Source: Thermoactinomycetaceae bacterium
GTDB taxonomy: Bacteria > Bacillota > Bacilli > Thermoactinomycetales > Thermoactinomycetaceae
Direction: 5' to 3'
Assembly: GCA_025449975.1 (NCBI GenBank)
Contig: JANWIG010000061.1
Coordinates: 1 to 64,000, forward strand
DNA: 64,000 nt
The notes under the pieces were generated by a model. The model saw nothing but the letters and a program-made list of their open reading frames with translations, had not been told where the DNA came from and did not search any database. Of this stretch, positions 1 through 64,000 are shown in pieces. The translations under genes were made by a program, and so were the position numbers. Every line of letters starts with the position of its first letter. Position 1 is the stretch's first letter.

Positions 1-2
1 AT

Positions 3-155
3 GTATTGACACTAACTGGAGTTGTGCCTCCGTTTGCAGCGGTTGCTTCCAACTTAAACGTACCGGATGAAGATCTTGTGATTACCAACTGTACCCAGTT
101 CCCAGTTACTCCAACATTATTACCAGAATTACCAGAAGAACCAATCGAACCATAA
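3..155 (+). CDS. C-terminal fragment of a Cys-rich putative spore-surface protein (5' end outside window)
   Basis: An open frame runs in from the left edge and stops at TAA 153-155, giving about 50 residues. The tail contains P-F-A-A-V-A-S-N, then V-P-D-E-D-L, then a Cys and a Pro-rich end (LPELPEEPIEP). The same spaced pattern (P-x-F-x-A-x-A-x-N, V-P-x-D-x-L, Cys, Pro-rich end) closes the next gene at 291-1430, so the two are probably tandem paralogues. Function is unknown. A spore-coat or exosporium role is inferred only from the neighbour. The start codon lies outside the window. Confidence 0.6.
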   Translation, partial: VLTLTGVVPPFAAVASNLNVPDEDLVITNCTQFPVTPTLLPELPEEPIEP

Positions 156-290
156 GATAACAAGGCTGTTGGTCAGATACCAGCAGCCTGTTTGGTGTAT
201 TATAAATAGATTTTTAACTATAGACCAAAATGTGAGAATTGAATATGTATATAGAAATCGTGTTTTGTTTATAAAGGAGAAATTATAAGG

Positions 291-1430
291 ATGCCTAAAC
301 CAATTCGTATTGCGCAGGTGGAACCTCCAATACCGAATAACGTAGGTCCTGAGTGTATCTGTGTCCCTAAGGTGTATGATTGGGTAGTGATTACGGAAGA
401 TATTAATACAACTGTTCCTCTTCCTGCTGAACCACCTCCCGATTGTCCCGTGAATGTGACAGATGTGTCATGTAGCTTGGGATCTACCTCCTTTTTCCCG
501 GTTAGCTGTGTAGGAGATGGCTCTTGCAGTGTCTTGGATCGACGCCCAGCCAATATCGATGGAGTCAATGCGCACATCGTGAAGTTACGTCAACAGATTC
601 CGTTAACGGTTACCTTTACAGGTATCGATGCAGCAGGAGCCCCAGCCTCTTGTACGATTCCAGTGGAGGCTTCATTTATCCATCAGGTCATTTTGTGCTT
701 CCCAGATGAGTTTGGCGATGAGAACTTGGTCTGTCGGATCATAAGTGGCGATTGCACAATTACGACGCCGCCACCAACCGGAGGAGGGGCACTGCCTACA
801 TCGATCGGTGTGGAACTCCTACTCTGTATCGAGATCCAAGTGCTTGCATCGGTCAAATTAGAAGTCTTAGCAAAGTTCTGTTCTCCCCGTCCGCCAGTAC
901 CGATTACCGTCCCAAACGTTTGTCCACCGCTACTTTTCCCTGATCAATGCGACTTTTTCCCACAACCGCCCTGCCCTTGTCAGGCAACTGTTCACGATAC
1001 ATGTTCAACCCTAGATGGAATCTGTTTGTTCCTGTTAAATGAGGAACCAGTAAACGGTACGCAGACTCTGGAGGCAGTGATCTGCAATTATTGCTCACTC
1101 TCTCAATCCAGTATAAGCTTTCGTTTGATCAGTGAAGTCGATCTAAGCCAGATTTTTACATTTACGGCAAATCGCTTTACCGTTGAGGAGCTGCCATGTC
1201 CAATATGTGGACCATGTAGTGAATTCATTGTCTATGGCACTGGTACAGCAATTAGAGGAGAAGGAACGGTTGTAGAAGAGGGAGAGTATTTATTATGGGT
1301 TGGAATAGGATTCTATGTTCTATTTCTTATTTTTCCGAACTTTGTGGCTTATGCCGAGAATCCTTTAGTACCCATTGATAATCTAAAGTTCAATCAATGT
1401 CGTTCACACCCGTCACCATTACCGATCTAA
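291..1430 (+). CDS. Cys-rich putative spore coat/exosporium protein
   Basis: A 379-residue protein with many cysteines, often in pairs or C-x-C/C-x2-C groups (PECICV near residue 20, CPCQ near 230, CPICGPC near 305), and several Pro-rich linkers. The opening CVPKVYDWV resembles what I recall of Cys-rich Bacillales spore-coat proteins; this is pattern recall, not a search. No signal peptide is evident. One hydrophobic stretch lies near residues 335-355. The start is supported by AAGGAG at 274-279, 11 bases upstream of ATG. The C-terminal tail matches the fragment at 3-155, which argues against a frameshift there. It is followed by coiled-coil and glycosyltransferase genes. The exact function is unknown. 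Confidence 0.65.
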   Translation: MPKPIRIAQVEPPIPNNVGPECICVPKVYDWVVITEDINTTVPLPAEPPPDCPVNVTDVSCSLGSTSFFPVSCVGDGSCSVLDRRPANIDGVNAHIVKLRQQIPLTVTFTGIDAAGAPASCTIPVEASFIHQVILCFPDEFGDENLVCRIISGDCTITTPPPTGGGALPTSIGVELLLCIEIQVLASVKLEVLAKFCSPRPPVPITVPNVCPPLLFPDQCDFFPQPPCPCQATVHDTCSTLDGICLFLLNEEPVNGTQTLEAVICNYCSLSQSSISFRLISEVDLSQIFTFTANRFTVEELPCPICGPCSEFIVYGTGTAIRGEGTVVEEGEYLLWVGIGFYVLFLIFPNFVAYAENPLVPIDNLKFNQCRSHPSPLPI

Positions 1431-1575
1431 TCACATAAATATACCTAAGCTGTTCATCTGATGATACTTATGGGATCAGTTAGGTAGGAAATCTTCACTT
1501 TCTATTAGATAGTGACTGGATGAAGCATGGTTGAATATATATATCCCTGAGTATGAAGAAAGGAAGGGATGAAAA

Positions 1576-2439
1576 ATGCTGTGGAATCGGAAAGGTTCGT
1601 CTGAACAACAAGAGGGCAATAATGATTTTCAAATTAGAGAAGAGAAGTTTCATGCTGAATTGGAACGGAAAAATCAAGTTATTTTACAATTGAAAGAAAA
1701 AGAATTCAATCTTCGTGAAGAAAATGAGGAATTATTGAGAAAAATAGCAAAACATGAACGGATAGAAGAAAATATCACGAAAGAATTGAAAGAAAGAGAG
1801 CAGGAAATTGAAGATTTGAATTCCCACATCGGGGAGCTCAATTCCCAAATTGAAGAGTTGGAATCCCAGATTAAGGCATATGAACGAAAAGATCTTGAGA
1901 ATAAGAATGCATATCAGCAAAGAGAGCTAGAGAATATAGAAGCATATCGGAAAAAAGAACTAGAGATTATTGCGAATTATCGACAAAAAGAGCTAGAGAT
2001 CGTTCAGGAGTACCAACAAAAAGAGTTAAAACTAAACAAGCAACTAGAAGCAGAGAAACAAAAAATACAAGAGCTTAAGAAAAAAATAGCCTTATTAGAA
2101 GAAAAGGAAAAACAGTACCAGAAGAATATCTCATCGATGACACAAAATTTAAGTAGACAAATGAAGAGCATAACTGCTGCACAACAAAAAGCAAATCAAT
2201 CGGCGCAAGGGCAACAATATGCTCAATTACCGACACATTGTAGTAGAGGGCAAGGAAATTCAAATTACCCCAATTATCAAACGATGAATAAAATTGCTAA
2301 TGCCATTAACAGCCACGGAGCCACCTCTGCTTCAGGACGAAGTGCATCAATCCCCAATATGAAAGGAATTATACCGCCTAATCAAAATGCTGCCAACACT
2401 GTGCAGTTTAACCCCTTTAGATATGTACAGGGAAGATAA
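1576..2439 (+). CDS. Coiled-coil protein with hendecad repeats and Gln/Asn-rich tail
   Basis: A 287-residue protein that is almost entirely charged heptad or hendecad coiled coil from about residue 15 to 190. Residues 101-155 form five consecutive 11-residue repeats on the pattern [AEN]-Y-x-x-[KR]-[ED]-L-[EK]-x-x-x. The last ~90 residues are low-complexity and rich in Q, N, S and P. No signal peptide or membrane segment is seen. An AGGAAGGGA ribosome site sits just upstream of ATG 1576. I do not recognise a named family. Position between the Cys-rich gene and a glycosyltransferase suggests a structural, possibly spore-surface, protein, which is inference. Confidence 0.7.
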   Translation: MLWNRKGSSEQQEGNNDFQIREEKFHAELERKNQVILQLKEKEFNLREENEELLRKIAKHERIEENITKELKEREQEIEDLNSHIGELNSQIEELESQIKAYERKDLENKNAYQQRELENIEAYRKKELEIIANYRQKELEIVQEYQQKELKLNKQLEAEKQKIQELKKKIALLEEKEKQYQKNISSMTQNLSRQMKSITAAQQKANQSAQGQQYAQLPTHCSRGQGNSNYPNYQTMNKIANAINSHGATSASGRSASIPNMKGIIPPNQNAANTVQFNPFRYVQGR

Positions 2440-2502
2440 ATTATCTATAGAGCCACTTCTTATCGCACATGTATAAGATAAGAGGAAATGAGGATGGATA
2501 GT

Positions 2503-3393
2503 ATGTCTGAACTTCAGAATAGTGGTCTTGTTTCGTTAATTATTCCTGTTAGGAATGAGGGGAATAATATTAAAAAGACACTGGATTCTGCATTTCATGT
2601 AAAGACGGAGTGTCCTTTCGAAGTGGTTGTCATCGATGATGGCTCAACGGATGGTTGTTGTCAGTTTTTATTGACGGATCCCAGAAAAGAGAAAATTTAT
2701 TTTCATCGTACAAGACATATTGGATTAGCAAAAGCTAAAAACCTTGGCGCTCAGTTCGCTCGAGGTGATTTTTTTATCTTCTGTGACGCTCACCTGACTT
2801 TTGAAGATTACTGGATTGAACGTTTAATAGAACCCATTCGCCAAGGAGTCGCCGATGCAGCCAATCCAGGGATCGCTGACAGCCGATTTCCGGATCGGGT
2901 CGGTTATGGAACGCGTTGGACAAATCGTTTGGAAATAAAATGGAATACGAAGAAAGAGACAGCATTTGAAACACCACTTTTAGCTGGAGGGTGTTTAGCG
3001 ATCTCCAGAAAAGCCTTTTTCGACATAGATGGATTTGATCGAGGGTTTCAGGTTTGGGGGAAGGAAGACGAGGAGATTGCACTGAAATTATGGTTGTTCG
3101 GCTACAAATGTTATGCTGTGCCTGATGTGAAAATCTGTCACCTATTTCGTTCGACCTTTCCATATGGCAAGGTGACTCATGATCATGTTAATTATAACTT
3201 TTTGCGTATGGCCTATAGCCATTTTAATGAAAATAGGATTCGGAAATGCAAACAACTCATCAAACATTCAAATCCAGCTGTAATTGAGTCACTTGTATTA
3301 AGAAGCGATGTACTCAGCCAACGCCGGCGATATTTTTCCCGACGAAAATATGATGACAACTGGTATATGGAAAAATTTTCTATTCCTTTTTAG
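2503..3393 (+). CDS. Family 2 glycosyltransferase (GT-A fold)
   Basis: About 296 residues. The N-terminal SLIIPVRNEG and VVVIDDGSTDG are the nucleotide-sugar binding motifs of GT2 enzymes. FIFCDAH is the DxD-equivalent metal-binding motif. LLAGGCLAISR followed by WGKEDEEIA resembles the acceptor region and catalytic acidic pair seen in polypeptide N-acetylgalactosaminyltransferase-like and chondroitin-synthase-like GT2 proteins. No membrane helix is apparent, so it is likely cytoplasmic. Start choice: ATG 2488 and 2494 are in frame, but GAGG at 2490-2493 is best placed for ATG 2503. Given its neighbours it may glycosylate a spore-surface protein; the acceptor is not known. Confidence 0.85.
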   Translation: MSELQNSGLVSLIIPVRNEGNNIKKTLDSAFHVKTECPFEVVVIDDGSTDGCCQFLLTDPRKEKIYFHRTRHIGLAKAKNLGAQFARGDFFIFCDAHLTFEDYWIERLIEPIRQGVADAANPGIADSRFPDRVGYGTRWTNRLEIKWNTKKETAFETPLLAGGCLAISRKAFFDIDGFDRGFQVWGKEDEEIALKLWLFGYKCYAVPDVKICHLFRSTFPYGKVTHDHVNYNFLRMAYSHFNENRIRKCKQLIKHSNPAVIESLVLRSDVLSQRRRYFSRRKYDDNWYMEKFSIPF

Positions 3394-3555
3394 GGTTTGT
3401 GAATGGGAGTTCTTCTTGTGTGAGGGTAGAGATGGGCAAAATGTAAAGCTCACCTTGAGGGGGATGAAAGACCATTTCTTTTTTAGGATAATCAGGTTTT
3501 GATTCAATTGAATAAATTATTATGTATCAAATGAAATGAGAAAGGGGGAATACGG

Positions 3556-3756
3556 GTGGATCCGCGGCTACAACAATGGATGAGCTATCGCCCTTCATTC
3601 GACCGTGTTCGACCTTCTTATCCAAGAAGAAGTCCATATGCATCTCCTAATACAGGAAATACTCCTCGTAGAATTTCATATCCAGTCTCCTCACCTCAAC
3701 AACAACCAGCCCAAGGACAACAACCTCGTCGGGGATGTTGTGGCGGAAGAAGATAG
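3556..3756 (+). CDS. Small Pro/Arg/Gln-rich protein with Cys-Cys-Gly-Gly end
   Basis: A 66-residue basic protein starting at GTG 3556 with a strong AAAGGGGG site at 3541-3548. Composition is dominated by P, R, S, Y and Q, and it ends in RRGCCGGRR. It has no predicted domain, signal peptide or membrane segment. Size, composition and location beside coiled-coil and Cys-rich genes resemble small spore-coat or core-associated proteins, but I cannot assign a family. A longer frame overlapping at 3605-3886 runs into hairpin sequence and is not taken as a gene. Confidence 0.55.
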   Translation: MDPRLQQWMSYRPSFDRVRPSYPRRSPYASPNTGNTPRRISYPVSSPQQQPAQGQQPRRGCCGGRR

Positions 3757-3815
3757 TGATGTCAGGTTTTTTGTGGTCAGAATCCCTCTAGCCGTTTTGA
3801 GGGTGGATCGACAAC

Positions 3816-3864
3816 GTCAGACAGCGAGAGGTTTGTATCATTTTACCCCTCTCGCCGGTCTGAC
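3816..3864 (+). terminator. Large stem-loop after the small basic-protein gene
   Basis: GTCAGAC at 3816-3822 pairs with GTCTGAC at 3858-3864, and GCGAGAGG at 3824-3831 pairs with CCTCTCGC at 3848-3855, leaving a 16-base loop. There is no T-run, so it may be an RNA-stabilising or processing hairpin rather than a classical terminator. Flanking bases (CTAGCC near 3788 and GGCTATAG near 3880) extend the dyad imperfectly. Confidence 0.55.
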
Positions 3865-3885
3865 AACTCTCGATCGATGGCTATA

Positions 3886-3925
3886 GGGCTCGTCCATCCA
3901 TTTCTTGTCAATGGTGGACGAGCCC
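3886..3925. terminator. Bidirectional hairpin between convergent genes
   Basis: GGGCTCGTCCA at 3886-3896 is perfectly complementary to TGGACGAGCCC at 3915-3925, with a further CCAT/ATGG inner pair. It sits between the + strand gene ending at 3756 and the - strand gene ending at 3948, which suits a shared terminator. A long T-run is absent. Confidence 0.55.
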
Positions 3926-3947
3926 AAGACCTTGGATGAATCAGCCG

Positions 3948-4352
3948 TTAATCAATCACAGTAATATAGCCGATCATCGGACCATGTTGCTGAGATGTAA
4001 AGTGGTTGTGACAGATTAGTTCATATGTACCAGGTTGATCAGCTGAGAAGGTAACCGTTGTTGTCATGCCTTTATGAACCTTCCCTTTGATATTGAGTTT
4101 GGGGATTGAAAAGATATGTTCTTTTCCATGAAATCCATGGATATGTAAAGAGACGGTTTCACCTTTCTTAACGACGATTTGTCCAGGATCCCAGCGGTAT
4201 ACTTCCGCTTTCTGTCCGTTGATCGTCGCATTGTGCTCGATGGTATAAAGATGAATCACACGGGCAGCTTCTTCTGTAGCTTGGACCTGGCTGGGCAGTA
4301 GAAAGAAGCAAAGCATCATCACTCCAGCCAAGGATTGCTTCCAACATTTCAT
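3948..4352 (-). CDS. Secreted cupredoxin-domain protein
   Basis: A 134-residue protein with a Sec signal peptide (basic MKCWKQ, hydrophobic core, likely cleavage after VQA near residue 25). The remainder is a cupredoxin-like beta domain: VVKKGETVSLHIHG and HGKEHIF supply the first histidines, and the C-terminal CHNHFTSQQHGPM supplies the Cys-His-(His/Met) set expected for a type I or CuA-like copper site. The protein would act outside the membrane in copper binding or electron transfer; its partner is unknown. The start ATG is preceded by a strong AAGGAGGT (complement of 4360-4367). It is monocistronic and converges on the preceding gene. Confidence 0.8.
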   Translation of the reverse strand: MKCWKQSLAGVMMLCFFLLPSQVQATEEAARVIHLYTIEHNATINGQKAEVYRWDPGQIVVKKGETVSLHIHGFHGKEHIFSIPKLNIKGKVHKGMTTTVTFSADQPGTYELICHNHFTSQQHGPMIGYITVID

Positions 4353-4447
4353 CGATCCAACCTCCTTTTTTATACTATTTACCAGTAAAGTAACTTTTAT
4401 GAGGTTGTTTCAAGCAAAAGCGATTTTCGTTTCGGGATAAAGCATGC

Positions 4448-4453
4448 TATACT
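4448..4453 (+). promoter_or_regulatory. Extended -10 promoter of the small membrane-protein gene
   Basis: TGCTATACT (extended TGn plus TATACT at 4448-4453) lies about 50 bases ahead of the GTG start. The -35 region is poor (TTTCGT), which is tolerated with an extended -10. Confidence 0.45.
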
Positions 4454-4504
4454 TGGGATGATAAATAGCAACTATTGTAATTGAAACAAAAAGGAGGGTT
4501 TTGG

Positions 4505-4630
4505 GTGAACAAAAATCAAAACCTAGAAGGCGAAAAATATGATGCTCTTTATTTTGTAAATGGGCTAGGGATTTCGTTTTTGCTCTTTTTCCTCATCTTT
4601 ATTATAGCTACGGTTATTGACGTCATGTAA
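4505..4630 (+). CDS. yqzM: YqzM-like small membrane protein
   Basis: A 41-residue protein starting at GTG 4505 and stopping at TAA 4628-4630. It is preceded by a perfect AAGGAGG (4491-4497) at 7-base spacing. A short polar N-terminus (MNKNQNLEGEKYDAL) is followed by one transmembrane helix ending IIATVIDVM. Length, D-A near residue 13, and the FLLFFLIFIIATVI segment resemble the YqzM family of Bacillales, whose function is unknown. The protein is too short for standard ORF cut-offs, but the ribosome site, promoter and following terminator all support it. Confidence 0.6.
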   Translation: MNKNQNLEGEKYDALYFVNGLGISFLLFFLIFIIATVIDVM

Positions 4631-4677
4631 TTGGGTTGTTTTTCAGGTTTCATACTTAAATAGAAACGATTTGTTTA

Positions 4678-4710
4678 AGAAAAGGCTAGTCAGCTAGTCT
4701 TTTCTTTTTT
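4678..4710 (+). terminator. Intrinsic terminator
   Basis: AGAAAAGGCTAG (4678-4689) pairs with CTAGTCTTTTCT (4694-4705), with one G-T pair, and is followed by TTTTT. It ends the yqzM-like transcript. Confidence 0.8.
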
Positions 4711-4855
4711 CACGCAAAGGGGAGGAAAAGAAGTGGCGGTCGGCTGAAAAAGGCATCATTTTCTTCCCTGTTACTCACATCTATACAAGGGGGTGGCTAC
4801 AGCTGATATTCTAAGATATGGGAAGAAATAGTGGAAAAATGATAAATTGAAATGG

Positions 4856-4884
4856 TTGGCAAATGGTCTAGTGATAAGCTATAC
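4856..4884 (+). promoter_or_regulatory. Sigma-A-type promoter of sucCD
   Basis: TTGGCA (4856-4861), a 17-base spacer, and CTATAC (4879-4884). The leader to sucC holds a short hairpin, AGGTAT 4902-4907 with ATACCT 4926-4931. The rest of the 4711-4855 stretch shows nothing else recognisable. Confidence 0.6.
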
Positions 4885-5006
4885 TTCAGTTGAGCCAAAC
4901 AAGGTATGAAATCTTTTTCATTTTTATACCTAAACTTACATAAATTGTTGTTTGTTTGGCGGAAATCATATGCAGAGTAAATGATTTTTTGATTGGAGGA
5001 TCAGGA

Positions 5007-6173
5007 ATGAATGTACATGAGTACCAAGGTAAAAGCGTCCTGAAACAATACGGCGTAACTGTGCCAAATGGACATGTTGCTTTTACAGTGGATGAGGCAG
5101 TAGAAGCCGCTCAGAAACTAGGTGGAGATCTTTGGGTTGTCAAAGCACAAATCCATGCTGGGGGACGCGGAAAAGCCGGAGGAGTAAAATTAGCTCGCAG
5201 CATTGATGAAGTACGGCAACATGCAACAGAAATCCTAGGAAAAATATTGGTCACCCATCAAACCGGTCCTGAGGGAAAAGAAGTCAAACGCTTACTGATC
5301 GAAGAAGGTTGTCCGATTGAGAAGGAATATTATATCGGCGTTGTCATCGATCGGGCTACGGGGCAAGTGGTGATGATGGGATCAGAAGAAGGCGGGATGG
5401 AGATTGAAGAAGTAGCAGCTAATACGCCAGAAAAAATCTTCAAAGAATACATCGATCCTGCTGTTGGCATGTTACCATTTCAGGCTCGTCGTTTAGCATA
5501 CAATATCAATATTCCAAAGGATAAAGTGAATCAAGCTGCCAAATTTATGCTTGGTTTATATAAAGCATTTGTTGAAAAAGATTGCTCTTTGGCTGAGATC
5601 AATCCATTGGTGACAACCAAGGATGGACGAGTAATGGCTCTCGATGCCAAATTAAACTTTGATTCCAATGCTTTGTATCGTCAAAAGGATATTGTTGCTC
5701 TTCGTGATTTAGACGAAGAAGATATGAAAGAAATCGAAGCATCCAAATATGATCTAAACTATATCGCACTGGACGGCAATATTGGTTGTATGGTAAACGG
5801 TGCTGGACTAGCGATGGCGACAATGGACATTATCAAACATTATAATGGGGATCCAGCTAACTTTCTCGATGTCGGCGGCGGTGCAACCACTGAGAAAGTA
5901 AGAGAGGCATTTAAAATTATTCTTTCTGATGAAAAAGTAGAAGGAATCTTTGTCAATATCTTCGGCGGAATTATGAAATGTGATGTCATTGCGGCCGGTG
6001 TGGTAGAAGCGGCAAAACAGATCGGTCTGGATCGTCCACTGGTCGTTCGTTTAGAAGGAACCAATGTTGAGCTTGGAAAGTCGATTTTAAATGAGTCTGG
6101 TTTAGATATCGTTACTGCGGACTCCATGGCGGATGGCGCACAAAAAATCGTTGAACTTGTAAAAAATCGCTAA
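5007..6173 (+). CDS. sucC: Succinyl-CoA synthetase (ADP-forming) beta subunit
   Basis: SucC pairs with SucD to interconvert succinyl-CoA plus ADP and phosphate with succinate, CoA and ATP in the TCA cycle. It has 388 residues, close to the usual ~385. The N-terminus [12 protein letters not shown] is typical. The ATP-grasp domain contains [15 protein letters not shown], and LAEINPL and FVNIFGGI lie in the C-terminal half. An upstream in-frame ATG at 4956 exists, but GGAGGA at 4995-5000 and family alignment favour ATG 5007. sucD follows 32 bases later in the same transcript. Confidence 0.97.
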
Positions 6174-6205
6174 TCCTACTTTAGAGAAAGAAAGGCGGGT
6201 CTCGA

Positions 6206-7111
6206 TTGAGTATTTTTGTCAATAAAGATACCAAAGTGATTACTCAAGGAATTACGGGAGCAACCGGTTTGTTCCATACCCAGCAGGCACTCGAATATGG
6301 AACAAACGTAGTTGGAGGAGTGACTCCAGGAAAAGGCGGAACCACCATCGAAGGACTACCGGTATTTAACACAGTTGAAGAGGCAGTCAATGAAACCGGT
6401 GCCAATGCATCCGTCATTTATGTACCAGCACCGTTTGCGGCGGATTCGATTATGGAAGCGGTGGATGCAGGTCTGGACCTCGTTGTTTGTATTACAGAAG
6501 GAATTCCCGTACTCGATATGGTAAAAGTTAAACGTTATATGGAAGGAAAGAAAACTCGTCTGATCGGTCCAAACTGCCCAGGAGTGATTACACCAGGTGA
6601 ATGTAAAATTGGTATTATGCCTGGCTATATCCATATTCCAGGACATGTCGGAATCGTTTCCCGCAGTGGAACCTTGACATATGAAGCAGTTCATCAATTA
6701 ACAACCAGAGGAATCGGTCAATCCACCGCAGTTGGAATTGGTGGAGATCCAGTCAATGGAACCAACTTCATCGATTGCTTGGAAGCTTTTGAAGCTGATC
6801 CGGATACCAAAGCGGTCATTATGATCGGAGAAATTGGTGGAACGGCGGAAGAAGAAGCGGCAGAATGGATTCAAGCCAACATGACTAAACCGGTTGTTGG
6901 ATTTATCGGTGGACAAACCGCACCTCCAGGAAAACGGATGGGTCATGCCGGAGCGATCATTTCGGGTGGAAAAGGAACCGCTGCGGAGAAAATGGCTGCC
7001 CTCGAGAGATGTGGTGTACGAGTAGCCCAAACTCCAGCAGTAATTGGGGAAACACTGGTTCAAGTATTAGAAGAAAAAGGGATTTTAAGTGCATTTATCA
7101 CCAACAAGTAA
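6206..7111 (+). CDS. sucD: Succinyl-CoA synthetase (ADP-forming) alpha subunit
   Basis: A 301-residue partner of SucC. The N-terminal CoA-binding Rossmann domain starts [15 protein letters not shown]. The active-site histidine that is phosphorylated during catalysis lies in [14 protein letters not shown] near residue 250. [19 protein letters not shown] is the conserved loop. Translation starts at TTG 6206 behind AAAGGCGGG. It is followed by a hairpin terminator at 7136-7165. Confidence 0.97.
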
Positions 7112-7135
7112 TTTTTTTTAGCTTTGAAAAAGAGA

Positions 7136-7165
7136 ATGCTCCCGACTGAGCAGTCGCATGTTTTT
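7136..7165 (+). terminator. Terminator of sucCD
   Basis: ATGC...CGAC (from 7136, with CGAC at 7143) folds on GTCG-CAT (to 7159) around TGAGCA, then GTTTTT. It ends the sucCD transcript before the dprA leader. Confidence 0.6.
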
Positions 7166-7185
7166 ATCGCGAAGGAAATAGACAT

Positions 7186-7308
7186 CTCCGTTGATGGAGT
7201 CTAAAGGCGTTGGGCGGAATCGCTTTTCCACTAAAGAGTTAGTCGGAAAAAGATTCCGCTATCACAACGCTAACAACATGAAGGGAACAAGATACGTTCC
7301 TTTTTTCT
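7186..7308 (+). promoter_or_regulatory. Structured dprA leader ending in an attenuator-like terminator
   Basis: Nested helices fill the region between sucCD and dprA: GCGTTG 7207-7212 with CAACGC 7265-7270, CGGAATC 7215-7221 with GATTCCG 7252-7258, and CTTTTCC-ACTAA 7223-7234 with TTAGT-C-GGAAAAG 7239-7251. These are followed by GGAAC 7284-7288 / GTTCC 7296-7300 and TTTTTT 7301-7306. The dprA ribosome site comes just after this terminator, the arrangement of transcription attenuation. No T-box consensus (GGTGGNACC) is present. The region is also open in frame with dprA from 7194, so an N-terminal extension cannot be wholly excluded. Confidence 0.5.
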
Positions 7309-7340
7309 TTTATCTTCTTGGAAAAATAAAGGAGGATGAG

Positions 7341-8444
7341 ATGGAACTAAAAGAAGGATTGATTGCTCTCAATCAAATTGAAGGACTGGGCTGGCAGTCG
7401 ATCCGACGCATGTTGGCGTTTGGCTGGTTGCCAAATCAAGATTTGTCAAAAGAGTTATTGGACTATTTATATCAATCAAAAACTTCTAAAAAGGGATTGA
7501 TGTTTTTAAAAAAACATTGGCATCCTTCTTGGATTCGCCAAGTCAATGATCAATTAAAGAAAAACAACATTATCGCGATCACCTTGCTGGATGAGTGCTA
7601 TCCTTCTTTATTAAAAGAGATTGCACAGCCACCTTGGGTCCTATATCTTCGTGGAAATCCACAACTGCTCACGAAAGAAGCACTCGCTGTCGTAGGAACA
7701 CGGAAGCCTTCCCCCTATGGGATCCAAGTGGCCAACTATCTATGTACCCAGCTAGTACTCGAAAACTGGATCATCATCAGCGGAATGGCGCATGGAATCG
7801 ATGCCGCTGCCCATCGCAGCGTCTTAGCAGCTGAAGGAGAGACAATCGCCGTTTTAGGCACAGGAATCGATGTGATTTACCCACGTAATCATCGCCATCT
7901 CTATGAACAAATCATGCAAACCGGCGCTGTAATCTCCGAAATGCCTCCTGGCACCCAAGCTCATCCCGGACTCTTCCCCCGACGCAATCGGATCATCAGC
8001 GGGCTAAGTCGGGGAACACTGGTCATCGAAGCCGCCGAAAGGAGCGGGTCGCTCATCACCGCCAACTTTAGCCTTGAACAAGGTCGAGAAGTATTTGCTG
8101 TCCCAGGACCCATCTTTTCACCCAACAGCAAGGGAACGCTACAACTCATCCAAGACGGAGCCAAATGCGTCACCTCTGTCCAAGACATTCTAGCTGAATT
8201 TCCAGACTCCAGACGCCCGAAAAAAGCAAAAAAAAGAAAAGAAAACCATCACGTATTATCAGAAACAGAGAAAAAACTACTAAAGTATATCGCAGAAGAA
8301 CCCATCCAACTCGCCAACCTCATCGACCAAATCGCTGATCAACTCACAACCGGAGAAACACATCAAGCCCTTTTATCTCTACAATTAAAACAATATATTA
8401 AACAACTCCCTGGATCATACTACATACGAAATCACCAACCATAA
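7341..8444 (+). CDS. dprA: DNA-processing protein DprA/Smf
   Basis: DprA binds incoming single-stranded DNA and loads RecA during natural transformation. It has 367 residues, longer than B. subtilis DprA (~297) because of a C-terminal winged-helix (LSETEKKLLKYIAEEP onward, after a Lys/Arg-rich linker near 285). The Rossmann-like core shows VVGTRKPSPYG, SGMAHGIDAAAHR and FPRRNRIISGLSRG, the standard DprA signatures; an N-terminal SAM/HhH-like segment precedes it. The start at ATG 7341 is chosen for AAAGGAGG at 7328-7335 and family length; the frame is open further upstream. It is preceded by a structured leader and followed by 1 kb without genes. Confidence 0.95.
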   Translation: MELKEGLIALNQIEGLGWQSIRRMLAFGWLPNQDLSKELLDYLYQSKTSKKGLMFLKKHWHPSWIRQVNDQLKKNNIIAITLLDECYPSLLKEIAQPPWVLYLRGNPQLLTKEALAVVGTRKPSPYGIQVANYLCTQLVLENWIIISGMAHGIDAAAHRSVLAAEGETIAVLGTGIDVIYPRNHRHLYEQIMQTGAVISEMPPGTQAHPGLFPRRNRIISGLSRGTLVIEAAERSGSLITANFSLEQGREVFAVPGPIFSPNSKGTLQLIQDGAKCVTSVQDILAEFPDSRRPKKAKKRKENHHVLSETEKKLLKYIAEEPIQLANLIDQIADQLTTGETHQALLSLQLKQYIKQLPGSYYIRNHQP

Positions 8445-8535
8445 GCCAAAAACCGTCCACCCTAGCTGAACGCAAAAGTACCGATCTAACCACAAATAGA
8501 GATTAGATAGATCAGAACCACCACTCAGAAGTAAT

Positions 8536-8757
8536 AGAACGGTAACCCAAGTGGCGAGGGGCATTTGAAGACGCAAGGCTTTGATGCGCGACCAAGCGGA
8601 GGGGCGCGGCGGAGGGAAAAAAGCAGAAAACGTGTCTGAGCGGTAGCGAGTTTTTTCCGCCCCCGCAGCTGATCCCCGAAGCGGTCAGAAAAACATCCGT
8701 GCAAGCATCAAGTGACTGGAGACTCAATAGTCCCTGCCCGTCTCCGATCACCATCCA
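8536..8757 (+). repeat. Structured repeat, copy A of three
   Basis: First of three ~220-base copies between dprA and topA. The core at about 8607-8668 contains GGCGGAGGGAAAAAAG, GAAAACGTGTCTGAGCGG and TAGCGAGTTTTTTCCGCC. CTTTGATGC before the core can pair with GCATCAAG after it, and a TTGA...TCAA pair lies outside that. The internal GGAAAAAA/TTTTTTCC pair closes a GC-rich loop. It looks like a non-coding structured element. The short open frames on either strand are not conserved in frame in all three copies. Confidence 0.75.
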
Positions 8758-8783
8758 AAATCAGATCGTCACTCTATTGATCT

Positions 8784-9004
8784 AGAACCATAAACCTAGG
8801 GGCGAGTGACTATTGAAGTCGTAAGTCTTTGATGCGCTACCGAGCGAAGGGGCACGGCGGAGGGAAAAAAGCAGAAAACGTGTCTGAGCGGTAGCGAGTT
8901 TTTTCCGCCCCCGCAGCAGCACCCCGTAGCGTTCAGTAAGGCATCCCTGCAAGCATCAAGAAACTGGTGATTCAAAATTCCTCGTCCCCGGCATCCGTCC
9001 ACAA
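8784..9004 (+). repeat. Structured repeat, copy B of three
   Basis: Second copy, about 248 bases downstream of copy A. The central core is nearly identical to A. The outer stem CTTTGATGC with GCATCAAG is kept, and TTGAA/TTCAA is fully paired outside it. The first ~35 bases (GAGTGACTATTGAAG and CGTAAGTCTTTGATGCGC) match copy C better than copy A. Confidence 0.75.
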
Positions 9005-9044
9005 ACAGGGATCAGTTGGAACAGATCTACCACTTAGAAACTTT

Positions 9045-9265
9045 GAAACGTAAATCATAAGGAGCAGAGTGACTATTGAAGTCGTAAGTCTTTGATGCGC
9101 ATCCTAGCGGCGGGGCATGGCGGAGGGAAAAAAGCGGAAAACGTGTCTGAGCATTAGCGAGTTTTTTCGCCCCCGCAGCCGATCTCCGAAACGACCAGAA
9201 AAACATCCTTGCAAGCAACAAGCACCTGAAGTCTCAAAAGCCCCCGCCCCGACGTCTTACCATGA
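9045..9265 (+). repeat. Structured repeat, copy C of three
   Basis: Third copy, about 261 bases after B. The core is conserved but has one C fewer after the T-run (TTTTTTCGCC), which shifts every reading frame relative to A and B. The outer helix is weakened (GCAACAAG instead of GCATCAAG). It is probably the most diverged or decaying copy. Confidence 0.7.
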
Positions 9266-9272
9266 GCAGAAA

Positions 9273-9316
9273 TCAGGTCGAAACTTAAAATCAACACCAG
9301 AAACTTGCCGACCTGA
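9273..9316 (+). terminator. Stem-loop after the repeat block
   Basis: TCAGGTCG at 9273-9280 is perfectly complementary to CGACCTGA at 9309-9316 around a 28-base loop, followed by TTCAATCTTT. It is a weak terminator or structured element. The remaining 9317-9469 shows only the topA ribosome site. Confidence 0.4.
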
Positions 9317-9469
9317 TTCAATCTTTGGTATTGTAATACGAGTGTTAATTAAGAATCACGATCAAAAACGGCTTTGTATATGGTATAAAAATCCGATCTA
9401 TCCCAAAGAACAAACCTAAGCAAAAACCATTGAATAGAAACAACACTCGTACGAGAGGAGGTAACAAAA

Positions 9470-11551
9470 TTGGCTGATTCCTTAGTAATTGTCGAATCAC
9501 CGGCGAAAGCAAAAACCATTGGTAAATACTTAGGTAAAAAATACATTGTCAAAGCATCCATGGGTCACGTCCGTGACTTACCAAAAAGCCAACTCGGTGT
9601 GGATGTAAATAACCACTTTGAACCCAAGTATATTACAGTAAGAGGAAAAGGAGACATTCTCAAAGAACTACGTGATGCTCGTAAAAAAGTAAAACGGGTT
9701 TACCTTGCAGCAGACCCAGACCGCGAAGGAGAAGCCATTGCTTGGCACCTCGCTCACAGCCTAAATCTACCTATGGACGAAAAATGTCGAGTGGTCTTCA
9801 ACGAAATCACCAAAAAAGCCATCAAAGAAGCATTCAAAAGCCCACGCCAAATCGACGTAAACCTTGTGAATGCCCAACAAGCCAGAAGAATACTCGATCG
9901 GCTCGTCGGCTACAAAATCAGCCCACTACTCTGGAAAAAAGTCAAAAAAGGACTTAGTGCCGGACGTGTTCAATCCATCGCCGTCAAACTCATTATCGAT
10001 CGCGAAAGAGAGATCCGAAACTTTCAACCAGAGGAATATTGGACAGTAACCGCACATCTACTAGCAGAAAATGAGCCATTCACTGCCAAATTTTATGGCT
10101 ACGATGGAAAAAAAACAGAACTTAAAACCAAAGAGGACGTGGATCACCTACTCGCAGAAATCAAAGGAAAACGCTTTACGGTCTCCAAAGTAAAAGAAAG
10201 TGAACGCAAACGACAACCTGCTCCACCGTTTATTACCAGCACCCTACAACAAGAGGCTGCTCGCAAACTAAACTTTCGTGCACAAAAGACCATGTCCATC
10301 GCCCAACAGCTATATGAAGGGGTGGAGATTGGAAAAGAAGGATCGGTCGGTTTAATTACTTACATGCGTACGGATTCCACGCGAATCTCCGAAAGTGCCC
10401 AAGAAGAGGCGAAGGAATATATTGAACAAACGTTTGGCTCAGACTATCTGCCAACAGAAAAACGCAAACATAAAAAGAAATCCAATGCCCAAGATGCTCA
10501 CGAGGCAATTCGACCCACTTCGGCGTTCCGTACCCCCCAATCCTTAAAACCATATTTGACTCGTGATCAATTGCGCTTATACAAACTCATTTGGGAACGA
10601 TTTATTGCGAGTCAAATGGCCTCCGCTATTTTAGACGCTATTTCAGCAGATATTTTGGCTGGCAAAGCTCTTTTTCGAGCCACTGGTTCAAAAATCAAAT
10701 TCCCTGGGTTTATGAAAGTCTATGTAGAAGGCAATGATGATCGGAAATCATTAGCAGAAGAGGACGATAAGTTTTTGCCTCCTCTTTCACAGGGACAACT
10801 TGTAAAACGCAAAAAGATTGACCCCAAACAGCACTTTACGCAGCCGCCTCCCCGCTACACTGAAGCACGTCTAGTCAAAACCTTGGAAGAAAAAGGGATC
10901 GGTCGTCCGAGTACTTACGCTCCTACCTTGGATACCATTCAACGCCGCGGCTACACACGTCTAGAAGACAAACGATTTGTCCCTACTGAATTAGGAGAGA
11001 TCGTTATTCAATTGATGGAAGAGTTTTTTTCTGACATCCTCAACGTTGAATTTACCGCGCATATGGAAGAAAAGTTGGATCAGATTGAAGAAGGGCAGGC
11101 TGACTGGATTCAGATCCTTGACCAATTTTACGCTCCCTTTCAAGAGCGTCTCACCGTCGCCGAAAAGGAGATGGCTGAAATCGAAATCGCCGATGAAGTA
11201 TCGGATGAAAAGTGCGAACGGTGTCAGAGCCCCCTTGTCTACAAATATGGGCGCTATGGAAAATTTTTGGCCTGCTCAGCTTTTCCGGAGTGTCGGTTTA
11301 CCAAAGCCATTTTGCAATCCACAGGGGTTACTTGTCCGGTTTGCGAGCAAGGGGAGATCGTTGAAAGAAAAACGAAGAAAAATCGTCTCTTTTACGGATG
11401 CAATCGATTCCCCGACTGTGACTTTGTCTCATGGGATAAACCCAATCCCAGACCTTGTCCAAAATGTGCCAGTTTGATGGTTGAAAAAAAGAAAAAGAAA
11501 GAAACGGTCATTATGTGTACCAACTGTGACTATAACGAAATAAAAGATTGA
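9470..11551 (+). CDS. topA: DNA topoisomerase I (type IA)
   Basis: Relaxes negative supercoils by transient single-strand cleavage. It has 693 residues, the usual length for Bacilli. The Toprim domain begins [13 protein letters not shown], with [12 protein letters not shown] supplying the metal-binding Asp triad. The catalytic tyrosine lies in [13 protein letters not shown] near residue 306. Three C-terminal four-Cys zinc fingers follow (CERCQSP, CPVCEQG and CPKCASL starts) from about residue 580 to the end. TTG start at 9470 with GAGGAGGT just upstream. trmFO follows after a few bases, so the two are probably co-transcribed. Confidence 0.98.
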
Positions 11552-11564
11552 GAGGGTGTGCATC

Positions 11565-12878
11565 ATGGAGAATAGGCAGGTGACCGTTGTCGGAGCGGGA
11601 TTAGCGGGGAGTGAAGCAGCTTGGCAAATCGCGCAAAGGGGAGTTCCGGTACGTCTCTATGAGATGAGACCACATAAGATGACACCTGCCCATCGCGGTG
11701 GACAGTTTGCTGAGTTGGTTTGCAGCAATTCCTTGCGCTCCAACAGCCTGACCAACGCTGTGGGCATTTTAAAAGAAGAAATGCGTTTGCTTCAATCTTT
11801 GGTCATCCAAGCAGCGGATCGGCATGCGGTTCCAGCTGGAGGTGCTCTAGCGGTCGATCGTGAGGCATTTTCTGAGCAAATCACCCAGCAATTGCACCAG
11901 CATCCACTTGTTGAGGTCGTAAACGAAGAAGTAACCGACTTACCCGAAGGACCTACCGTGATTGCGACTGGACCACTGACGTCGCCATCGCTTTCCCAAA
12001 AATTAAAAGAGATTACTGGCGAAGAATATTTGTATTTTTATGATGCAGCCGCTCCAATTGTTGAAAAAGATAGCATTGATATGAATAAAGTTTTTGCTGC
12101 ATCTCGTTATGATAAAGGGGAGGGTGCTTATCTCAATTGTCCGATGAATAAAGAAGAGTTCCAACGCTTCTACGATGCGTTGATCTCTGCGGAAGTAGCC
12201 CCCCTAAAGGAATTTGAAAAAGAAATTTACTTCGAAGGTTGTATGCCGATCGAAGTTCTTGCCAAGCGGGGAGAAAAAACGTTATTGTTTGGACCGCTCA
12301 AGGCAGTAGGGTTAACGGATCCGCGCACAGGAAAACGTCCATATGCGGTAGTTCAATTAAGACAAGATAACCAAGCAGGAACTTTATATAATTTAGTCGG
12401 CTTTCAAACGCATTTAAAATGGGGAGCGCAAAAAGAAGTGATTCGTCTGATTCCGGGATTAGAGCAAGCGGAGATTGTCCGTTATGGGGTGATGCATCGG
12501 AATACATTTGTCAATTCACCCAAGTTATTGCATGCCACCTATCAGCTAAGAAGTCGTTTCGATCTGTTCTTTGCCGGTCAAATGACTGGAGTAGAAGGTT
12601 ATGTCGAATCGGCGGCTTCCGGTTTGCTAGCGGGAATCAATGCTGCTCGGTTGGTTCAAGGAAAACCGCTGGTCGTTCCTCCTGCTTCAACAGCCATGGG
12701 AAGTCTAGCTCGGTATATCACTTCGGCCGATCCGAAACATTTTCAGCCGATGAATGCCAATTTTGGCTTATTCGAAGAACTCCCTGAACGGATTCGTTCT
12801 AAAAAAGAAAGAGTTCAGCGTTATGCCAACAGAGCAATTGGAAATATAAAGGATTTTATTCAATATCAACTAGTGTAA
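11565..12878 (+). CDS. trmFO: Methylenetetrahydrofolate-tRNA-(uracil-5-)-methyltransferase TrmFO
   Basis: FAD- and folate-dependent enzyme that makes m5U54 in the tRNA T-loop. It has 437 residues. The N-terminal dinucleotide-binding motif is [26 protein letters not shown] and [16 protein letters not shown] are strongly conserved TrmFO motifs. GTG 11556 is an alternative in-frame start, but AGAGGG at 11551-11556 is spaced for ATG 11565. It sits directly after topA as in B. subtilis, but the usual xerC/codV gene does not follow. Confidence 0.97.
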
Positions 12879-12948
12879 TTCTTGCTAAGTTTTTACTGTG
12901 TATGATAACATGACCGTGTGGTTGAGAATGAGAGGCTGGTGAGAAAGT

Positions 12949-13488
12949 TTGTCACAGTTTCATGCCACTACCATTTTTGCGATTCGTCATAAAGGGGAAG
13001 CAGCAATCGCTGGAGATGGTCAAGTTACGTTTGGCAATCAAATGATTATGAAACACGGAGCCAAAAAGGTACGTCGACTCTATCGAGGACAAGTGTTAGC
13101 TGGCTTTGCAGGGTCCGTAGCCGATGCCATTACCCTCTTTGAAAAATTTGAAAGGAAATTGGAGGAGTATAAAGGCAATTTGGCGAGAGCGGCTGTAGAG
13201 CTAACCAAAGAATGGCGTTCTGATAAAGTTTTGCGTCGTTTGGAAGCGATGCTGATTGTCTTAAATAAAGATCAAATGTTTCTCCTCTCAGGGAATGGTG
13301 AAGTGATTGAGCCAGATGATGATGTATTAGCGATTGGTTCGGGAGGAAGCTATGCACTCGCTGCAGGGCGTGCCTTGAAGCGATATGCAGAGAACTTGTC
13401 GGCAAAAGAGATTGCGAAGGCAGCACTTACCATCGCTAGCGAGGTTTGTGTATTTACAAATGATCAGATCATCGTGGAGGAGGTATAA
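12949..13488 (+). CDS. hslV: HslV/ClpQ peptidase subunit of the HslUV protease
   Basis: Proteasome-like peptidase that forms hexameric rings capped by HslU. It has 179 residues. [16 protein letters not shown] begins with Ser after the initiator, as in B. subtilis ClpQ, which is thought to use an N-terminal Ser rather than the Thr of other HslV. GDGQVTFG and [16 protein letters not shown] are conserved. Start is TTG 12949. hslU begins two bases after the stop, with its ribosome site inside hslV, so expression is coupled. Confidence 0.96.
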
Positions 13489-13490
13489 TC

Positions 13491-14903
13491 TTGGCTAGCG
13501 TCGGTAAGAATTCTGATTTGAGGACTCCAAGACAAATTGTGGCTGAGTTGGATAAGTATATTGTTGGTCAGCATCAGGCCAAACGGGCAGTTGCCATCGC
13601 TTTACGGAATCGCTATCGTCGCAGTCTGTTACCGCCTGAGCTCAAAGAAGAAGTAGTTCCAAAAAATATTTTGATGATTGGTCCTACTGGTGTAGGTAAG
13701 ACCGAAATAGCCCGTCGTTTAGCCAAATTGGTTGGAGCACCTTTCGTCAAATTGGAAGCGACGAAATTTACCGAGGTGGGCTATGTGGGACGAGACGTCG
13801 AATCGATGGTACGCGACTTGGTGGAAACCGCGATTCGTATGGTGAAATCGGAAAAGCTTGAGAGTGTCAAAGGGCAAGCGAGAAAGTTAGCCAATCAGCG
13901 AATTGTCGAACTGTTGGTCCCAAGCAAAAGAGGAAACACCCAATTTCAAAACCCTTTAGGGATGTTTTTTTCGCAAAATATGGCGAAGGATACGAGTCAC
14001 TATGACAAAGAAGAACAAGGTCGCCTTTTCATGAAACGGAAAGAGGTAGAAGAAAAGTTGTTGCGCGGCGAACTAGAAGACCGTGTGATAGAGATTGAGA
14101 TTGAAGAGCAGATGCCATCGATGTTCGATATGTTTGCAGGAACGGGTGCCGAACAGATGGGAATGAATATGCAGGAAGTCTTGGGACAGTTTTTGCCCAA
14201 GAAGCGGAAAAAACGTCGTCTGCCGATCCGCGAAGCTCGCGAAGTGCTTGCCAATGAAGAAGGACAGAAACTGATTGATATGGATCAAGTGATTCAGGAT
14301 GCACTGGAAAGAGCAGAGCAATCAGGGATTATCTTTATCGATGAGATTGATAAAATCGCTGGGAAAGATCGTCACGGTCCCGATGTATCCCGTGAAGGGG
14401 TTCAAAGAGATATCCTGCCCATTGTGGAAGGATCGACGGTGATGACCAAGTATGGACCAGTCAAGACAGATCATATGCTCTTTATCGCTGCGGGTGCTTT
14501 CCATGTCGCCAAACCATCGGACCTCATCCCCGAACTGCAAGGGCGTTTTCCGATTCGAGTCGAACTCAATGATTTAACTGCCGAGGATTTTATCCGAATT
14601 TTAACGGAACCCAAAAGTGCTCTAATTAAACAGTACACAGCTCTTTTAGCAACAGAGGGAATCCAAATAAAATTCACAGATGAAGCGATTGAAGAGATTA
14701 CCAATCTCGCTGTAAAGGTAAACAACGAAACAGAAAACATTGGTGCACGCCGTTTACATACGATGATGGAACGGCTGTTGGAAGAACTATCATTTGAAGC
14801 GCCGGATATCCAGCTTGAAGAGTTTGTGATTACACCGCAATATGTACGGGAACGCTTAGCTGATATTGTTGCTGATCGTGATGTAAGTCAATATATTTTG
14901 TAG
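13491..14903 (+). CDS. hslU: HslU/ClpY ATPase subunit of the HslUV protease
   Basis: AAA+ unfoldase feeding substrates to HslV. It has 470 residues. The N-terminus [18 protein letters not shown] is typical, with Walker [12 protein letters not shown] (residues ~61-71), pore motif GYVGRD near 93, the inserted I-domain (~110-260), Walker [13 protein letters not shown] and a C-terminal sensor-2 region ([14 protein letters not shown]). TTG start behind TGGAGGAGGT. It is followed 25 bases later by codY, the conserved hslVU-codY order. Confidence 0.97.
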
Positions 14904-14928
14904 CCCATGGAAGGGGGATTTGAACAGC

Positions 14929-15708
14929 ATGAAGCTATTAGACAAAGCAAGGCAAATCAACTGTTTATTGCAGAGAACTGGGGGACAAGTGGTTAGCTTC
15001 ATGGAGATTGCCGAAGTATTACGAGATACCATTCACTGCAATACCTATGTGATCAGTAGAGAAGGAAAAGTTTTAGGATTTGCGATGGTACAAGAATTCG
15101 CAGAAGATAAGTTAGGAGAGATCACCCGCGGAGATGGGCAACTTCCTGATGAATTAAACGATCAATTATTAGGAGTTAGATATGCAACACACAATTTACC
15201 GAAAGAAGATCCGCGTAGTCTGACTCACGAAGGAAATGGTGCATTCCAGCATAGCTTTACAACGATCGTTCCTATTATTGGTGGAGGGGAACGATTAGGA
15301 ACCCTCGTCTTGATTCGATTTGATCAAGAATTTACCAATGACGATCTGGTATTGGCGGAGTATGGAGTGACCGTTGTTGGGATTGAAATTCTGCGCGAAA
15401 AAGCGGAAAAAGCTGAAGAGGAAGCGCGTAGCCGTGCTGTTGTCCAAATGGCGATCAATTCCTTATCCTACAGTGAATTAGAAGCTGTGGAGCATATCTT
15501 TGAAGAACTGGAAGGAAAAGAAGGTTTGCTGGTAGCAAGTAGAGTTGCTGATCGGGTTGGGATTACCCGCTCCGTGATTGTCAACGCACTACGAAAATTA
15601 GAAAGTGCAGGAGTCATCGAATCAAGATCTCTGGGAATGAAAGGAACCTATATTAAGATTTTAAATAATCGTTTGGTTCCTGCATTGATCAAACATCGTA
15701 ACGCTTAA
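14929..15708 (+). CDS. codY: GTP- and branched-chain-amino-acid-sensing transcriptional repressor CodY
   Basis: Global nutritional regulator that binds DNA when GTP and Ile/Leu/Val are plentiful. It has 259 residues: an N-terminal GAF-type ligand domain and a C-terminal winged helix ([32 protein letters not shown] near 205-235). [15 protein letters not shown] aligns with the B. subtilis N-terminus. AAGGGGGA at 14911-14918 fits ATG 14929 better than the in-frame TTG 14920. Notably rpsB follows directly; the fla/che operon found here in B. subtilis is absent. Confidence 0.96.
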
Positions 15709-15722
15709 TTAACGTGAAATAC

Positions 15723-15752
15723 TTGCGAAAATCTCATTGTTTATGATATATT
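15723..15752 (+). promoter_or_regulatory. Promoter of rpsB
   Basis: TTGCGA (15723-15728), an 18-base spacer and TATATT (15747-15752), with TGA immediately before the -10 giving an extended TGn element. Confidence 0.6.
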
Positions 15753-15764
15753 CGTCATTAGTGT

Positions 15765-15865
15765 AAAGACCACACACGCCGAAGGATTGGGAGTAGACGG
15801 TGCCAATTTTTGGTCTCTACTTCCTGATGAATTTGGCGGAGGATGATAACCACAAGGAGGATTTT
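15765..15865 (+). promoter_or_regulatory. Structured 5' leader of rpsB
   Basis: The untranslated region between the promoter and the AAGGAGG of rpsB can fold: CGCCGAA near 15778 pairs with TTTGGCG near 15834, and inside it GTAGAC near 15793 pairs with GTCTCTAC near 15815. Ribosomal-protein genes often carry autoregulatory leaders; whether S2 binds here is inference. Confidence 0.35.
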
Positions 15866-15868
15866 TTC

Positions 15869-16573
15869 ATGGCAGTTGTTACAATGAAACAATTACTGGA
15901 AGCAGGTGTTCATTTCGGTCACCAAACCCGTCGTTGGAACCCGAAAATGAGCAAGTATATTTTCACTGAGCGAAACGGCATTTACATCATCGATTTGCAA
16001 AAAACCGTCAAAATGATGGAAAAAGCTTATAACTTTGTTCGCGATCTTGCAGCAGAAAATGCGACCATCTTATTTGTTGGGACAAAAAAACAAGCGCAAG
16101 AAGCTGTGAAAGAAGAGGCAGAGCGCTCCAATATGTTTTATGTAAACCACCGTTGGCTTGGAGGCACACTGACGAACTTCCAAACCATTCGCAAGCGGAT
16201 CGACCGTCTACACGAATTGGAGAAAATGGAAGAGGATGGTACATTTGATGTGCTTCCGAAAAAAGAAGTGATTTTACTTAAGAAAGAAAAAGATCGTCTG
16301 GAAAAATTCTTAGGCGGAATTAAAAATATGGAAAAATTGCCTGATGCGGTCTTTATTATCGATCCACGGAAAGAGCGGATCGCTGTGGCAGAAGCGCGCA
16401 AGTTGGGCATTCCTATCATCTCGATTGTGGATACCAACTGCGATCCGGACGAAGTGGATTATTTAATTCCTGGCAATGATGATGCCATCCGTGCTGTTCG
16501 TCTCTTTACATCCAAAATTGCTGATGCGATTTTAGAAGGTAGACAAGGCGAACAACAAAATAGTGCTTCCTAA
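15869..16573 (+). CDS. rpsB: Small ribosomal subunit protein uS2
   Basis: Ribosomal protein of the 30S subunit. It has 234 residues. [22 protein letters not shown] and [20 protein letters not shown]-type S2 signatures are present. The frame is open further upstream, but ACAAGGAGGA at 15852-15861 and family alignment fix ATG 15869. It is followed by an intrinsic terminator and then tsf, the conserved pair. Confidence 0.98.
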
Positions 16574-16581
16574 GAAAAATC

Positions 16582-16614
16582 AAAAGGGTGGTAGATGGGT
16601 TGCCACCCTTTTTC
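16582..16614 (+). terminator. Intrinsic terminator after rpsB
   Basis: AAAAGGGTGG (16582-16591) pairs with CCACCCTTTT (16603-16612) and a T-run follows. It lies between rpsB and tsf, so tsf is expressed by read-through or its own promoter. Confidence 0.85.
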
Positions 16615-16658
16615 TAAAATAATGAAGATGGTCCATTTAAGGGAAAGGTGGAAAGAAC

Positions 16659-17309
16659 ATGGCGATTACTGCTGCTATGGTAAAAGAATTGCGCGAAAAA
16701 ACGGGCGCAGGAATGATGGATTGTAAAAAAGCACTTGTTGAAGCTGATGGAAATATAGATAAAGCAATCGAAATCCTTCGTGAAAAAGGAATGGCATCTG
16801 CTGCAAAAAAAGCTGGTCGGATTGCTGCAGAAGGAATCGTATCCTCTTACATACACACAGGCGGTCGCATTGGCGTACTCGTCGAAGTAAACTGCGAAAC
16901 AGATTTTGTAGCGAAAACAGATGATTTTCAAAATTTAGTTAAAGACATTGCTATGCAAATCGCTGCAATGAATCCCAAATATATTCGTCGGGAAGATGTG
17001 CCTGAAGAAGAATTAGAAAAGGAACGCGCTATTTTAAGAGAACAAGCGCTTGCTGAAGGAAAACCAGAAAGAGTGATCGATCGAATCGTTGAAGGTCGCA
17101 TAAGCAAATATTTCCAAGAAGTTTGTCTGCTTGAGCAAACCTTTATTAAAGATAATGAGAAAACAGTTGATCAATTAGTAAGAAGTGCGATTGCGCGGAT
17201 CGGTGAAAATATTTCCGTCCGGCGCTTTGTTCGCTATGAAATGGGCGAAGGTTTGGAGAAAAGAACAGATGATTTTGCCCAAGAAGTGATGGCTCAAGTG
17301 AAGAAATAA
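16659..17309 (+). CDS. tsf: Elongation factor Ts, short form
   Basis: Nucleotide exchange factor that releases GDP from EF-Tu. The N-terminal UBA-like domain ([19 protein letters not shown]) and [10 protein letters not shown] are present. It has only 216 residues, against about 290 in B. subtilis and E. coli. One core subdomain is missing and it aligns end to end with the short Thermus-type EF-Ts ([18 protein letters not shown] and LLEQTFIKD segments). Start ATG 16659 follows GGAAAGGTGG. No frameshift is apparent; the stop is followed by a terminator. Confidence 0.97.
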
Positions 17310-17326
17310 CGTATAGCTTGAATATA

Positions 17327-17355
17327 GGGAACACTATGCTGTGTTCCCTTTTTTT
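17327..17355 (+). terminator. Intrinsic terminator after tsf
   Basis: GGGAACAC (17327-17334) pairs with GTGTTCCC (17341-17348) and is followed by seven T. Confidence 0.88.
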
Positions 17356-17403
17356 CAATGAAGAAGTTAAAAAGATTGATGCCGGTAGAAGTGGAGGAAT
17401 AAG

Positions 17404-18141
17404 ATGAGCACTCCTAAATATAAGCGAATTGTATTAAAATTAAGTGGTGAAGCTTTAGCAGGAGATCAAGGTTATGGTATTAGTTCAGATGTGGTTTCCT
17501 CCATCAGCAGACAAATCAAAGAAGTAGTTGATTTAGGAGTAGAGGTTGCCGTAGTCGTAGGCGGTGGAAATATTTGGCGAGGGATTTCAGGCGCATCGAA
17601 AGGGATTGATCGAGCAACTGCCGATTACATGGGAATGCTGGCGACAGTAATGAATTCACTTGCTTTACAGGATGCGCTAGAGTCGATCGGTTTACCGACT
17701 CGTGTCCAAACAGCGATTGAAATGAGGCAAATTGCTGAGCCTTATATTCGGCGAAAAGCGATTCGTCATTTAGAAAAAGGGCGAGTTGTCATTTTCGCAG
17801 CGGGAATCGGAAATCCCTTTTTCTCGACAGACACTACAGCAGCTCTTCGCGCAGCGGATATTGAAGCAGATGTCATTTTGATGGCGAAAAACAATGTCGA
17901 TGGCGTCTATAATGCTGATCCAAGCGTAAATCCGAATGCTGTGAAATACGATCAGTTGAGCTTTTTAGATGTACTCAATCAGGGATTAGGGATTATGGAT
18001 TCCACAGCAGCCTCACTCTGTATGGATAATGACATTCCTCTGATTGTTTTCAATATTTCAACGGAAGGTAATATTCGTCGCGTCACATTGGGTGAGCGTA
18101 TTGGAACAGTAGTAAAGGGGAGCGTTTTAAATGGTAAATGA
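17404..18141 (+). CDS. pyrH: UMP kinase
   Basis: Phosphorylates UMP to UDP in pyrimidine nucleotide synthesis; amino-acid-kinase fold. It has 245 residues. [14 protein letters not shown] forms the phosphate-binding loop, [10 protein letters not shown] and [19 protein letters not shown] are PyrH signatures, and [10 protein letters not shown]-like [13 protein letters not shown] lies near residue 138. RBS GTGGAGGA precedes ATG 17404. The last 11 bases overlap frr. Confidence 0.97.
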
Positions 18142-18688
18142 AATTAAAAAACAAGCACAAACAAAAATGGAAAAAGCGATTCAAGTTTTAAAAAGAGATT
18201 TGGCTACCATTCGTGCAGGTCGTGCTAACCCATCTTTGCTAGATAAAGTTGTCGTGGAGTATTATGGCAGTGAGATGCCCGTGAATCAGCTAGCCAATAT
18301 CTCCACTCCTGACCCGCGTACATTGGTGATTCAGCCTTGGGACAAATCGGTCTTGTCTGGAATCGAACGGGCCATTTTAAAGTCAGAATTAGGTTTGAAT
18401 CCAATGAATGACGGAAATATTATTCGTATTGTTTTACCTGCTCTCACCCAAGAACGACGGGTCGAACTGGTTAAAGTCGCTCGGAAAATGGGTGAAGATG
18501 CAAAAGTAGCGATCCGCAACATTCGTCGTGAAGCCAATGATGATTTGAGAAAACATGAAAAAGCTGGGGAGATTCCAGAAGATGTTTCGCGTCGGGGTCA
18601 AGACGAAATTCAAAAATTAACAGACCGATTTAGTAAAGAAGTAGATAAAGTTGTTCAAAGTAAAGAGAAAGAGATTACCGAGATCTAA
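18131..18688 (+). CDS. frr: Ribosome recycling factor
   Basis: With EF-G, splits post-termination ribosomes. It has 185 residues, the family norm. [15 protein letters not shown] and [15 protein letters not shown] are the conserved segments of domain I/II, and the protein ends in a long alpha-helical domain. The start codon lies inside the end of pyrH, indicating translational coupling. A terminator follows. Confidence 0.97.
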
Positions 18689-18705
18689 AGAATATATTTG
18701 GGTGA

Positions 18706-18734
18706 AGACCCCTTCAGTGATTGAGGGGGTTTTC
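18706..18734 (+). terminator. Intrinsic terminator after frr
   Basis: ACCCCTTCA pairs with TTGAGGGGGT around GTGA, followed by TTTT. Confidence 0.85.
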
Positions 18735-18750
18735 CATCTACATATATTAC

Positions 18751-18779
18751 TTCTTAGATGGGCTTGATTGTAATATACT
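18751..18779 (+). promoter_or_regulatory. Candidate promoter of uppS-cdsA-dxr-rseP
   Basis: TTCTTA (18751-18756), a 17-base spacer and TATACT (18774-18779). The -35 is weak; position between the frr terminator and uppS supports it. Confidence 0.4.
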
Positions 18780-18821
18780 AAACATACAAAAGAGGTTTGT
18801 TGATCCCGGAGGAATGCATAT

Positions 18822-19601
18822 ATGCTTAAGACTTTTAAACGTTGGGTTAGTTCTGAGTATGCAAATCTTTCAAAAAGTGATTTGCTTACAGAGATTTTGA
18901 AGCATCCAATTCCAGTACATGTTGGGATCATTACAGATGGAAATGGGCGCTGGGCTAAAAAGAGAGGTTTGCCTCGCACGGCTGGTCATGCAGCAGGAAT
19001 GAAACGAGTGAGGGAAATTATTCGCGCAGCTGGTCGTGTGGGAATTCAGGTATTAACCTTTTATTCTTTTTCAACTGAAAATTGGAAAAGACCTCACGAA
19101 GAAGTAAACTATTTAATGAAATTACCATTGGAATTTTTACGAACTGATTTAGATGAGTTAGTCAGACAAAATGTGAAAGTACAGATGCTGGGAGAAATCG
19201 AAAGAACTCCTGCCTACACCCAATCAGCACTAAGAAAGTTTGAAGAGAAAACCAAAAACAATACAGGACTGATCCTTAATTTTGCAATTAATTATGGCGC
19301 TCGTGATGAAATTATTCGTGCTATTCAACACATTATAGAGGATGTTGAAAAAGGTAATATTGTTAAAGAGGAAATCAACGAGGAACTAATGAGTCGCTAT
19401 CTGCTCACGAGGGGCTTACCTGATCCAGATTTAATTATTCGCACAAGTGGAGAAATCCGTGTCAGCAACTTCTTATTATGGCAGTTAGCATATAGCGAGC
19501 TGTGGTTTACCGATGAATTATGGCCTGACTTTACTGAGAAAATGTTCTATCAAGCCATCTTAGATTATCAATGTCGATCACGTCGCTATGGAGCTGTATA
19601 A
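18822..19601 (+). CDS. uppS: Undecaprenyl diphosphate synthase (cis-prenyltransferase)
   Basis: Adds isoprene units to farnesyl diphosphate to make the C55 lipid carrier of cell-wall synthesis. It has 259 residues. The catalytic Asp is in GIITDGNGRWAKKRGLPR; most homologues read IIMDGNGRWA, so a Thr replaces the Met. FYSFSTENWKRP and the C-terminal PDLIIRTSGEIRVSNFLLWQ are present. GGAGGA precedes ATG 18822. First gene of an uppS-cdsA-dxr-rseP cluster as in B. subtilis. Confidence 0.97.
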   Translation: MLKTFKRWVSSEYANLSKSDLLTEILKHPIPVHVGIITDGNGRWAKKRGLPRTAGHAAGMKRVREIIRAAGRVGIQVLTFYSFSTENWKRPHEEVNYLMKLPLEFLRTDLDELVRQNVKVQMLGEIERTPAYTQSALRKFEEKTKNNTGLILNFAINYGARDEIIRAIQHIIEDVEKGNIVKEEINEELMSRYLLTRGLPDPDLIIRTSGEIRVSNFLLWQLAYSELWFTDELWPDFTEKMFYQAILDYQCRSRRYGAV

Positions 19602-19621
19602 GAAAGACAGGAGTTAACAAA

Positions 19622-20431
19622 ATGAAGCAAAGAGTAATTACGGGGGTGTTGGGGGCGGCAGGATTCTTATATATATTATGGTTGGGAAGGGAATGGTACT
19701 CAGGTCTTCTCTTCGTAATAGCGACTGCCGCTTACTTTGAATTCTGTCGGATGAAAGACTTACATTGGAAGCAGATTCAAGTCATCTTTGGAGCCATTTT
19801 TGTTTGGCTTTTATTGTTCAGTGTGAGTGGTTTAAGTACGCATCTATCCCTAGCATCCTATCCTATTTTCCAAGATACCAAGCTCATTAATTTAGGAATG
19901 GTTGTCTTTTTTATCTTGATTGTTTTAACGAAGAATCAATTTGATCTACACCAAATGGCTTACATATTTGTTGGCATATTATATATAGGATATGGCTTTG
20001 CTCATATGATTCACACAATATGGAGAGCAGATGGTGTTGCTTTAACTTTATTAATCATTCTTGTGATATGGGCGACGGATTCAGGCGCGTTATTATTTGG
20101 GAAGAGACTAGGCAAAAGAAAGTTATGGCCGAAAATTAGCCCCAATAAAACAGTGGAAGGTGCATTAGGTGGACTTTTTCTAGGTGTTTTGATGAGTGGC
20201 ATCGTCATCTTATTTATTTTTCCAGAGCTTGGCACATTACCACAAGCACTTTTGATTGGGATCGCCATCTCCTTATTTGGACAAATGGGAGACTTGATCG
20301 AATCAGCTTGGAAGCGATCGATTGGGGTGAAAGATTCAGGAGCTATTCTACCGGGGCATGGTGGTTTTTTGGATCGGTTTGATAGTTTATTATTTACGTT
20401 TATCATGATGAGGTTACTAGATATTGTATGA
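19622..20431 (+). CDS. cdsA: Phosphatidate cytidylyltransferase
   Basis: Makes CDP-diacylglycerol from phosphatidic acid and CTP for phospholipid synthesis. It has 269 residues with about seven to eight membrane helices. The family signature S-x-W-K-R-x4-K-D-S-G is seen as SAWKRSIGVKDSGAILPGHGG near residues 230-250, with DRFDSLL after it. ATG 19622 has CAGGAGT upstream; the frame is open earlier, inside uppS, but that is not expected. It ends 14 bases before dxr. Confidence 0.96.
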   Translation: MKQRVITGVLGAAGFLYILWLGREWYSGLLFVIATAAYFEFCRMKDLHWKQIQVIFGAIFVWLLLFSVSGLSTHLSLASYPIFQDTKLINLGMVVFFILIVLTKNQFDLHQMAYIFVGILYIGYGFAHMIHTIWRADGVALTLLIILVIWATDSGALLFGKRLGKRKLWPKISPNKTVEGALGGLFLGVLMSGIVILFIFPELGTLPQALLIGIAISLFGQMGDLIESAWKRSIGVKDSGAILPGHGGFLDRFDSLLFTFIMMRLLDIV

Positions 20432-20445
20432 AGGGAGAAGGCATC

Positions 20446-21603
20446 ATGTCAGAAAAGGTTGTTGTTTTAGGTTCCACTGGATCAATCGGTCGGAGTACGT
20501 TGGAAGTAATCAAACAACATCCTGATGAATTTGAAGTCGTGGCTTTAGCTGCAGGAACCAATGTGGAGGAGATGATAAAACAAGCCCGACTGTTTCGACC
20601 CAAGATGGTTTCCATGGCAACCAAAGAGGCTGCTGAAGCTGTTCGTCAGGCTCTTGATGGAGAGGTAACTGTTCGTTTTGGAACGGAAGCCCTGGAAGAG
20701 GTTGCGACACATCCTGATGCCACCTTTGTCGTTTCGGCGATCGTTGGGAGTAGAGGATTGTTGCCAACCTTAGCAGCGATTCGTGCTGGAAAAAAAGTTG
20801 GCTTGGCTAATAAAGAAACACTGGTTACAGCAGGGCATATTGTAACACAAGAAGCCCAAAAAGCGGGAGTACCACTTTTACCAATTGATAGTGAACATTC
20901 TGCTATTTTTCAATGTTTAAACGGCGAAGATCAACGTGCGGTTCGTCGCCTTATTTTAACAGCTTCAGGAGGCTCTTTTCGCGATTGGAAACGGGAAGAT
21001 CTCATCCATGCCACCCCGGAAGTAGCTTTAAAGCATCCCAATTGGTCGATGGGGGCCAAGATTACCATCGACTCTGCCACACTGATGAATAAAGGGTTAG
21101 AAGTGATTGAAGCACATTGGCTTTTTCGCTTTCCATATGAGCAGATCGACGTACTGATTCATCCGCAAAGCATCATTCATTCCATGGTTGAATTTGAGGA
21201 TGGAGCGATCATGGCCCAACTGGGCGCACCCGATATGAAAGTGCCGATTCAATATGCATTAACTTATCCGAAACGCTTACCACTAACAACCTCACCCGTC
21301 AATTTTGCGCAAATGTCTCGTCTTGACTTCCGTGAGCCGGATTTGGAGCGGTTTCCATGTTTGCAGATGGCGTATGAAGCTGGACGGATTGGAGGAACGA
21401 TGACAACGGTCTTAAATGCAGCCAATGAAATAGCAGTCGAGCGGTTTTTAGCTAGAGAAATTTCCTTTCTCGCGATCGAGCAGATGATTGAGCGCGCGTT
21501 GAGCAAGCATGTTCCTCTGTCCAATCCGAGCTTAGAAGAAATCCAGGAAGCGGATCGTTGGGCACGAGACTATGTACAGCAATTGATTGCCGTGACGGCT
21601 TGA
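20446..21603 (+). CDS. dxr: 1-deoxy-D-xylulose 5-phosphate reductoisomerase
   Basis: Committed step of the MEP isoprenoid pathway: DXP to MEP with NADPH. It has 385 residues. NADPH site VVLGSTGSIGRSTLEV at the N-terminus, metal/substrate motifs LLPIDSEHSAIFQCL (near 150) and ALKHPNWSMGAKITIDSAT, then IEAHWLF. An ATG at 20428 overlaps the cdsA stop (ATGA), but GAAGGGAG at 20431-20438 suits ATG 20446. Confidence 0.97.
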   Translation: MSEKVVVLGSTGSIGRSTLEVIKQHPDEFEVVALAAGTNVEEMIKQARLFRPKMVSMATKEAAEAVRQALDGEVTVRFGTEALEEVATHPDATFVVSAIVGSRGLLPTLAAIRAGKKVGLANKETLVTAGHIVTQEAQKAGVPLLPIDSEHSAIFQCLNGEDQRAVRRLILTASGGSFRDWKREDLIHATPEVALKHPNWSMGAKITIDSATLMNKGLEVIEAHWLFRFPYEQIDVLIHPQSIIHSMVEFEDGAIMAQLGAPDMKVPIQYALTYPKRLPLTTSPVNFAQMSRLDFREPDLERFPCLQMAYEAGRIGGTMTTVLNAANEIAVERFLAREISFLAIEQMIERALSKHVPLSNPSLEEIQEADRWARDYVQQLIAVTA

Positions 21604-21651
21604 AATGCTCAGGAAGCTCATAACTAAATAAGGGTGGTGAATAAGTAAAAA

Positions 21652-22926
21652 ATGCAAACCGTTTTGGTCTTTATTTTCGTTTTAGGCGTTCTTGTTTTTT
21701 TTCACGAACTGGGGCACTTTCTATTTGCCAAACGAGCAGGTATATTGGTTCGTGAGTTTGCGATCGGCTTCGGTCCTAAGCTATTTTCCAAACGATATGG
21801 CGAAACACTCTACTCCCTCCGTATTTTGCCCTTAGGCGGATATGTGCGAATGGCGGGAGATGACCCAGAGATGGTAGAGATTAAGACGGGAACACTCGTC
21901 TATATGGTCGAAAACGAAGAAAAAGAAATCGAAAGAGTGTTTTTATATGAACCAACTCATTTAGAAAAGGCCTGGATTGTTGGACGAGTCGTCAAGATCG
22001 ACTTAGAGAATAGCTGCCATGTGGTACTTGAAGATGAAGAAGGAAATGAAACGGAATATGCTTTGAGCCGAACAGCAATTATTCATTATGATCCAAAGAA
22101 TGAAATGCAAATTGCTCCCATCGACCGCCATTTTGCTTCAAAAACGGTAGGACAAAAGGCGATGACGATTTTTGCAGGTCCCTTGTTTAACATTATTCTT
22201 ACCGTCATCCTATTTACGGTATTGGCGTTTATGGTTGGTGTCGAAGGCAAATTAGTGGTGGAACGTTTTGTTGAAAACTCACCAGCTGAACAAGCAGGGA
22301 TGAAACCTGGAGATGTCATGACGGAGATCGATGGAAAGAAAGTCTCGGCTGAAAAGTTATTTCATGTGATTCAAGACTCAGAAGGAAAACCCGTTAAGGT
22401 CACAGTGGAACGAGACGGTCAGATCCTTCACCTTACAATCACACCAAAGAGAGAATATGATCCGCAAAAGGAGCAACAGGTCTATTTAATCGGAGTGTTG
22501 TTTGGCAGTCAACAGATGAAAGATCCCAACCTTTGGGAAGCGATTGTCGATGGAGTAAAACGCACCTATGATTGGACAACAATTATGGTAGACGGGTTTG
22601 CGAAACTGATCACTGGTGAGTACTCGATCAATAGCCTAGCTGGTCCGGTACAAATGGGGGATATGACAGGTAAAATTGCCCAACGGGGAATTGAACCACT
22701 GATCCAGTGGACGGCTTTACTCAGCTTAAACCTCGCTATTTTTAATTTGTTACCGATTCCTGCATTAGATGGTAGCCGTTTGGTTTTTATCGGAATTGAA
22801 GCGATTCGTGGTCGTCCTGTACACCCGAACAAAGAACATTTGGTTCATCTCGTTGGCTTTGCTCTCTTGATGATGCTGATGCTTGTGGTAACATATAATG
22901 ATATTATGAAAGTTTTCTTCACATAG
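21652..22926 (+). CDS. rseP: RIP metalloprotease RseP/RasP (site-2 protease)
   Basis: Intramembrane zinc protease that cleaves anti-sigma factors and leftover signal peptides. It has 424 residues. HELGH in the first membrane helix (near residue 19) binds zinc. A PDZ domain (ENSPAEQAGMKPGDVMTEIDG) lies near 205-270. LPIPALDGSRLVF near the C-terminus holds the third ligand. RBS AGGGTGG upstream. Conserved position between dxr and proS. Confidence 0.96.
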   Translation: MQTVLVFIFVLGVLVFFHELGHFLFAKRAGILVREFAIGFGPKLFSKRYGETLYSLRILPLGGYVRMAGDDPEMVEIKTGTLVYMVENEEKEIERVFLYEPTHLEKAWIVGRVVKIDLENSCHVVLEDEEGNETEYALSRTAIIHYDPKNEMQIAPIDRHFASKTVGQKAMTIFAGPLFNIILTVILFTVLAFMVGVEGKLVVERFVENSPAEQAGMKPGDVMTEIDGKKVSAEKLFHVIQDSEGKPVKVTVERDGQILHLTITPKREYDPQKEQQVYLIGVLFGSQQMKDPNLWEAIVDGVKRTYDWTTIMVDGFAKLITGEYSINSLAGPVQMGDMTGKIAQRGIEPLIQWTALLSLNLAIFNLLPIPALDGSRLVFIGIEAIRGRPVHPNKEHLVHLVGFALLMMLMLVVTYNDIMKVFFT

Positions 22927-22977
22927 TGGAGAGATTTTCTGACAAAATGAAACGATTGGCAGTGAGATAAAGAAAAG

Positions 22978-23074
22978 GAGGAAATCCGTTCGGAAAACGC
23001 AGTCATTTCCTCGGAACGAATGGGTTAGTTCTATCTTATACCGAGGAAGGGTTTACCGTCTGTGCCGAAAGGCA
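22978..23074 (+). promoter_or_regulatory. Structured proS leader with mutually exclusive helices
   Basis: ATTTCCTC (23005-23012) can pair perfectly with GAGGAAAT (22978-22985), while overlapping TTCCTCGG (23007-23014) can pair perfectly with CCGAGGAA (23041-23048). CGTTC (22987-22991) with GAACG (23014-23018) would add a pseudoknot-like contact. A GNRA hairpin, TGCC-GAAA-GGCA, follows at 23063-23074. No terminator and no T-box consensus were found. A switch function is inference. Confidence 0.4.
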
Positions 23075-23140
23075 AAGCGGAAGTAAAAGGGAAAAAGAGA
23101 TTCTAGACTTTTGTGATGGTTTTTCGTAACGGAAGCAGGC

Positions 23141-24850
23141 ATGAGACAAAAAACGGCATTTATTCCTACTTTGCGCACCGTTGCCGAAGCGGAAATGCTC
23201 AGTCATCAATTGCTTTTACGTGCTGGATATATCAGGCAATTGGCAGCTGGTGTTTATAATTTTTTGCCTTTGGGGCAGCGAGTATTACAAAAGGTTACAG
23301 AGATTGTTCGTGAAGAAATGAATCGGATCGGGGCGCAGGAGTTACTTCTCCCAGCGCTCAATCCGGCTGAATTATGGCAGGAGACAGGGCGTTTTGAAAA
23401 CTATGGACCTGAGCTTGTCAAATTGCAAGACCGTCATGGAAGAGACTTTATCTTAGGACCCACACACGAAGAAACGATTACGGATTTGGTTCGTGGTGAA
23501 ATCAATACATATAAAAAATTACCGCTGACACTATATCAGATCCAAACCAAGTTTAGAGACGAAAGAAGACCGCGTTCGGGGTTGCTGCGTGGGCGGGAAT
23601 TTCTCATGAAAGATTCTTATTCTTTCCACGCTGATCGGGAAAGTCTGGATCAGACCTATGAAGATCATTACCAAGCGTATGTCCGGATCTTTACGCGCTT
23701 AGGTCTCAATTTCCGAGCGGTGGAAGCAGATGCCGGAGCGATCGGAGGAAAAGGAACACATGAGTTTATGGCGTTAGCGGACTCAGGTGAAGACACGATA
23801 GCGATCTGTGAAGCGTGTGACTATGCCGCCAATATTGAGATGGCGGAAGTGGTCGCAGAGGTTACGGAAAAACAGGAGGACGTTCCAAAATTTGAAAAAG
23901 TACCTACGCCAGGTCATGGCACGATTGAAGAGGTTTCTACTTTCCTCAGCTTGCCAAAAGAGCAATTTATCAAAAATCTTCTGTTTGAAATCGACGGAGA
24001 GCCGGTGCTGGTATTGGTTCGTGGAGATCATGAAGTGAATGAAGTAAAAGTGAAAAATCTCTTTGAGGCTGACCGTTGTGAACTGGCGAGTGAAGAAACC
24101 GTTCGCCGAGTATCCGGTGCACCTGCTGGCTTTGTCGGACCTGTTGGGCTTCAACAAAAAGTGAAGATCATTGCCGACTTTGCTGTTCAAGGAATGAACG
24201 ATACCGTTGTCGGTGCCAATGAAGTGGATGCTCACCTTCTTCACGTGCAACCAGGACGTGATTTTGAAGTAGATCAATATGCGGATATTCGCTTGATTCA
24301 AGAAGGAGATGTTTGCCCTCGCTGTGGTGGCGTGATCCGCTTTGAACGTGGGATTGAAGTGGGTCATGTCTTTAAGCTAGGAACGCGTTATAGTCAGGCG
24401 ATGAAGGCTCATTTCCTAGATGCACAGGGAAAAGAACAACCTTTTGTCATGGGCTGCTATGGAATTGGAGTTTCGCGATTGGTTGCCGCGATTGCCGAGC
24501 AGCATTCCGATGAGTCTGGCTTGATTTGGCCTAGCCAAGTAGCACCATTTGCTGTTCATTTGATTGCGGTAAATATGAAAAACAATGATCAAGCCCGTGT
24601 TGCGGAAGAATTATATGAAAAGCTACGCCACGAGGGCATCGAAGTGCTCTTTGATGACCGTTTGGAGCGAGCGGGTGTGAAGTTTAAAGATGCAGATCTC
24701 ATCGGGATTCCTGTACGGATCATCGTTGGATCCAAAGCAAAAGAAGGAACGGTTGAGATCAAATTGCGGCGGACAGGAGAAAGCAGTCAAATCCCAGCTG
24801 AGGACGTTTTAAAGGAATTGCCTAGCTGGCTGGCTAAAGCAGATCGCTAA
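23141..24850 (+). CDS. proS: Prolyl-tRNA synthetase (bacterial type with editing domain)
   Basis: Charges tRNA-Pro. It has 569 residues. Class II motifs: motif 2 [21 protein letters not shown] near residue 140-160, motif 3 [18 protein letters not shown] near 445. Between them (~225-400) lies the YbaK-like editing insertion that clears Ala-tRNA-Pro. The C-terminal anticodon-binding domain begins [14 protein letters not shown]. The ribosome site (GGAAGCAGG) is modest. The leader is structured. In B. subtilis polC follows; here it does not. Confidence 0.97.
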
Positions 24851-24858
24851 TCACTTCG

Positions 24859-24904
24859 AGCATCACTTGATCCCCTTGGAAGAGGATCAGGTGGTGCTGT
24901 TTTG
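24859..24904 (+). terminator. Terminator after proS
   Basis: AGCATCACTTGATCC (24859-24873) pairs with GGATCAGGTGGTGCT (24884-24898) allowing G-T pairs, followed by GTTTTGC. Confidence 0.75.
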
Positions 24905-25001
24905 CATTTGGAAAATGACAAAACATGACCGTTTTTTTAAAAGATGATTTTAATTTATTTGGGTAGAGCAAACTATACGAATTTTGGGTAAATAGATCTA
25001 T

Positions 25002-25129
25002 AGAAGGAGGTGAAAACTCGTTACTTTATACATAGACAAGGAATGCCAAAAAGCGTACTCCATAAAAAATTAAGAGATCGATCAGGGGGTTGATAAAGTA
25101 GGGGATGGCGGATCTTGTCTATGTTTATA
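25002..25129 (+). other. Inverted-repeat element with an orphan Shine-Dalgarno
   Basis: CATAGACAAG (25031-25040) and CTTGTCTATG (25114-25123) are perfectly complementary across about 73 bases; TTATA and TATAA extend the stem with one bulge. A consensus AAGGAGGTGA lies near 25003-25012, just before the left arm, yet no ATG/GTG/TTG frame of useful length follows at proper spacing. It could be a structured RNA, a decayed gene start or a leader of the zinc-ribbon gene. Confidence 0.4.
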
Positions 25130-25145
25130 AGTAGCAGTGAATGAT

Positions 25146-25298
25146 ATGACTGAAAAGAAAAGAAATGAACAACCTAGACAACTGGAGATTTATATTTTTC
25201 GCTTTTGTCCCCATTGCAATAGTCGAAATGTTTATCATACTGGGCAGGTTTGGCAATGTCACCAATGTAAAAGAGAATGGCAGTCCTTTAAAGAATGA
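25146..25298 (+). CDS. Zinc-ribbon microprotein
   Basis: A 50-residue protein, MTEKKRNEQPRQLEIYIF followed by RFCPHCNSRNV and QCHQCKREW: two C-x2-C pairs 16 residues apart form a textbook zinc ribbon. ATG 25146 has no good ribosome site; GTG 25137 is an in-frame alternative three codons earlier. Translation might depend on the preceding structured element. Zinc ribbons of this size occur in transposase-like and ribosome- or transcription-associated proteins, so function cannot be assigned. It occupies the place where B. subtilis carries polC. Confidence 0.55.
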   Translation: MTEKKRNEQPRQLEIYIFRFCPHCNSRNVYHTGQVWQCHQCKREWQSFKE

Positions 25299-25334
25299 TG
25301 GGCTAGGTCTATATTTGTAAACAAAGTAAAAGGA

Positions 25335-25364
25335 TTGCCACTTATTTTGTGATTGTGATATAAT
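25335..25364 (+). promoter_or_regulatory. Strong promoter of the rimP-nusA-infB operon
   Basis: TTGCCA (25335-25340), an 18-base spacer, and TATAAT (25359-25364) with TGA just before it (extended -10). Confidence 0.75.
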
Positions 25365-25401
25365 CATCTTGGCTATACTTTATGTAGATACTTCAGTTTA
25401 G

Positions 25402-25429
25402 AAAGAGTGGGTATTCGTGCCCACTCTTT
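25402..25429 (+). promoter_or_regulatory. rimP leader hairpin
   Basis: AAAGAGTGGG (25402-25411) pairs with CCCACTCTTT (25420-25429) around TATTCGTG. It is followed by GTATTT rather than a clean T-run. Many Firmicutes carry a similar hairpin ahead of rimP; it may act as an attenuator for the operon. Confidence 0.55.
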
Positions 25430-25461
25430 GTATTTGCCCTTACAATAAAGGAGGAGTTTTT

Positions 25462-25923
25462 TTGAGCCGCCAAGTTGTAAAAACGGTGGAAAAACTGGTC
25501 TTACCTATTCTTGAAGCACAGAATTTAGAGCTTGTAGAAGTAGAATATAAAAAAGAGGGGCAAAATTGGTTCTTACGTGTTTTTATTGATCGAGAGGATC
25601 GGGGAGTTAACTTGGATGATTGCACGGCAGTGAGTGAACAGCTGAGTGAAAAGCTTGATGAGCTGGATCCGATCCCAGGCGCTTATATTTTAGAGGTTTC
25701 ATCACCTGGAGCAGAACGTCCCCTAAAAAAAACACAGGATTTTCAAAAGGCAATAGGAAAATATGTTCATATTTCTACATATGAACCAATAAAGGGAAGA
25801 AAGGTTTTTGAAGGTGTTCTTACGGAGTATGGAGAAGAACATTTAACCGTAGAAGTGAACAATGAGTCTATTGAGCTTCCGCTCGCAAAGGTTGCTAAAG
25901 CGCGGTTAGCTATTGTCTTTTAG
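25462..25923 (+). CDS. rimP: Ribosome maturation factor RimP
   Basis: Needed for 30S subunit maturation. It has 153 residues with the two-domain RimP layout: an alpha/beta N-terminal domain ([29 protein letters not shown]) and a C-terminal SH3-like domain. TTG start at 25462 after AAAGGAGG; the frame is open a little upstream across the leader hairpin. First gene of the nusA-infB operon. Confidence 0.95.
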
Positions 25924-25945
25924 TCTGAAGGGAGGATAAGGACCG

Positions 25946-26995
25946 ATGAATCTTGAGTTCATCGAGGCCCTTGAGCAGCTGGGAAAAGAAAAGGGAATTA
26001 GCAAAGATATTTTAATCGAAGCAATTGAAGCTGCATTAATCTCAGGGTACAAGCGTAATTTCCATTCTGCCCAAAATGTTCGGGTGGATATCGATCGTCA
26101 AACAGGTCGAGTACGTGTTTTTGCTAGAAAAACAGTTGTCGATGAAGTAGTGGACCCACGTTTGGAAATTTCGCTGGATGCTGCTTTGGAGATTAACCAA
26201 GCTTATCAGTTAGGAGACATCGTCGAAATTGAAGTGACTCCAGCCGATTTCGGACGAATTGCGGCACAGACTGCCAAGCAAGTTGTTACGCAACGGATTC
26301 GCGAGGCAGAGCGCAGTATCATTTATCAGGATTTTGTCGACCGTGAAGAAGATGTTGTTACGGGAATTGTGCAACGATCTGACAGCCGTTATTATTTTGT
26401 TGACCTCGGACGAATCGAAGCCATGCTGCCATTTACGGAAACGATGCCCAATGAGCGTTTCAAACATGGTGACCGTGTCAAAGTCTATATTACCAAGGTG
26501 GAGAAATCGACAAAAGGTCCACAAATCTTTGTATCACGTACTCATCCTGGACTGTTGCGCCGCCTGTTTGAACTGGAGGTGCCTGAGATTTTTGATGGAA
26601 TTGTCGAGATTCGCTCGATTGCTAGAGAAGCAGGCTCCCGTTCAAAAGTGGCCGTCTATTCGAATGATCCCAATGTGGATCCGGTTGGTGCCTGTGTAGG
26701 ACATCGCGGTGTACGTGTACAGACTGTTGTCAATGAATTAAAAGGAGAGAAGATCGATATTGTTCGGTGGTCTGACGATATAAGCGAATGGATTGCGAAC
26801 TCTTTGAGTCCTTCTACTGTGATCTCGGTGACCATTTTGGAAGACGAGAAAACGGCGCGTGTGGTCGTACCAGATCATCAACTCTCATTAGCCATTGGCA
26901 AAGAAGGTCAGAATGCTCGTCTCGCAGCCAAACTGACCAGTTGGAAGATCGATATCAAAAGTGAGTCTGAGACACGGGATGCGGAAGTAATGTAA
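25946..26995 (+). CDS. nusA: Transcription termination/antitermination factor NusA
   Basis: Binds RNA polymerase and modulates pausing and termination. It has 349 residues: an N-terminal RNAP-binding domain (MNLEFIEALEQLGKEKGI), an S1 domain near 135-200 (VVTGIVQRSDSRYYFVDLG), and two KH domains (KVAVYSNDPNVDPVGACVG; LAIGKEGQNARLAAKLTSW). It lacks the extra C-terminal repeats of Proteobacteria, as expected. ATG start behind GGGAGGAT. Confidence 0.97.
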   Translation: MNLEFIEALEQLGKEKGISKDILIEAIEAALISGYKRNFHSAQNVRVDIDRQTGRVRVFARKTVVDEVVDPRLEISLDAALEINQAYQLGDIVEIEVTPADFGRIAAQTAKQVVTQRIREAERSIIYQDFVDREEDVVTGIVQRSDSRYYFVDLGRIEAMLPFTETMPNERFKHGDRVKVYITKVEKSTKGPQIFVSRTHPGLLRRLFELEVPEIFDGIVEIRSIAREAGSRSKVAVYSNDPNVDPVGACVGHRGVRVQTVVNELKGEKIDIVRWSDDISEWIANSLSPSTVISVTILEDEKTARVVVPDHQLSLAIGKEGQNARLAAKLTSWKIDIKSESETRDAEVM

Positions 26996-27052
26996 CGACA
27001 GGCAGAAGAGAAAGAAAAGGATAAGAAGGTTGATATAGGGGGTGTCTGGGGA

Positions 27053-27331
27053 ATGAGAAAACGCAAAATTCCTATGCGTAAATGCGTTGCATCACAAGAG
27101 ATGTTTCCAAAAAAAGAGTTAATTCGCATCGTTCGGACCCCAGAGGATGAGATTATCATTGATCCAACAGGAAAAAAATCTGGTCGAGGTGCTTACCTTT
27201 GTGCGAAAGAAGAATATATTGAACTAGCACAGAAAAAAAAGGCTTTAGAACGAGCTTTAAAAACAAATGTGGATCAAAGCATCTATGATGAACTAAGAGA
27301 ATATGTAAAGCGAGTAGCAAGTGATGAATAA
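27053..27331 (+). CDS. rnpM: RNase P modulator RnpM (YlxR)
   Basis: A 92-residue protein. MRKCVASQEMFPKKELIRIVR and GRGAYLC (near residue 44) are the YlxR signatures. Homologues bind RNase P RNA and lower its activity. It lies between nusA and ylxQ as in B. subtilis. The stop overlaps the start of ylxQ by several bases, so the two are translationally coupled. Confidence 0.92.
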   Translation: MRKRKIPMRKCVASQEMFPKKELIRIVRTPEDEIIIDPTGKKSGRGAYLCAKEEYIELAQKKKALERALKTNVDQSIYDELREYVKRVASDE

Positions 27332-27620
27332 GCTTTTGCAATCATTAGGACTAGCGATGCGAGCAGGCAAACTGGTATCCGGAGAAGAATTAGTTGTTCG
27401 CGAAATACGGTCTGGGAAAGCAAAATTAGTAGTAATAGCGAATGATGCAGCAAAAAATACCGAAAAAAAGGTATTGGATAAATGTCATTCTTATCAAATC
27501 CCTGTTATTCGCTTTGGTACAAGATACGATTTGGGCAGAGCTATTGGGAAAATGGAGCGAGTGGTGCTTGCTATTACGGATCCTGGGTTTGCTAAGATGA
27601 TTCAACGGCTTGTTCAGTAA
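27324..27620 (+). CDS. ylxQ: L7Ae-family RNA-binding protein YlxQ
   Basis: A 98-residue member of the L7Ae/L30e/S12e family that binds kink-turn RNAs. LGLAMRAGKLVSGEE and LVVIANDAAKNTEKKV are typical. ATG 27324 (GTG 27321 adjacent) lies inside the end of rnpM. Cytoplasmic; likely ribosome- or RNase P-associated, precise role unknown. Confidence 0.9.
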   Translation: MNKLLQSLGLAMRAGKLVSGEELVVREIRSGKAKLVVIANDAAKNTEKKVLDKCHSYQIPVIRFGTRYDLGRAIGKMERVVLAITDPGFAKMIQRLVQ

Positions 27621-27641
27621 ATTAGATGGAGGTGAAGGAAT

Positions 27642-30062
27642 TTGACAAAAATCCGAGTCTATGAATATGCGAAAAAGTTAAATATGAGTAGCAAGGAACT
27701 GATCAATATTCTAGAGAAAGCAGAATACAAAGTGAATAATCACATGAGTGTAATGAATGAAGATATGATTCGTAAAGTGGGTCAATATATTAAGCAACCC
27801 AATCAAGGAAATACGAATATTGCGAATAAAGTGCAACAGGAAGGAAAAGAAGGAAAAAAACAGAAAAACGCTAAACCTAGATCACAAGGGGGAAATCAGC
27901 GTTCTGGCAACCGCTCGGCTCAAGCCAATCGCGGAGCCACCCAAAGTCAAGGACGTTCGAGTCATGCCAGTCGCAACGCGCAAAGTCAAGGGCGTTCTGC
28001 GCAAAGTAATCGTGCCGGGTCTCAAGGGCAGGGTCGCACTGGTCAAGGGAATCGTGGCACAAGATCCAATTTCCAAGGAAAAGGTCAAAAGAGCAGTCCA
28101 AAGACTTTAGGAGTTACCCCGTTATTTACAGATAAGCTAGTAATCGAAAGTGAACAAGAACGTTACAAAAAAGAAAAAAGAAACCGCGGTAATTATCCAG
28201 CCTCCCGCTTTAAAGAGGAGTCACCTCGAGCTTTTGCTCATAATCCGAAACGAAAAGGTAATCGTAAAAAAGATAAACAAGCAGCCAAAGAGAAAATTGC
28301 TCCTGTCTTGCCAAAAGAGATCGAAGTATCTGGTCCGCTGACCGTTGGAGAGTTTGCACGGCTATTGCGGAGAGAAGCTTCTGCAGTCATTAAAAAGCTG
28401 ATTACGCAAGGGATCATGGCCACGATTAACCAAGAGATCGATGTCGAAACGATGATGTTGATTGCCGATGAATTCAATGTGGAGCTCATTTATAAAGAGC
28501 AAGTAGATGAATCGCTCTTTGAGGAAATAGAAGAGATCGATGATCCCAATGACTTGCTAGAAAGACCGCCCGTGGTAACGATTATGGGACACGTTGACCA
28601 TGGAAAAACAACCTTATTAGACCGCATTCGCAAATCCAAAGTAGCCGCTGGTGAAGCTGGAGGAATTACCCAACATATCGGAGCCTACCAAGTCGAAGTG
28701 AGCGGGAAAAAAATTACTTTTTTAGATACACCTGGTCACGCTGCTTTTACAACGATGCGCGCTCGTGGAGCAAAGGTAACGGATATAACCGTTTTAGTGG
28801 TTGCAGCAGATGACGGTGTGATGCCACAAACGGTAGAAGCGATCAACCATGCGAAAGCAGCTGAAGTTCCGATTATTGTAGCGATCAATAAGATGGATAA
28901 GCCAGAAGCCAATCCAGAGAGGATTAAACAACAGCTGACAGAATATGGACTGATCCCGGAAGAATGGGGAGGCGAAACGATTTTTGTTCCGATTTCCGCG
29001 ATGAAAGGTGAAGGGATCAGCGAGTTACTCGAGATGATTCTCTTGGTGGCCGAAGTTCAAGAGCTAAAAGCCAATCCAGACAAGCGTGCCCGTGGCGTGG
29101 TCATCGAAGCCAAATTGGATAAAGGACGCGGAGCCGTCGCGACCGTTCTGGTGCAAAATGGAACATTAAAAGTAGGGGACGGGATCGTCGCTGGTAACTA
29201 CTTTGGGAAGATCCGTGCGATGATCAATGACCGCGGTCGTCGGGTAAAAGCTGCTCCACCTTCTACTCCTGTGGAGATTCTTGGCTTATCAGATGTGCCA
29301 AATGCTGGAGATGCATTTATGGTCTTTGAGGATGAGCGCAAAGGACGCGCCATCGCAGAGAAGCGTCGAGCCAAACAAAAGGAAGAAGAACGGGGAGCCA
29401 GTGCTCGTGTAACGCTAGATGATCTGTTTAAACAGATTAAAGAAGGGGATATTAAAGAACTAAACGTGATCATTAAAGCCGATGTACATGGATCAGCGGA
29501 AGCATTGAGAGGATCATTGGAAAAGATCGATATTGAGGGCGTACGGGTGAAAATCATTCACGCAGCAGTAGGCGCAATCACTGAATCAGATATTATTCTC
29601 GCATCTGCTTCCAATGCCATTATTATCGGATTTAATGTTCGTCCCGAAGCAAACGCACGAGTGATGGCTGAACAAGAAAAAGTAGATGTTCGTCTCCATC
29701 GGGTGATTTACACGGCAATTGAAGAAATTGAAGCGGCAATGACTGGACTGTTGGATCCAGAGTTACAGGAAAAAGTAGTTGGTACAGCTGAAGTGAGACA
29801 AACGTTTAAAGTGTCTAAAGTGGGTGTAATCGCTGGATGCTACGTGACTGAAGGAAAAGTCGTTCGTGATGGAAAAGTACGCTTGATTCGTGACGGAGTA
29901 GTGGTTCACGAAGGAAAGCTGGAAACCTTAAAACGGTTTAAAGATGATGCCAAAGAAGTAGCTCAGGGCTATGAATGCGGAATTACGCTGGCCAACTATA
30001 ATGACATCAAAGAAGGAGATGTCATCGAAGTATATGTCATCGAGGAAAAGGAAAGAAAGTAG
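27642..30062 (+). CDS. infB: Translation initiation factor IF-2
   Basis: GTPase that places initiator tRNA on the 30S subunit. It has 806 residues. The N-terminal IF2_N domain ([20 protein letters not shown]) is followed by a low-complexity Q/G/S/R/N-rich linker (~75-150), a second IF2_N near 225-280, the G domain ([12 protein letters not shown] near 320; [12 protein letters not shown]), and C-terminal beta-barrel and fMet-tRNA-binding domains. TTG start after GGAGGTGAAGG. An internal alternative start cannot be judged from sequence. Confidence 0.97.
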
Positions 30063-30348
30063 TCGCACCGTTGTCGGTTTGTTGGAATGTAAAGGCTGGG
30101 TAATGAGTTCAACCTCCTTAAAAGAAAAACGTCGTATTATTCAAAGTGGACTTGCCAGAATCCGTAACAAATTTAATTTATCTGTTGCAGAAGTAGGCGA
30201 TCAGAATGATCGTCAATGGACGGCGTTAGCGGTGAGCGGGGTTGCCAGTCATAAAAAGATTATCGAAAATGAGTTGCGACAAGCCCTCAGATTGCTTGAG
30301 GAAATAGATGGTTTAGAAATTATCCAAGTAGATATTACTTTTATGTAA
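30034..30348 (+). CDS. ylxP: YlxP (DUF503) protein
   Basis: The body ([29 protein letters not shown]) matches the DUF503/YlxP family of ~95 residues, encoded between infB and rbfA in Bacilli; function unknown. The start is uncertain. Family alignment puts it near 30064-30070, where no ATG/GTG/TTG exists in frame (GTT 30070, GTC 30073). The nearest upstream ATG is 30034, inside infB, giving 104 residues; TTG 30079 would cut a conserved strand. Confidence 0.8.
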
Positions 30349-30370
30349 GGTGAATGAGGAGGAGTCTCGA

Positions 30371-30733
30371 ATGGCTCGAATTCGTGTAGGGCGTATAAAC
30401 GAACAGATCAAAAAGGAACTTAGTCATATTCTCCAACACGAAATCAAAGATCCGCGGATTGGCTTCGTCACAGTTACAGCTGTAAAAACAAGTGGTGATT
30501 TGCAATTTGCTAAAGTTTACGTTAGTGTCTATGGATCTACAAAAGAAAAACAGGAAACATTGGCCGGACTAGAAAAAGCCAAGGGATATATCCGGACGGA
30601 AATAGGTCGTCGTATTCAAATTAGACATATTCCTGAACTTCATTTCACGATTGATAATACTTTGGAGCGTAGTGAACATATCGATCGTCTATTGGATCAA
30701 GTCAAATCAGTGGAGACTGATGATGATGCATAG
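30371..30733 (+). CDS. rbfA: 30S ribosome-binding factor RbfA
   Basis: KH-type factor for maturation of the 16S 5' end. It has 120 residues. MARIRVGRINEQIKKELS and EIKDPRIGFVTVTAV are typical, with FTIDNTLERSEHIDRLL near the end. GAGGAGGAG lies just before ATG 30371. It overlaps nrnA by 14 bases. Confidence 0.95.
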   Translation: MARIRVGRINEQIKKELSHILQHEIKDPRIGFVTVTAVKTSGDLQFAKVYVSVYGSTKEKQETLAGLEKAKGYIRTEIGRRIQIRHIPELHFTIDNTLERSEHIDRLLDQVKSVETDDDA

Positions 30734-31679
30734 GTTTGCTGAAGCGACAAGGTTTGTACAAGAAGCGGATCGGATATTAGTCCTTTCTCACCTTTCTCCA
30801 GATGGGGACGCAATCGGTTCCACCTTGGCCGTCGGGCAACTTCTCCGCTCTTTAGGTAAACAGGTTACAATGGTGAACGACTCCATGATCTCGGATCGAT
30901 TTCATTTTTTACCAGATGTTAACCACATTTTTTTACCTAAACAGATTGCGGAGAAGTTTCATTATGTTATCGCCCTTGATTGTGCCGATGAAGAGCGAAT
31001 GGGCTCATGTCGTCAGCTATTTGTCGAGGGGGCAAGGGTATTAAATATTGATCATCATGCCACCAATCATGGATATGGTGCAGTCAATCTGATCGTGCCC
31101 ACAGCGGCGGCCACGGTGGAGATTTTATTTGATTGGTTTGAATCGATGGAAGTTGCATGGGATCAGCAACTTGCTACATATGTTTATATGGGCTTGCTGA
31201 CAGATACAGGTGGCTTTCGTTATTCGAATACGACACCCAAAGTATTGAGGCAGGCTGCAAAACTGGTTGAATTCGGGGCTCCTGCACATGAATTAGCGGA
31301 TCGTGTATTAGAGAGTACGACAGTGGCCCAGCTTGAGCTTCTGCAAAGAGCGTTAGCAACGATGCAGCTATCTCCCAGCGGAAAGGTAGCTTGGATGGAA
31401 CTAACGCAGGGTGATTATGAAACAGATCAAGATGTAGAAGGAATTGTCAACTATGCGCGTAATATTATTGGAGTAGATGTCGGGATCTTGTTTCGCGAGA
31501 TTGACTCCCATACAGTGAAAGTCAGCCTTCGCTCACGATCCATTGTCGACGTCGGGCAACTGGCTAAATCATTGGGCGGTGGTGGACATGCTCGTGCTGC
31601 CGGCTGCACTATTCATCGTAGCTTGGCGGATGCCAAAAAAGAAGTCTTCGCAAGTTTAGAAGCAAGATGGGGAGTGTGA
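30720..31679 (+). CDS. nrnA: DHH-family oligoribonuclease/pAp phosphatase NrnA
   Basis: Degrades short RNA oligonucleotides and 3'-phosphoadenosine 5'-phosphate. About 319 residues. DHH domain: LSHLSPDGDAIGST (metal binding), DCADEER and NIDHHATN. The DHHA1 domain ends GGGGHARAAGCTI. Three consecutive ATG codons (30720, 30723, 30726) are possible starts behind GTGGAG. In B. subtilis nrnA is elsewhere; the rbfA-nrnA-truB order is common in other bacteria. Confidence 0.93.
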   Translation: MMMHRFAEATRFVQEADRILVLSHLSPDGDAIGSTLAVGQLLRSLGKQVTMVNDSMISDRFHFLPDVNHIFLPKQIAEKFHYVIALDCADEERMGSCRQLFVEGARVLNIDHHATNHGYGAVNLIVPTAAATVEILFDWFESMEVAWDQQLATYVYMGLLTDTGGFRYSNTTPKVLRQAAKLVEFGAPAHELADRVLESTTVAQLELLQRALATMQLSPSGKVAWMELTQGDYETDQDVEGIVNYARNIIGVDVGILFREIDSHTVKVSLRSRSIVDVGQLAKSLGGGGHARAAGCTIHRSLADAKKEVFASLEARWGV

Positions 31680-31682
31680 AGC

Positions 31683-32588
31683 ATGATACTTCATGGTGTG
31701 ATCCCTGTTTTTAAGCCCAAAGGTTATACTTCTCATGATATTGTTGCCATCCTGCGGCGTTTGACGAAGCAAAAAAGAATCGGTCATACCGGTACTTTAG
31801 ACCCTGAAGTAGAAGGCGTACTTCCGATTTGCTGCGGACAAGCTACCCGGACGGTTGAATATATTCAAGCAATGCCAAAACGATATCAAGGTTCGATGAT
31901 GATTGGTGTTGCCACCGACACAGAAGACCAGACGGGACAGATGACCTCGCAAAAGGATGTCCCGTCACTTTTGGATACGGAAGTAGACCGTGTCTTTCAA
32001 CAATTTCATGGTGAGATTGAGCAAACTCCTCCGATGTATTCGGCAGTAAAAGTGCAAGGAAAACGCTTATACGAGCTAGCACGTGCGGGTGTAACAACAG
32101 AACGACCAAAAAGAAAAGTGTTTATTTATCAGCTGAATTGTACGGGAATAGAAAATGGAACTTATCCTATTATTCATTTTGATGTATTATGTTCAAAGGG
32201 TACTTATATTCGAACGTTATGTGTGGATATTGGCAAAGCCTTGGGTTATCCTGCTCATATGACGTCGCTAGTACGAACTGAAAGCGGTCCTTTTCATCTG
32301 GAGGATTGTTTTACATTGGAAGAGTTGCAAGAAGTTGCAGAGCGCAAGGCATGGTCTGAGGTTTTATACTCCATGGATGAAGTGTTGGGGCATTTTCCAA
32401 GTGTAAGGGTAACGGATGAAGATGAGAAACGAGTTTTAGATGGATGGTCTATTTTGATGGATGAAGGACTGAGTAGTCGATCAAATTTGGTGAAAGTCTA
32501 TACAGAATCAGGAAAGTTTTGTGCGATTTATCGATTAACTGGGAATCTGGCAAAGCCGGAAAAAGTCTTTCGGGATGTGGAGAACTGA
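31683..32588 (+). CDS. truB: tRNA pseudouridine(55) synthase
   Basis: Makes pseudouridine 55 in the tRNA T-loop. It has 301 residues. The catalytic Asp is in KRIGHTGTLDPEVEGVLP near residue 40; YQGSMMIGVATDTEDQTG and SKGTYIRTL are conserved. A C-terminal PUA-like region follows. It starts 3 bases after nrnA. Confidence 0.97.
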   Translation: MILHGVIPVFKPKGYTSHDIVAILRRLTKQKRIGHTGTLDPEVEGVLPICCGQATRTVEYIQAMPKRYQGSMMIGVATDTEDQTGQMTSQKDVPSLLDTEVDRVFQQFHGEIEQTPPMYSAVKVQGKRLYELARAGVTTERPKRKVFIYQLNCTGIENGTYPIIHFDVLCSKGTYIRTLCVDIGKALGYPAHMTSLVRTESGPFHLEDCFTLEELQEVAERKAWSEVLYSMDEVLGHFPSVRVTDEDEKRVLDGWSILMDEGLSSRSNLVKVYTESGKFCAIYRLTGNLAKPEKVFRDVEN

Positions 32589-32589
32589 G

Positions 32590-33528
32590 ATGGAAGTGAT
32601 ACATTTAACTTATCCGTTAAAAGCACGTTCAAAAAAACCGATCGCACTAGCAATCGGGTATTTCGATGGAGTACATCTTGGGCATCAAGCTGTGATTGCA
32701 AAGGCAAAGTCTTTAGCGCAAAAGCTAGATGTGTTGCCAGCAGTGATGACTTTTCATCCGCACCCTCGAGAAGTCTTAGGGCAAGATGCCATTATACGTT
32801 ATTTAACACCTTTGCCACTCAAACTAGAGCTGTTTGAGCAGTTGGGGATGAAGCAAGTATATGTGATGAAATTTGATCTCCCTTTTTCGTCTCTATCAGC
32901 TGAAGAGTTTGTCAAAGAAGTCCTCTTTCCCTTGCAAGTGAAGGGAGTAACGACTGGATTTAATTTTCGCTTTGGACAAAATGCGTTAGGAAAACATTCT
33001 GATCTGGTTTCTTTGGGAAGCGGGATCTTTCAGGCGGAAATGGTCAAAGAGATCCAAATGTGGGGAATGACGATCAGTAGTACAAAATTACGCCATGCTT
33101 TAACAGAGGGAGATATCTATACCGCGAATAAGATATTAGGTAGGAATTATCTGATTAGAGGGATTGTGGTAAAAGGAGATCAAATGGGACGCTTACTAGG
33201 CTTTCCCACGGCTAATCTTTCCTTTGAACATTCATTCTATATACCCAAGCGTGGCGTTTATGTTGTCAAAGTTCGATATGAAAATGATATAGCTTATGGA
33301 ATGATGAATATTGGTATTCGTCCGACCTTTCATAATCCTACTCCACAAGAGCAGTTAGAGGTTCATTTGTTTGAGCGTGAGGTAGATTTATACGGAAAAG
33401 AGCTTGAAGTGGAATTTCTTCATTATCTACGTGAAGAACAAAAATTTCCGTCCAAAGAGGCTTTGGTCATGCAGCTTGAGCAAGATCAACGAGATGCCTA
33501 TACATGGTTAAAAAATAAATATAACTAG
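32590..33528 (+). CDS. ribF: Bifunctional riboflavin kinase/FAD synthetase
   Basis: Converts riboflavin to FMN and FMN to FAD. It has 312 residues. The N-terminal nucleotidyltransferase has IGYFDGVHLGHQAVI and TFHPHPRE; the C-terminal kinase domain has GRLLGFPTANL and GVYVVKV. In-frame ATG 32575 lies inside truB; ATG 32590 follows GGAG at better spacing and matches the family N-terminus. Last gene of the rimP operon before rpsO. Confidence 0.96.
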   Translation: MEVIHLTYPLKARSKKPIALAIGYFDGVHLGHQAVIAKAKSLAQKLDVLPAVMTFHPHPREVLGQDAIIRYLTPLPLKLELFEQLGMKQVYVMKFDLPFSSLSAEEFVKEVLFPLQVKGVTTGFNFRFGQNALGKHSDLVSLGSGIFQAEMVKEIQMWGMTISSTKLRHALTEGDIYTANKILGRNYLIRGIVVKGDQMGRLLGFPTANLSFEHSFYIPKRGVYVVKVRYENDIAYGMMNIGIRPTFHNPTPQEQLEVHLFEREVDLYGKELEVEFLHYLREEQKFPSKEALVMQLEQDQRDAYTWLKNKYN

Positions 33529-33533
33529 GATTA

Positions 33534-33563
33534 TTGTATTTTCTTCTTTTTTCATGGTATACT
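33534..33563 (+). promoter_or_regulatory. Promoter of rpsO
   Basis: TTGTAT (33534-33539), an 18-base spacer and TATACT (33558-33563) preceded by TGG (extended -10). The following leader (33570-33650) is GC-rich and may hold the S15 autoregulatory fold known in Bacillales, which I could not verify by folding. Confidence 0.5.
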
Positions 33564-33658
33564 TAACCAAAGAATTTTAAAGATACCTTGGCGCGGATCG
33601 TCGTCAACCTCAGCGATGTTCTGGGTCAGAGGTGAAAGAATGATTGGAGGTGTTTGGG

Positions 33659-33928
33659 GTGGCATTAACCCTGGATAAAAAGCGTGAAATTATTGAGCAA
33701 TTTAAAACTCATGAAAATGATACTGGTTCTCCAGAAGTTCAAATTGCGATTTTAACTTATCGAATTAATGAGTTAAACACTCATTTAAAAGAACACAAAA
33801 AAGATCATCACTCACGTCGTGGGTTGCTAAAAATGGTAGGTCAACGTCGTAACTTACTAAACTATCTAAAGAAGAAAGATGTTACTCGCTATCGCGAGTT
33901 AATCCGGAAATTGGGACTACGTCACTAA
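33659..33928 (+). CDS. rpsO: Small ribosomal subunit protein uS15
   Basis: Primary-binding 16S protein. It has 89 residues. [19 protein letters not shown] and [19 protein letters not shown] are the S15 signatures. GTG start 33659 with GGAGG at 33646-33650; an upstream TTG at 33644 overlaps that site and is rejected. It is followed by an intrinsic terminator. Confidence 0.98.
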
Positions 33929-33933
33929 AGCGG

Positions 33934-33958
33934 AGCGGGGGTATTACCCCGCTTTTTT
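33934..33958 (+). terminator. Intrinsic terminator after rpsO
   Basis: AGCGGGG (33934-33940) pairs with CCCCGCT (33947-33953), followed by TTTTT. Confidence 0.88.
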
Positions 33959-34241
33959 CAATCCTTTTTAAATTTAACTAAGAAGGAAATACTATTTATA
34001 TGAAGAATAAATGATGTTGTCTGATGATGAGAGGGGGGATGGGACCAACCAAAAATGGAAAAATATCTCTTTTACTTTTAGATTTGAAAGGAGGCAAGCT
34101 GCTACAGATATAGATCAATATCCTAGAGATTGTAAAAAGCATGATTGACGATAAGATTGCATCCACGTTGAAAGGATCATGCGAATCAAAACAGCAGGGA
34201 GGATATTTTTCTGTAGTTTTGTAGCAGGAATAATCCATACT
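33959..34241 (+). other. rpsO-pnp intergenic region
   Basis: About 280 bases without a convincing gene. A consensus AAAGGAGGC near 34088 is not followed by a usable frame. The pnp frame is open from ATG 34179 (behind GAAAGGATC), which leaves the true pnp start uncertain. No clear promoter or hairpin was recognised. Confidence 0.4.
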
Positions 34242-36377
34242 ATGGAACCCAAAGTATTTGAAACGGAATTAGCTGGAAGGAAACTACAGTTTGAAATAGG
34301 TAAATTCGCTTGTTTGGCAAATGGTTCAGTCATGGTTCGTTATGGAGATACCGCAGTGTTGGCTACCGTAGTGGCTTCCAAGGAGCCAAAAGAGGCCGAT
34401 TTCTTTCCTTTAACTGTCAACTATGAAGAGCGTCTATATGCCGTTGGGAAAATTCCTGGTGGTCGTTTTATTAAACGGGAAGGTCGCCCGAGCGATAAAG
34501 CGGTTTTAGCTAGTCGTCTCATTGATCGCCCCATTCGCCCGCTCTTTCCGGAAGGATTTCGGCATGAGGTTCAAGTAGTGACGATTGTCATGTCTGTCGA
34601 TCAAGATTGTTCCTCAGAAATAGCGGCAATGATCGGCGCATCGTGCGCTTTATCCATTTCCAATATCCCTTTCCAAGGGCCGATTGCTGGCGTGATTATC
34701 GGACGAGTGGATGGGAAACTGGTCATTAATCCAACCGTTGAAGAAATGGAAAAGTCCGATCTTCATTTGGTTGTCGCTGGAACCAAAGATGGTGTCAATA
34801 TGGTGGAAGCTGGTGCGCAAGAGTTGCCGGAAGAAGTGATCTTAGAGGCGATTCTTTTTGGGCATGAAAAAATTAAAGAGTTGGTCGCTTTTCAAGAAGA
34901 GGTCGTAAGGGAATGTGGACAAGCCAAGATGGAGCCGACCTTATTCCAAGTGGATGAAGACATCGATGCTCGTGTTCGGAAGTTGGCGACGTCCCCCTTG
35001 TTGGAAGCAGTGCAGGTTACAGAGAAGCACGCGCGTCAAGAAGCCATTGATCAGGTAAAAGAGCAAGTGATTGCGAAGCTAACAGAGGAACTGGGCGAGG
35101 AAGCAATCGTTGAGAAAGAAAAAGATATCGTCATTACCTTGGACCAAATCGTAAAGGAAGAAGTGCGCCGCCTCATTCTCGAAGAAGGGAAACGTCCCGA
35201 TGGAAGGACCGCGGATGAGATTCGCCCATTGTCGAGCCAAATTGATATCTTGCCGCGCACGCATGGCTCTGGACTGTTCCGCCGTGGTCAGACGCAAGTG
35301 TTAAGTGTTTGCACATTGGGAGCGCTTGGAGATGTACAAATTTTGGATGGGTTGGATTTAGAGGAATCGAAACGGTTTATGCATCACTATAATTTTCCAC
35401 CATTTAGTGTGGGAGAATCCCGTCCATTACGTGGTCCAGGTCGGCGTGAAATCGGGCATGGTGCCTTAGGAGAAAGAGCGCTGGAACCGGTGATCCCTTC
35501 GGAAGATGAATTCCCATATACGATTCGTGTTGTATCAGAGGTATTGGAATCCAACGGTTCTTCTTCACAAGCGAGTATTTGTGCATCCACTCTTGCGATG
35601 ATGCATGCAGGTGTACCGCTGAAAGCGCCCGTTGCCGGAATTGCGATGGGATTAATCAAAGAAAAGGATAAAGTAGAAATCTTAACGGATATTCAAGGAA
35701 TGGAAGACCATCTCGGAGATATGGATTTTAAAGTTGCTGGTTCACGTCATGGAATCACTGCCCTGCAGATGGATATTAAGATCGCCGATATCGATCGATC
35801 GATTCTCGAAAAAGCGTTGTTCCAAGCGAAAAAAGCTCGTTTTCAGATTCTCGAAAACATCGCTCAAGCGATTAAAGAGCCAAACAAAGAGCTTTCGCCC
35901 TATGCTCCAAAAATATTAACGATGAAAATTCACCCTGATAAAATTCGTGAAGTGATCGGTCCAAGTGGACGCGTGATTAATCGGATCATCGAAGAAACAG
36001 GGGTAAAAATTGATATTGAACAAGATGGACGGATCTATATCTCCTCTGTTGATGTAACGCAAAATGAGCGCGCGAAAAAAATCATAGAAGATCTGGTACG
36101 AGAAGTAACTGTGGGAGAAACTTACCTAGGTACAGTCAAGAGGGTCGAGAAATATGGTGCCTTCGTAGAAATCATTTCAGGTAAGGAAGGCTTAGTACAC
36201 ATTTCGCAACTGGATCGCGCACGTGTAAATAAAGTGACGGATGTAGTCAATGTCGGTGATAGCATCATGGTGAAAGTAACAGAGATCGATGATCAAGGTC
36301 GCATTAATCTTTCACGAAAAGCAGTTCTAAAAGAACAAGAAGAAGTAGCCAAAAGACAGCAAAAGCAGTCAACCTAG
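34242..36377 (+). CDS. pnp: Polyribonucleotide nucleotidyltransferase (PNPase)
   Basis: Phosphorolytic 3'-5' exoribonuclease of the degradosome. It has 711 residues from ATG 34242. Two RNase PH domains: first with [18 protein letters not shown] and [11 protein letters not shown]; second with [10 protein letters not shown] and [13 protein letters not shown]-type [17 protein letters not shown] domain [17 protein letters not shown] and S1 domain [18 protein letters not shown] close the protein. The homologous N-terminus starts at [12 protein letters not shown], but its ribosome site (CAGGAA) is poor and ATG 34179 has a better one, so a 21-residue extension is possible. Confidence 0.96.
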
Positions 36378-36386
36378 CTGCTTAAC

Positions 36387-36416
36387 AAAAGAGTCAGAGA
36401 GATCTGTCTCTTTTTT
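36387..36416 (+). terminator. Intrinsic terminator after pnp
   Basis: AAAAGAG...CAGA pairs with TCTG...CTCTTTT (36387-36414), and a T-run follows. Confidence 0.8.
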
Positions 36417-36468
36417 ATTTATGTGGATTCTGTTGATAAAATTCAGAGAAATGATGTCCTCTTTCTGC

Positions 36469-36496
36469 TGAATAGGGAAGATGAAACAGGCATACT
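36469..36496 (+). promoter_or_regulatory. Candidate sporulation-sigma promoter of ylxY
   Basis: TGAATA (36469-36474), 16 bases, then CATACT (36491-36496). This resembles SigF/SigG-type elements; the CATACTGT also resembles the SigE -10. Tentative. Confidence 0.3.
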
Positions 36497-36520
36497 GTAA
36501 AAAGAAAGGGGGCGTCATAA

Positions 36521-37468
36521 ATGAAATTGCTCTGGATTTTACTATCTCTTTTGCTCACTTCGTTGGCAGTACAATCTACACCCGTTACTGCCTATATGGA
36601 TAAAGTAAAATGGATGATAGAGCCAAAAGAAGATGAAGAGCAGCGTTTACGTAAACAGATTCAAGAGCAGGCTATGCAGCGATATATTGCTCCAATCGAT
36701 GCGCGAGTCGACCGGATCTGGAAAGCCATTCCTGGGCTCAACGGTCGAGAGGTCGATTTGGAACGTACTTTTCAAGCAACGATAAAACAGAATAAAGGGA
36801 TTGTTTGGAAGTATCGAGAAATCCGACCAAACGTTTCGCTATCCGATTTGGGGGCAGTGCCGATCTACAAAGGGAATCCACATAAAAAAATGGCTGCGCT
36901 TATGGTCAATGTCGCTTGGGGGACAGAGTATGTGCCTGAAATGTTAAAGATCTTGGAGAGAGAGCGGGTAAAAGCGACGTTTTTTCTGGATGGTTCGTGG
37001 TTAAAGAAAAATCCCGAAGTAGCGAAACAAATTGTCTCCGCTGGTCATGAAATTGGCAATCATGCTTTTTCGCATCCTTTGTTAAGTCGCGTTTCAACCC
37101 ATCGAATCGAAGAGGAGATTAGGAAAACAAATGATTTAATTAAAGAAATTTTACATATCGATACTCGCTGGTTTGCGCCTCCAGCGGGTGACTTTGATCA
37201 GCGTGTAGTGGAGATGGCATGGAAATATAAGATGCATACCATTTTATGGACAGTCGATACGGTAGATTGGCGCAAAGATTCGACACCGGAAAAAATGATC
37301 GGTCGGATCGAGAAGGGGATTGCACCAGGAAGTTTGATTTTGACCCATCCGACAGATCGGACGCTTCAAGCATTGCCACAAATGATTCGTATCATTAAGG
37401 GAAAAGGAATAAAAATGGGAACGGTTGAAGAAGTCCTTTCATCTGAGCGAATGGAAAAGATTGAGTAA
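36521..37468 (+). CDS. ylxY: Polysaccharide-deacetylase-like protein YlxY
   Basis: A 315-residue exported or membrane-anchored protein: hydrophobic signal segment in residues 1-25, then a NodB-homology domain from ~125. The zinc His motif is present as GHEIGNHAFSHPLLS, and RWFAPPAGDFD and ILTHPT follow family positions. The catalytic first motif (TFDDG) is replaced by MVNVAWGTEYVP, as in B. subtilis YlxY, so deacetylase activity is doubtful. Sporulation link by homology. AAAGGGGGC precedes ATG 36521. Confidence 0.9.
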   Translation: MKLLWILLSLLLTSLAVQSTPVTAYMDKVKWMIEPKEDEEQRLRKQIQEQAMQRYIAPIDARVDRIWKAIPGLNGREVDLERTFQATIKQNKGIVWKYREIRPNVSLSDLGAVPIYKGNPHKKMAALMVNVAWGTEYVPEMLKILERERVKATFFLDGSWLKKNPEVAKQIVSAGHEIGNHAFSHPLLSRVSTHRIEEEIRKTNDLIKEILHIDTRWFAPPAGDFDQRVVEMAWKYKMHTILWTVDTVDWRKDSTPEKMIGRIEKGIAPGSLILTHPTDRTLQALPQMIRIIKGKGIKMGTVEEVLSSERMEKIE

Positions 37469-37489
37469 TTCTTTCAATTTTGTTATATT
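37461..37489 (+). promoter_or_regulatory. Promoter of mlpA-dut
   Basis: TTGAGT (37461-37466, overlapping the ylxY stop), a 17-base spacer and TATATT (37484-37489). Confidence 0.55.
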
Positions 37490-37542
37490 AGGATTGTTTA
37501 TCTCTTTTTTTGAAATGATCGGTCATAGATGGGAGGATCTTT

Positions 37543-38796
37543 GTGATCGTTAAGCATACTTTACCAAATGGAGTTCGTGTTTTGGCTGAACCGATTCCCC
37601 ATGTGCGATCGGTTGCAGTAGGAATCTGGGTTGGGACAGGCTCGGAAAATGAGGAAAAAGAGAAGAATGGGATTTCTCATTTCTTGGAACACATGATGTT
37701 TAAGGGGACAAAAAAGCGGACAGCGAGACAAATAGCAGAAGCTTTTGATGAGATTGGCGGTCAGGTCAATGCCTTTACTTCGAAGGAAATGACCTGTTAT
37801 TTTGCCAAGGTACTTGATCAGCATTTTTCCGTAGCTCTTGAAGTGTTGGCGGATATGTTTTTTGAATCGACTTTTTTAGATGTGGAGATTGAGAAAGAGA
37901 AAAAAGTGATTATTGAAGAGATTCGTATGGTAGAGGATACACCCGATGATCTGGTCCATGACTTGTTATCAGAAGTTTCGATGAATCAACATACCTTAGG
38001 TTTTCCAGTAATCGGAACGATTGAAAATGTCCAACAGATCACCCGAAATGATCTCTTCGATTATAAGGACAAATTTTATCATCCAGCCAATACGGTCGTA
38101 TCGATCGCTGGAAATCTGCCCGCTGATTTCTTAGAGCAAGTTGAGTCGTTGTTTGGTCATCATTTTGGAACACCTGTTGAAGTGAAAAAGGAGATTCCAG
38201 TTTTTTCTCCCTATGGTAAAATCAAAATAAAACCGACGGAGCAAACCCATTTGTGTATTGGTTTGCCTGGTCTGACGATTCAAGATGAACAGATCTACAC
38301 AATGGTCCTGATCAATAATATATTGGGTGGCAATATGAGCTCACGGTTATTTCAAGAGATCAGAGAAGAACATGGTCTTGCATATTCAGTGTATTCATAC
38401 CATTCTGCCCATCGTCATTCCGGACTGTTTGCTATTTATGCTGGAACGGCTCATGGTCAAGAGGGAGAGGTATATGATCGGATTACCCATCTTTTATACG
38501 AAATGGGAACCAAAGGTGTGACGGAGAAAGAGTTAGCCAAAGCGAAAGAACAATTAAAAGCGAGCTTGATGTTAGGATTGGAAAGTACCAATAACCGCAT
38601 GAGTCGCTTAGGGCGAAATGAACTATTGCTAGGTAAACACATGTCGTTGGATGAGATTGTGGAGACGGTAGAGAAAATTACAATTGAAGATGCTAATCAG
38701 TTGGCGCAAAAGATTTTTTCTTCGCCAACATCATTAGCTTTGATCTCTCCAACTGGAAAAATCCCACCATCGTTTGGAGGAAAAGTCGTTGTTTAA
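37543..38796 (+). CDS. mlpA: M16 family zinc protease MlpA (YmxG)
   Basis: A 417-residue peptidase of the pitrilysin/mitochondrial-processing type, cytoplasmic, no signal peptide. The inverted zinc motif HFLEH lies in NGISHFLEHMMFKGT near residue 49, with the distal Glu in EKEKKVIIEEIRM. The second half is the inactive M16 domain. GTG start 37543 after GGGAGGAT. The last 8 bases overlap dut. Confidence 0.95.
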   Translation: MIVKHTLPNGVRVLAEPIPHVRSVAVGIWVGTGSENEEKEKNGISHFLEHMMFKGTKKRTARQIAEAFDEIGGQVNAFTSKEMTCYFAKVLDQHFSVALEVLADMFFESTFLDVEIEKEKKVIIEEIRMVEDTPDDLVHDLLSEVSMNQHTLGFPVIGTIENVQQITRNDLFDYKDKFYHPANTVVSIAGNLPADFLEQVESLFGHHFGTPVEVKKEIPVFSPYGKIKIKPTEQTHLCIGLPGLTIQDEQIYTMVLINNILGGNMSSRLFQEIREEHGLAYSVYSYHSAHRHSGLFAIYAGTAHGQEGEVYDRITHLLYEMGTKGVTEKELAKAKEQLKASLMLGLESTNNRMSRLGRNELLLGKHMSLDEIVETVEKITIEDANQLAQKIFSSPTSLALISPTGKIPPSFGGKVVV

Positions 38797-39235
38797 AGTT
38801 GAGATTTGCAAGTTACCCGGAAATGAAGATCTATCTTTACCAAAGCAAATGTCTGCTGGGGCAAGTGGCTTTGACCTTTATGCAGCCGTATCTGAATCAG
38901 TCGTTCTGGAACCAGGGAAATGGAAGCTGATTCCTACTGGGATTGCCATCGCTATGCCTACGGGTTTAGAGGCACAGGTTCGACCTCGGAGTGGCTTGGC
39001 TTTAAAACATGGCATCACTATTTTAAATGCTCCTGGTACGATCGATGCAGATTATCGTGGTGAGATCAAGGTTATTTTGTTAAACTTAGGTGAGAAAGAA
39101 TATCGAGTAGATCGAGGGGACAGAATTGCTCAATTGGTGTTCCAACAAGTTCCTTCCATTCAGCTTGAGTTGGTTAAGGAGTTAAAGACGACGGAACGTG
39201 GTACGGGTGGATTTGGTCATACTGGGAAAAAATGA
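38789..39235 (+). CDS. dut: dUTP diphosphatase
   Basis: Hydrolyses dUTP to dUMP, keeping uracil out of DNA. It has 148 residues. Trimeric dUTPase motifs in order: SAGASGFDLYA, RPRSGLALKHG, LNAPGTIDADYRGEI, RGDRIAQLVFQ and the C-terminal RGTGGFGHTG arm. TTG start 38789 lies within the mlpA end, with GGAGG at 38776-38780. Confidence 0.96.
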   Translation: MFKVEICKLPGNEDLSLPKQMSAGASGFDLYAAVSESVVLEPGKWKLIPTGIAIAMPTGLEAQVRPRSGLALKHGITILNAPGTIDADYRGEIKVILLNLGEKEYRVDRGDRIAQLVFQQVPSIQLELVKELKTTERGTGGFGHTGKK

Positions 39236-39248
39236 GGGGGTTCTGGGG

Positions 39249-39473
39249 ATGGTGGAATCACTTCAAATCAGGCGTTTGGAAGAAAGTTTGGAGCGGCTTA
39301 GAGCCGAAATGGTTCAATCTGTGAATGGAGAGTCTTCGCGTCTAGGAGAATCCCATGTATTGCCACTTAGTCAACAACTTGATTTATTAATTATGGAATA
39401 CTATAAATCCACAATCATGAAATCAGATCCTCTGTATGTATGGAATGAAGAAATGGAAAAACTCATTCCTTAA
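39249..39473 (+). CDS. Spo0E-like sporulation regulatory protein
   Basis: A 74-residue protein with SQQLDLLIMEYYKS near residues 40-53, the Spo0E-family motif S-x-x-L-D-x-L-I-x-x-Y in which the Asp helps strip phosphate from Spo0A~P. It has a coiled-helical N-terminus (ESLERLRAEMVQ). ATG 39249 follows GAGGGGG. It sits between dut and ymxH, and a terminator follows. The phosphatase role is inferred from the motif; small size fits the family. Confidence 0.75.
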   Translation: MVESLQIRRLEESLERLRAEMVQSVNGESSRLGESHVLPLSQQLDLLIMEYYKSTIMKSDPLYVWNEEMEKLIP

Positions 39474-39491
39474 GGCGGATCTTTTATCGAG

Positions 39492-39523
39492 AAAGGGAGC
39501 TGTTTAAAACAGTTCCCTTTTTG
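39492..39523 (+). terminator. Intrinsic terminator after the Spo0E-like gene
   Basis: AAAGGGAGCTGTT pairs with AACAGTTCCCTTT (to 39520), followed by TTG. Confidence 0.8.
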
Positions 39524-39614
39524 TGTGAACGGTTATTTTTTCTTCCATTCGCGTAAGCATGTCTCATTTTTTGTTTCATATATTTGGTACCACCTAGAAG
39601 ATGAAGGTGGTGTT

Positions 39615-39863
39615 ATGATGCGTTGGAGTGAATTTGCGGATAAAGAGTGCGTCAATGTGATGAATGGCGAGAAGTTAGGGACTTTTTCGCAAGCGGACTT
39701 GGTGATTGAACCGGAAACAGGAAAGATTACCGCGATTTTATTGCCAGTTGGCTCTTCTTTTTTAAAAAGGCGTTCTACGGAAATGGAAGTAAAGTGGCAA
39801 ATGATTCGTAAAGTAGGTCCTGAAGTGGTGATTATCGACTCCTCCGTGACGCAGCATAGATAA
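39615..39863 (+). CDS. ymxH: YlmC/YmxH family PRC-barrel protein
   Basis: An 82-residue PRC-barrel-like protein. MRWSEFADKECVNVMNGEKLG and the strand LVIEPETGKITAILLP match the YlmC/YmxH sporulation family. Start at ATG 39615 or 39618 after AAGGTGG. It lies directly ahead of dpaA as ymxH does in B. subtilis. Function unknown. Confidence 0.88.
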   Translation: MMRWSEFADKECVNVMNGEKLGTFSQADLVIEPETGKITAILLPVGSSFLKRRSTEMEVKWQMIRKVGPEVVIIDSSVTQHR

Positions 39864-39889
39864 AATCCGGAACTCATGGGCGAAAAGGT

Positions 39890-39918
39890 AACCGATTGAA
39901 TCCTCTACACATATGATG
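39890..39918 (+). promoter_or_regulatory. Candidate SigK promoter of dpaAB
   Basis: An AACC (39890-39893) and CATATGATG (39910-39918) separated by 16 bases resemble the mother-cell SigK pattern (AC, then CATAnnnTA). dpaAB is a known SigK target in B. subtilis. The match is imperfect. Confidence 0.35.
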
Positions 39919-39983
39919 CCGTAGAAAGAGAGAATGGATCATGAAGTTCCGGTGAGGCTTTCCCGAGAAAGGAGTCGAAGTGA

Positions 39984-40889
39984 ATGCTGACAGGCAAACA
40001 TATTGTCTTCCTTGGAGGAGATGCCAGGCAGTTAGAAGTGATCAGAAGATGTATTGAGATGAATGGAAAAGTAAGCCTAGTTGGTTTTGATAATTTACAA
40101 AGCCATTTTAGTGGGACGACGCAAAGAGAATTAGACATAGATCTATGTAAGCAAGCAGATATCCTGATGTTACCCATTGTGGGTACAGATGATAATGGTC
40201 AAGTCAATGCCGTTTTTTCTTCTAAAAAGTTGTTTTTAAAAGAAGAGCATTTGCGCGCCTTACCGAAACATTGTATTGTTTTTGCCGGCATGGCAAGAGC
40301 ATACCTCCGCGACTTGTGTCAGCAGTATGAAATTCAATTGATTCAACTATTGGATCGTGATGATGTGGCCATCTATAACTCCATTCCGACAGTAGAAGGA
40401 GCCCTGATGATGGCGATTCAACATACCGATATCACGATTCATCAATCAGTCAGTTTGGTACTCGGATTGGGACGGGTTGGGATGACCTTAAGCCGCATTT
40501 TACAAGCGATGGGAGCAAAGGTGAAAGTAGGTGTACGCAGTTCACGAGATCGCGCCCGTGTTTTTGAGATGGGGATGACTCCTTTTCATACGGAGCAACT
40601 GGTCGATCATGTTCAAGATGCGGATCTGATCTTTAATACGGTTCCTTCCGTTCTTTTGACCTCATCGGTATTGGCCCATGTTCCCCACGATGCGGTGATT
40701 ATCGATCTTGCTTCCAAACCGGGGGGAGTCGATTATCAGTTTGCTGAAAAGCGGGGAATAAAAGCGATTTTAGCCCCGAGCTTACCAGGAATTGTTGCTC
40801 CGAAAACAGCCGGACGTATTTTGGCACGAACCATGATTGAACTGCTGACAGAAGCGATGCAGAAGGAGGGAGATCCTGTTGGACTTTAA
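39984..40889 (+). CDS. dpaA: Dipicolinate synthase subunit A
   Basis: With DpaB, oxidises a dihydrodipicolinate-derived intermediate to dipicolinic acid, the main small molecule of the spore core. It has 301 residues. An NAD(P)-binding Rossmann fold lies near 150-200 (VLGLGRVGMTLSRILQAMGA) with a C-terminal VDYQFAEKRGIKAILAPSLPGIVAPKTAG segment typical of DpaA. ATG start after GAAAGGAG. The 3' end overlaps dpaB by 11 bases. Confidence 0.95.
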   Translation: MLTGKHIVFLGGDARQLEVIRRCIEMNGKVSLVGFDNLQSHFSGTTQRELDIDLCKQADILMLPIVGTDDNGQVNAVFSSKKLFLKEEHLRALPKHCIVFAGMARAYLRDLCQQYEIQLIQLLDRDDVAIYNSIPTVEGALMMAIQHTDITIHQSVSLVLGLGRVGMTLSRILQAMGAKVKVGVRSSRDRARVFEMGMTPFHTEQLVDHVQDADLIFNTVPSVLLTSSVLAHVPHDAVIIDLASKPGGVDYQFAEKRGIKAILAPSLPGIVAPKTAGRILARTMIELLTEAMQKEGDPVGL

Positions 40890-41481
40890 AGGACTAACAA
40901 TTGGTTTTGGATTGACAGGCTCCCACTGTACACATGATGAAGTGTTACCACAGATCGAAAAGCTTGTCGATTATGGCGCAAAGGTGATTCCGATCGTCTC
41001 TTATACTGTGGCAAACGTGGATAGCCGTTTTGGAACGGCAGCTCATTGGTTGGAGAGAATTACGGAGATCTGCAAACAGAAACCGTGGACGACGGTTCAA
41101 GAGACCGAGCCGATCGGTCCACAAAAATTGCTGGATTGTCTGGTGATCGCTCCGTGTACGGGAAATTCTCTGGCACGACTGGCCAATGCTCTTACCGATG
41201 GTCCTGTTCTCATGGCTGCCAAAGCGCAGATGCGCAACCATCGACCGGTTGTATTGGCGATCTCCACCAACGATGCGTTGGGATTAAATGCAGCCAATAT
41301 AGCGAAGTTGCTCGTTACTAAAGATATTTATTTTGTTCCCTTCGGTCAAGATCATCCTACGGGAAAACCGAAGTCGATGGTTTCACGGATGGAATTAATT
41401 CCGGAAACTTGTTTGGAAGCAATAAAAGGAAGGCAATTACAGCCTCTAGTAGTTGAAAAATTTAAGTACTTGACGTCATAA
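40879..41481 (+). CDS. dpaB: Dipicolinate synthase subunit B
   Basis: A flavoprotein-fold (Dfp/UbiX-like) subunit of 200 residues. GFGLTGSHCTHDEVLPQ at the start and LVIAPCTGNSLARLANALTDGPVLMAAKAQMR near 90-120 are characteristic. TTG start inside dpaA with AGAAGGAGGGA before it. It is followed by the asd-dapG-dapA genes that make its precursor. Confidence 0.95.
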   Translation: MDFKGLTIGFGLTGSHCTHDEVLPQIEKLVDYGAKVIPIVSYTVANVDSRFGTAAHWLERITEICKQKPWTTVQETEPIGPQKLLDCLVIAPCTGNSLARLANALTDGPVLMAAKAQMRNHRPVVLAISTNDALGLNAANIAKLLVTKDIYFVPFGQDHPTGKPKSMVSRMELIPETCLEAIKGRQLQPLVVEKFKYLTS

Positions 41482-41511
41482 TAGGAAAGGAAGTTAAATT
41501 AGGTAGAGCAT

Positions 41512-41542
41512 AGTCCCCCATGGGGACTTCCTTGTATTTTTT
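41512..41542 (+). terminator. Terminator or attenuator between dpaB and asd
   Basis: AGTCCCC (41512-41518) and GGGGACT (41522-41528) form a hairpin with a three-base CAT loop, followed by TCCTTGTATTTTTT. It separates sporulation dpaAB from biosynthetic asd. Confidence 0.55.
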
Positions 41543-41570
41543 GAAAAGTTGGGAAGGAGATCTCATAATC

Positions 41571-42599
41571 ATGAAAACATATACTGTTGCAGTTGTAGGT
41601 GCTACCGGAGCCGTTGGAGAACAAATTATAAAGTTTCTTGCAGAACGTAAATTCCCAATCAAAGAATTGCGCCCTTTGGCGTCCAAGCGATCGGCTGGAA
41701 ATACCATCCTTTTCAACGGCGAGGAGATTGTTGTTCAAGAGGCCGTTCCAGAAGCATTTGAAGGGGTGGATATCGCACTATTTAGTGCAGGGGGCAGCAT
41801 TAGTGAGAAGCTAGCTCCTGAAGCGGTAAAAAGAGGAGCGGTCGTTATTGATAATACCAATGCCTTCCGAATGGACCCTGATGTCCCACTGGTCGTTCCA
41901 GAAGTGAATAAAGAAGCGATTCGTCAACATAAAGGAATTATTGCGAATCCAAACTGTTCGACGATTCAGATGGTCGTTGCTTTAAAACCGCTTTATGAAC
42001 GCTACGGGTTTGATCGTGTTGTTGTAACGACGTTCCAGGCCGTTTCCGGTTCGGGATGGCAAGCTGTTGTCGAACTAGAAGATCAAGTGAGAGCCAGTGT
42101 GAACAATGATCAGCTTCCTCTCAAAGTGATGCCAGTTGGAAAACTGGATAAACATTATCCGATTGCTTTTAACGTCATTCCCCAGTGCGATGTCGGATTG
42201 GAGAACGGTTATACTCTGGAAGAAATGAAAATGGTTCGGGAAACCAACAAAATTTTTGCCGATGATAAGATTCAAGTGACCGCCACTTGTGTGCGTGTGC
42301 CGGTTTATCGCGGGCATAGCGAATCGGTTTATGTTGAGTTAAAAGAAGACTTTGATCTAGAAGAAGTTCGTGAGTTGCTGGCTAACTTCCCAGGCATTGT
42401 GGTGCAAGATAATATTCAAGAACAAGTTTATCCGATGCCGAATGAGGTAACTGGTCAGACAGAAGTTTATGTAGGACGGATTCGTCGCGACCTGCATCAT
42501 TCACATGCTCTTAACTTCTGGGTAGTGGCAGATAATCTTCTAAAAGGAGCAGCAACAAACGCGATTCAGATTGCAGAGGCTTTGATCTCCGAAGACTAG
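41571..42599 (+). CDS. asd: Aspartate-semialdehyde dehydrogenase
   Basis: Reduces aspartyl phosphate to aspartate semialdehyde for lysine, DAP, threonine and methionine. It has 342 residues. NADP site VVGATGAVGEQ at the N-terminus, catalytic Cys in ANPNCSTIQM near residue 129, and RIRRDLHHSHALNFWVVADN near the C-terminus. Start ATG 41571 has GGAAGGAGAT upstream. Confidence 0.97.
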   Translation: MKTYTVAVVGATGAVGEQIIKFLAERKFPIKELRPLASKRSAGNTILFNGEEIVVQEAVPEAFEGVDIALFSAGGSISEKLAPEAVKRGAVVIDNTNAFRMDPDVPLVVPEVNKEAIRQHKGIIANPNCSTIQMVVALKPLYERYGFDRVVVTTFQAVSGSGWQAVVELEDQVRASVNNDQLPLKVMPVGKLDKHYPIAFNVIPQCDVGLENGYTLEEMKMVRETNKIFADDKIQVTATCVRVPVYRGHSESVYVELKEDFDLEEVRELLANFPGIVVQDNIQEQVYPMPNEVTGQTEVYVGRIRRDLHHSHALNFWVVADNLLKGAATNAIQIAEALISED

Positions 42600-42618
42600 A
42601 ACAAAGAAGGGATCTGGT

Positions 42619-43851
42619 ATGAAAATATTAGTACAAAAATTTGGGGGGACTTCTGTAGCAACACCAGAAACCCGAAAACAAGTCATTCATCATATTAAAC
42701 AGGCTCTCGCTGAAAAGTACCATTTGGTAGTGGTTGTTTCAGCCATGGGCCGAAACGGAGCTCCCTATGCTACTGATACACTGTTAAGCTTAGTGAGGGA
42801 AAATGGTGGTGCACTAGCACCGCGTGAACAAGATCTTCTTCTTAGTTGTGGCGAACTTATTTCCGCTACCACCTTGTCCAGTCAATTGGCAACCTGCGGG
42901 ATCGCCAGTGTTGTATTGACTGGTGGACAAGCGGGAATTATTACAAATAACCAATTTACCAATGCGCAGATTGTGAAAGTGAACCCCAAACGCATTTATG
43001 AAGAACTAAAGCAGGGAAAAGTGGTTATTGTCACGGGATTTCAAGGTCAAACCGAAGATGGAGAAATAACGACACTGGGGCGCGGTGGCAGTGATACAAC
43101 TGCCACGGCCTTAGGTGTAGCATTACGAGCACAATATGTAGATATCTTTACAGATGTAGAAGGGGTTATGACAGCAGATCCGCGTATTGTCGAAGATGCC
43201 ACTCCGCTAGAGCAAGTCACCTATTATGAAATGTGCAATCTCGCTTTTGAGGGGGCGAAAGTGGTTCACCCACGGGCGATTGAGATTGCGATGCAAACCA
43301 ATATTCCTGTCCGTATTCGCTCGACGATGTCTGATCATTTTGGCACGTTGGTGACCAATCGCAGTGAACAAAATGAGCTGGTTGGCGAGATTCACGATCG
43401 CTTAATTACAGGGATTACGCAAATGGCTTCTGTAACCCAAATTAAAATTGCTGTTCAACAAGGACAGTTTGATTTGCATTTAAAAGTATTTCAAAAAATG
43501 GCCGATCACGGGATCAGTGTCGACTTTATTAGTGTAAACCCAAGTGAAATTGCTTATACGGTAAAAGATGACCAAGCAGAGCAAGCGGCAGCCATTTTAC
43601 GCGATGAGTTGGGGATTGAGCCTCTCTTGCATCCCAACTGTGCAAAAGTGTCTACAGTGGGAGCGGGGATTGCAGGGATACCTGGAGTGATGGCTAAGAT
43701 CGTGGAAGCGTTAACCGAAGAAGATATTCAAATTTTGCAGTCGGCGGATTCACATACGACGATATGGGTGCTTGTGAAAGGCGAAGATATGGTTAAAGCC
43801 GTTCGAGCATTACACCGAAAATTTAAACTCCATCAAGTAAATAATCATTAA
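42619..43851 (+). CDS. dapG: Aspartate kinase (DapG type)
   Basis: Phosphorylates aspartate, the first step of the pathway. It has 410 residues. VQKFGGTSVATPETR is the catalytic start, GRGGSDTTATALGVAL lies near 155, and two C-terminal ACT domains (from ~265) mediate feedback. By synteny it is the DAP-sensitive isozyme I of B. subtilis. It lies 20 bases after asd and 18 before dapA. Confidence 0.96.
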   Translation: MKILVQKFGGTSVATPETRKQVIHHIKQALAEKYHLVVVVSAMGRNGAPYATDTLLSLVRENGGALAPREQDLLLSCGELISATTLSSQLATCGIASVVLTGGQAGIITNNQFTNAQIVKVNPKRIYEELKQGKVVIVTGFQGQTEDGEITTLGRGGSDTTATALGVALRAQYVDIFTDVEGVMTADPRIVEDATPLEQVTYYEMCNLAFEGAKVVHPRAIEIAMQTNIPVRIRSTMSDHFGTLVTNRSEQNELVGEIHDRLITGITQMASVTQIKIAVQQGQFDLHLKVFQKMADHGISVDFISVNPSEIAYTVKDDQAEQAAAILRDELGIEPLLHPNCAKVSTVGAGIAGIPGVMAKIVEALTEEDIQILQSADSHTTIWVLVKGEDMVKAVRALHRKFKLHQVNNH

Positions 43852-43868
43852 GAAAGGGAAGAAAGGCT

Positions 43869-44762
43869 ATGTTATTTGGACGTGTACTTACAGCGATGAT
43901 TACTCCGTTTGCCCCAAATAAAGAGATTGATTGGGCCAGCTTGGATCGGGTGATTGAACACTTGATTACAACCGGTACAGATACAATTGTAGTCTCAGGC
44001 ACTACAGCAGAATCTCCAAACTTATCCAAAGAAGAAAAATTGGAATTATTTGCGTATACGCTTGAGAAAGCAGCCGGACGGGCAAAAGTGATTGCGGGTA
44101 CGGGAAGCAATAATACCGCCGAAACGATTGAACTAACGAAAAAAGCGGAGGCTGTCGGAGTAGATGGGGTTATGCTCGTTTCCCCTTATTATAATAAGCC
44201 GACCCAAGAAGGGTTGTATCAACACTTTAAAGCGATTGCTGAACAGACTAAGTTGCCTGTGATGATCTATAATGTACCTGGTCGAACCAGTGTCAATATT
44301 GCTGCCGAAACTTCAGCTCGACTCGCACAAATAGAGAATGTTGTTGCAATTAAAGAAGCGAGTGGAAATATTACCCAAATCGCTAATGTGATCTCAATGG
44401 TTCCAAAAGATGTAGCCGTATATAGTGGGGATGATGCCTTTACTTTGCCTGTGATGGCCATGGGAGGGGCTGGTGTCGTCAGTGTGGCGAGTCATCTAAT
44501 TGGTCGGGAAATAAAGGAGATGATCGAGTCATACTTAGATGGGCAAGTGGAGAAAGCGGCAAGTATATTCCAACAATGCTTACCGGTCTTCGAAGGGCTC
44601 TTCTTTACAACCAGTCCGATCCCCTTAAAGTATGCATTATCTGAAATGGGATTATGTCAACCCACGTTGCGTTTGCCTCTGGTCGAGCTGAGCGAAGAAG
44701 AGAAAAAGAAAGCAGAAGTGTGGGTAGCAGGTCTAAGAAAAGCGAAGTCGCAAACGTTATAA
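43869..44762 (+). CDS. dapA: 4-hydroxy-tetrahydrodipicolinate synthase
   Basis: Condenses pyruvate with aspartate semialdehyde. It has 297 residues, a TIM barrel. VVSGTTAESPNLSKEEK (Thr-Thr), YNVPGRTSVNI (Tyr and Arg) and the Schiff-base Lys in VVAIKEASGN near 160 are visible. Its product feeds both meso-DAP/lysine and DpaAB. It ends the asd-dapG-dapA operon before a terminator. Confidence 0.97.
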   Translation: MLFGRVLTAMITPFAPNKEIDWASLDRVIEHLITTGTDTIVVSGTTAESPNLSKEEKLELFAYTLEKAAGRAKVIAGTGSNNTAETIELTKKAEAVGVDGVMLVSPYYNKPTQEGLYQHFKAIAEQTKLPVMIYNVPGRTSVNIAAETSARLAQIENVVAIKEASGNITQIANVISMVPKDVAVYSGDDAFTLPVMAMGGAGVVSVASHLIGREIKEMIESYLDGQVEKAASIFQQCLPVFEGLFFTTSPIPLKYALSEMGLCQPTLRLPLVELSEEEKKKAEVWVAGLRKAKSQTL

Positions 44763-44801
44763 AATGAAGGTGAATTATGAATGCTTGGTTCATTTGAAAA
44801 T

Positions 44802-44828
44802 AAAGTCCCCTAGCTAGGGGGCTTTTTC
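44802..44828 (+). terminator. Intrinsic terminator after dapA
   Basis: AAAGTCCCCTAG pairs with CTAGGGGGCTTT, then TT. Confidence 0.85.
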
Positions 44829-44853
44829 TAAGTAAACAGAAGGACAGGGATGG

Positions 44854-45423
44854 ATGGTAGAAGAATGGATCAGATGGTTTGAAGAATGGGGCACTTGGGG
44901 AATCTTATTGAGTCTTTTTTGCGGTATCGTTATCCATATCCTTGGCTTGATCCCTTCGGTTGTCGTGACAGGAGCCAATGTGGCTGTTTGGGGTCCCCTA
45001 TGGGGAGGACTGTTCTCATGGATGGCGGAGGTCATTGGCAGTACAGTGGCTTTTCTTCTTTACCGTTATGGGAAAAAGAAATGGTCGGTCACCCGAAAGA
45101 TCGATTGGCGATGGCTTCATTCCTTTGATCGTTGGTCAAGAATAAAGCAGTTTTTTGCCCTGTTATTGGCGCGGATCATGCCCCTACTTCCATCGGGAAT
45201 GATTAATCTTTTGGGTGCATTCACCCGTATGTATACATTGGATTTTATGATCGCGACTGCAATTGGCAAAATTCCCTCCAATCTAATCGAAGTCTTGATC
45301 AGTTATGGTTTTCTAAAGATCAGTCAAAGCGAACTAAATTGGATCTTCCTTTTGATGGGTGGAGTGATCGCTTGTTGGCTGTTTTGGAAAAGAGAGAAAA
45401 AGCCTCTTCATAAGCAAGAATGA
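44854..45423 (+). CDS. VTT/DedA-type (SNARE-associated) membrane protein
   Basis: A 189-residue protein with about five hydrophobic helices. The VTT-domain landmarks are present: GANVAVWGPLWGGLFSWMAEVIGS near 40-65 and RIMPLLPSGMINLLGAF near 105-125. DedA/TVP38-type proteins act as lipid scramblases or flippases; the substrate here is unknown. Start ATG 44854 (ATG 44850 is out of frame), with AGAAGGACAGG upstream. It is convergent with hsp20. Confidence 0.8.
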   Translation: MVEEWIRWFEEWGTWGILLSLFCGIVIHILGLIPSVVVTGANVAVWGPLWGGLFSWMAEVIGSTVAFLLYRYGKKKWSVTRKIDWRWLHSFDRWSRIKQFFALLLARIMPLLPSGMINLLGAFTRMYTLDFMIATAIGKIPSNLIEVLISYGFLKISQSELNWIFLLMGGVIACWLFWKREKKPLHKQE

Positions 45424-45480
45424 GGGGAGCAGTGTGATACCAAAAGAAAGAGTGAAGACATCGCTCTGCTCTCCCCTCAT
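45421..45480. terminator. Bidirectional terminator between VTT gene and hsp20
   Basis: TGAGGGGAGCAG (45421-45432) pairs with CTGCTCTCCCCTCA (45466-45479) with small bulges. It lies between two convergent genes. Confidence 0.55.
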
Positions 45481-45503
45481 CGCAGCTAGAGTGGTGGAAA
45501 TTC

Positions 45504-45944
45504 TTAATCATATTCTTTTATATCGATTTGTCGTGGCGGAGCAGCCTGATCTTTGGGGATAAAGATGTAAAGAATCCCCCGTTTATGTTCGGCTGTGATC
45601 TGATCGAGATTGGCGTTTTTGGGCAAAGTGATCGAGCGTTGAAAGGAACCGTAACGACTTTCAACGAGATGTGTCCGATGCTCTTCTTTTTGTTCCATGC
45701 TCTTTTTTTCACCACGGATCGTTAATACACGATCGTTTACGTCAATTTGGATATCTTTTGCCGATAGTCCAGGAAGTTCTGCTTCTACAATAAAGCGGTT
45801 TGCTTCTTCACGTAAATTGATCGGTGGCAACATCGTTCTGGTTTCCTTAAAGAAAGGATCTTCAAAAAAACGTTGAAAGACGCTATTCACTTCATTGCGG
45901 AGCTGATTGAATGGATAATAGTCGTTTCTATCTAAAAAATGCAT
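45504..45944 (-). CDS. Hsp20/alpha-crystallin family small heat-shock protein
   Basis: A 146-residue chaperone. The alpha-crystallin domain starts at PPINLREEANRFIVEAELPGLSAKDI-type strands, has VLTIRGEKK, and ends with ITLPKNANLDQITAEHKRGILYI, the A-x-x-x-n-GvL motif with I for V. A short C-terminal tail lacks a clear I-x-I. ATG 45944 is chosen because the GGAGGG at 45951-45956 is adjacent to ATG 45950 and too close for it. No CIRCE element is seen upstream. Confidence 0.93.
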   Translation of the reverse strand: MHFLDRNDYYPFNQLRNEVNSVFQRFFEDPFFKETRTMLPPINLREEANRFIVEAELPGLSAKDIQIDVNDRVLTIRGEKKSMEQKEEHRTHLVESRYGSFQRSITLPKNANLDQITAEHKRGILYIFIPKDQAAPPRQIDIKEYD

Positions 45945-46088
45945 CTTCATCCCTCCTAAGACTAATATGATCAAAATGGGACAATATATTACTAAAAAAT
46001 ATAAAACCACATTTTATGCGAATGCCAATTCCGATTATGAAACAGAGATCATCCGGACTTGGTAGGAGAAATATTTGCCTCTTTCTTC

Positions 46089-46118
46089 TTGCATATTTAT
46101 TTTTCGATCGTATATAAT
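46089..46118 (+). promoter_or_regulatory. Promoter of the RNase J gene
   Basis: TTGCAT (46089-46094), an 18-base spacer and TATAAT (46113-46118). Confidence 0.65.
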
Positions 46119-46176
46119 GGATTCAAGTGAGATTGTGCGGTTAGGGTGAATGGCAACTTTATAGGAGGTAACATAT

Positions 46177-47847
46177 TTGAGCAAGAACCAGCGAGGCAAA
46201 TTATATATCTTTGCTCTCGGTGGGTTGGATGAAATCGGAAAAAACATGTATGCCATCCAATATGGAAATGATATTGTCGTGATTGACTCGGGCTTAAAAT
46301 TTCCTGAGGCAGATATGTTAGGAATTGATATTGTGATTCCAGATATTACTTATCTTGTTGAAAATCAAGATAAAGTACGTGGTATTATTTTAACGCATGG
46401 ACATGAGGATCATATCGGCGGGCTTCCTTATATTTTAAAGCAAATCAATGTCCCGATTTTTGCTACTCGGCTGACGATGGGATTGATTGAACACAAGTTA
46501 AAGGAAGCTCACATTTTAAATGAAGTGAAACGGTTTGTAATCACCAATCAATCAGAAATTCATCTTGGTTCGATGAAAGCCACTTTTTTTTATACCAACC
46601 ATAGCATTCCTGACTCAATTGGCGTATGTGTCAATACGCCCGAGGGAAATGTTGTGCATACAGGAGACTTTAAAATTGATACAACTCCTGTCAATGGACA
46701 GACAGCGGATTTGCATAAGATGGCGGAAATTGGGAAAAAGGGTGTTTTGTGTCTATTATCTGATAGTACAAATGCTGAACGGGCTGGATTTACTGGTTCA
46801 GAACGAACGGTAGGAGAAGGGATTAATGAAGTCTTTCGAAAGGCTAGGCAACGGGTGATTGTTGCCACTTTCGCTTCAAATATCCATCGAGTTCAACAAG
46901 TTATTGATGCTTGTTATATGTATGGACGTAAATTGGCCGTAGTCGGTCGTAGTATGGTGAATGTCGTCAACATTGCCTCTGAACTTGGCTACTTACGGAT
47001 CCCGAAAGACTTGTTAATTGATACAGATGACATCAACCGCCTTCCAGCGAATAAGGTGGCCGTCATTTCAACAGGTAGCCAAGGGGAAACCATGTCTGCT
47101 TTGAACCGAATGGCCAATGCTTCTCATCGGAAAATCGAGATTTTACCTGGTGATACAGTGATTATTGCTGCCACACCGATCCCAGGAAATGAAAAAATGA
47201 TTGGTCGAATTATAGATCAGCTATTTCGTATTGGTGCAAACGTGGTTTATAGTGCCAATTCACATGTTCACGTCTCAGGTCATGGTTCTCAAGAAGACTT
47301 AAAACTCATGCTTAGTTTAATGAAGCCCAAGTACTTTTTTCCGATTCATGGTGAGTATCGTATGCTGCGTGCTCACGCCCAACTTGCCGAATCGGTCGGT
47401 GTTCGACCAGAGAATATCTTTATCTGTGATAATGGAGATACTGTAGAGATTGTAGGGGGAAAAGCCAGATACGGTCCGAAATTTACTACAGGAAAAGTGT
47501 TGATTGATGGATTAGGTGTAGGAGATGTTGGAAATATTGTTCTGAGAGACCGCAAATTATTATCACAAGATGGAATTTTAGTAGTTGTTGTCACCCTAAG
47601 TAAAACCAATGGAACGATTCTTTCTGGACCCGATATTATCTCACGAGGTTTTGTATATGTTCGCGAATCGGAACAATTATTAGACGAAGCAACCCAAATA
47701 GTCAATCTAACGATGGAAAGATGTATGAAGGATCAAGTGAGTGAGTGGGCTTCTCTAAAAACGAGTATCCGTGATTCACTTAGCAAGTTCCTTTATGAAC
47801 GGACCCGTCGTCGTCCCATGATTTTACCCATTATTATGGAGGTATAA
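46177..47847 (+). CDS. rnj: Ribonuclease J
   Basis: Metallo-beta-lactamase RNase with 5'-3' exo- and endonuclease activity. It has 556 residues. The zinc motif is complete, THGHEDHIGG near residue 75; HTGDFKID and the beta-CASP VSGHGSQEDLKLM (near 365) follow, and it ends with RRRPMILPIIMEV. Position after dapA equals rnjB of B. subtilis, but B. subtilis J2 has a degenerate metal site (HGHDENIGG), whereas this site matches J1. TTG start with TAGGAGGT. Confidence 0.94.
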   Translation: MSKNQRGKLYIFALGGLDEIGKNMYAIQYGNDIVVIDSGLKFPEADMLGIDIVIPDITYLVENQDKVRGIILTHGHEDHIGGLPYILKQINVPIFATRLTMGLIEHKLKEAHILNEVKRFVITNQSEIHLGSMKATFFYTNHSIPDSIGVCVNTPEGNVVHTGDFKIDTTPVNGQTADLHKMAEIGKKGVLCLLSDSTNAERAGFTGSERTVGEGINEVFRKARQRVIVATFASNIHRVQQVIDACYMYGRKLAVVGRSMVNVVNIASELGYLRIPKDLLIDTDDINRLPANKVAVISTGSQGETMSALNRMANASHRKIEILPGDTVIIAATPIPGNEKMIGRIIDQLFRIGANVVYSANSHVHVSGHGSQEDLKLMLSLMKPKYFFPIHGEYRMLRAHAQLAESVGVRPENIFICDNGDTVEIVGGKARYGPKFTTGKVLIDGLGVGDVGNIVLRDRKLLSQDGILVVVVTLSKTNGTILSGPDIISRGFVYVRESEQLLDEATQIVNLTMERCMKDQVSEWASLKTSIRDSLSKFLYERTRRRPMILPIIMEV

Positions 47848-47854
47848 CTTTTAA

Positions 47855-47895
47855 AATGCCGCAATCCTTTATTCGGAAAGGGATTGTGGCTTTTA
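47855..47895 (+). terminator. Intrinsic terminator after RNase J
   Basis: GCCGCAATCC and GGATTGTGGC form the stem, followed by TTTTATTT. Confidence 0.8.
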
Positions 47896-47909
47896 TTTAT
47901 CATGAAAAC

Positions 47910-47946
47910 AAAACTCAGCTCGTTTCCTTAAGAAGAGCTGAGTTTT
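47910..47946. terminator. Terminator of the nos-like minus-strand genes
   Basis: AAAACTCAGCTC (47910-47921) is perfectly complementary to GAGCTGAGTTTT (47935-47946). On the minus strand it follows nosF by about 30 bases and ends in a T-run. Confidence 0.8.
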
Positions 47947-47978
47947 GCATTGGTCGGATATAGCATGATTCACTTTAT

Positions 47979-48695
47979 CTACAATTGAGAGGCTTTTTCC
48001 ATCGTGGAGTATAGCTGAAGGATTAGCTTCTCTTTATTGGATTGCTTTGCCTCGATTTTTTTCATCAACTTGCCTTGGTGCATATAGCAAATCAGGTCAC
48101 CGACATCCGCAGCAACATCCAGTTGATGGGTGGATAAGATAATGGTGGTGCCATCTTCTTTTAATTGGTCGATCAATTCAACCAATTGTTTCATCCAATA
48201 AGGGTCCAGTCCATTGGTGGGTTCATCTAATAAGAGTAGCTGGGGCTTCCTTAAAATCGCTTGGGCGAAGAGGAGGCGTTGGCGCATCCCTTTGGATAGT
48301 TGGTTTAACTTTTTATTTCGTTTGCTGGCAAGCCCCACTTGTTCTAATGTTTCCTCTATCCTCTCTTTTCCCATCTGACAGAGTGAAGCATAAAAAGAGA
48401 GGAATTCATAGACAGTAAGCAGGCTAGGTAATTGGAAATCATCTGGCATATAGCCGATCTGTTTGACATAAGACGTATGGTTGGACCAGAGTTCTTTCTC
48501 TTCCAATAAAATTTGACCACTGGTCGGTGGGATGATTCCTGCAAGAAGTTGGATCAATGTACTTTTCCCAGCTCCGTTTCCTCCACAAAGGACAAGGCAA
48601 GTTTTTCGCGGGATTTGTAGTGAAAGAGGATGCAGAGCGGTTGTTTGACCATACACTTTCGAAACATCTTGGATTTTGATGATGATTTTATCCAT
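47979..48695 (-). CDS. nosF: NosF-like ABC transporter ATP-binding protein
   Basis: A 238-residue ABC ATPase. Walker A GGNGAGKSTLIQ near 37-48, signature LSKGMRQRLLFAQ near 135, Walker B LLLLDEPTNGLDP and the switch His in STHQ. It shares an operon with a membrane subunit and nosL/nosD homologues, so NosF (energising maturation of the nitrous oxide reductase copper site) is the best assignment; a generic ABC-2 exporter ATPase is the alternative. It overlaps nosY by 8 bases. Confidence 0.8.
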   Translation of the reverse strand: MDKIIIKIQDVSKVYGQTTALHPLSLQIPRKTCLVLCGGNGAGKSTLIQLLAGIIPPTSGQILLEEKELWSNHTSYVKQIGYMPDDFQLPSLLTVYEFLSFYASLCQMGKERIEETLEQVGLASKRNKKLNQLSKGMRQRLLFAQAILRKPQLLLLDEPTNGLDPYWMKQLVELIDQLKEDGTTIILSTHQLDVAADVGDLICYMHQGKLMKKIEAKQSNKEKLILQLYSTMEKASQL

Positions 48696-49509
48696 GTTTT
48701 TTGTTCCTCTCCATTTGCCAGTAGGTTAAAAAGGCTAGAACGACGGTATAGACTAGAAGATAGACTAGCATAATGAGCCAACCAAACCATGATTGAAGGG
48801 ATTGAAAGAGAGAGTCATATGTTTGACCAAAAATAGCCCCTCCTTCCAGCTGAACCACCATGAAGACGCGGACGAATTCAGCTGGGTTAAGGAAAAGGAG
48901 AATGGTCATCCCTGTTTCAATCATGGGATAAGGTAAGAAACTTAAGATGCTGATTAGGGTAATGGGCCAGATCATAATAAAGATAAACCAGACAGCGATC
49001 GATAACATCAAGGCTTGCCAACGGGTTTTTGACACAACACCGAGAAAGATTCCGATGATCAGAAAAAGAACGAGTAACAACAATGCAAAGAGATAGAGCG
49101 ATAAGGCCCATGTGAAGGAAATAACATGCCCAAATAAAAGGCTGAGACAAATCCCGAATCCTAGGCTAAATGTAAGGATAATCCATTGAGAAATCAGCTG
49201 TCCCAAAAATTTCCCAATGAGATAATCCCAAGAGGATAAGGGATAGCTTAAAAGGAGCTTCCACTGACCACTCTCCCGCTCATTGGTGAGGGAAAAGGAA
49301 GAAAGAATCAAAGTCGTCAGTGGTAAGAGATAAAGAATCAAGGTAAACATCGTTCCGATCAGGTTCGTATAATCCCCAAGCGAAGTGATATTTTGTTGCA
49401 TCAATAGAATGAGGCTTAAGACAATCGTCCATAACAATAAGAAAGTGTAAAAGAAGCGTTGGCGAGTGATCGTGCGAATTTCAAAACGAGAGATGGTCCA
49501 GATCTTCAT
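48688..49509 (-). CDS. nosY: NosY-like ABC-2 type permease
   Basis: A 273-residue protein with six strongly hydrophobic helices. LTNERESGQWKLLLSYPLS near 75-95 is a typical cytoplasmic loop of ABC-2/NosY permeases, and it starts KIWTISRFEIRTITRQR. With NosF it would form a transporter that, in N2O-reducing bacteria, interacts with NosD. Overlap with nosF indicates coupled translation. A hairpin lies between it and nosL. Confidence 0.8.
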   Translation of the reverse strand: MKIWTISRFEIRTITRQRFFYTFLLLWTIVLSLILLMQQNITSLGDYTNLIGTMFTLILYLLPLTTLILSSFSLTNERESGQWKLLLSYPLSSWDYLIGKFLGQLISQWIILTFSLGFGICLSLLFGHVISFTWALSLYLFALLLLVLFLIIGIFLGVVSKTRWQALMLSIAVWFIFIMIWPITLISILSFLPYPMIETGMTILLFLNPAEFVRVFMVVQLEGGAIFGQTYDSLFQSLQSWFGWLIMLVYLLVYTVVLAFLTYWQMERNKKHG

Positions 49510-49532
49510 TTTTGTTCACCTTTTCGTAAAAA

Positions 49533-49562
49533 AGAACCGAATTCACCCAATTCGGTTCTTTG
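49533..49562 (-). terminator. Hairpin between nosL and nosY
   Basis: AAGAACCGAATT and AATTCGGTTCTT flank CACCC. On the minus strand it is followed by TTTTTT, so nosDL transcripts may partly stop before nosYF. Confidence 0.7.
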
Positions 49563-49581
49563 CATATTGAATTCCTAAAGA

Positions 49582-50196
49582 TTAGTGGCTGTGATTGTGA
49601 TCGTTTTGTTGTTGGTTGTCGTGGTGCATATTTTGTTCATTTTGCTCTGTGTGGTTTTGATCATGGTGATCCATTTGTTGTTCATCGTGTCTGTGTTGAT
49701 GACCATGTTCTTGTTTCATTTTTTCCATCATCTCTTTGTTGCGTTCCCAAGAATGTTTCTGCAATTCCTCGTAAGTCATTACTTTTCCTTTACCTTCTTT
49801 TTTTACATATTCCTGTGCATCTTTTTCATTTTCAAAGGAGAGTACGCCGTATGCCATCGGTGTTTTAAAATCTTTGTGATAAGCGAAGGTAGCTGAGTCG
49901 AGCGGAATCCATTTTTTAGTATGATAGTCACGGACAAAGTGGACAGTCACTTTTTCATCTTTATTTTTTTCGATCCATTCAAACATACAGCCGATATCAT
50001 CAAATTTCAATATTTTCTTATTGTCTAGGTGGGTCTGTGTGGCAAATTGATCATCTTTGACAGCCATTTGACAGATATCGCATTTATCATTTTTTTCATC
50101 GATGGCTACCGCTTGAGGTAGAGCATCGTTACAGGCAGAAAGGATGATAGCGAGTAGAAACAACGCTGTTAAAGGAAGTAGATATTTTTTTCTCAT
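49582..50196 (-). CDS. nosL: NosL-family copper-binding lipoprotein with His-rich tail
   Basis: A 204-residue lipoprotein: signal peptide with lipobox ILSAC (Cys22). The NosL copper motif is CDICQM near 39-44 (C-x2-C-x-M), with DDIGCMFEW downstream. The last ~50 residues are a His/Gln/Asp/Asn-rich tail with HGHQHRH and DHNHSH clusters, likely an extra metal-binding arm. In the nos system NosL delivers Cu(I) to the reductase. GGGAGG precedes ATG 50196; the ATGA overlap couples it to nosD. Confidence 0.88.
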   Translation of the reverse strand: MRKKYLLPLTALFLLAIILSACNDALPQAVAIDEKNDKCDICQMAVKDDQFATQTHLDNKKILKFDDIGCMFEWIEKNKDEKVTVHFVRDYHTKKWIPLDSATFAYHKDFKTPMAYGVLSFENEKDAQEYVKKEGKGKVMTYEELQKHSWERNKEMMEKMKQEHGHQHRHDEQQMDHHDQNHTEQNEQNMHHDNQQQNDHNHSH

Positions 50197-51479
50197 ATTT
50201 TTTTCCTCCCAGTCCATAAAGTAAGACAACTGATGGTTAGTAAGAATAAACCAAAAAGCCAGATGGATAAAGGCGATGAAACAACGGATTGCGCTTCTAG
50301 ATTATTTACCGAAAGTGCCGGTTGCTGATCTGTTAATAATAAAGAAGAAGGACTTTTTAGCAACCGTTCCAATAAAGTCATCCCGGGTGATTGGAAAAAG
50401 AGTTGATAAGCGGGATATTGACTTGTTAAAGATAAGAAGTAGGGATCGGCATGAAAAGGAATATCGCTTCGACCATCTCCAGTGAAATCCAAACGGAGAG
50501 GTTGATCCCAAAAATTTTCTTTGATTTGATTATGGCTACTACTGATGGCGAGAGCTTGATGGATATTTCCTTGGAAATCGTTTTTCTCTATTTTGTTTTT
50601 CTCAGATTGGTTCACCTGTAGGGCGATAAAATTGCTTTTGATGCTGTTTTGTTGAAAATGGTTATCGCTGGAGTTATCGATAGAGATTCCTATTCGGTTG
50701 TGCATAATCTTATTTCGTGAAATGTCGGTATCTACAGCTTTGTAAAAGAATAGTCCTTGTGAATTGTAACTTTCTTGGTTATAGGAGAAATCGTTCTCGA
50801 TGATCGAGGTTTGGTTTGTTTCCATCACCATTGCGCCGGCGACATTGTGATGTGAGTTGTTTTGGATCAACTTGGTTCCATCGGAAAACATCAGATGGAT
50901 TCCATAGCGTGAGTTATTGATGGTATTTTTGGTTAGTTGATTATGGTGACTATTTTCGAGATAAAGCCCATCTAGTACTTGTTCTAGTTTTACTTGACTG
51001 ATCTGATTATGATCGCTATACCAGAGGTCGATCCCATTGTGCGGTTGGTTTGGATGGGTTCCGCGAACCTCAATTTTCGCCAGTTTGTTGTATCTGGCTT
51101 CATCTAGTTTCATTCCATAACCGCTCGTCTCGATCTGTAGTTCTTGAAATTGATGATGATCGCCTGAGACGGTTATGGCTGTTGCCCCTTGCTGCTTACT
51201 GCACTGGATGATGGTGATATTTTTCACAATCACATGGCTAGAAGAGACAGAAAGAACAGGTTGACTTGAGCAAGAGCGTAAAATCACCTTCCCTTTCCCT
51301 TGTAGAGTGAGGGGTTTATTGATTACCCAATTTCCTTCATAGGTCCCTTCGGCCAATTCAATGACAGAACCGGCTGGGGCAGTGCGAATTTGTTGCGTTA
51401 GGGCATCGGTTGCAAGCACTTTTGCAGGCCAAACCAGTAGTAGAGTTAAAAAAGTGAGAAGTACAGTTAGTGGTCTCAT
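50193..51479 (-). CDS. nosD: NosD-like right-handed beta-helix protein
   Basis: A 428-residue exported protein: signal peptide (to about VLA, residue 23), then ~300 residues of parallel beta-helix coils with repeated N-x-I/G-I patterns (SRYGIHLMFSDGT, NRIGISIDNSSDN, HNQIKENFWD), and a C-terminal membrane helix followed by GRKKI. NosD binds NosFY outside the membrane during copper-site assembly. ATG 51479 has AAAGGA upstream; TTG 51488 is an alternative. The expected nosZ is not next to it. Confidence 0.87.
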   Translation of the reverse strand: MRPLTVLLTFLTLLLVWPAKVLATDALTQQIRTAPAGSVIELAEGTYEGNWVINKPLTLQGKGKVILRSCSSQPVLSVSSSHVIVKNITIIQCSKQQGATAITVSGDHHQFQELQIETSGYGMKLDEARYNKLAKIEVRGTHPNQPHNGIDLWYSDHNQISQVKLEQVLDGLYLENSHHNQLTKNTINNSRYGIHLMFSDGTKLIQNNSHHNVAGAMVMETNQTSIIENDFSYNQESYNSQGLFFYKAVDTDISRNKIMHNRIGISIDNSSDNHFQQNSIKSNFIALQVNQSEKNKIEKNDFQGNIHQALAISSSHNQIKENFWDQPLRLDFTGDGRSDIPFHADPYFLSLTSQYPAYQLFFQSPGMTLLERLLKSPSSLLLTDQQPALSVNNLEAQSVVSSPLSIWLFGLFLLTISCLTLWTGRKKI

Positions 51480-51506
51480 ATGGATCAAAGTCCTTTTAAA
51501 AACTTG

Positions 51507-51524
51507 GATCAGCGGGTGCTGATC
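51507..51524 (-). promoter_or_regulatory. Inverted repeat in the nosD leader
   Basis: GATCAGC, four bases, GCTGATC form a perfect 7-bp dyad 28 bases before the nosD start. It might be a regulator-binding site or a leader hairpin. The regulator is unknown. Confidence 0.4.
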
Positions 51525-51683
51525 AATAAAACTACATTTAGTTTAACGAACAATGTCACAAAGACAAATGGCTCTTAGGGACTATTTTTATCCACTAGAA
51601 GCAATAAAAGTTGTTTGTAGAAGAATAGAGCATTCCGAAATGACACAATCTAACAGTAATCAAACAAGAGGAAGTGTTACCTG

Positions 51684-51863
51684 ATGTTTCTAGAAGGTCC
51701 CCTTTATTCTTTGTTTGTGTATGGTGATCTTCTCTTTGTTATTTTTTTATTTGTTATGGGTTTTTACCGAAGAAAAAAGGAAGAGAGGAAACCGTATCCA
51801 AATAAATGGTCTTCACATTTGTTGCAAATCTTAAGAAAAGAGAGTGGATGGGATGATCTTTGA
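51684..51863 (+). CDS. Small single-helix membrane protein
   Basis: A 59-residue frame. Residues 6-26 (LYSLFVYGDLLFVIFLFVMGF) are hydrophobic and are followed by a basic stretch RRKKEERK, a plausible N-out single-span protein. AGAGGA lies 12 bases before ATG 51684. The stop falls inside a terminator hairpin. It is divergent from nosD. I do not recognise the family and it could be a chance frame. Confidence 0.45.
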   Translation: MFLEGPLYSLFVYGDLLFVIFLFVMGFYRRKKEERKPYPNKWSSHLLQILRKESGWDDL

Positions 51864-51880
51864 TCCACTCTCTTTTTTAT
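51837..51880. terminator. Bidirectional terminator between small ORF and SDR gene
   Basis: AAAGAGAGTGGAT pairs with ATCCACTCTCTTT around ~16 bases and T-runs flank it on both strands, serving the convergent genes. Confidence 0.8.
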
Positions 51881-52693
51881 TTATTTTGTCATGGCATGGG
51901 AGGAAGAAGTTTTGGATTGCTCTTTTTTTAAAAAGCGATCGTACATCTTTTTGTTGAAATAGAAAAATAAGGATGGCAGCCATCTTTTGAGGAGGAGCAT
52001 CCAAGAGATTCCCGCAGGGATTACCTTTACCCGCGGTCGCTTCATTAATTGGATCGCGTGACGAGCTACACGATCGACATCGAGAGAATGGCGCAGTATG
52101 AATGGAGGAAAAAGTGCAGCAGGATCTTCTTCTCGAAAAAAAGGGGTCTGAACGGGGCCAGGACAAAGCACTCCTACTTGGATTTGTGGGCTAAATTCCA
52201 ATTGGAGAGCCTCTGAAAAGCCAAGCAAGGCAAATTTTGATGCACAATAAGCTGCCAAATTGGGTGTACCTGTTAAAGCAGCGACAGAAGCGATGTTGAT
52301 AATTTTTCCGCTTCCTTGTTGAAGCATCCAAGGTAGGACTGCTTGTGTTAGCTGGACCGTGCCCAAATAGTTGGTTTCCATCATACCACGATAGTCTGAG
52401 ATGGGGGTTTGGAGTGCCCCACCAAACTTTCCGTATCCGGCATTATTGATGAGAACATGGATCTGTCCATAATGAGAGATAACGTAATTGACGAGTGCTT
52501 CAACCTGTGTTGAATCGGTAATATCACAAGGAAAATAATCACCGTGCTCCAGTTGTTGAGTGACAGCAGAAAGTTGATCCGGATTGCGCGACACCAAAAT
52601 GGGGAAGTATATGTTTGATCGACCTAGTCGTAGGGCAATCGCCTTCCCAATCCCGCTGGATGCACCAGTCAGGAGAACGATTTGCTTCTGCAT
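51881..52693 (-). CDS. Short-chain dehydrogenase/reductase
   Basis: A 270-residue SDR. TGASSGIGKAIALRLG (cofactor binding) begins near residue 8, NNAG near 87, and catalytic Ser in NIASVAALTG followed by YCASK (Tyr-x3-Lys) near 155. Substrate unknown. Start ATG 52693 follows AAAGGAGC; an upstream in-frame ATG at 52708 overlaps that site. It lies 15 bases after the aldolase-like gene, so the two are probably one operon. Confidence 0.9.
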   Translation of the reverse strand: MQKQIVLLTGASSGIGKAIALRLGRSNIYFPILVSRNPDQLSAVTQQLEHGDYFPCDITDSTQVEALVNYVISHYGQIHVLINNAGYGKFGGALQTPISDYRGMMETNYLGTVQLTQAVLPWMLQQGSGKIINIASVAALTGTPNLAAYCASKFALLGFSEALQLEFSPQIQVGVLCPGPVQTPFFREEDPAALFPPFILRHSLDVDRVARHAIQLMKRPRVKVIPAGISWMLLLKRWLPSLFFYFNKKMYDRFLKKEQSKTSSSHAMTK

Positions 52694-52708
52694 AGCGGCT
52701 CCTTTCAT

Positions 52709-53809
52709 TTAGCTCATCGGTACTTGAGGTAGTATTTTCCCATCGATTCGTTCAAAAATATCTTCTAAGTTTCTTCCGGTAATCGTCAATCCATGATTTT
52801 TTAAGCCGATAATCGCTCGGGAAGGATCCTCTGCTTGACGGACGAGCTTGGCTACTGCTTCGGCTAGTTGAATCGTTCCACAAGGATAATTGATTTCTGT
52901 GGAGGGAATTCCCTCGATCCAAGCATGTATATGGACGATGGCGCCTACCTGCGGATGTTCAGAATAGATCATCCAATGTTCAATCGCATCAACTGAGACC
53001 CTTCGTGGTTTCACATTTGGTGGTACACTGATCTCCACCGCAGCTTCCTCAGCGTTGAAGTCTTTGATATACAAAATATCACGACCGATTTCGTTCAAAG
53101 CTCCTTTGTTGACACCGCTGGCACTCATCCAAAAGGCATTTTGACCAGCAGCAGCTCGTGCGCTTAAATTTCCATAGCTAAGCCCACCGATGCCAAAGAG
53201 ACGTTGAATATGGCGCAGATCTTTAGGAGATAGTACCTGTTCGATCGGAAAGGGAGTAGGAAGGAGATTCATCTCTTCCAATTTACGTCCGGCTAAACTT
53301 AAACTTTGGGTAACTTGATTCCCTTTCCATAGATGGGAAGGTAGGTCAGGAACAAAGATATTATTGATCACTAGCTTTGATTGGGCTAATGGTTCAATCC
53401 GTTTGAATACTTCGTTAAAGTAGTTGGGCTTTCCTTCGCTTCCCGAAATCGAATAACAGCCTTGTTCTAAGGTAATAAAATAGGTCTGATGCGGAAAGGA
53501 AGAGCGGTCGAGAAATAACATCATATTGCCAAGGGAACGAATTAAAATGGGATAAGCAACAGAGAGCACATTGGCACGATGGAGCGTTGTGAAATTTTCG
53601 GTAACGGTGATCACAAACGTCCCATTTCCTTTGCGCCGAAAAGATTGAGGGTGTGTTGGATCCACAAAATTAAAGACTAGCTGAATTTCCGGATTGGGTT
53701 CCTCACAAAATTGGTAACCATGTTCTTCCATTTTGTTGCGGATACCGATAGCAAAATGTTCTAAGGTGACTGTTGTTTTCCAATTTCCTGTGAATGTAAA
53801 TGAACGCAT
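52709..53809 (-). CDS. Class II aldolase/adducin-domain protein with N-terminal extension
   Basis: A 366-residue protein. The C-terminal ~200 residues are class II aldolase: GGLSYGNLSARA and SASGVNKG, then the zinc pair VHIHAW near 290 and GLKNHGLTITG near 340. The N-terminal ~150 residues (FTFTGNWKTTVTLEHFA onward) match no domain I recognise. AAAAGGAGGG precedes ATG 53809; the frame is open upstream but without a ribosome site. Reaction unknown; co-directional with an SDR, suggesting a sugar or polyol step. Confidence 0.82.
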   Translation of the reverse strand: MRSFTFTGNWKTTVTLEHFAIGIRNKMEEHGYQFCEEPNPEIQLVFNFVDPTHPQSFRRKGNGTFVITVTENFTTLHRANVLSVAYPILIRSLGNMMLFLDRSSFPHQTYFITLEQGCYSISGSEGKPNYFNEVFKRIEPLAQSKLVINNIFVPDLPSHLWKGNQVTQSLSLAGRKLEEMNLLPTPFPIEQVLSPKDLRHIQRLFGIGGLSYGNLSARAAAGQNAFWMSASGVNKGALNEIGRDILYIKDFNAEEAAVEISVPPNVKPRRVSVDAIEHWMIYSEHPQVGAIVHIHAWIEGIPSTEINYPCGTIQLAEAVAKLVRQAEDPSRAIIGLKNHGLTITGRNLEDIFERIDGKILPQVPMS

Positions 53810-53956
53810 AATCGAACCCTCCTTTTTAACTATTTTTACCAAATAGAGGTTTTTTATGTAAAAAACTTTTTCCATTGAAAAACGAGTAGAAATAACCGAG
53901 AAGGAATTCGTACATACTAGAGTTGAAATAAAGACGGAATAGAAGGAGACGAAAAG

Positions 53957-54664
53957 ATGAGTGAACAAACCCCCGCAGTGGAAGAAAATAAGAAAAAAAG
54001 TGTATTGCAAGCGATTCAACAACTTGGACAAACCAATGTTCCCTCCGTTGATTCCAATGTGTTTTGTTTAACGATTATCGGTCAGGTAGAGGGACATCTG
54101 GTAATGCCACCCCAAAATAAAACGACCAAATACGAACATGTGATTCCGCAGATCGTAGCAGTAGAGCAAAATGAAAAAATTGACGGGATGGTCGTCATTT
54201 TAAATACCGTTGGTGGTGATGTGGAAGCAGGGTTGGCCATCGCTGAGATGATTGCTTCGATGAAGAAACCGACGGTCTCGATCGTGTTAGGTGGTGGGCA
54301 TAGTATCGGGGTGCCGATTGCTGTAGCAGCAGATGTCTCGTTTATCACGGAAACTGCAACCATGACGATTCATCCGATTCGCCTCACAGGACTAGTTATT
54401 GGTGTTCCGCAAACTTTTGAGTATTTGGAAAAGATGCAGGATCGTGTGATCCGTTTTATTTCTAATCATTCCAATGTCTCGGAGAAGGATTTTCGGGAAT
54501 TGATGTTTCGGACGGGCGAGCTGGCAAGGGATATCGGGACCAATGTGATCGGAAAAGAGGCAGTTAGATTGGGATTGATTGATCGAGTGGGTGGCATTTC
54601 CGATGCCTTAACTGAGTTAAATCGATTGATCGAACTGAGAAAAGGAGAGAAACCGCTATCATGA
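53957..54664 (+). CDS. tepA: ClpP-family serine protease TepA
   Basis: A 235-residue cytosolic ClpP/SppA-like protease. The catalytic Ser is in [16 protein letters not shown] near 115 and the His in [12 protein letters not shown] near 140, with [17 protein letters not shown] before them. In B. subtilis TepA degrades exported-protein precursors or signal peptides. ATG 53957 with GAAGGAGACG. It overlaps ylzJ by 4 bases. Confidence 0.94.
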
Positions 54665-54882
54665 TTTATGATACTTCCCTTCCTCCCGAACTGGTTTTTC
54701 AAGATCAGACACAACCCGCCCCTCAATATCAGGAGATTGTGATTGAGGGGGTTCAGATGTTGGTAGAGGTAAACCAATCGGCAGAAGCTCGAATTGTAAG
54801 GCTTTTAAGTGGCGATCCGCAAGATTATCTAAATCCGAGATTTCAACCCGGAAATGTGATCCAATGGATTCCAAAAATTTAA
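54661..54882 (+). CDS. ylzJ: YlzJ-like protein
   Basis: A 73-residue protein starting at ATG 54661, which overlaps the tepA stop (ATGA). [10 protein letters not shown] near the start, a central GVQMLVEV and [12 protein letters not shown] near the end match the YlzJ family found between tepA and spoIIIE in Bacillales. Function unknown. Confidence 0.85.
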
Positions 54883-54890
54883 AAGTATTT

Positions 54891-54919
54891 TTTATTGGTG
54901 GGGTGATCCGTGCTATAAT
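54891..54919 (+). promoter_or_regulatory. Strong extended -10 promoter upstream of the TnpB element
   Basis: TGCTATAAT (TATAAT at 54914-54919) with TTTATT 17 bases upstream. It probably once drove spoIIIE directly; now ~1.25 kb of inserted sequence separates them. Confidence 0.6.
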
Positions 54920-55080
54920 GAATGTTATGGATTGGTAAAGTTCAAGAAGGCAAGATAACATTTAGGTTAAATATATAAAAGATTGTAAAAACCTTTTAGC
55001 TAATCGTGATATTTGTCTTAAATTGGAATAGTAGGTGGTTTGGAGGATGTATTTTATTCGAGAATTTCCAGGGGAAATGA

Positions 55081-55136
55081 GTGCGGCACAACAGATATCA
55101 AGTGCTAGATATCTAATCCTTGCCGAGATAACGCAC
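55081..55136 (+). other. Nested hairpin upstream of tnpB
   Basis: GTGCG (55081-55085) pairs with CGCAC (55132-55136), GGCA with TGCC inside it, and AGATATC (55093-55099) with GATATCT (55108-55114) at the tip. I matched it to no known riboswitch or intron core. Confidence 0.45.
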
Positions 55137-55168
55137 AGCAGGGATGTTAGCCGAAGACTTGACAAGCC

Positions 55169-56002
55169 ATGATGAAAGCGTACAAAATCCGACTAAATCC
55201 AAATAACAAGCCACGTACTTATATAGAGCAATCGGCACATGTAGCCCGCTGGGCATATCATTGGGCATCGCGTCAGCTTCGATTAGCAGAAATCGACTAC
55301 TTACCCGAGGATTTTAAACCGTTGTCTTATCGTATTAGTAAGGAAGGGACTCATTGGTTTGTGTCCATTATGGCAGAAGTTCCTGATGATATAGGGGATT
55401 CTCAATCTGTGAATCAACCAATTGGGATTGATTTAGGAATCAAAACGTTAGCCACAGTAAGTACAGGAAAGGTGTATCAAAACATCAATCAATCCAGTAA
55501 GGTCAAACGACTGGGGAAACGTTTCAAAAGGTTGCAAAGAAAAGTTTCTCGTAAGTACCAGATGAATAAGGAGGGAAGCCGTTATCGGAAAACGTGTAAC
55601 ATTATAAAACTCGAGAAGAGAATCGCTAAGTTGAGAAGCCAGATCCACAACATCCGAAAGGACTACATTCATAAAATGACAACGGAGATCGTGAAAACCA
55701 AACCTTCTCATATTATGGAAGATGTGCATGTCAGAGGGATGTTGAAAAATAAACACTTAGCTAGGAGTGTTCAGCAGTGTAACTTCTATGAGATTAGACG
55801 ACAGCTGGAATACCAGTGTAAGTGGCATCACATGGAACGAGTGATTGCGGACCGCTTTTATCCATCCAGTAAAACTTGTTCGAGTTGTGGTCGGATTCAA
55901 AGAAGTTTAAAATTATCTGACAGAAAAATAAACTGTGATTGCGAACTTCATAAAGGTCGGGACTTAATTGTGGCGATAAACTTAGCAAAATTAGCATCCT
56001 AG
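55169..56002 (+). pseudogene. tnpB: Internally deleted RNA-guided nuclease TnpB
   Basis: A 277-residue frame against ~370-400 for intact TnpB. The start (MMKAYKIRLNPN) is normal, then ~100 residues are missing between WASRQLRLAEI and DYLPEDFKPLSYRI, removing much of the REC/WED part. RuvC acidic residues appear kept: GIDLGIKTLATVS, MEDVHVRGM, and the Asp of GRDLIVAINLA (normally DRDLNAAINLA, so the flanking Asp and Asn are altered). The zinc finger reads CSSCG then CDCE. The reading frame is intact, but nuclease function is doubtful. Confidence 0.75.
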
Positions 56003-56149
56003 TCATCTGGAAGTTGGATGCGAATAAGTACCGTGAGTTACACGGGAATTTACGCTTGTGGAGTGTAGATCAAACTGTAGTAGCTTGCTTTTAAGGAGCG
56101 AGGCAGGACACGATGAATCAGGAAGAAAACAGAAACTCTGATCGAGTTT
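56003..56149 (+). ncRNA. omegaRNA-like right end of the TnpB element
   Basis: Downstream of tnpB are CGGGAATTTACGCTTGTGGAG and GATGAATCAGGAAG, segments that recur at the 3' ends of IS200/IS605 tnpB genes where the guide RNA scaffold is encoded. The terminal hairpin AAACTC-TGATC-GAGTTT marks the element end. The following TATAAGTTTTTCGTAAC would be the guide. Confidence 0.5.
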
Positions 56150-56175
56150 TATAAGTTTTTCGTAACGGTGGTTGA

Positions 56176-58470
56176 ATGGCCAAGCGTAAAAAGAAACCGA
56201 CTCGCCCCAAAAAGATGAACCAAGAGATTCTTTTTGAAATTTATGGTTTTATTATCATTGCCCTTTCTTTAATTACTCTGGCTAGTTATGGAGCGATTGG
56301 CAGAAATCTAACCTATCTAGCGCGGTTTCTTATTGGGGCGTGGGATTTTATCATTCCGTTGTCTGCCATCGGTATAGCTGTTTACATTATGATCAAACGA
56401 AAATGGCCAAATGAGTGGTCCCCCCGCTTAACTGGGGTGATTCTTATTTTAGTTTCTATGTTGATATTAAATCATTCTCTAACTTTTGAGAAATTAGAAG
56501 CCAATGGAGTCAATACGACGGAATCTTTTTTTAGCATCCTTGATATTACGTGGGAGATCCTCTTAAAGGAGAGAACCACAGAGATCCACCAAGATGTTGG
56601 TGGTGGAATGGTTGGGGCAATTATTTTTACTTTGACTTATTTTCTTTTTGATGATGTCGGAACAACCATTGTCAGTATTGTTCTCTTGATTATTGGTGTC
56701 TTGTTGTTAACGGGCTTTTCATACATTGAGGTGCTACAGAAAGGAAAGAAAAAATTGAAATTGAAAAGCCAAAGAAAGGGAACCAAACGTACTTTCGCTC
56801 GCCTTTTACAAAAGAGATTAACCACCTCAAAGGCAAAGAAACGGAAAAACAAGGCGAAAAATAAGGTTCCTTTTCCCGATTTGAAAGATACGATTTTAGA
56901 AGATCCGCCGGTGATTTCTGACTTTCGTGATCCAACCGCCTCTCCATCTGTTCAATTGTCGCTCAAATTAGAAGAGAAAAGCGATCAGGAAGATAAGAAG
57001 AAGATGTCGGATTCAGAAAATAACGATCAAACTCCTTTAAACATGCAAGTAGATATGGAAAACTATCGTTTACCTCCCTATGCATTATTAAAAACAGTAG
57101 ATGAATCGGATTTGGATGACGATGAAGATTTAAATAGAAATGCCCATTTATTGGTCAAAACATTGGCTAGTTTTGGTGTAGAAGCAAAAGTTCCTCATAT
57201 TCATCGCGGTCCCAGTATAACTCGGTATGAGATTCAACCCAAAGTGGGAGTGAAAGTAAGCCGGATTGTGAGTCTAGCGGACGATATCGCTTTGGCCTTA
57301 GCTGCGAAAGATATTCGGATCGAAGCACCGATCCCAGGGAAATCAGCGATTGGAATCGAGGTGCCAAATCATAAAACAGCGTTGGTTGGGCTAAGGGATA
57401 TCATGGAAAAAACCGAATTTCAACAATTGTCTCCTCTTCACATTGCGATCGGCAAAGATATTACCGGTAAACCGATGATCGGACAGCTAGCCAAAATGCC
57501 TCATTTATTGATTGCGGGTGCTACGGGTTCTGGTAAAAGTGTTTGTATGAATAGTATCGTTTTAAGTTTGCTGTATCGAGCCAAGCCAAATGAAGTGAAG
57601 CTGATGATGATCGATCCTAAAATGGTCGAACTAAATGTCTACAATGGCATTCCACACTTATTGTCCCCTGTTGTTACCGATGCACGAAAAGCAGCAATCG
57701 CTTTGAAGAAAGTGGTCAAAGAAATGGAAAGACGGTATGAATTGTTTGCGAAAAGCGGAACAAGGGATATCGAACGATATAATCAGCTGGATCTTGAAGA
57801 GAAGGAGAAGTTGCCTTATATCGTCGTCCTGATTGATGAGCTTGCTGATCTGATGATGGTCGCTCCTTCGGATGTAGAGGATGCTATTTGCCGTTTGGCT
57901 CAGATGGCTCGTGCCGCTGGAATCCATTTGATTATTGCGACACAGCGCCCCTCTGTCGATGTCATTACAGGGGTGATCAAAGCAAATATCCCTTCACGAA
58001 TCGCCTTTACCGTATCTTCGCAAGCGGATTCACGGACCATTTTGGACATGGGTGGAGCTGAAAAGTTAGTTGGGAACGGAGACATGCTCTACTTGCCGAC
58101 CGGTGCATCCAAACCGCTCCGTGTACAAGGGGCTTATGTATCGGATGAAGAGGTGGATGCAGTCGTTCGGTTTGTGAAAGAACAGCAAAAACCGGTTTAT
58201 GATGAGAAAATGATTCCCACCGAAGCACCTCAGCAAATGCAAGAGATCACCGATGAGCTTTATCCGCAAGCCGTTCAGGTTGTCGTCGAGGCGAAAATGG
58301 CTTCTGTCTCATTGCTCCAGCGCCGCTTACGAATCGGTTATGCCCGAGCTGCTCGTTTGATTGATCTAATGGAAGCAAACGGGATTGTCGGTCCATATGA
58401 AGGAAGCAAACCGAGAGAGGTATTGGCTAAGATTGAAGAATTGTCGTCTGGAGAAAAAAAGTGCAGATGA
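56176..58470 (+). CDS. spoIIIE: DNA translocase SpoIIIE/FtsK
   Basis: Pumps the chromosome into the forespore and clears DNA from septa. It has 764 residues: four N-terminal membrane helices (~20-190), a Lys-rich linker with an acidic stretch near 280-320, and the RecA-like motor with Walker [13 protein letters not shown] near 455, Walker [13 protein letters not shown] and [12 protein letters not shown]. The C-terminal gamma domain ([21 protein letters not shown]) reads polarity sequences. The ribosome site is weak (GGTGG). Its upstream region is interrupted by the TnpB element. Confidence 0.97.
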
Positions 58471-58709
58471 AATAGCCAACCAATGGCTAGGGTGCAGTCC
58501 CCATCACAAAAAGCGGTTTCATTGAAAATGTAATGGAGACAGCAGAGCGGGAACATTTCTGATTGACTAGTGCGCTTTTTCTGTATAGGAAGCGGCTAAA
58601 AAATTGGATCCGTATCCAGTCCCAAAAGATCAAAGCTCCCGCCTGCCTTTGACTGCAGCCTGTTATTAAACCAGCGATTTGGATATACTAAAAATGATTT
58701 TGAAAACGA
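58471..58709 (+). other. spoIIIE-ymfF intergenic region
   Basis: About 300 bases separate the genes up to the ymfF start. Apart from the promoter at 58710-58738 and a short AGCC/GGCT dyad near 58480, nothing recognisable was seen. No ORF longer than noise is supported. Confidence 0.4.
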
Positions 58710-58738
58710 TTTCCAACTAGTTTGGATTGGGCTATAAT
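58710..58738 (+). promoter_or_regulatory. Promoter of ymfF-ymfH
   Basis: TTTCCA (58710-58715), a 17-base spacer and TATAAT (58733-58738). Confidence 0.5.
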
Positions 58739-58775
58739 GGAAAATATATTTTCCGCTTGAAGGTGAGGTGCGATT

Positions 58776-60077
58776 GTGACTCGTTCACAATTTGAAACAG
58801 GATCACTTGGAAATCTACGTGTTCACGTATATCCAAGCAAGAAATTTAAAACAACGACATTATCCATCTTATTACAACAACAATTATCACCAGGGTTTGT
58901 GACCAAAGATGCTTTGCTTTCCTCCGTATTGCAAAGAGGAACTCAATCATATCCCAACACCCTTGATTTAAAGAGAAAACTGGCTGACTTATATGGCGCG
59001 ATTCTATTTGGGGATGTATATAAACGAGGAGAACGCCATATTATTCAATTCGGCTTGGAAATGGCCAACGAACAATACTTGCAAAGCCAAGAATCACTAC
59101 TAAAAAAAGGCATCTCCTTTTTAATAGAAGTATTAACCAAACCGGCAACCGAAAACAATGGTTTCCGAAAAGAATATATTGAACAAGAAAAAGCGATTCT
59201 CAAACAAAAAATAGATAGCTTACAGGACGATAAGATTCGCTTTGCTGCCCAACGGAGCATTGAAGAGATGTGTGCAAATGAACCTTATGCCCTCTTCAAT
59301 TATGGGCGATTATCAGACATACCTGAGATAAACGAACAAAATTTATATACGTATTTCCAAGAAGTAGTCACGAGCTGTCGGATCGATATCTATTGTGTGG
59401 GCAATGTTTCTTCGTCACATCTTATTGAAATACTGGAGCAATTGCTGCCACCGGAAATAATCAAAGCAGAGAGAAAAGAGATTCCTTTCTCCCAAGAAGC
59501 GACGGCGAAAAATGAAGTGAAAGTGGTCGTCGATCGCTTAAATGTTAAACAAGGAAAATTAAATATGGGATGCCGGACACATACCACTGTTCGCGATCAT
59601 GATTATCCTGCCCTCTTACTATACAATGGTATTCTCGGGGGATTTCCTCATTCGAAACTATTTATGAATGTCCGTGAAAAGGCGAGTTTGGCTTACTATG
59701 CTTCCTCTGGAATCGAAAGTCATAAAGGGATCCTAACCATCCAGTCGGGAATCGAGATTGATAATTATGAGAAAGCAGTTGCCATTATTAAAGAACAGTT
59801 GCAAGCGATGCGTGAAGGAGACATCACCGAAACAGAGATCGAGCAGACCAAAGCGACTCTTACCAATCAATTTCGCGAACAGCAGGATAGCCCTTATAAC
59901 CTGATTCAATTTCATTACCATTCGATCCTTAGTGGAAAACAATGGACGTTAACGGATTTGCTCCAGCAAATTGAACAGGTAGAAAAAGCAGATATCCAAA
60001 GAGTGGCAGAAAAAATCCAACTAGATACCATTTATTTCTTGCGAGATCAGGGAGGAGATCCCCATGCAAAAAATTGA
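58776..60077 (+). CDS. ymfF: M16-family peptidase-like protein YmfF (zinc motif absent)
   Basis: A 433-residue M16 homologue. The usual HxxEH is missing: the equivalent region reads LLSSVLQRGTQSYPN near residue 45. It therefore probably acts as the non-catalytic partner of YmfH, the arrangement typical of M16 heterodimers. GILGGFPHSKLFMNVREKASLAYYASS near 290-315 is the conserved C-terminal domain. GTG start. It overlaps ymfH by 14 bases. Confidence 0.9.
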   Translation: MTRSQFETGSLGNLRVHVYPSKKFKTTTLSILLQQQLSPGFVTKDALLSSVLQRGTQSYPNTLDLKRKLADLYGAILFGDVYKRGERHIIQFGLEMANEQYLQSQESLLKKGISFLIEVLTKPATENNGFRKEYIEQEKAILKQKIDSLQDDKIRFAAQRSIEEMCANEPYALFNYGRLSDIPEINEQNLYTYFQEVVTSCRIDIYCVGNVSSSHLIEILEQLLPPEIIKAERKEIPFSQEATAKNEVKVVVDRLNVKQGKLNMGCRTHTTVRDHDYPALLLYNGILGGFPHSKLFMNVREKASLAYYASSGIESHKGILTIQSGIEIDNYEKAVAIIKEQLQAMREGDITETEIEQTKATLTNQFREQQDSPYNLIQFHYHSILSGKQWTLTDLLQQIEQVEKADIQRVAEKIQLDTIYFLRDQGGDPHAKN

Positions 60078-61356
60078 ACATCGTCAAGTCCAAGAGTCGT
60101 TATACTATGAGAGACTACCCAATGGGCTAGAGGTATACGTTTTGCCGAAAGAGGGCTTTTCCAAGACATATGCGACTTTTACCACCCAGTACGGTTCGAT
60201 CGATAACGCCTTTCAAGTAAAAGGGAAAGAGAAAATGGTTGTACCCGATGGGATTGCTCATTTCTTAGAACATAAAATGTTTGAACAAGAATCCGGGGAA
60301 GATGTCTTTCAAACCTTTTCTAGACAAGGTGCTTCTGCCAATGCTTTTACGGGCTTTACGCGAACGGCGTATCTTTTTTCTTGTACGAGCAATGTAGAGC
60401 GTAATTTAGAGACATTGCTTGATTTTGTACAAAGCCCCTACTTTACAGATGAAAACGTAGAAAAGGAAAAAGGGATTATTGGACAAGAGATTCGGATGTA
60501 TGATGATAATCCTGACTGGCGTGTCTATTTTGGCTTAATCGAGGCTTTTTATCAAAATCATCCGGTAAAAATCGATATCGCTGGGACGATCGATTCGATC
60601 ACGCAGATTACCAAAGAGATGCTCTATTTGTGCTACCATACGTTCTATCATCCCAGCAATATGCTATTGTTTGTCGTCGGTTCAGTGGATCCGGAGAAAG
60701 TCGTTGAGCAGGTGAGAAACAATCAAGCTAAAAAGTCTTTTGCAGAGCAAGCAGAGATTTTACGTTTTGTCCCCGATGAGCCAGATCAAGTAGGTGAGAG
60801 ACGAAAAGAGATTCAACTGAGCGTAGGCATCCCCAAATGTATGTTTGGATTTAAGGAGAGTCAACAAGCGCTAGGGAAGTCCGGACAAAGTATGTTTGAA
60901 CAAGAGCTGGCGACCAAAATCTGTTTAGAAGCGTTGCTCGGTTCGGACTCAGAGCTCTATCAGTCCCTTTATAATGAAGGCTTGATTGACGAGAATTTTG
61001 GTTTGGATTACGCTTTGGAAAAAGGATACGGCCATTCGATCATCGGTGGAGATACCTCCAATCCAGAGAAACTACTTGCGCGAATACAAGAAGAATTGCC
61101 TAAGCGAGTAAAGCAGGGGATTTCTGCGACCGACTTTGAGCGAATTCGCAAAAAACGGATTGGCTCTTCGCTCCGTATGTTCAACTACCTTGAGTGGATC
61201 GCTAATCAGTTTACGGGCTATCGATTTAATGGAATTGATCTATTCCAAATGATTCCTACTTTAGAACAAATCACTTTGGAGCAAGTGAATCAGCGGATGA
61301 GAGAACATATCAATTGGGATCGGTTTGCCGTGTCGTTAGTGACATCCCATTTATAA
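60064..61356 (+). CDS. ymfH: M16-family zinc peptidase YmfH
   Basis: A 430-residue peptidase with the intact inverted zinc motif in GIAHFLEHKMFEQ near residue 68 and the distal Glu in EKEKGIIGQEIRMYDDNP. It presumably works with YmfF on small peptides; substrate unknown. ATG 60064 has GGGAGGAG upstream inside ymfF. ymfI follows. Confidence 0.93.
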   Translation: MQKIEHRQVQESLYYERLPNGLEVYVLPKEGFSKTYATFTTQYGSIDNAFQVKGKEKMVVPDGIAHFLEHKMFEQESGEDVFQTFSRQGASANAFTGFTRTAYLFSCTSNVERNLETLLDFVQSPYFTDENVEKEKGIIGQEIRMYDDNPDWRVYFGLIEAFYQNHPVKIDIAGTIDSITQITKEMLYLCYHTFYHPSNMLLFVVGSVDPEKVVEQVRNNQAKKSFAEQAEILRFVPDEPDQVGERRKEIQLSVGIPKCMFGFKESQQALGKSGQSMFEQELATKICLEALLGSDSELYQSLYNEGLIDENFGLDYALEKGYGHSIIGGDTSNPEKLLARIQEELPKRVKQGISATDFERIRKKRIGSSLRMFNYLEWIANQFTGYRFNGIDLFQMIPTLEQITLEQVNQRMREHINWDRFAVSLVTSHL

Positions 61357-61424
61357 TCCGTTTGTGGGGGGCAGAGGCCCCCTCTTCTTTTTGTAGAGAC
61401 AGAGGGATGAGGAGAGTGAGGAAG

Positions 61425-62165
61425 GTGACGGAATCAGTCGCTTGGATTACTGGAGCAAGCGGAGGAATTGGGGCTGGAATCGCTCGTGCATTGGCGCAGC
61501 AAGGGATTTCTCTGGCCATCGGCTATTATCGCAACAAAGAACAGGCACAGCGCTTGGCTGACTCGTGTCGACAACAAGGAATTGAGGCGCTTCCGGTTGC
61601 TTGTGATGTAACGGATTGGAATCAGATGAGGCAAGCTTATCGAAAGATTCAGTTTTCCCTAGGGGCTCCCACGATCTTAATTCATTGTGCAGGTATAGCG
61701 CAGGTCGGTTTGTTCCAAGATATGACCAAACAAGACTACGATCGCGTAATGGATACACATGTTCGAGGTGCATTTTACTTTGTACAGACGGGGTTGCCTT
61801 ACTTAATTCAGCAAAAAACAGGACGCATCATTCTTATTTCCTCGATTTGGGGCGAAACAGGGGGAGCAGGGGAGGTACTATACTCAGCAGCCAAAGGAGC
61901 GATCAATGGAATGACGAAAGCCTTGGCGAAAGAACTAGCTCCTTCGGGGATTACGGTGAATGCCGTGGCGCCTGGAGCGATCCAGACAGATATGCTTCAA
62001 GCGCAGTTAACCGAAGAGGAACAATTGGCACTAGCCGATGAAATTCCGATTGGGCGACTAGGACGCGTCGATGAAGTCGGCTCTTTGGTGGGTTATCTCT
62101 GCTCCCCAGCAGCTGCCTATATAACCGGACAAGTGATTCATGTCAATGGTGGCTGGTACACCTGA
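61425..62165 (+). CDS. ymfI: SDR-family oxidoreductase YmfI
   Basis: A 246-residue FabG-like SDR: WITGASGGIGAGIARAL near residue 8, HCAG near 87, catalytic ISSIWGETG and YSAAKGAINGM (Tyr-x3-Lys) near 155, and ITVNAVAPGAIQTDM. Synteny matches B. subtilis ymfI. Start options are ATG 61407, GTG 61416 and GTG 61425; GAGGAG at 61409-61414 best fits 61425. Physiological substrate unknown. Confidence 0.9.
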   Translation: MTESVAWITGASGGIGAGIARALAQQGISLAIGYYRNKEQAQRLADSCRQQGIEALPVACDVTDWNQMRQAYRKIQFSLGAPTILIHCAGIAQVGLFQDMTKQDYDRVMDTHVRGAFYFVQTGLPYLIQQKTGRIILISSIWGETGGAGEVLYSAAKGAINGMTKALAKELAPSGITVNAVAPGAIQTDMLQAQLTEEEQLALADEIPIGRLGRVDEVGSLVGYLCSPAAAYITGQVIHVNGGWYT

Positions 62166-62284
62166 TCCAAGCCTTTTGTTGTGTCTTTTCAGTGAGCCCG
62201 TTTCGAATCTCCGGATGAATAAAGCGGAAAGGTTTAGATCATATTATTTGTAAACGGATTAAGTAAAACAAAGGAGGAGCAGAA

Positions 62285-62539
62285 ATGTCCGTCCTAGATA
62301 ACTTCCAAGATTGGAAAGACTTTTTATCTGCTCGTGTCAATCAAGCAGAGAGATTAGGTATGGATGAAGAAACAGTGAGTGAACTAGCCTATCAAATTGG
62401 AGACTATTTGGCTAAACAATTTGATCCGAGAAACGATTCAGAACGCTTGTTGAAAGATCTATGGGATGTCGCCGATGAAAATGAACAAAGAACTGTTGCA
62501 AGTTTAATGGTAAGATTGGTTAATGACGGAAATAGATAG
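62285..62539 (+). CDS. ymfJ: DUF3243 protein YmfJ
   Basis: An 84-residue acidic alpha-helical protein, NFQDWKDFLSARVNQAERLG then LWDVADENEQRTVASLMVRLV, matching the YmfJ/DUF3243 family. AAAGGAGG precedes ATG 62285 and a terminator follows. Function unknown. Confidence 0.88.
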   Translation: MSVLDNFQDWKDFLSARVNQAERLGMDEETVSELAYQIGDYLAKQFDPRNDSERLLKDLWDVADENEQRTVASLMVRLVNDGNR

Positions 62540-62546
62540 TATTTTC

Positions 62547-62576
62547 CGAAACGCCCACTCGAACTGGGCGTTTTCG
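62547..62576 (+). terminator. Intrinsic terminator after ymfJ
   Basis: CGAAACGCCCA pairs with TGGGCGTTTTCG around CTCGAAC. Confidence 0.8.
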
Positions 62577-62722
62577 TATAAAAATCTGTTTGTTTTGCGT
62601 TTTAATTTGAAAGAGTAGGACAAATAGGCAATTTATAGAATAATCAGGGTAATAATCTTTAACTAATTTATTTTAAAATGATATGCATCTTTGTTTGCGG
62701 AGACTACGCACATCTTAAAACA

Positions 62723-62740
62723 TATGCTATACTTAGCATA
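62723..62740 (+). promoter_or_regulatory. ymfK promoter with overlapping palindrome
   Basis: TATGCTA (62723-62729) and TAGCATA (62734-62740) form a perfect dyad centred on an extended -10, TGC-TATACT (62728-62733). This placement suits a repressor operator or could be coincidental. Confidence 0.45.
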
Positions 62741-62776
62741 AATTACGATAATAAAATAAACAAAGGAGGAAAGATT

Positions 62777-63538
62777 TTGCAAGATGACTGGTATTTAGAA
62801 TATGAAATACATAAAGACCGACCAGGATTGTTAGGAGATATCGCTTCCCTATTGGGGATGCTTTCAATAAATATTGTTACTATCAATGGTGTTGATACGA
62901 AACGCAGAGGGATGCTGCTTCGTACGAGTAATCCTCAAAAAATAGAAGTATTAAGTCAATTATTGGAGCAAGTGGATAATATTACCATTACGGCACTTCG
63001 CTCACCTAAAATCGTAGACCGGATGGCAGTGCGTCATGGTCGCTATCTTGAGAGGAGTCGGGAAGATAAACGGACCTTTCGATTTGTTCGAGATGAACTA
63101 GGTCTGTTGGTTGATTTTATGGCCCATTTATTATCAAAAGAAGGACATCAGGTCATTGGAGTCCGAGGAATGCCACGGGTTGGAAAAACCGAGTCGATCG
63201 TTGCTTCAAGTGTTTCTGCCAATAAAAAGTGGGTATTTGTTTCTTCTACTTTGGTGAAACAAACCATGCGTACACAGCTGGAATTTAATGAGAGATCGAA
63301 TGAACATGTCTACATTATTGACGGAATTATGTCTACATTACGTTCGAATGAATCACATGATATGTTAATTCGCGAAATCTTCCGAATGAATGCAACCAAA
63401 GTGATTGAGCACCCAGATATTTTTGTTCAAAATACGGAGTTTACATTTGACGATTTTGATTACATTATTGAATTAAGAAACAATCCAGAAGAACAGATCA
63501 CTTATGAGATTGTCGAAAAGGGAATGGAATTTTTCTAG
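62777..63538 (+). CDS. ymfK: YmfK (DUF3388): ACT-like domain plus P-loop protein
   Basis: A 253-residue protein. Residues ~5-75 resemble an ACT ligand-sensing domain (EIHKDRPGLLGDIASLLGML). The rest contains a Walker A-like GMPRVGKTES near 137 and VYIIDGIMSTL further on. Family members sit between ymfJ and ymfM/rodZ; function unknown. TTG start 62777 after AAAGGAGGAAAG; the frame is open upstream through the promoter, which is not coding. Confidence 0.87.
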   Translation: MQDDWYLEYEIHKDRPGLLGDIASLLGMLSINIVTINGVDTKRRGMLLRTSNPQKIEVLSQLLEQVDNITITALRSPKIVDRMAVRHGRYLERSREDKRTFRFVRDELGLLVDFMAHLLSKEGHQVIGVRGMPRVGKTESIVASSVSANKKWVFVSSTLVKQTMRTQLEFNERSNEHVYIIDGIMSTLRSNESHDMLIREIFRMNATKVIEHPDIFVQNTEFTFDDFDYIIELRNNPEEQITYEIVEKGMEFF

Positions 63539-63568
63539 AAAGAAAAATAGTCTCTGGGAGGAGCAATC

Positions 63569-64000
63569 ATGTATTCCATTGGTCAACAATTGAAACAAGC
63601 GAGAAAACGGTTGGGTATGAGCTTAGAAGAGTTAGAAAGAAGGAGCAAAATAGAGGGGGCGTATTTGAGGGCACTGGAAAATGACCAGTATCAGTTGATT
63701 GCTAATCCACTTTATGTTCGAGCATATATTCGGGCATATGCCAAAGAAGTCGGATTGCCTTCACAGCCTCTCATTAGTCAGTATGAGAGCCTAATGGGTC
63801 AGGTCACCACTCCTGGTTCGATGATGAACGGTCAAACGGTTATGAGCAGCCAAACGAGGAATCATTTGCGGCAGACGATGTCAACACATCCTGCAAGGGG
63901 TAAACAGGTCCCTCGGCATCTAGAAGATGGACAAAAAACAATGGTAAATATGCCAACGGTTCCTGCAAGCCACGAACCCAAAAAACCAAGCTTGGATGAA
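63569..64000 (+). CDS. rodZ: RodZ/YmfM-family helix-turn-helix protein (3' end outside window)
   Basis: The first 144 codons are present. A Cro/C1-type HTH (IGQQLKQARKRLGMSLEELERRSKIEGAYLRALEN) is followed by a segment typical of RodZ/HTH_25 (NPLYVRAYIRAYAKEVGL) and a low-complexity S/T/Q/P-rich stretch. The membrane helix expected in RodZ would lie beyond the edge. GGGAGGAG precedes ATG 63569. Likely cell-shape role by homology. Confidence 0.9.
   Translation, partial: MYSIGQQLKQARKRLGMSLEELERRSKIEGAYLRALENDQYQLIANPLYVRAYIRAYAKEVGLPSQPLISQYESLMGQVTTPGSMMNGQTVMSSQTRNHLRQTMSTHPARGKQVPRHLEDGQKTMVNMPTVPASHEPKKPSLDE

Follow-up and report, generated by a model that had tools for sequence, protein, structure and literature searches.

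The question raised by the locus between dprA and topA of this Thermoactinomycetaceae bacterium is what kind of genetic element stands there three times in a row, and what has kept its structure. A first-pass annotation of the window (that is, the whole stretch of 64,000 nucleotides that was analysed) had left three readings side by side: (i) a structured, possibly regulatory RNA; (ii) a dispersed repeat of MITE-like kind; and (iii) a protein or recombination target linked to the competence gene dprA. The answer reached here, which we hold to be probable, is that the copies belong to a non-autonomous MITE-type family of Bacilli with two transposase partners, whose passenger core is under selection to fold as a single strand, probably as RNA.

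The array is indeed flanked by dprA and topA, and its three copies are real, each of them being about 193 nt long (approximately 220 bases in the first-pass annotation). All three were among the training copies of the covariance model R1 (14 copies of three genomes: G000, G003 and G024), from which the bit scores in the following list of features derive:

8551 to 8743, + strand: copy A of the structured core (cmsearch with R1, 190.6 bits, full model 1-193)
8744 to 8798, + strand: linker A-B, partly repeated after the other copies (...CCAAAATCAGATCG...), from flank comparison
8799 to 8991, + strand: copy B of the structured core (cmsearch with R1, 191 bits, full model)
8849 to 8925 (approximate), + strand: inner stems and tip hairpin of copy B, from the consensus fold with compensatory changes
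8992 to 9061, + strand: linker B-C, partly similar, from flank comparison
9062 to 9253, + strand: copy C of the structured core (cmsearch with R1, 178.7 bits)
9305 to 9334, + strand: possible topA promoter (TTGCCG, 18 nt, TATTGT), suggested by comparison with G001 and G002

The copies start 248 and 263 nt apart; the first spacing had been annotated correctly, whereas the second had been given as 261. Over 199 nt, copies A and B share 84% identity, and over 108 nt both A and C are 90% identical to B, all of which lies far above chance. Since the linkers (55 and 70 nt) are themselves partly repeated, the tandem unit measures about 250 nt. The outer arms exist as described, CTTTGATGC facing GCATCAAG in A and B, while copy C shows one mismatch in its 3' arm (GCAACAAG) and, in the inner stem, the reported loss of one base (TTTTTTCGCC in place of TTTTTTCCGCC). 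As to the reading frame, one minus-strand frame stays open across both A and B, and none across C. The residues shared by the short minus-strand ORFs of the three copies are accounted for by the likeness of the DNA. Inside the window array no terminator-like site was found, and a terminator role for the array was rejected.

The element is dispersed well beyond this array. In its own genome (2.52 Mb, 70 contigs), blastn returned 14 matches (E<=0.001), spread over the window's contig and seven others; two of them (C4 and C21) lie at contig ends and two fragments (C51 and C11) overlap the 3' end of an ORF. Other own-genome copies adjoin other ORFs (listed, not annotated) and two congeners carry no copy between dprA and topA, so that the special link to dprA that had been suggested is not supported; no tie of the element to competence was found. 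By blastn, the element appears in just 3 of 61 genomes, the own genome counted, and plasmid and phage records gave no match. With R1, matches were obtained in 15 of the 23 genomes of the family and 26 of the 42 genomes of the order, with up to 41 in one genome and 29 in G003 (these tallies contain the training genomes: all three in the order, G000 and G003 in the family). A second covariance model, R2, built from 47 copies from within the order, matched 46 of 299 sampled genomes of the class with at most eight candidates scored per genome; 28 of the 46 lie outside the order. In the sample of the phylum, the matched genomes (6 of 398) comprise the own genome and five with weak hits. These weak hits (L261-L265, in other families of the phylum) are possibly distant relatives, and the tip motif TGTTTGAG...GAGTT was seen in four of the five loci inspected, the fifth having a like form. 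A gapped pattern search of named genomes yielded 19 stretches, nine of them in Lihuaxuella thermophila; the other ten, single matches in unrelated MAGs, were taken as chance. The wider search of the genome and its relatives called for by the first-pass annotation hence bears out a MITE-like dispersed repeat, together with the inverted ends and target duplications of relatives described below.

The arrangement and length of the copies vary. Core copies in alternating orientation occur at L203 (1260-2233), L205 (1270-1944), L184, L188 and L117-L119, often with a strong copy beside a weaker variant, in a manner reminiscent of BIMEs. Furthermore, five copies of G024 (L104, L105, L106, L107 and L108) measure 238-247 nt versus about 193, with extra sequence at the tip hairpin.

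Structural conservation, which had been proposed from the three copies, is supported by strong covariation, as judged against shuffled and slid controls that are not tree-aware. In an unfitted MAFFT alignment of 14 copies, the consensus comprises 40 pairs, 21 of which show compensated changes on both sides. Two further alignments were made by structure fitting with Infernal, which favours standard pairs: (i) among the 47 copies, 92.3% of cells are paired versus 69.4% after shuffling, and cells changed on both sides number 407 versus 116 after shuffling and at most 87 with slid partners; and (ii) among 56 distinct copies from outside the order, none of them used in training, 89.7% of cells are paired versus 61.8%, with 549 both-side cells versus 169 shuffled and at most 129 slid. 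Covarying pairs, the lack of which had been named as the outcome that would undo a structural reading, are therefore present. Outside the order, pairing in two short helices is limited to about half of the cells, and gaps make up most of the tip helix. The unpaired stretches of the consensus are AGCGGA on the 5' strand and AGCGGNCAGT and CTTCCTTGC on the 3' strand.

Deviations from the Watson-Crick majority indicate which strand folds. Among one-step deviants, each type counted once per pair and genome in 17 genomes with at least three copies (again in an Infernal-fitted alignment, which favours standard pairs), G-U outnumbers A-C by 70 to 38 (p=0.003), an excess suggesting that it is the + strand that folds. 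An exception is the window's genome (G-U 6 vs A-C 11), as is to be expected for relics. As for the folding energy of a single copy, copy B gave a z of -1.6 against shuffles and its complement a z of -3.0, so single-copy energies do not make the structural case.

A coding role for the core was considered and rejected. A frame is open through the core in 65 of 136 copies on the + strand (33 after shuffling) and in 82 on the - strand (42 after shuffling), the control being crude mononucleotide shuffles. Since no single frame prevails (14 to 38 copies for each), core lengths are spread over all residues modulo 3 (56, 41 and 39) and copy C has no open frame, this excess is taken as an effect of base composition. 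Regarding the neighbouring genes, as called by a simple ORF script, 20 of the 27 G024 matches were examined; in 16 of 19 scorable copies the gene upstream is codirectional, and 12 of these 16 genes have their stop within 50 nt of the core. Elsewhere the orientation of the upstream gene is split without clear bias (31 to 25 and 27 to 28), and the bias, strong in G024 only, was discarded as a general rule.

In relatives, the core is found between the ends of transposable elements, and these ends are of two types. The first type was seen in G039 and G005, where the core lies inside inverted repeats CAG..(C/G)TGTTGATTA with 9-bp target duplications: exact at L113 and L121, with one mismatch at L110 and L122, and with two at L112; at L111 and L120 no 9-bp duplication was found. 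Compared with a reversed control, the end pattern CARKNNTGTTGATTA occurs 51 times versus 0 in G039, 24 versus 0 in G038 and 19 versus 0 in G036. Twelve out of 20 regions examined thereafter hold an end pair of 100-2,500 bp (leaving out three nested alternative pairs), and among these 12 pairs there are seven with an exact 9-bp duplication, one with a single mismatch and four with none. The core is present in four of the seven (L132, L138, L139 and L141). Two of these exact, core-bearing elements, L138 and L139 of G039, have an extra segment of about 50 nt near the 5' side. At L055 of the congener G002, a core copy has CAGTAGTGTTGATTA at its left end, a near copy of it on the right and CTATTTGCT on both sides, the latter duplication having been read by eye.

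An autonomous element with the same ends is L130 of G036 (1,234 bp), whose transposase belongs to the IS4 family (NCBIfam IS4, 207 bits, cut-off 115). This element is itself one of the four end pairs without a 9-bp duplication, and its relatives occur in 9 of the 42 genomes of the order, several of them broken, and not in the window's genome. The IS4Sa row of Table 1 in PMC2266710 gives ends that start with CA and duplications of 8-10 bp; the 9-bp duplications in G039, G038, G035, G005 and G002, and the IS4 transposase of L130, agree with this, whereas the window copies show no such features. In the search for ends of the window copies, those in G014 looked similar, but the G014 duplication is imperfect and the candidate was rejected.

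The second type of ends, CAG..TG.AGACAAA, belongs to G007, a genome of the window's family, and to genomes of f27, a different family within the class; the pattern was found in G230, G262, G309, G007 and G096. When both flanks were compared for 134 copies, 27 showed a direct repeat whose score exceeds the 99% control score; of these repeats, 20 are 20-33 bp long and fold at -6 kcal/mol or better. Such hairpin repeats number 19 in five f27 genomes and one in G007, with 114 of the 134 copies having none (a count that omits one own-genome linker repeat). Several of the duplicated hairpins are followed by a T-run, like intrinsic terminators; their orientation is mixed, because A-runs before the left copy also occur. 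At L224 and L191 the stems of the duplicated target hairpins agree and the loops differ between the left and the right copy.

The corresponding autonomous element was found in G230, in eight copies of 1,545-1,546 bp with type 2 ends, six of them with a hairpin duplication, and its transposase belongs to the IS1182 family (486 bits, cut-off 270). In G007, two ends are recognisable at 6 of 11 loci, no second end being seen at the other five; five of the six two-ended loci have a long duplication, which in four is a clear hairpin. IS1182-family ends and a stem-loop target are features of relatives and not of the window copies. According to PMC5678879, IS1272 targets a stem-loop of no fixed sequence, as do the elements described here, and replaces it without duplication, whereas 20 core copies and six of the eight insertion sequence copies studied here are flanked by a duplicated hairpin. 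PMC5678879 also proposes that an extruded stem-loop would be duplicated if the transposon ends were joined to its 5' feet, and the hairpin duplications at many separate sites support this branch of its model for IS1272-type elements.

The core does not seem to be necessary for transposition. In G039, L135 (165 bp) and L136 (164 bp) have the same ends, exact 9-bp duplications and a different interior, and L137 has the same ends, a duplication with one mismatch and likewise a different interior; an R2 search found no core in any of the three, nor in six autonomous-element loci (L130, L131, L241-L243 and L247). Since elements without the core have moved, its conservation needs another cause. For both end types, the ends are common to core-bearing copies and autonomous elements, so that the homology to a transposon terminus which had been raised as an objection applies to the ends in relatives and not to the core. 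With a core of about 190 nt and a size of 263-309 nt where two ends were recognised around it, the element is short, has no transposase gene and occurs in many copies, as is general for MITEs; terminal inverted repeats and target duplications were found for part of the relatives' copies and not for the window's own.

The window array has probably entered the lineage of its host. The gap between dprA and topA measures 162 nt in G001 and 419 nt in G002, and a search for the core in the gap of these two congeners found none. Directly 3' of the array lies the candidate topA promoter, to which a similar sequence exists in both congeners without the array, a consensus promoter scan having reported no promoter at 9305 to 9334. 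The absence of the core from the congeners and the shared likely promoter suggest entry into the window's lineage, loss in both congeners being the alternative; the array would have arisen by insertion followed by tandem duplication. At the window copies, no ends or target duplication were recognised, the automatic search giving candidates at chance level only, and it is consequently by their core that the copies are assigned to the family. IS4-type and IS1182-type transposase queries found no match in the window's genome. In view of the missing ends, duplication and transposase match, the copies are probably immobile, and they are probably old relics.

Regarding known families, Rfam at gathering score gave no match at the element; the only match in the window lies elsewhere, a RAGATH-18 RNA at 56055-56124 (+) with 57.5 bits against a gathering score of 44.9. 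Permissive Rfam searches at the window element gave sub-threshold hits only, and at 14 related loci, up to E=1, a single sub-threshold snoRNA hit outside the core. Among the papers listed in searches of open-access literature (at most 20 per search), none described the repeat family, most subscription papers lying outside the scope of these searches. The bcr1 repeats of the Bacillus cereus group, ERIC, BOX and BIME/REP are dispersed, intergenic, structured repeats, and in these respects the present family resembles them, down to the alternating orientation of some arrays (L203 and L205); it is set apart, by descriptions and not by sequence, through its lack of an Rfam match, its wide distribution in the class and its two end types. 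Like IS4- and IS1182-derived MITEs, its members are short, non-autonomous, mostly intergenic and present in many copies per genome, with target duplications and with terminal inverted repeats common to autonomous insertion sequences of related genomes. It differs from them in that one covarying core of about 190 nt recurs class-wide with the ends of two transposase families and was not found in the autonomous elements searched. IStrons, as presented in PMC4227781, are group I introns joined to IS elements in a 'molecular symbiosis'. The likeness to these lies in a structured nucleic acid that is moved by different IS families, and the difference in the absence here of an internal transposase gene and of an Rfam intron match. 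On this comparison, the family may be classed as MITE-type by its mobility and placed closest to IStrons in its logic, and what appears to be new is a class-wide core joined to two end types.

According to the explanation favoured here, the window copies would be old and probably no longer mobile, and they would belong to a family of non-autonomous transposable elements in Bacilli, defined by a passenger core of about 190 nt that folds into one long interrupted hairpin. In relatives the core lies between terminal inverted repeats matching those of autonomous insertion sequences, whose transposase would be supplied in trans. IS4-type ends go with 9-bp target duplications. IS1182-type ends are found at hairpins, many of them resembling terminators, and there the entire hairpin is duplicated, as though the element's ends had joined the 5' feet of the extruded stem-loop. 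The core would be kept by selection for the folded + strand, most likely as RNA produced by read-through from neighbouring genes, and possibly to the benefit of the element or the host. Selection on such read-through RNA is favoured with about an even chance of being right, a role of single-stranded DNA being its main rival. Tentatively, and as a possibility that falls clearly short of probable, the core may be a structured-RNA passenger in its own right, of great age in Bacilli and possibly also in other Firmicutes, which joined unrelated insertion sequences more than once, like the introns of IStrons. With its IS1182-type partner it may settle at transcription terminators and duplicate them, so that it is transcribed yet terminated, its RNA having a function for itself or for the host.

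The rival that survives best, although we regard it as rather unlikely, holds that the structure is kept for reasons of DNA, either as a quasi-palindrome whose arms are matched by template switching, or as a cruciform or single-stranded hairpin on which a transposase or a host DNA protein acts. MITEs are often palindromic, which agrees with it. So does the insertion of IS1182-type elements at hairpins, as seen in the flanks studied here and described in PMC5678879. Correction between arms, however, leaves unexplained the consensus of the internal loops (AGCGGA, AGCGGNCAGT and CTTCCTTGC), and coreless elements with the same ends have moved. Moreover, no preference for one strand is expected of a cruciform, whereas G-U deviants outnumber A-C, an excess that a single DNA strand would also show.

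It is improbable that the family is an ordinary MITE, internally deleted from an insertion sequence and functionless, in which covariation merely appears through shared ancestry and a structure-fitted alignment. Size, inverted repeats, duplications, intergenic dispersal and the decay of own-genome copies would all suit such an origin, but in two sets of copies, of which the second took no part in training, covariation greatly exceeds that of the shuffled and slid controls, and it is also present in the unfitted MAFFT alignment, and the core is absent from the six autonomous-element loci. Least credible of all, and largely refuted as stated, is the view that recombination has spread an RNA family with a regulatory role in the host (sRNA or 3'-UTR element), beside which transposon ends lie only by chance. 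Covariation, conserved loop bases and the position of most scorable G024 copies, downstream of a codirectional gene and in 12 of these 16 cases no more than 50 nt from its stop, would suit this view; against it stand exact target duplications at the outer edges of core-holding end pairs and two congeners that lack the array at the corresponding site. A variant, in which transposons captured a host RNA later on, may still hold.

In any case, returning to the passenger core selected as a folded strand, a core that keeps compensatory pairing throughout the class and is seemingly dispensable for its carriers qualifies strongly as a candidate for a new functional RNA with a transposon-like mode of spread. 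Such an RNA-transposon family would account for many of the intergenic repeats in these genomes.
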